The translations under genes and the position numbers were made by a program. A model generated the notes under the pieces. It did not search any database, had not been told where the DNA came from, and saw nothing but the letters and a program-made list of their open reading frames with translations. 15,090 bases of DNA from an uncultured Bacillota bacterium (GTDB lineage: Bacteria; Bacillota; Clostridia; Peptostreptococcales; Anaerovoracaceae): contig CAMNJK010000010.1 of NCBI GenBank assembly GCA_946541435.1, forward strand, positions 1-15,090, read 5' to 3'. Positions within the stretch are counted from its first letter, which is position 1; each line of letters begins with the position of its first letter. Shown here in pieces: positions 1 through 15,090 of this stretch.

Positions 1-303
1 CGACAGCCCCGCCAGCAGGAATACGAAGACCCCGAGACTGCAGAGATGCAAAGGCAGGTAACCCACGTCGAACACACCCCCATGAATCAGAAAGCTGTCT
101 TTGAACACTTCCAGAGCGATCATCAAAAAAGGGATCCCCTTCAGTATCCGCTTCTGATGATGCTCCGGCTGCCTGCGGAATGCTGTCACGCAGCAGATGA
201 TCAGCAGAGTGAGCGCAGCAAGAATACAGATGTGCGGCAGACTGAACCGCTCGTACCCTGTTCCTTCCGGCAGCTGACTGTATTGTTTCCAGAAATACTC
301 CAT
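1..303 (-). CDS. YwaF/TIGR02206-like integral membrane protein, 5' part only
   Basis: Reading the minus strand from the ATG at 303 gives 101 residues that run off the left edge of the window. The protein starts MEYFWKQYSQLPEG and has a first hydrophobic helix at about residues 27-43 (ILAALTLLIICCV), a basic loop, a second hydrophobic segment and then YLPLHLCSLGVFVFLLAG. The HLC-in-a-helix signature and the short helix-loop-helix start fit the TIGR02206/YwaF family of multi-pass membrane proteins, whose function is not known. A purine-rich ribosome site (GAGAGGACGGAG) directly precedes the ATG, and an extended -10 box lies about 25 bases further upstream. The gene is divergent from the first Fn3 gene. 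The family call rests on memory of the motif and on under half of the protein, so it is moderate. Confidence 0.72.
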   Translation of the reverse strand, partial: MEYFWKQYSQLPEGTGYERFSLPHICILAALTLLIICCVTAFRRQPEHHQKRILKGIPFLMIALEVFKDSFLIHGGVFDVGYLPLHLCSLGVFVFLLAGLS

Positions 304-328
304 CTCCGTCCTCTCTGTTACTGTAAAA

Positions 329-337
329 GTATATCAT
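329..337 (-). promoter_or_regulatory. Extended -10 promoter of the YwaF-like gene
   Basis: The minus strand reads TGATATACT here, which is an extended -10 (TGn plus TATACT). It lies about 25 bases before the start codon at 303. No good -35 box is seen at the expected distance, which is tolerated when the TGn element is present. Confidence 0.5.
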
Positions 338-415
338 CCCCGACCTGTCTCCGCATCAGGATCAGTATTTTTATTTTTCAACCGTTTTAACGCGCTGACG
401 TGACGAATCTATTAG

Positions 416-445
416 TGGACATTCTTGTCGCGTTCTTGCTATAAT
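416..445 (+). promoter_or_regulatory. Promoter of the first Fn3 gene pair
   Basis: TGGACA (416-421), an 18-base spacer and a perfect TATAAT (440-445) preceded by TG-C (extended -10). It lies 61 bases before the ATG at 507. The stretch 304-506 between the divergent genes otherwise shows only AT-rich sequence (361-385) and no coding potential that I can support. Confidence 0.7.
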
Positions 446-506
446 GAGATGTCAGAATGTTTCAACTCTTATTCGTTGGGAATGAGCCAGAAAGGAGTGT
501 GATTTG

Positions 507-1601
507 ATGAACATGGCAAATAACAGAACATCCCGCATGACCCTGCATATTCTTTTTATTGCTGTTATTTCCACCGTCTGTCTGTGCTTCGCCGCCATGC
601 AGGCGCCAGCTTTTGCTGCGAAAACCCCCGGGAAGGTCAGCAATGTGCAGATCTCTTCTGTCGGGGATTATTGGTTTACAGTATCCTGGGCGCCTGCGAA
701 AAACACCCAGACCTACGAAGTTCAATGCAAAAAAGCATCCGCAAAAAAATGGCCCAAATCAGGCCTTATTACATCAGATTACGATTTAGATGTATCAGTC
801 AATTATGCTGACACAAAATATCAGGTGCGCATCCGTGGCATCAACGGTAAAAAACGCGGCAGCTGGTCCAGTGTAAAATCCTTACGGACATTGCTCCCCA
901 AACCCAAAGCCATCTGGGCCAAGTCCATCACCAACGCATCCATTGAGGTTCAATGGATGCCGATCCAAGGCATCAAGGAATTCAAACTGACCCGGTTCGA
1001 CGAAGGCGGTGACGAGATCGATCATGTGATCGTGAAAGGCACCAGTTATGAATACACGGATCTTGGGGATGCCATGTATTACCACTTCGAACTTCAATCA
1101 AAGAACGGCAGTAAGCTGTCCGTACCTGTCTTTGTTGATCTGAATACCTTTGGCGATGACAATGTGCTGGAGCAGCATGACTATCCCTACGCCGTCTACT
1201 ACACCATGAAGTATTTCACCGCAGATGTCAGCTTCAACGCTTTCCCTGTCCTCTACGATATCTACACCGATGATGACGGCGAGGTGGAGGATGAAGGCTT
1301 CTTCTACCCTGGGGTGGAAGTCGATCAGTTCAGCATTGAAAAAAACAGAGGAATCCTTTCCCAGGATTACGGTGAGATGGAAACGCCCGTCACATCTGAT
1401 CTGACACTGCAAAAAGGCGGAACTGTAACTGCGCCGGACGGCAGCGTCCTGCACATCACCAAACTGCGGATCACAGCTGCCGATTCCAATCTCGCGAAGT
1501 TGGATTACTATTACGAATTAAGAGATAAAATAAAAGAACCCTATCTGCGGATCGATACCGAAGAAGACAGGCCCATCTACATCACATGGACTTGTGATTA
1601 A
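507..1601 (+). CDS. Secreted Fn3-repeat protein, paralog 1 of 3
   Basis: A 364-residue exported protein of unknown role. Residues 13-38 are a hydrophobic signal sequence ending in PAFA, a good signal peptidase I site. Two Fn3 domains follow (about 40-128 and 133-216); the first carries KKASAKKW and the strand YQVRIRGINGKKRGSWSSVKS. The last 150 residues form a domain that I do not recognise, shared with the two paralogs: blocks VLYDIYTDDDGEVEDEGFFY, TAPDGS near 308-313, and YYYELRDKI near 334-342, ending in a W-rich strand. There is no LPXTG or lipobox, so it is probably released or non-covalently bound. I chose ATG 507 because AAAGGAG (491-497) sits 9 bases away, matching paralog 2; a TTG at 504 and an ATG at 513 are alternatives. 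It is the most divergent paralog and lacks the C-terminal DDC/EDC cysteine. It is 20 bases from paralog 2 and shares its promoter. Confidence 0.85.
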   Translation: MNMANNRTSRMTLHILFIAVISTVCLCFAAMQAPAFAAKTPGKVSNVQISSVGDYWFTVSWAPAKNTQTYEVQCKKASAKKWPKSGLITSDYDLDVSVNYADTKYQVRIRGINGKKRGSWSSVKSLRTLLPKPKAIWAKSITNASIEVQWMPIQGIKEFKLTRFDEGGDEIDHVIVKGTSYEYTDLGDAMYYHFELQSKNGSKLSVPVFVDLNTFGDDNVLEQHDYPYAVYYTMKYFTADVSFNAFPVLYDIYTDDDGEVEDEGFFYPGVEVDQFSIEKNRGILSQDYGEMETPVTSDLTLQKGGTVTAPDGSVLHITKLRITAADSNLAKLDYYYELRDKIKEPYLRIDTEEDRPIYITWTCD

Positions 1602-1621
1602 GAAGAAAGGAGTGAATATCG

Positions 1622-2731
1622 ATGCTTACGAACAATGAAACATCATCCCGCAGGATCATACACATCCTGTTGATCTTCATGATCGCCTTATTCGCCATCG
1701 GCTTCTTGGCAGTGAACACACCTGCATCTGCAGATGTGAAGCCGGCGCAGGTGAAAGGATTACAGTTCTACTATGTGGATGATCTGTCCTTCACTGCAGC
1801 ATGGGATGAGGCTATGAACGCTGAGTTCTATCAGGTTCAGTATAAAAAGGCATCCGCAAAGAAATGGTACGATCTCGGTAGTTTCAGCGAGGCCAGCTAT
1901 GACTTTGAAGTGCCCAAATCTGATACCAAATACAATGTTCGGGTCCGGGGGATCAACGGAAGCAAAGCCGGCAAATGGTCCTCTGTGAAATCTGTACGGA
2001 CAACGATCATGAGGCCTAGGGCCATCTGGTGCACTCACATCGATGATTCCTCTATTGAGGTCACGTGGGCGTCATCCGCCGGCGCGAAAGAATACGTACT
2101 GACCTGGGACGACATGTCATCTGACACTCTGGGATCCAAGACCGTCAAGAAGACACAGACAAGTTACCTGGTGACAGGTCTGCAGTCATCCTGCGGCTAC
2201 AGTTTCCAGGTCCGGGCGAAAAACGGCAAAAAGAAATCGCAGCAGGTCTCGGTCGACACCTCCACCTACGATGAAACCAACGTACTGGATCTGCCCTACC
2301 CCTCAGCATCCTACTTCACCCTGACCAGATTCACCCAGCATGGCAGCGAATATGACATGCCCGTCCTGTACGATACTTGGACGGATTCGGAAGGGTATGT
2401 GGAAGACCAGGGCTTCTACTTCATGGACATGGAACTGCAGGAACTTGTCGTGAAAGATGCCATCCTCAGTCAACAGAATCAGGCAGATGTGCCGATCAAA
2501 TCCGGCATCACCTATAAAGTGGGCGAAAAGATCACAGCGCCGGACGGTTCAGATTACACCATTTCCGGTCTGCGTCTGTACACCACGCCCAACATTGTCT
2601 TCGATGACTGTGATTACTATAGAGATGCCTATGAGAAGATCGATGATTTCACTGTAATTGTCAGTATTGAAGAACATCCTGCGAATCCACTGTTCATATA
2701 CTGGGAGAACAAACCCTATTGGGAATGGTAG
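1622..2731 (+). CDS. Secreted Fn3-repeat protein, paralog 2 of 3
   Basis: A 369-residue paralog with the same layout: signal peptide with a likely cut after PASA (residue 37), an Fn3 domain with VQYKKASAKKW and VRVRGINGSKAGKWSSVKS, a second Fn3 domain beginning PRAIW, and the unrecognised C-terminal domain (VEDQGFYF, TAPDGS, NIVFDDCDYYRDAYEKID). It ends with a short extra tail, NKPYWEW. AAAGGAG (1606-1612) lies 9 bases before the ATG. The gene is only 20 bases after paralog 1 with no promoter or terminator between, so the two are very probably cotranscribed. A rho-independent terminator follows its stop. Its C-terminal domain is closer to paralog 3 than to paralog 1. Fn3 domains in such proteins usually mediate adhesion or act as spacers; the ligand is unknown. 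Confidence 0.85.
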   Translation: MLTNNETSSRRIIHILLIFMIALFAIGFLAVNTPASADVKPAQVKGLQFYYVDDLSFTAAWDEAMNAEFYQVQYKKASAKKWYDLGSFSEASYDFEVPKSDTKYNVRVRGINGSKAGKWSSVKSVRTTIMRPRAIWCTHIDDSSIEVTWASSAGAKEYVLTWDDMSSDTLGSKTVKKTQTSYLVTGLQSSCGYSFQVRAKNGKKKSQQVSVDTSTYDETNVLDLPYPSASYFTLTRFTQHGSEYDMPVLYDTWTDSEGYVEDQGFYFMDMELQELVVKDAILSQQNQADVPIKSGITYKVGEKITAPDGSDYTISGLRLYTTPNIVFDDCDYYRDAYEKIDDFTVIVSIEEHPANPLFIYWENKPYWEW

Positions 2732-2741
2732 CTGAAAGCAG

Positions 2742-2770
2742 AAACCGGGACAGCCATGCCCCGGTTTTTT
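2742..2770 (+). terminator. Rho-independent terminator after Fn3 paralog 2
   Basis: AAACCGGG (2742-2749) pairs with CCCGGTTT (2760-2767) around a 10-base loop and runs into six T residues. It starts 10 bases after the stop at 2731 and faces the convergent sfsA gene. On the minus strand the following T run is interrupted, so it should work mainly for the plus strand. Confidence 0.85.
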
Positions 2771-2786
2771 GTTTCGAAAAAAGAGA

Positions 2787-3458
2787 TCACGCCATCGTGG
2801 TCACACCGGTGATCTCCAGGCTGTCTGTCTCCACATGGCAGGTGAAGAACAGGACCTCCACCCCGGCCCTGACCGCATCCTCCAGGGACTCTGCAAAGGC
2901 TGGATGGGTCCCGGTATTGGGCCTGACTTCCCTGACCCCGTCCATCTGGATCACGAAAGCCAGCGCAGCATGGAAGCCTTCTTCCCTGGCCCGGATCAGT
3001 TCCCGGATGTGTTTGATGCCCCGCTCCGTGGGCGCATCCGGGAAATAGCCGATGCCGTCCACCTCCAGGGTACAGCCTTTGACCTCCATCAGGTACCGGT
3101 CGCCGGAAGATCGTTCCATATAGAAATCGATGCGGGAATCACCGAAGGTGAATTCCGGAAGGACCTTACTGTAATCCTGCGTCCTGAGCCACTCCCCTGC
3201 CACCTTGTTGGGCGCCTGGCTGTCGATGTTGAACAGAACGCCGTTGGATTTCCTGACGGTGACCAGATCGTAGGCAGTTTTCCTGCCCGGTGTGCCCGGC
3301 GCCGTCAGCCAGACCTCACAGCCGGGGATCAAGAGCTCCCTGCACCTGCCGGTGTTCTTCACATGTACCAGTTCCTTCTTCCCGTTCAGTTCCACTTCCG
3401 CAGCGAACCGGTTCAGCCGCCGCAGGAACATTGCTTTTGTAATATTACTGTATCTCAA
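2787..3458 (-). CDS. sfsA: SfsA family DNA/RNA nuclease-like protein
   Basis: A 223-residue protein, close to the usual length of about 230. It opens RYSNITKAMFLRRLNRFAAE and has the family hallmarks VHVKNTGRCRELL (31-43), PNKVAGEWLR and a PD-(D/E)XK-like core with D111 in RIDFYMER and E125-V-K127 in YLMEVKGCTLE, then NTGTHPAF. SfsA was named for stimulating maltose fermentation in E. coli; the fold joins an OB-like domain to a nuclease-like domain and its true role is unsettled. A GTG at 3482 would give 8 more residues but sits at the predicted transcription start. The TTG at 3458 has AAGGAG 7 bases upstream and starts where homologs start, so I use it. The gene is convergent with Fn3 paralog 2 and divergent from paralog 3. 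Confidence 0.93.
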   Translation of the reverse strand: MRYSNITKAMFLRRLNRFAAEVELNGKKELVHVKNTGRCRELLIPGCEVWLTAPGTPGRKTAYDLVTVRKSNGVLFNIDSQAPNKVAGEWLRTQDYSKVLPEFTFGDSRIDFYMERSSGDRYLMEVKGCTLEVDGIGYFPDAPTERGIKHIRELIRAREEGFHAALAFVIQMDGVREVRPNTGTHPAFAESLEDAVRAGVEVLFFTCHVETDSLEITGVTTMA

Positions 3459-3487
3459 TGGACTTCTCCTTATCGATCTCACAGACG

Positions 3488-3496
3488 ATTATAACA
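3488..3496 (-). promoter_or_regulatory. Extended -10 promoter of sfsA
   Basis: The minus strand reads TGTTATAAT (3496 down to 3488), a perfect -10 with the TGn extension; no clear -35 is seen. Transcription would begin near 3481, leaving a leader of about 23 bases with AAGGAG and a TTG start. Confidence 0.62.
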
Positions 3497-3516
3497 CCTG
3501 GACGATCTGCAGGTGT
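3494..3516. promoter_or_regulatory. Inverted repeat, candidate operator between divergent promoters
   Basis: ACACCTG (3494-3500) and CAGGTGT (3510-3516) form a perfect 7-bp inverted repeat with a 9-base spacer. The left arm overlaps the TGn of the sfsA -10 and the right arm reaches the -35 position of Fn3 paralog 3. Position suggests an operator; no matching regulator is in the window. Confidence 0.4.
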
Positions 3517-3543
3517 ACTTTTGAAACATCTCTATGGTATAAT
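3515..3543 (+). promoter_or_regulatory. Promoter of Fn3 paralog 3
   Basis: TATAAT at 3538-3543 preceded by TG-G (extended -10). The -35 position (3515-3520, GTACTT, 17-base spacer) matches poorly. The distance from the -10 to the ATG is 60 bases, almost the same as the 61 bases in front of paralog 1. Confidence 0.65.
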
Positions 3544-3603
3544 TGTTTATCTGAATATTTAAATTACATCCCTCAAGTATGACATCAAAGGAGTGTGATC
3601 AGA

Positions 3604-4698
3604 ATGAGCATGACCAATAACGCGCGAACCCGCAGAACCGTGCATCTGCTGCTGATTGCCCTGGCGGTATGCCTGGGACTCAGCATCGCCGCCGTACAGT
3701 CGCCAGCCTTTGCGGCAAAAACACCGGCCAAGGTATCCGGGCTGAATGTCATCGATGTCAATGACTTCTCAGTCACCATCGAATGGAACAAGGCCAAGAA
3801 CGCCAAGCGGTACGAGTATCAGTACAAGAAAGCCTCCGCCAAGAAATGGCCAAAAGGCGTGGACGTCACCTACGACACCTACGCGGACATCGATCTGACC
3901 TCCAGCAACACCAAATACCAGATCCGTGTCCGGGGCGTGAACGGCAGCAAGCGGGGCAAATGGTCCTCCGCGAAGACGGTGTGCACCCTTCTGCAGACGC
4001 CCTATGCCATCTGGGCCACCTACATCGATCATTCTGCCATTGAACTGGCGTGGTACCCTGTGGACGGCGTCGAAGAATATGTTCTGACCTGGGATCAGGG
4101 TGACGGGGATATCGTCGGCGAAAAGACCGTCAAAGGCACCAGCTATCGTGTGGAAAGCCTCAATGAGCTGAATTTCTACTGCTTCACAGTTCAGGCAGTG
4201 AAATCCGGTGCTCCCACCTCCAAACCCGCTGTGGTGGAGCTCTACACCTTCGATCAGAACAACAGGCTTGAAACAGATCCCAACGGAGCGCTCAAATTGA
4301 GATCCTTCAGCCAGAACGACAATCTCACTGACGTGCTCCCCGCCATGTACATGATCAACATTGATTCGGAGTATAACGTGGAAGAGCAGGGATTCTACTT
4401 CCCGGATCTGGAGCTCCAGGAACTGGCGATCACGAAGGGCGCCACCCTGAACCAGACCAGCAGAGGGGACGTCGCACTCACCTCCCAGACCTTCCGGGTC
4501 GGCGAGACGTTCACAGCGCCGGATGGTTCCGAGCAGAAGATCACCCGTCTGAAGCTCACCACAGAGCCCAACATCGTCTTCGAAGACTGTCAGTATTACA
4601 AGGATGCCTATGATAAGATCGAAAAATTCATCGTTGACATTTATACCGAAGACCATCCCCTGGAAGGCACGCCCTTCTATGTCGAATGGGAGCACTAA
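3604..4698 (+). CDS. Secreted Fn3-repeat protein, paralog 3 of 3
   Basis: A 364-residue paralog with the same plan: signal peptide ending SPAFA (residue 37), first Fn3 domain with YQYKKASAKKWPK and IRVRGVNGSKRGKWSSAK, second Fn3 domain beginning PYAIWATYID, then the unrecognised C-terminal domain (VEEQGFYFPDLELQEL, TAPDGS, NIVFEDCQYYKDAYDKIE, ending FYVEWEH). The ATG at 3604 is 10 bases after AAAGGAG (3587-3593); the GTG at 3595 is too close to that site. The 13 bases AAAGGAGTGTGAT in the leader are identical to those of paralog 1. It stands alone between its own promoter and terminator. By eye it is more GC-rich than paralog 1. It is probably secreted; function unknown. Confidence 0.86.
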   Translation: MSMTNNARTRRTVHLLLIALAVCLGLSIAAVQSPAFAAKTPAKVSGLNVIDVNDFSVTIEWNKAKNAKRYEYQYKKASAKKWPKGVDVTYDTYADIDLTSSNTKYQIRVRGVNGSKRGKWSSAKTVCTLLQTPYAIWATYIDHSAIELAWYPVDGVEEYVLTWDQGDGDIVGEKTVKGTSYRVESLNELNFYCFTVQAVKSGAPTSKPAVVELYTFDQNNRLETDPNGALKLRSFSQNDNLTDVLPAMYMINIDSEYNVEEQGFYFPDLELQELAITKGATLNQTSRGDVALTSQTFRVGETFTAPDGSEQKITRLKLTTEPNIVFEDCQYYKDAYDKIEKFIVDIYTEDHPLEGTPFYVEWEH

Positions 4699-4708
4699 TA
4701 AAACCCAA

Positions 4709-4760
4709 AAAACCGGGGCAGCCGTCCATCTCCAGCGGGCGGGTCTGTCCCGGTTTTCTG
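4709..4760. terminator. Bidirectional terminator between Fn3 paralog 3 and the flavodoxin gene
   Basis: AAAACCGGG (4709-4717) pairs with CCCGGTTTT (4749-4757), and the stem can extend inward by CA/TG pairs. The plus strand continues TTTTCTG; the minus strand continues in a run of six T. It lies between converging stops at 4698 and 4772 and can serve both units. Its stem is the same as that of the terminator at 2742-2770. Confidence 0.8.
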
Positions 4761-4771
4761 TTCTTCTGATA

Positions 4772-5518
4772 TCAGTCCAGCTTGTCCAGCATTTTCTTGC
4801 AGATGAAATAGGACACGGTCATGTCAATGGCGTACAGGGACAGGTAGAGAGCCGTGCAGAACTTGGCGTGCTTCCGATAATTCCAGTTGCTGAAATACTT
4901 CCGGACATCCTCTCTGGAAACCGACGGCAGCTTGTCTTTTGATATGGTTGGCAGCTTGTCTCTGGAAACAGGTCTGACAGCGGCCCGGACTCTTCTGTGC
5001 AAAGGCTGGCCGGTCCTGTTCCCCGCCCCCAGTTCGATCAGGGCATCGCCGAACTCATCGATGGCAGCGTCCGTTTCTTTTGCCTTCTTACGCCCGGGTT
5101 CGATAAAGACGCCCTCCACTTCAAAGGCTTCGATGCGGAGCAGCTTCCGCAGCGCCTTCAACGCCTTTTCGGCGCCGGAGCTTTTCTGGCAGGCGAAAGC
5201 GGAGACCTGTTTGCGTCTCAGCTTTCCCCGGTGGGCTGCGATGAATGTCCGAAGGGGCGGCGCGAAGCTGGCCGCCCAGACCGGGAAACCGAATACGATA
5301 TGGCCGTATCTGGAAAGATCCACATCGTATTCTTCCAGCGGGGGTTTCTCTGCCAGCAATACGCTTTTCCCTCCCTGGAGGAACTTCTTCAGCCCCTTGT
5401 TCCGGTATTCCTTCGTCGGTACCAGCCGCAGTGTATCCGCGCCGATCCGCGCAGCGATCCGCTCTGCCGCGTAGGCCGTGTTGCCGCTCATGGAATAGTA
5501 AACGATCAGTGTTTTCAT
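4772..5518 (-). CDS. Flavodoxin with C-terminal repeat and membrane-anchor-like tail
   Basis: A 248-residue protein. Residues 1-165 are a flavodoxin fold: KTLIVYYSMSGNTAYAAERI holds the FMN phosphate loop (S9-M-S-G-N-T), and YGHIVFGFPVWAASFAPPL (71-89) is the flavin-side loop after the third strand. Flavodoxins of about 150-165 residues are usual; here about 80 residues follow. These contain three 8-residue repeats (181-204), a basic stretch and a hydrophobic segment (219-240, CTALYLSLYAIDMTVSYFIC) that could dock to the membrane although it contains an Asp. The redox partner is unknown; the upstream ferredoxin-type aldo/keto reductase in the same unit is a possible one (inference). GGAGG (5526-5530) precedes ATG 5518. 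Last gene of the unit, 24 bases after the YjbQ gene. Confidence 0.88.
   Translation of the reverse strand: MKTLIVYYSMSGNTAYAAERIAARIGADTLRLVPTKEYRNKGLKKFLQGGKSVLLAEKPPLEEYDVDLSRYGHIVFGFPVWAASFAPPLRTFIAAHRGKLRRKQVSAFACQKSSGAEKALKALRKLLRIEAFEVEGVFIEPGRKKAKETDAAIDEFGDALIELGAGNRTGQPLHRRVRAAVRPVSRDKLPTISKDKLPSVSREDVRKYFSNWNYRKHAKFCTALYLSLYAIDMTVSYFICKKMLDKLD
4907..4978 (-). repeat. Three tandem 24-bp repeats inside the flavodoxin tail
   Basis: Units at 4978-4955, 4954-4931 and 4930-4907 encode VRPVSRDK, LPTISKDK and LPSVSRED. The DNA units are imperfect copies of each other (for example CTTGTCT at the start of two units and CTCTGGAAA in two, read on the plus strand). They keep the reading frame and lie between the flavodoxin domain and the hydrophobic tail. 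Confidence 0.8.
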
Positions 5519-5542
5519 TTGGATCCCTCCATTTCTCCTGCC

Positions 5543-5959
5543 TTATTCTCCGATGATCTTGATCAGGAGACGCTTGTCCCGTTTCCCGTCAAATTCGTAA
5601 TAGAAGATCTGCTCCCAGGTGCCGAAGTCCAGCCGTCCTTCCGTGATGGCCACCACCGATTCCCGGCCCATGAGGCTGCGCTTCAGGTGGGCGTCGGCAT
5701 TATCCTCGAAACCATTGTGATCGTACTGCTCATAGGGCTTCTCCGGGACCAGCCGCTCCAGCAGCCGCTCATAATCCCGGTGAAGACCGGACTCATCGTC
5801 ATTGATGATCACGCTGGCGGTGATGTGCATGGGGTTGACCAGGCAGAGGCCCTCTTTGACGCCGCTCTCATCCACCGCCTGCTGGACATCTCTGGTGATG
5901 TTGACCAGGCCCCGCCGGGTGGGAAGGTTGAAGTGAAGTACTTTTCTGTATGATTTCAT
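5543..5959 (-). CDS. yjbQ: YjbQ family protein (UPF0047)
   Basis: A 138-residue protein, the normal family length. Family blocks in order: [15 protein letters not shown] (42-56), [16 protein letters not shown] (79-83), [12 protein letters not shown] (87-98), [18 protein letters not shown] (108-125) and the terminal strand LLIKIIGE. The conserved H45, H81 and H91 are all present and are the likely metal or substrate ligands. Members are annotated as secondary thiamine-phosphate synthases because of weak activity that complements E. coli mutants; the physiological role is not settled. AAGGAGGA lies 4-5 bases before the ATG at 5959. It is 22 bases after the GTPase gene and 24 bases before the flavodoxin gene. 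No thiamine genes are nearby. Confidence 0.93.
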
Positions 5960-5981
5960 GTGATCCTCCTTCGATTTTTCT

Positions 5982-7139
5982 CTACTTGACGATCAGTTTC
6001 AGGATGGTCTGGGTGATCTCTTTTTTGCTTGAACTGGCGGAGATTCCCTGCAGGGCGATGTTGACACGTTTCAGGAAATCCGATGAGAAACTGTCTTCCA
6101 TGATCTTTTTCACCCAGTCGATGTCCTCCAGGCTTTTTTTGCCCTGATAGATCTGCTCAAAAGCATAGACCGATCCTTCGCCCAGGGCAGCCGCGATGCT
6201 GCCGGCGATCACCGCGTTCAGGACACTGGCCGCGATGTTGATCCCCGGGATGGATTTGATGGCGCTGATGGCAGCTCTGGCAACGGTACTGATGGTGCCC
6301 ACTTCTACAATGGTATTGATGAATGTTTTGGACTTATCGTCCTTGCCGATGCCGTAGAGCCGGGCAATGGCATTCACTTCCGCGATCTCCACCGGCGTCA
6401 GGATGGCCGCGTCCGCCAGAGGAATGGGGATGGCTCCCACCACCACTGCGGCAGTGGTGGCCGTTCCAACGATGCTGTGAGCCAGCGCCCGCTTCCGGTT
6501 CAGATTGAATTTGGCGACGTCTTCTCTCCCAGCCTTGATTCCGTCCGGCATGACCTGATTGGTGGCGTCGATCAGTTCCGTGATCCCTTCAGGAGCCGCG
6601 AAAGCTGTTTCATTCAGCGCGTAGGTCTTCGCCACCACGGGGATGACCTTCTTCAGATTTCTTCCCCGCTTCCGCTTTTCAAAGGCCTCGAAGACCATCC
6701 CCGCGTTATCCAGCCGTTCCGGTACTGAATAGGACTTGGTGATGACCACGATGATGGGGACAGACTTCCATATGGATGTAGCCCGGATCAGGGTATCGAT
6801 GGATCTCCGGACGTGTTTCTTCGAAGTCCCGTCCACACAGAACCAGATGACGTTGATATCGCTGTCTTCCGTATTTGCCTTCGCTCTTTCTCTCGACCAT
6901 TTCCTTACCGCGCTGATGGCCTGACGCCCCCTGCGGGTGGATGGTTCAAATCCAATGGTATCGATCAGGCGAAAAGGAAGCTCATCGCTCTCATAGATCT
7001 CCAGACGGTCAGTTCCTCCCCAGGCTCCCCAGCCCGTCTTCGCTCTTTCTTCTCCTAACACGGCATTGATCAGGGTCGATTTCCCGGCCCCTTTATTGCC
7101 AATGACCAGTACATTGCCTCTGTTCATCTTCAGTATCAC
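5982..7139 (-). CDS. GTPase with C-terminal DUF697-like domain
   Basis: A 385-residue P-loop GTPase (Era/YcjX-like TRAFAC type, no closer name). G1 is GNKGAGKST (14-22), a G2-like threonine lies in GGTD (41-44), G3 is DTIG (60-63), and the G4 position reads VITKSYS (132-138) instead of the usual NKxD. The C-terminal part, about 215-330, is rich in Ala, Ile and Gly with [19 protein letters not shown], typical of DUF697 (YcjF-like) domains that associate with membranes. The reading starts at a GTG overlapping the previous stop by 4 bases (GTGA), which suggests translational coupling; an ATG at 7127 is the alternative and would keep the whole P-loop. No strong ribosome site precedes either. Substrate or partner unknown. 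Confidence 0.88.
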
Positions 7140-7723
7140 CCCTGTTTCTGATCTGTAAGCGCGCGGCAGATGCCCCGGGCGAAAGCCCTGTGGCCTTCCT
7201 CCGAAAAGTGCACTCCGTCATAAGTCACTTCCACGCCCCAGTCCCTGGTGTCCGCAAACGAAATTCCCCGGCGGACCGCCAGGTCCCTGTATCCGTCCGA
7301 CAGCCCGGCCGCCTCCTGCAAAAGCTGGTCATCCGGGACCCATGTACCGTTCTGAAGCGGCGGCGGACCGATCAGCAGGATCCGCATGCCCGCAAGCGCC
7401 TGCAGACATGCATCCATCCGCCCGGTGATCTCATCCACAGATGCGCCGCAGAGCAGGTCGTTGATGCCCAGCATGATGATCACCAGATCCGGATGCTGAC
7501 CAGTGATCATCTGCCCCATCCAGGCAAGTTCCTCTTCCCGGGCGGGAATCATGCGCCCGTTCATTCCGGCATTGATGACCTGATATCCAGTACATTCAGC
7601 CACAAGATCCGGCCATCTGGAAGCTGCCGGATACCGGCCGCCGATATAGGACCGGGGATCAAATCCGTAGGTATTGGAATCGCCGTAACATAATAGCTTC
7701 ATGGCTGCCATGCTCCCTGACAT
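7136..7723 (-). CDS. SGNH/GDSL family hydrolase (esterase)
   Basis: A 195-residue cytoplasmic lipolytic-type hydrolase. Block I is KLLCYGDSNTYGF with nucleophile S16, block II NAGMNG, block III MLGINDLL (GxND), and block V DGVHFSEEGH with the catalytic Asp and His. All four SGNH residues are present, so it should be active, on an unknown ester (acyl or acetyl groups on sugars or lipids are typical). It has no signal peptide. The ATG at 7723 has AAGGAG 5 bases upstream, and that site overlaps the stop of the previous gene. An ATG at 7702, where many homologs begin (MKLLCYGDS), has AGGGAG 10 bases upstream and is a real alternative. The stop overlaps the GTPase start. Confidence 0.9.
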   Translation of the reverse strand: MSGSMAAMKLLCYGDSNTYGFDPRSYIGGRYPAASRWPDLVAECTGYQVINAGMNGRMIPAREEELAWMGQMITGQHPDLVIIMLGINDLLCGASVDEITGRMDACLQALAGMRILLIGPPPLQNGTWVPDDQLLQEAAGLSDGYRDLAVRRGISFADTRDWGVEVTYDGVHFSEEGHRAFARGICRALTDQKQG

Positions 7724-7732
7724 CAATGCTCC

Positions 7733-8884
7733 TTATTCATTCACTTCAGGTTTTGGATCATAATGCTCCGAAACAGTTTTTATCAGATCGATGATTTTAA
7801 GGTGCTGGGGGCAGATATTCTCACACTGACCGCAGGCGATACAATCGCCAGCCTTTCCGAAGGTCTCGATCAGTTTGCTGTAATTCGTCATGTTGGCTGT
7901 CCAGCCCTTCTGCTCCAGATCCTCCCGCATGTCTTCGTTATACATGGAGAAGTACCTGGGGATGGGAATGTTCATGGGACAGCCCTCCAGACAGTAGCCG
8001 CAGCCGGTGCAGGGCACCGCGATCTGATCGTTGATGATCTCCGCGACCCGCCTGGTCAGTTCCAGTTCTCCCTCATTCAGAGGCCGAAACTCTTTCATGC
8101 TGCTGATATTATCCTGCATCTGTTCCACATTGCTCATGCCGGAAAGCACCATCATGACATTGTCCAGTGAAGCGGCGAACCGCATGGCCCAGGAAGACAC
8201 TGACAGATCAGGCTCCGCAGCCTTGAGCAGCCGCTCTGCTTCCTCCGGAACGTTTGCAAGGGTGCCCCCCTTCACAGGCTCCATGACGATCACCGGCTTC
8301 TTGTGTTTCACACATACTTCATAGCAGGCCCGGGACTGGATCCATTCGCTTTCCCAGTCCAGATAATTGAGCTGAAGCTGCACGAACTCCATCTCCGGGT
8401 GACGGTTTAAGATCTCCTCCAGGAGCTCCGCTGTGTCATGGAACGAGAATCCGATGTGTTTCACCAGCCCCTGTTTCTGCTTATCTTCAAGCCAGGAAAA
8501 GCAGTCCAGATTTTCATACTTCTTTTCATTCAGTCCGTTGATGCCGTGGATCAGATAATAGTCGAAGTAACTGACCCCCATCTGGTCCATCTGCTCATTG
8601 AAGACCCGGTCCCGGTCCTCCAGGGTCTTAAAATAGTCGCTGTGCAGCTTGGTGGCTGCCTGGTAGCTTTCCCGGGGGTAACGGTCAGCCACAGCCTCCT
8701 TGAATACGGCCTGGCTCTTGCAGCCGTTGTACATAATGGCCGTATCGAAGTAGGTGAACCCGTTGTCCATGAAGAGATCCACCATTTCCTTCACCTGTTC
8801 GATGTCAACGCTGGCTTCGTTATTGGGGTCGGTCAGCGGCATCCGCATCATCCCGAACCCCAGTTTTTTCATTGCTTCTGTCAT
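7733..8884 (-). CDS. Aldo/keto reductase with C-terminal 4Fe-4S ferredoxin domain
   Basis: A 383-residue member of the ferredoxin-type aldo/keto reductases common in anaerobes. The barrel holds the catalytic tetrad: D47 and Y52 in YFDTAIMYNG, K79 in AATKL and H113 in YYLIHGIN. NAD(P)-site residues lie in the stretch around MVLSGMSNVEQMQDN (245-259). The C-terminal part has CTGCGYCLEGCP (292-303) and CIACGQCENICP (348-359), enough for two 4Fe-4S clusters, so electrons may pass between ferredoxin or flavodoxin and the barrel. The physiological substrate is unknown. I start at ATG 8884 (GAGAGGA 10-11 bases upstream); a TTG at 8893 and an ATG at 8872 are possible. It is 18 bases from the ASCH gene and 9 from the esterase gene. 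Confidence 0.95.
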   Translation of the reverse strand: MTEAMKKLGFGMMRMPLTDPNNEASVDIEQVKEMVDLFMDNGFTYFDTAIMYNGCKSQAVFKEAVADRYPRESYQAATKLHSDYFKTLEDRDRVFNEQMDQMGVSYFDYYLIHGINGLNEKKYENLDCFSWLEDKQKQGLVKHIGFSFHDTAELLEEILNRHPEMEFVQLQLNYLDWESEWIQSRACYEVCVKHKKPVIVMEPVKGGTLANVPEEAERLLKAAEPDLSVSSWAMRFAASLDNVMMVLSGMSNVEQMQDNISSMKEFRPLNEGELELTRRVAEIINDQIAVPCTGCGYCLEGCPMNIPIPRYFSMYNEDMREDLEQKGWTANMTNYSKLIETFGKAGDCIACGQCENICPQHLKIIDLIKTVSEHYDPKPEVNE

Positions 8885-8902
8885 CCTTATCAAGTCCTCT
8901 CT

Positions 8903-9292
8903 CTACTTCCAGTGACGGAGTCCGTCATAATATGTTTCAAACCATTCCTGCATGGAGATCCCCTTCAGCTCACAGATATGCACGTCCTTTACGTCAAAGA
9001 AACTCAGCTTGTTTCGGGATCTAACGGGGAATGGCTCGATGAAACGGACCTTCTTCAGCTGCCATCCGAAGATGGACCCCTCTTCCCCGGGGCCCGGCGG
9101 ATACTCCGTCACCCTGCCGATCTCAGCCGTACACAGGGCATAGCCGCAGGCGTATCCCTTCTGCCTGGCAGCCGCGCTGCAGATCAGGATCCTGCCCTTC
9201 CGGTCCTTTGGCTCCCAGATACGGTAGTCTTCTTTTTTTGCGCCGGTCAGGATGCCGTAGGCATCGATGCCGGTTACTGTGATCGCTCTCAT
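8903..9292 (-). CDS. ASCH/PUA-like domain protein
   Basis: A 129-residue single-domain protein. The N-terminal part reads ILTGAKKEDYRIWEPKDRKGRILICS, which matches the ASCH pattern of a GxK motif followed by E-x-R-like residues and a basic strand leading to RGxIlI. Later blocks are GYALCTAEIGRVTEY and a C-terminal helix EWFETYYDGLRHW. ASCH domains share the PUA beta-barrel fold and are thought to bind RNA or modified nucleotides. The start is ATG 9292, with only a weak purine-rich site (GGCGGAG). It follows the IscA-like gene by 21 bases and precedes the aldo/keto reductase gene by 18. The family call is good; a specific function cannot be given. Confidence 0.78.
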   Translation of the reverse strand: MRAITVTGIDAYGILTGAKKEDYRIWEPKDRKGRILICSAAARQKGYACGYALCTAEIGRVTEYPPGPGEEGSIFGWQLKKVRFIEPFPVRSRNKLSFFDVKDVHICELKGISMQEWFETYYDGLRHWK

Positions 9293-9313
9293 GCTCCGCC
9301 CTGCTCTTTCTCA

Positions 9314-9589
9314 TCATCTCCAGACAAATCCCCTGTGCAGGCCCTTGTCCTTATAGTCTATGGTCCCGGCCCAGTGGAGGTCGGGATACTCGTTCCTGGT
9401 AAGGATCCTGATGCCGTCCGCTTCGATGACTTCATCCGTGATCCGTTCCGTATCCGGATAGATGGATACAGCCATGCTGCAGCAGCCGCTGCGGGCCACC
9501 GTAAACCGGATGGCCTTGCCCTCCTCTTCCAGCTGCCGCGCCGCCGCTTTCGCCGCGTCGGTCAGTTTGATATCAAATCTGTTTTTCAT
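9314..9589 (-). CDS. Short IscA/HesB-like protein without the C-terminal CxC
   Basis: A 91-residue protein. The order of blocks resembles the HesB/IscA fold: LTDAAKAAARQL near the start, RFTVARSGCCSMAVSIYPD (28-46), ADGIRILTRNEYPD, and AGTIDYKDKGLHRGFVW at the end. IscA proteins hold iron or a cluster with a Cys in the first loop and a CxC near the C-terminus. Here the loop has C36 and C37 but the protein stops right after GFVW, so the CxC is missing. It may therefore not be a standard cluster carrier. The ATG at 9589 has only a weak site (CAGGG). It is the first gene of the seven-gene unit, 28 bases after the -10 box. I am confident that it is a gene and moderately confident of the family. 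Confidence 0.75.
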   Translation of the reverse strand: MKNRFDIKLTDAAKAAARQLEEEGKAIRFTVARSGCCSMAVSIYPDTERITDEVIEADGIRILTRNEYPDLHWAGTIDYKDKGLHRGFVWR

Positions 9590-9607
9590 CTGTCAGCCCT
9601 GCGCCTT

Positions 9608-9658
9608 TCCTGCTTCTATTATAATTTGAATCGCCGGTTTCGTCCATGCTCCTGCTTC
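9608..9658. repeat. Pair of 9-bp direct repeats flanking the promoter
   Basis: TCCTGCTTC occurs at 9608-9616 and again at 9650-9658, 42 bases apart, one copy just upstream of the -35 box and one just downstream of the -10 box. The upstream copy overlaps the stop codon of the neighbouring gene. Could be regulator sites or chance. Confidence 0.35.
9618..9646 (-). promoter_or_regulatory. Promoter of the seven-gene minus-strand unit
   Basis: On the minus strand TGGACG (9646-9641), a 17-base spacer and a perfect TATAAT (9623-9618), 28 bases before the start codon at 9589. It lies in the 67-base gap after the spermidine-synthase-like gene. Confidence 0.72.
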
Positions 9659-11303
9659 AGAGCAGTTCATCCATGATTCCCTGCAGGCCCTGCTCCCGGT
9701 ACATTTCCTTATAGACCGCCAGCTCCCGAGAGACCAGCTGGTCGATGGCCCGCATGCCCAGGAGCTCCACAGGCGCCTTGTCATCCGTCAGGATGTGCCC
9801 TGTTGCCAGGTGATCCCGCAGTCCGTAGCGGACGCCTGACAGAAACCGTTTCAGGGACGCCGCTTTCACCGGATCGTCTGCTGCGATCCGATCCAGCGCC
9901 GCTGCAAAAGCCGGCCCATCCGTTTTCGTTTCGCCTGCGAACAGGATCCGGTTGGTATTCCCGGGCACATCGATGGTCTGGACCACAGGAAATACCGAAG
10001 CGATGGTATCTGCCAGATAAACATTGATCCCGTCCGCGGTATCCGTCCGCATGTTCATGTTCACCACCATCACCCCGCCGGGGGTAAGATGGTCTCTTAC
10101 CATATCAAAAAATTCCACAGAAGACATCTGGAAGGGGATGGAGATGTCCTGATAGGCATCCACCATGATCACATCGTACCTGCGGTCCACCGCCGCCAGA
10201 TAGGCCCGTCCGTCATAGGTGGTCACATTAGCGTCCCGGGGCAGCGCGAAATACTGGTGGGCCAGGTCGGTGATCTTCTGGTCGATTTCCACACCCTCGA
10301 TATCCAGGTCTTTGAAATAGGACCGGCACTGATGGTCATAGGTGCCGCTGCCCATACCGAGGACCAGGACCGACAGGTCATCTTGCTCCGATGCGGGCCG
10401 GGAAGCTGCTGCCATGACCGGCGCGGCCATGGCGTAATCGTAATACATTCCCGTCAGTCCATCCTGTTTGAGCAGGACGGACTGGACGCCGAAGAGTACA
10501 TTCGTGGACAGGATGACCCTGCTGTCATTCTCCTTGACCTGCAGATAGTTATAGATGGACTCCCCTTCAAAGGTCAGATCATCTTCCCAGAAAGCGAAAT
10601 GGCTGGCGTTGCCGAAGAAGATGCAGACCACGTACAGGATCGTACAGATGATGCAGGTCGTCCGTTTCCTGTGGCAGGAAATGAAATAGACCAGGGCCAG
10701 GATCAGCAGGATCCCGGAGAAGATCAGAAAAGTCATGGCGGTCCCTACGGCCGGAATGGTCACGAAAGTCGGCAGGAATGTGCCGATGATGCTGCCCACC
10801 GTATTGAAGGCGCCCAGGGTACCCACCGTGGTCCCGCTCTCCTCCAGACTGTCTACGGTGTATTTGACCAGAGACGGCGTCACCGTTCCCATCAGGAAAC
10901 AGGGGTATACGAAGATCACCATGCAGGCGATGAATGCCGCAATGACCAGCAGATGATGGCTGACGGTGATGATCAGCGCCCCTGAGATCAGCAGGATGGC
11001 ATACTTGCCCAGGACCGGTATGGCTGCGATCCACACGGCAGCGATCAGGAACCTGCGGTACAGGATATCCGGATCCGGCCGCCGGTCGGCGCTCCTTCCC
11101 CCATAGACATTGCCGGCAGCCATGGCGATCATGATGGTGGCGATAATAATGGTCCAGACGATCTGAGATGATGAAAAATACGGCGCGAGCAGTCTGCTGG
11201 CCCCAAGTTCGACAGCCATGATGGCCATGCCGGAGAAAAACTCCGTCAGATAAAGATAAAATTTGTTCCTGAGGATCGGTGTGACCCCGTTTCTTTCATC
11301 CAT
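9657..11303 (-). CDS. Membrane-bound spermidine synthase-like protein (MFS/spermidine synthase fusion)
   Basis: A 548-residue protein with two parts. Residues about 15-230 hold several hydrophobic helices (for example IVWTIIIATIMIAMAAG, VIAAFIACMVIFVYPCFLMG, MTFLIFSGILLILALVYF) of the MFS-like type found in such fusions. Residues about 255-545 form a spermidine-synthase-like Rossmann methyltransferase fold: the SAM-type loop VLVLGMGSG (312-320), an acidic residue ending the next strand (GVEID), DGRAYL, and VDAYQDISIPF, where D382 sits where the catalytic Asp of aminopropyltransferases is found. LTDDKAPVE near 506-514 is also typical. The real product is uncertain. I use ATG 11303; a GTG at 11312 adds three residues and neither has a clear ribosome site. 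No decarboxylase or other polyamine gene is nearby. Confidence 0.92.
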   Translation of the reverse strand: MDERNGVTPILRNKFYLYLTEFFSGMAIMAVELGASRLLAPYFSSSQIVWTIIIATIMIAMAAGNVYGGRSADRRPDPDILYRRFLIAAVWIAAIPVLGKYAILLISGALIITVSHHLLVIAAFIACMVIFVYPCFLMGTVTPSLVKYTVDSLEESGTTVGTLGAFNTVGSIIGTFLPTFVTIPAVGTAMTFLIFSGILLILALVYFISCHRKRTTCIICTILYVVCIFFGNASHFAFWEDDLTFEGESIYNYLQVKENDSRVILSTNVLFGVQSVLLKQDGLTGMYYDYAMAAPVMAAASRPASEQDDLSVLVLGMGSGTYDHQCRSYFKDLDIEGVEIDQKITDLAHQYFALPRDANVTTYDGRAYLAAVDRRYDVIMVDAYQDISIPFQMSSVEFFDMVRDHLTPGGVMVVNMNMRTDTADGINVYLADTIASVFPVVQTIDVPGNTNRILFAGETKTDGPAFAAALDRIAADDPVKAASLKRFLSGVRYGLRDHLATGHILTDDKAPVELLGMRAIDQLVSRELAVYKEMYREQGLQGIMDELL

Positions 11304-11340
11304 CTTGTTCACTTGGTCTGATTCTCTGATCTGTTACAAT

Positions 11341-11368
11341 GATCGTATTTTTTATTCTTCAAACGATC
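11341..11368. repeat. Inverted repeat in the gap between the GNAT and spermidine-synthase-like genes
   Basis: GATCGT (11341-11346) and ACGATC (11363-11368) form a perfect 6-bp inverted repeat with a 16-base AT-rich spacer containing a T run. The right arm lies in the last codons of the GNAT gene. It is too weak and AT-rich to be a convincing terminator; it may be a processing or operator site, or chance. Confidence 0.25.
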
Positions 11369-11889
11369 CTCTCCTGCAGCGAGACCTTGATCTCACCGCC
11401 CCGGATCACCTGCTGTCCCACTTCAGTGAATCCCATGGCTTCGTGAAACTTCAGGCTGGGTTCATTGTAGGGGATCACATCCACTTCCGCAGTCACTGTG
11501 CCCACCCCTGTCTCCGCAGCGTGGCGGAACACATTTTCGTAGATCTGCTTTCCCAGTCCCTGCCCGCGGGATTCCTCCGCGATCACGATCCGGTCCACGT
11601 ACAGGAACTTCTCATATTGTTTTGAGAACCAGATATAATTCTCGCTGTCGTAATCGATGCCCTCCCTGAGGCAGATCAGGAAGGCAGCGGGGATCCCGTC
11701 CGCTTCGATGACCTGAAACAGTTCGCTCTTGTCGATGAAATAGAAAAACCTGGTCTCATCCATTGGCGACAGCACTTCCACATTCGTCTCATTCAGATCC
11801 AGAACGAAAGAAATGTCCTCCAGTGCCACCGGCCGGATGGTGATGTCCGGCGCTTTATGTTTTTTTCTGATCTTATCCAGTAATGCCAT
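11359..11889 (-). CDS. GNAT family N-acetyltransferase
   Basis: A 176-residue acetyltransferase. Motif A is FLYVDRIVIAEESRGQGLGK (95-114) with the acetyl-CoA pyrophosphate loop R108-G-Q-G-L-G113, followed by the helix QIYENVFRHAAETG. Motif B is EVDVIPYNEPSLKFHEAMGF (135-154). The N-terminal part (DITIRPVALEDISFVLDLNE) is the usual first strand and helix. The substrate cannot be told from the sequence. ATG 11889 comes 3 bases after the stop of the CAP-domain gene, and the only ribosome-site-like AAGG lies within that gene's last codons, so translation is probably coupled. Confidence 0.93.
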   Translation of the reverse strand: MALLDKIRKKHKAPDITIRPVALEDISFVLDLNETNVEVLSPMDETRFFYFIDKSELFQVIEADGIPAAFLICLREGIDYDSENYIWFSKQYEKFLYVDRIVIAEESRGQGLGKQIYENVFRHAAETGVGTVTAEVDVIPYNEPSLKFHEAMGFTEVGQQVIRGGEIKVSLQERIV

Positions 11890-11892
11890 CGT

Positions 11893-13119
11893 TTATCTTA
11901 CCTTGACTTTCCTGATTTTGCTCCAGTCCGACGCGCCGGCATCATTCAGGGCTCTGACGCGCACGAAGTATGTCCTGCCGGACTGAAGTCCTTTGACCTT
12001 CAGCGTTGTGGCATCGCCGGTATCCACCGTGTCCGCTGCCTTCATTTTCTTTTTCAGACTGAACTGGACTTCATAGCTTACTGCCTGATCTTCCGGTTCC
12101 CATGTGACCGTGAAGGTGCGCCTGCCTTTTTTGATTTTGCTGATGGTCGGAGCATCCGGCGGCATTTTCTTCACCTGAATGGTCCTGGCGCATGTCATTC
12201 CGCTCTTGTTGCCATAAAAGCCCAGCTCGGCTGTGATCGTTGCAGTTCCTTCACTGACCCCGGTCACCACGCCGCTGTCCACCGTCGCCACAGTTTCGTC
12301 TGAGGATGTCCAGCTGATCTCAGGCAAAACCAGGCTGGTTCCATTATAGCCAGCTTTTGCTGTAAATGTCCTGGTACCACCCAAAGGAACGTCGTCTCCC
12401 TTCAGCGAAAGGCTGACTTCATTCCTGGGGATTACCAGCAGCTGGATACAGTCACCGTAGATTCCCGTCCTTTCCTCCGAAATGCCGCTTGCTGAGGTAA
12501 ACTCCGCGCAGACACTGTTCCATGTTCCTTTGGCCTGGAAGGATCCGATACCAATGTGTGTATACTCCGGATCGATCAGGGCTTCATAATGTCCCGTCTC
12601 CTGCCCCGTATTTTTGACCAGGTCATACTTCTCGGAATACCACAGTTCGACAGCTCCCAGAGCTCTGACGCCCCAGGCCAGATTCTCCCCATAACTGGAG
12701 ACATTGTTCACCGACATATTGAATACATATCCGCCCTTGGGCCGTACATGATCCTCTTTCACAGAAGCCTCCGCCGATCTGATCTGGGCGATGTACTCCA
12801 GAGCGTCAGACCATCTTATGGGAACATAAGAACTTGCGAGTCCTTCCTGCCAGGCTTCCCTGCGGATCTCGTTGATCCGATCCAGAACCTGATCCGCGTC
12901 CACGTTTTCATAGCTTCCGCGAACCCCTAAGAGGGTCTCTGAACCAGCGATCTGAGTCACACCGGGTGCCAGCATTTCCGGGTCAGTTTCCCCTGCTGCC
13001 TGAAGCGTGATCATGCCATCTTTGTCTGCTGTCTGCTGCGTCGTTGCGCTTACGCCGGCGGGAAGAAATGCCAACAGCATCAGTATCGTTGTCAGAATAA
13101 GTGCGGTCTTTTTGAGCAT
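11893..13119 (-). CDS. Secreted CAP-domain protein with Big2 and Fn3 domains
   Basis: A 408-residue exported protein. Residues 1-25 are a signal peptide (KKTALILTTILMLLAFLPAG, cut likely after VSA). A CAP/SCP-like domain spans about 75-212: H124 (DHVRPKG), E145 (GENLAWG), E163 in LWYSEKY and H177 (GHYEALIDPEYTHIGIG) are the usual cavity residues. A Big2 bacterial Ig-like domain follows (about 233-315, ISWTSSDETVATVDSG and GTATITA), then one Fn3 domain (about 320-408) ending WSKIRKVKVR. Bacterial CAP proteins are secreted and mostly of unknown activity. GAGGAG lies 9 bases before the ATG. Its Fn3 is not the KKASAKKW type of the three paralogs. Its stop is 3 bases before the GNAT gene. Confidence 0.93.
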   Translation of the reverse strand: MLKKTALILTTILMLLAFLPAGVSATTQQTADKDGMITLQAAGETDPEMLAPGVTQIAGSETLLGVRGSYENVDADQVLDRINEIRREAWQEGLASSYVPIRWSDALEYIAQIRSAEASVKEDHVRPKGGYVFNMSVNNVSSYGENLAWGVRALGAVELWYSEKYDLVKNTGQETGHYEALIDPEYTHIGIGSFQAKGTWNSVCAEFTSASGISEERTGIYGDCIQLLVIPRNEVSLSLKGDDVPLGGTRTFTAKAGYNGTSLVLPEISWTSSDETVATVDSGVVTGVSEGTATITAELGFYGNKSGMTCARTIQVKKMPPDAPTISKIKKGRRTFTVTWEPEDQAVSYEVQFSLKKKMKAADTVDTGDATTLKVKGLQSGRTYFVRVRALNDAGASDWSKIRKVKVR

Positions 13120-13156
13120 ACCTTCAGTCTCCTCTCTTGCAGTCTCCTCTTATGAA

Positions 13157-14089
13157 TCAGTCATCTGCCCAGTTGCTTACGTCGATAAACATAATATTGT
13201 TACCGTAATAGTACACCGAGAGGTAGTCTCCCTGGGTGTTCTTGGCGAAAAAGCTCCTGTCATACTTGCTGTAGTCGATGGTATAGCCCGCGTCCTGGCA
13301 TGCGCGGATGTACTGGTTGAATTCCTTTTCGCTGGTATCGCCCACATACACCTCGAAGTATTCCGGGGTCTCCAGTTCCACCCGGCCCAGGTTCGATTCC
13401 GGCGCCGGAAGACGTTTGCCTACGCCGGTGCGGGGCCAGTCGATCTCATCCATCCGGATGGGTTCCGCCAGCAGGATGCGCATGGATTCGTCAAAACTGT
13501 AATAATACAGATCCAGCCGGTAGCCTTCTTCGTTGAAGACCTTCACATTGTGGCTGCTGTCATTGTATTCATCCACGGTATAACCCATCTGCCGGCACTG
13601 CTCAAGATAGTCCTGCATATCTGTTTCCGCAGCCGGAGTAAGTTCCACGTTCAGCGCTCCGCTGGAGTTCTCATTGATGTAGCCCGTGCTCAGCTCCGGA
13701 ACCGGCAGCTTGTCGGAAAGCACCAGAGAGTTCCAGTCGATCTCCGACGGCGCTTCACGCCGGCTGTAATCCGTATCCTTGTGCACCGCCAGGGGAATGA
13801 TGATGGCAAGCAGGGCCACCGCGATCACGATCAGGATGATGGCCGCTTTTTTTCCTTTCCTGCGTTTCCCGTTCTTTTTCCCGATGTCCGCAGGATTCCG
13901 CAGGACAGCTTTATTGACTTGCTGTTCCTCTTGTCTGCGTCTCTCAGCCGCCTCCTTTTCGGCCTGGCTGACCGGGATCTCAAAAACTGATCCGCAGCTC
14001 TGACAAACGGATCTGTGCTTTTCATGGTCCACCACCAGCTCACCGCCGCAGTTGGGGCATTCGATCTTTTTCAGGCGTTCCTCTCCCAT
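13157..14089 (-). CDS. Zinc-ribbon membrane protein with duplicated extracellular DUF6591-like domain
   Basis: A 310-residue single-pass membrane protein. A zinc ribbon comes first (C11, C14, C29, C32 in CPNC and CQSC), then a charged helix (EKEAAERRRQEEQQ), a basic patch KKNGKRRKGKK and one transmembrane helix (about 81-102). Outside, two copies of one domain follow: 117-208 and 216-305. Each begins IDW, continues LP-x-P-E and contains a Cys and a G-Y (YLEQCRQMGYTVDEY and YIRACQDAGYTIDYS), then YYY near its end. This repeat resembles what I remember as DUF6591; that name is tentative. The zinc ribbon faces the cytoplasm, as positive-inside predicts. AAGGATC lies about 6 bases before ATG 14089. 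It follows the 114-residue protein gene by 43 bases. Role probably in sensing or scaffolding at the membrane (inference). Confidence 0.85.
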   Translation of the reverse strand: MGEERLKKIECPNCGGELVVDHEKHRSVCQSCGSVFEIPVSQAEKEAAERRRQEEQQVNKAVLRNPADIGKKNGKRRKGKKAAIILIVIAVALLAIIIPLAVHKDTDYSRREAPSEIDWNSLVLSDKLPVPELSTGYINENSSGALNVELTPAAETDMQDYLEQCRQMGYTVDEYNDSSHNVKVFNEEGYRLDLYYYSFDESMRILLAEPIRMDEIDWPRTGVGKRLPAPESNLGRVELETPEYFEVYVGDTSEKEFNQYIRACQDAGYTIDYSKYDRSFFAKNTQGDYLSVYYYGNNIMFIDVSNWADD

Positions 14090-14132
14090 GGGTGATCCTT
14101 TCCGGGCCCTATTGCTCCTTCACTTCAATCCT

Positions 14133-14477
14133 TTACTTTGATGCCTTACAGATGATGCTGCGTTCTCTGACAAGTCCCAGCAGTTCTGCTTCCAGGGCGC
14201 TGACCTTTTCCAGGTCCTCTTCTTTCCCCTCCGCCGTCAGCACCGCGTCCCGGAAATCACCGAAGACCCGCTGGATCTTCAGATTGATGTCGAACACGGT
14301 ATCATCCGACACCGGATCGGTGTATCGGAAGGTTTCATAAACCTTTTCCGTCGCCTTCCGAAACAAAGGGGCTGCATCTGTCATCAGATCCTCCGCCTCC
14401 GCCGTCAGCCGGCGAAACAGCATGGTAGATCTCTGCTGCCTGTCCCGGAACTGCAGAATGTTCAGTTCGCTGCTCAT
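14133..14477 (-). CDS. Small helical protein of unknown function, partner of the SPFH gene
   Basis: A 114-residue soluble protein that I do not recognise. It is rich in charged residues and leucine and looks mainly alpha-helical (LFRRLTAEAEDLMTDAAPLFRKATEK, then ILRDAVL-like and EEDLEKVSALEAELLGLVRER heptads near 85-106 that could form a coiled coil). It has no signal peptide, membrane segment or zinc motif. The ATG at 14477 overlaps the stop of the SPFH gene by 4 bases (ATGA) and has GAGGTG 7 bases upstream, so it is a real, coupled gene. The overlap suggests that it works with the SPFH protein. Confidence 0.8.
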   Translation of the reverse strand: MSSELNILQFRDRQQRSTMLFRRLTAEAEDLMTDAAPLFRKATEKVYETFRYTDPVSDDTVFDINLKIQRVFGDFRDAVLTAEGKEEDLEKVSALEAELLGLVRERSIICKASK

Positions 14478-15090
14478 GATTTTTCACCTCTTCTGGCGCC
14501 GCATCCGGGACAGAAATTGCCCGGACGGACGAAAACATATCCGCAGACAGGGCATTTTTCCCCGGTTCCCGCCACAGGGGCGCCGCAGGAATCGCAGAAC
14601 AAAGATCCCTCTATGATGGGCGCGCCGCAGTTCTCACAGTACTGCACCCGCTCGTCCCGGACGATCTTCGTTACCAGAAAACGCTCCAGCGACAGACCAT
14701 ACTCCGCAAAATCATCCCGGAGCATGTCCGTAAGCCGATCAGAGATCCTGTCCAGCTTCTCATCGATTTCGTGGATGCTGACCTCACCGTTTCTGATCAG
14801 CTGGGCCAGATAGGACTTTACCTGCACAACGATCAGTCCACGGAAGAATCTCTGCAGTTCCTCCTGGGTGAAATCATCATCTGTACCCACCAGTTTGATC
14901 AGCATCTTCCTGCTGTCCGCCACCCGGACGGACATCTCGCCGGAGGCGCCCAGGGATACGGACGTCCCTTCACCGGGTTCAATGAGCCGGATCCTGCTGT
15001 CCGTTCCCCACTTGATGGCCATTTCATCTGATTTGTTGATGAAATACACCTGACAGTGAAAAGGCGACCTTCCCCCGGTGACCAGCTTCA
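14474..15090 (-). CDS. SPFH-domain protein with C-terminal zinc ribbons (YdjI-like), 3' part
   Basis: The reading frame is open to the right edge of the window, so the start lies outside; an internal GTG at 15049 is not the start. The visible 204 residues begin KLVTGGRSPFHCQVYFINK and continue MAIKWGTDSRIRL, a stretch typical of the SPFH proteins of the YdjI type (the so-called virion core protein-like group). The SPFH helix region (DDFTQEELQRFFRGLIVVQV, then DFAEYGLSLERFLVTKI) follows. The last 55 residues hold four CxxC knuckles (CENC, CDSC, CPVC, CPGC; about 14638-14500), two zinc ribbons in a row. Such proteins in Bacillus localise to the membrane and act with PspA-like proteins in envelope stress. 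The next gene overlaps it by 4 bases. Confidence 0.9.
   Translation of the reverse strand, partial: KLVTGGRSPFHCQVYFINKSDEMAIKWGTDSRIRLIEPGEGTSVSLGASGEMSVRVADSRKMLIKLVGTDDDFTQEELQRFFRGLIVVQVKSYLAQLIRNGEVSIHEIDEKLDRISDRLTDMLRDDFAEYGLSLERFLVTKIVRDERVQYCENCGAPIIEGSLFCDSCGAPVAGTGEKCPVCGYVFVRPGNFCPGCGARRGEKS

What the first reader, a model, noticed from the sequence alone, without database searches (positions are those of the whole stretch)
507..4698. Three-member family of secreted Fn3 proteins with an unrecognised C-terminal domain
Three paralogs of nearly equal length (364, 369, 364) share signal peptide, two Fn3 domains and a C-terminal domain of about 150 residues that fits no family I know. 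The conserved blocks are VE[DE]xGF[FY][YF], TAPDGS and YYxxxxxKI. The Fn3 part carries the KKASAKKW signature. No wall anchor is present. Three copies retained in a small region suggest a shared, diversified surface or secreted function.
Basis: partly seen in the sequence, partly recalled or inferred. Interest (0 to 1): 0.75.

Follow-up and report, generated by a model that had tools for sequence, protein, structure and literature searches.

The report
Secreted Fn3 trio with orphan domain
Three neighbouring genes of one uncultured bacterium encode related secreted-type proteins, each two common spacer domains plus an end domain that matched nothing we could search; it looks like a small lineage-specific family of binding proteins, modestly interesting, with its function untested.

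Summary
Three + strand ORFs (507-1601, 1622-2731, 3604-4698; 364, 369, 364 aa) share a signal-peptide-like start, two Fn3 domains and an acidic C-terminal domain of about 150 residues (33-48% identity; z 22-53 against shuffles). The Fn3 part is ordinary. The C-terminal domain has no Pfam, NCBIfam or PDB sequence match up to E 10 and no Foldseek match at E <= 0.001. A profile of it found full-length copies only in this genome among 49 genus and 349 family genomes; other hits there and in sampled order, class and phylum genomes were short and unconvincing. Two three-sequence AlphaFold models (pLDDT 67, 70) show a mostly beta domain with a short helix.

Several Fn3 proteins of these genomes have a signal peptide, then Fn3, then an enzyme-like domain; the orphan domain takes that last place. 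Best reading: P1-P2 are an operon, P3 a separate unit; the proteins are exported and present the acidic domain as a ligand-binding module. Function is inferred. The 5.8-billion-protein database was unavailable, so orphan status is provisional.

The parts
507..1601 (+). P1, secreted-type Fn3-Fn3-orphan-domain protein, 364 aa
   Evidence: ORF; Pfam fn3, 2 stretches; RBS AAAGGAGTG read
1622..2731 (+). P2, paralog, 369 aa, 20 bases after P1
   Evidence: ORF; Pfam fn3, 2 stretches; RBS AAAGGAGTG
3604..4698 (+). P3, paralog, 364 aa from ATG 3604 (one search lists the frame from GTG 3595)
   Evidence: ORF; Pfam fn3, 2 stretches; RBS AAAGGAGTG
633..872 (+). first Fn3 domain of P1
   Evidence: PF00041 match
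2015..2254 (+). second Fn3 domain of P2
   Evidence: PF00041 match
3730..3969 (+). first Fn3 domain of P3
   Evidence: PF00041 match
4024..4233 (+). second Fn3 domain of P3
   Evidence: PF00041 match
1146..1598 (+). orphan C-terminal domain of P1 (residues 214-364)
   Evidence: alignment; no family match; model of residues 215-364
2261..2728 (+). orphan C-terminal domain of P2 (residues 214-369)
   Evidence: alignment; no family match; model of residues 212-369
4243..4695 (+). orphan C-terminal domain of P3 (residues 214-364)
   Evidence: alignment; no family match
416..445 (+). promoter-like site before P1 (TGGACA, 18, TATAAT with TG before it; 11 of 12)
   Evidence: consensus match only
2745..2770 (+). 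terminator-like hairpin and T run after P2
   Evidence: read by eye; its 10-base loop is outside the range of the scan
3535..3543 (+). extended -10-like TGGTATAAT before P3
   Evidence: read by eye; not in the list
4713..4757 (+). terminator-like hairpin with a long loop (about 23 bases) and T run after P3
   Evidence: read by eye; not in the list
2787..3482 (-). sfsA, between P2 and P3; probably not part of the system
   Evidence: Pfam SfsA; present without the trio in the five sister stretches fetched

Best explanation
A small, lineage-restricted family of secreted modular binding proteins. Shown: signal-peptide-like N-terminus, two Fn3 modules, no recognisable anchor, and a conserved C-terminal domain shared by the three and not found in the other genomes searched. 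Inferred: after Sec export and cleavage at an AxA-type site, the two mildly basic Fn3 modules act as a stalk (perhaps resting on the anionic cell wall), and the acidic, aromatic-rich, mostly beta C-terminal domain (net charge -16 to -20) is the working part, binding a ligand such as a glycan, a protein or a cation outside the cell. P1-P2 appear to be an operon and P3 a separate unit; duplication and divergence under purifying selection gave three binders of related but perhaps different specificity.
For: Architecture. Several Fn3 proteins of the genus run signal peptide, Fn3, then another domain that looks like NlpC/P60, YkuD, SGNH, transglutaminase, M28-like peptidase or carboxylesterase (all names except Fn3 by eye), so the orphan domain takes the place of the working domain. 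It is about as conserved as the second Fn3 (33-48% against 39-45%), with dN/dS 0.26-0.39. Models of two different paralogs give the same elements from about residue 35 on. Charge split: Fn3 part +7, +7, +3; C-terminus -19, -20, -16. The 34 invariant columns of the C-terminal alignment show no obvious catalytic motif (by eye).
Against: No ligand, fold match or genomic partner points to binding. Both models are moderate in confidence and built on three sequences; most of their first 33 residues are below pLDDT 50. In other Fn3 proteins (the CAP protein of this window; subtilase-like ones) Fn3 is at the C-terminal end, so the 'stalk then working domain' order is not a rule. A net charge of -16 or lower is not unique: 2.8% of overlapping 150-residue stretches of the ten other window proteins of that length reach it. 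Promoter-like sites in 300-5600 were fewer than in shuffles (2 against a mean of 4.6) and the terminators and the P3 -10 site were read by eye, so the operon limits are weak. Enzymes can lack a recognisable motif.
Confidence: 0.45

Rival explanations
1. The C-terminal domain is a strongly diverged member of a known extracellular beta family (Ig-like, jelly-roll or carbohydrate-binding, barrel) that sequence tools miss because only three sequences are available. This may be true together with the best explanation.
For: Mostly beta models. One weak hit (7.2e-5 for one genome, 391 genomes searched) falls in a secreted multidomain protein, in a stretch that looks to me like a carbohydrate-binding jelly roll (by eye). 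Barrel-like folds recur among the insignificant Foldseek rows.
Against: No Foldseek hit at E <= 0.001 in PDB or viral models; TM-scores to the query are 0.10-0.26 in the 50 rows listed of each search. No Pfam or NCBIfam match up to E 10. DUF4352, tested through two relatives, did not match, though the same test barely saw Fn3 against Fn3.
Confidence: 0.35
2. The C-terminal domain is a secreted enzyme, enzyme inhibitor or competition effector of an undescribed family.
For: Other Fn3 proteins in these genomes carry enzyme-like domains at the same place (by eye); narrow distribution is common for effectors (general knowledge).
Against: No conserved catalytic-looking set of residues (by eye); the one cysteine of each domain is shared by P2 and P3 but not by P1; no neighbour that looks like an immunity gene (by eye).
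Confidence: 0.15
3. The family is not restricted to this lineage: it occurs in genomes or metagenomes that these tools did not hold. This concerns distribution and may be true together with any of the others.
Against: Searches asking for more genomes than were returned covered 49 genus and 349 family genomes, apparently all held; two genome-contig scans confirmed no relative.
Confidence: 0.3

Closest known systems
Fibronectin type III domain (PF00041)
   Same: Two matching stretches in each of the three proteins
   Different: Covers only about residues 40-215; says nothing of the C-terminal part
G008 protein (locus L015): signal peptide + two Fn3 + about 170-residue C-terminus
   Same: Best relative outside this genome in the genus search with the full-length profile (5e-23, positions 7-210); same architecture, similar length (387-aa frame)
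   Different: Its C-terminus does not match the orphan domain (best blastp E 1.1, hhalign probability 0.3%)
CAP + Big_2 + Fn3 protein of the same window (11893-13119)
   Same: Secreted-type Fn3 protein of the same contig
   Different: Fn3 is at the C-terminus and the probable working domain is CAP
DUF4352 (PF11611)
   Same: A resemblance of the VGExxT...IT stretch, which I recalled as a lead
   Different: Profile comparison with two relatives negative (0.4%, a weak test); not found in G000 at E 1e-6

Membership tests
Fn3 (PF00041) | match above the curated cut-off | tested here: met
   46.5-63.7 bits against 25 in all three, two stretches each
Sec-secreted, non-lipoprotein, non-sortase proteins | signal peptide; no lipobox, LPxTG or other membrane segment | tested here: met
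   hydropathy and motif scan; no dedicated signal-peptide predictor was available
LPxTG-anchored surface adhesins | C-terminal LPxTG motif and hydrophobic segment | tested here: not met
Any Pfam or NCBIfam family for the C-terminus | match to a curated model | tested here: not met
   0 families up to E 10 for all three C-termini
DUF4352 | profile similarity over the domain | tested here: inconclusive
   probability 0.4%, but the control Fn3-2 against Fn3-1 reached only 3.5%, so the test is weak at this depth; no Pfam match
Known solved fold | significant structural match | tested here: inconclusive
   none at E <= 0.001, but the models are moderate in confidence and no library of predicted cellular proteins was on hand
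Polymorphic toxin | variable toxin tip with an adjacent immunity gene | tested here: not met
   recognised neighbours are sfsA, a flavodoxin-like gene and each other; judged by eye, no toxin library was searched
Extracellular ligand-binding protein | binds a ligand outside the cell | not testable with these tools
   needs protein

The most novel reading that the evidence does not exclude
The C-terminal domain is a new beta fold or at least a new domain family, born or captured within one lineage, multiplied by local duplication and used as an exported binding tip.
Probability: 0.25. Interest if true: 0.5.

Novelty: new variant of a known kind. Interest (0 to 1): 0.32.

Why it matters
If the restriction holds, this is a clean case of a lineage-specific secreted domain with three diverged copies on a common Fn3 chassis, useful for asking where new extracellular domains come from. 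It solves no standing question by itself, and orphan secreted domains in uncultured bacteria are common (general knowledge, not from a call).

Tried and rejected
DUF4352 as the C-terminal family: no support, weak test. A third Fn3: no similarity of either Fn3 to the C-terminus (z -0.6 to 0.7; hhalign 0.2 and 0.5%) and no Pfam match there; but Fn3-1 against Fn3-2 was itself clear only in P2 (z 6.4; 0.3 in P1, -0.2 in P3), so this measure is weak. Internal repeat of the C-terminus: none (z -1.0 to 0.5).

Weak hits in other genomes were read. G281 and G290 look like ThrE-type transporters, G086 and G300 like PASTA-domain kinases, G319 ComEA-like, G212 and G272 like sugar-metabolism enzymes, G138 a Der-like GTPase, G180 transposase-like, G679 a secreted multidomain protein, G565 FliD-like (names by eye). 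These matches are short or partial, and E-values are for one genome among hundreds. G008's C-terminus as a diverged relative: no support. The three motifs of the finding, scanned in 86 other loci: 5 hits, all of the loose YYxxxxxKI form.

Link with sfsA: five sister stretches have sfsA without the trio. PADLOC: no match for the full proteins up to E 1. PHROGs: for the C-termini only E 0.06-0.25, four different families. Plasmids: P2 full length, two records, Fn3 part only; P3 C-terminus, none. Phages: P2 C-terminus, none. Viral contigs: C-terminal alignment and P3 C-terminus, none; full-length alignment, one Fn3 match. Paper searches: one search returned no paper; of the others I saw listings with abstract openings and opened no paper. 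They were general and do not show that the family is not in print.

Full report
OBSERVATION. The window is one whole contig (G000:C10, 15090 bases) of a 1.65 Mb, 253-contig genome estimated 79% complete. The three ORFs are as described. P1 and P2 are 20 bases apart; P3 follows the minus-strand sfsA. All three start behind the same AAAGGAGTG; P1 and P3 share AAAGGAGTGTGAT. A promoter-like site precedes P1 (the scan found fewer such sites than shuffles give), and hairpins with CCGGG stems and T runs follow P2 and P3 (by eye). So the duplicated unit may have reached from the ribosome site to the terminator.

DOMAINS. Pfam sees Fn3 twice in each protein and no other family above its cut-off. Cut out, the C-termini have no Pfam or NCBIfam match up to E 10, only insignificant PHROG matches, and as an alignment no PDB chain up to E 10. 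Segment identities: signal 32-49%, Fn3-1 50-52%, Fn3-2 39-45%, C-terminus 33-48%. P2 and P3 are closest in the C-terminus although P1 and P2 are adjacent. dN/dS is 0.22-0.33 over whole genes with dS 1.7-2.5, so these values are rough.

STRUCTURE. The P1 domain modelled at pLDDT 67.4, pTM 0.60 and the P2 domain at 69.7 and 0.63, each on three sequences. From about residue 35 on both show mostly strands, one long strand at 100-110 or 100-111, one helix at 122-127 and two last strands; the first 33 residues are largely unreliable and differ. Foldseek gave 0 of 824 and 0 of 395 PDB matches at E <= 0.001, and 0 of 361 for viral models, where only the P2 model was searched.

DISTRIBUTION. C-terminal profile: 1 of 49 genus genomes, this one; 2 of 349 family genomes at E <= 0.001, the second, G281, being about 40 residues of a ThrE-like protein at 9.7e-4, where 349 searches would give about 0.3 such hits by chance; 10 of 296 at E <= 0.1, this genome and nine weak partial hits; order 2 of 393 and class 3 of 391 at E <= 0.01, the extra hits (G086; G679 and G565) partial; phylum 1 of 319 at E <= 0.001, this one. 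These sets overlap and all contain this genome. Many of the genomes are incomplete. Two scans of genome contigs matched patterns (262 and 193 stretches) but confirmed no relative; those scans may leave out very near genomes. Full-length profile: 11 of 49 genus genomes at E <= 1e-10, the other ten through positions 1-214 only.

SURROUNDINGS. sfsA matches in 39 of 49 genus genomes. In the four closest (70-74% identity) and one further genome, the fetched stretches showed sfsA and no match to any trio protein at E 1e-5; one stretch is only 3.6 kb. The gene cut off at the window start has a relative about 2.7 kb from sfsA in G041, in another order. Fn3 is frequent here: 10 matching places in G000, five of them in this window, and 30 in G030. 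The Fn3 proteins read look like peptidases, esterases, NlpC/P60-like and YkuD-like enzymes and others, with Fn3 before the enzyme-like part in some and at the C-terminal end in others such as the subtilase-like ones (names by eye).

MECHANISM. Export and absence of an anchor are read from the sequence. The rest, an Fn3 stalk and an acidic C-terminal binding tip, is inference from architecture, charge and the beta prediction.

VERDICT. A real, constrained, apparently lineage-restricted family with an unrecognised domain on an ordinary chassis. Novel as a domain family only provisionally, since the largest protein collection could not be searched.

Noticed in passing
11893-13119: Secreted-type CAP + Big_2 + Fn3 protein on the minus strand of the same contig.
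   Followed up: partly
1-2500: The P1 and P2 region has G+C of about 0.48-0.49 in 1-kb windows against 0.52-0.59 elsewhere; P3 lies at 0.53-0.54.
   Followed up: no
13157-14089: Zinc-ribbon protein with two DUF6591 stretches, E 8e-45, near an SPFH/zinc-ribbon gene at 14474-15049.
   Followed up: no
5982-7139: GTPase with a DUF697-like C-terminus.
   Followed up: no
L035: The sfsA match of G023 holds one in-frame TAA.
   Followed up: no
L015: G008 protein with signal peptide, two Fn3 domains and its own C-terminus of about 170 residues without a Pfam match up to E 1.
   Followed up: partly
L065 5001-5492: A viral contig encodes an Fn3-like stretch 29% identical to residues 22-197 of the query.
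   Followed up: no
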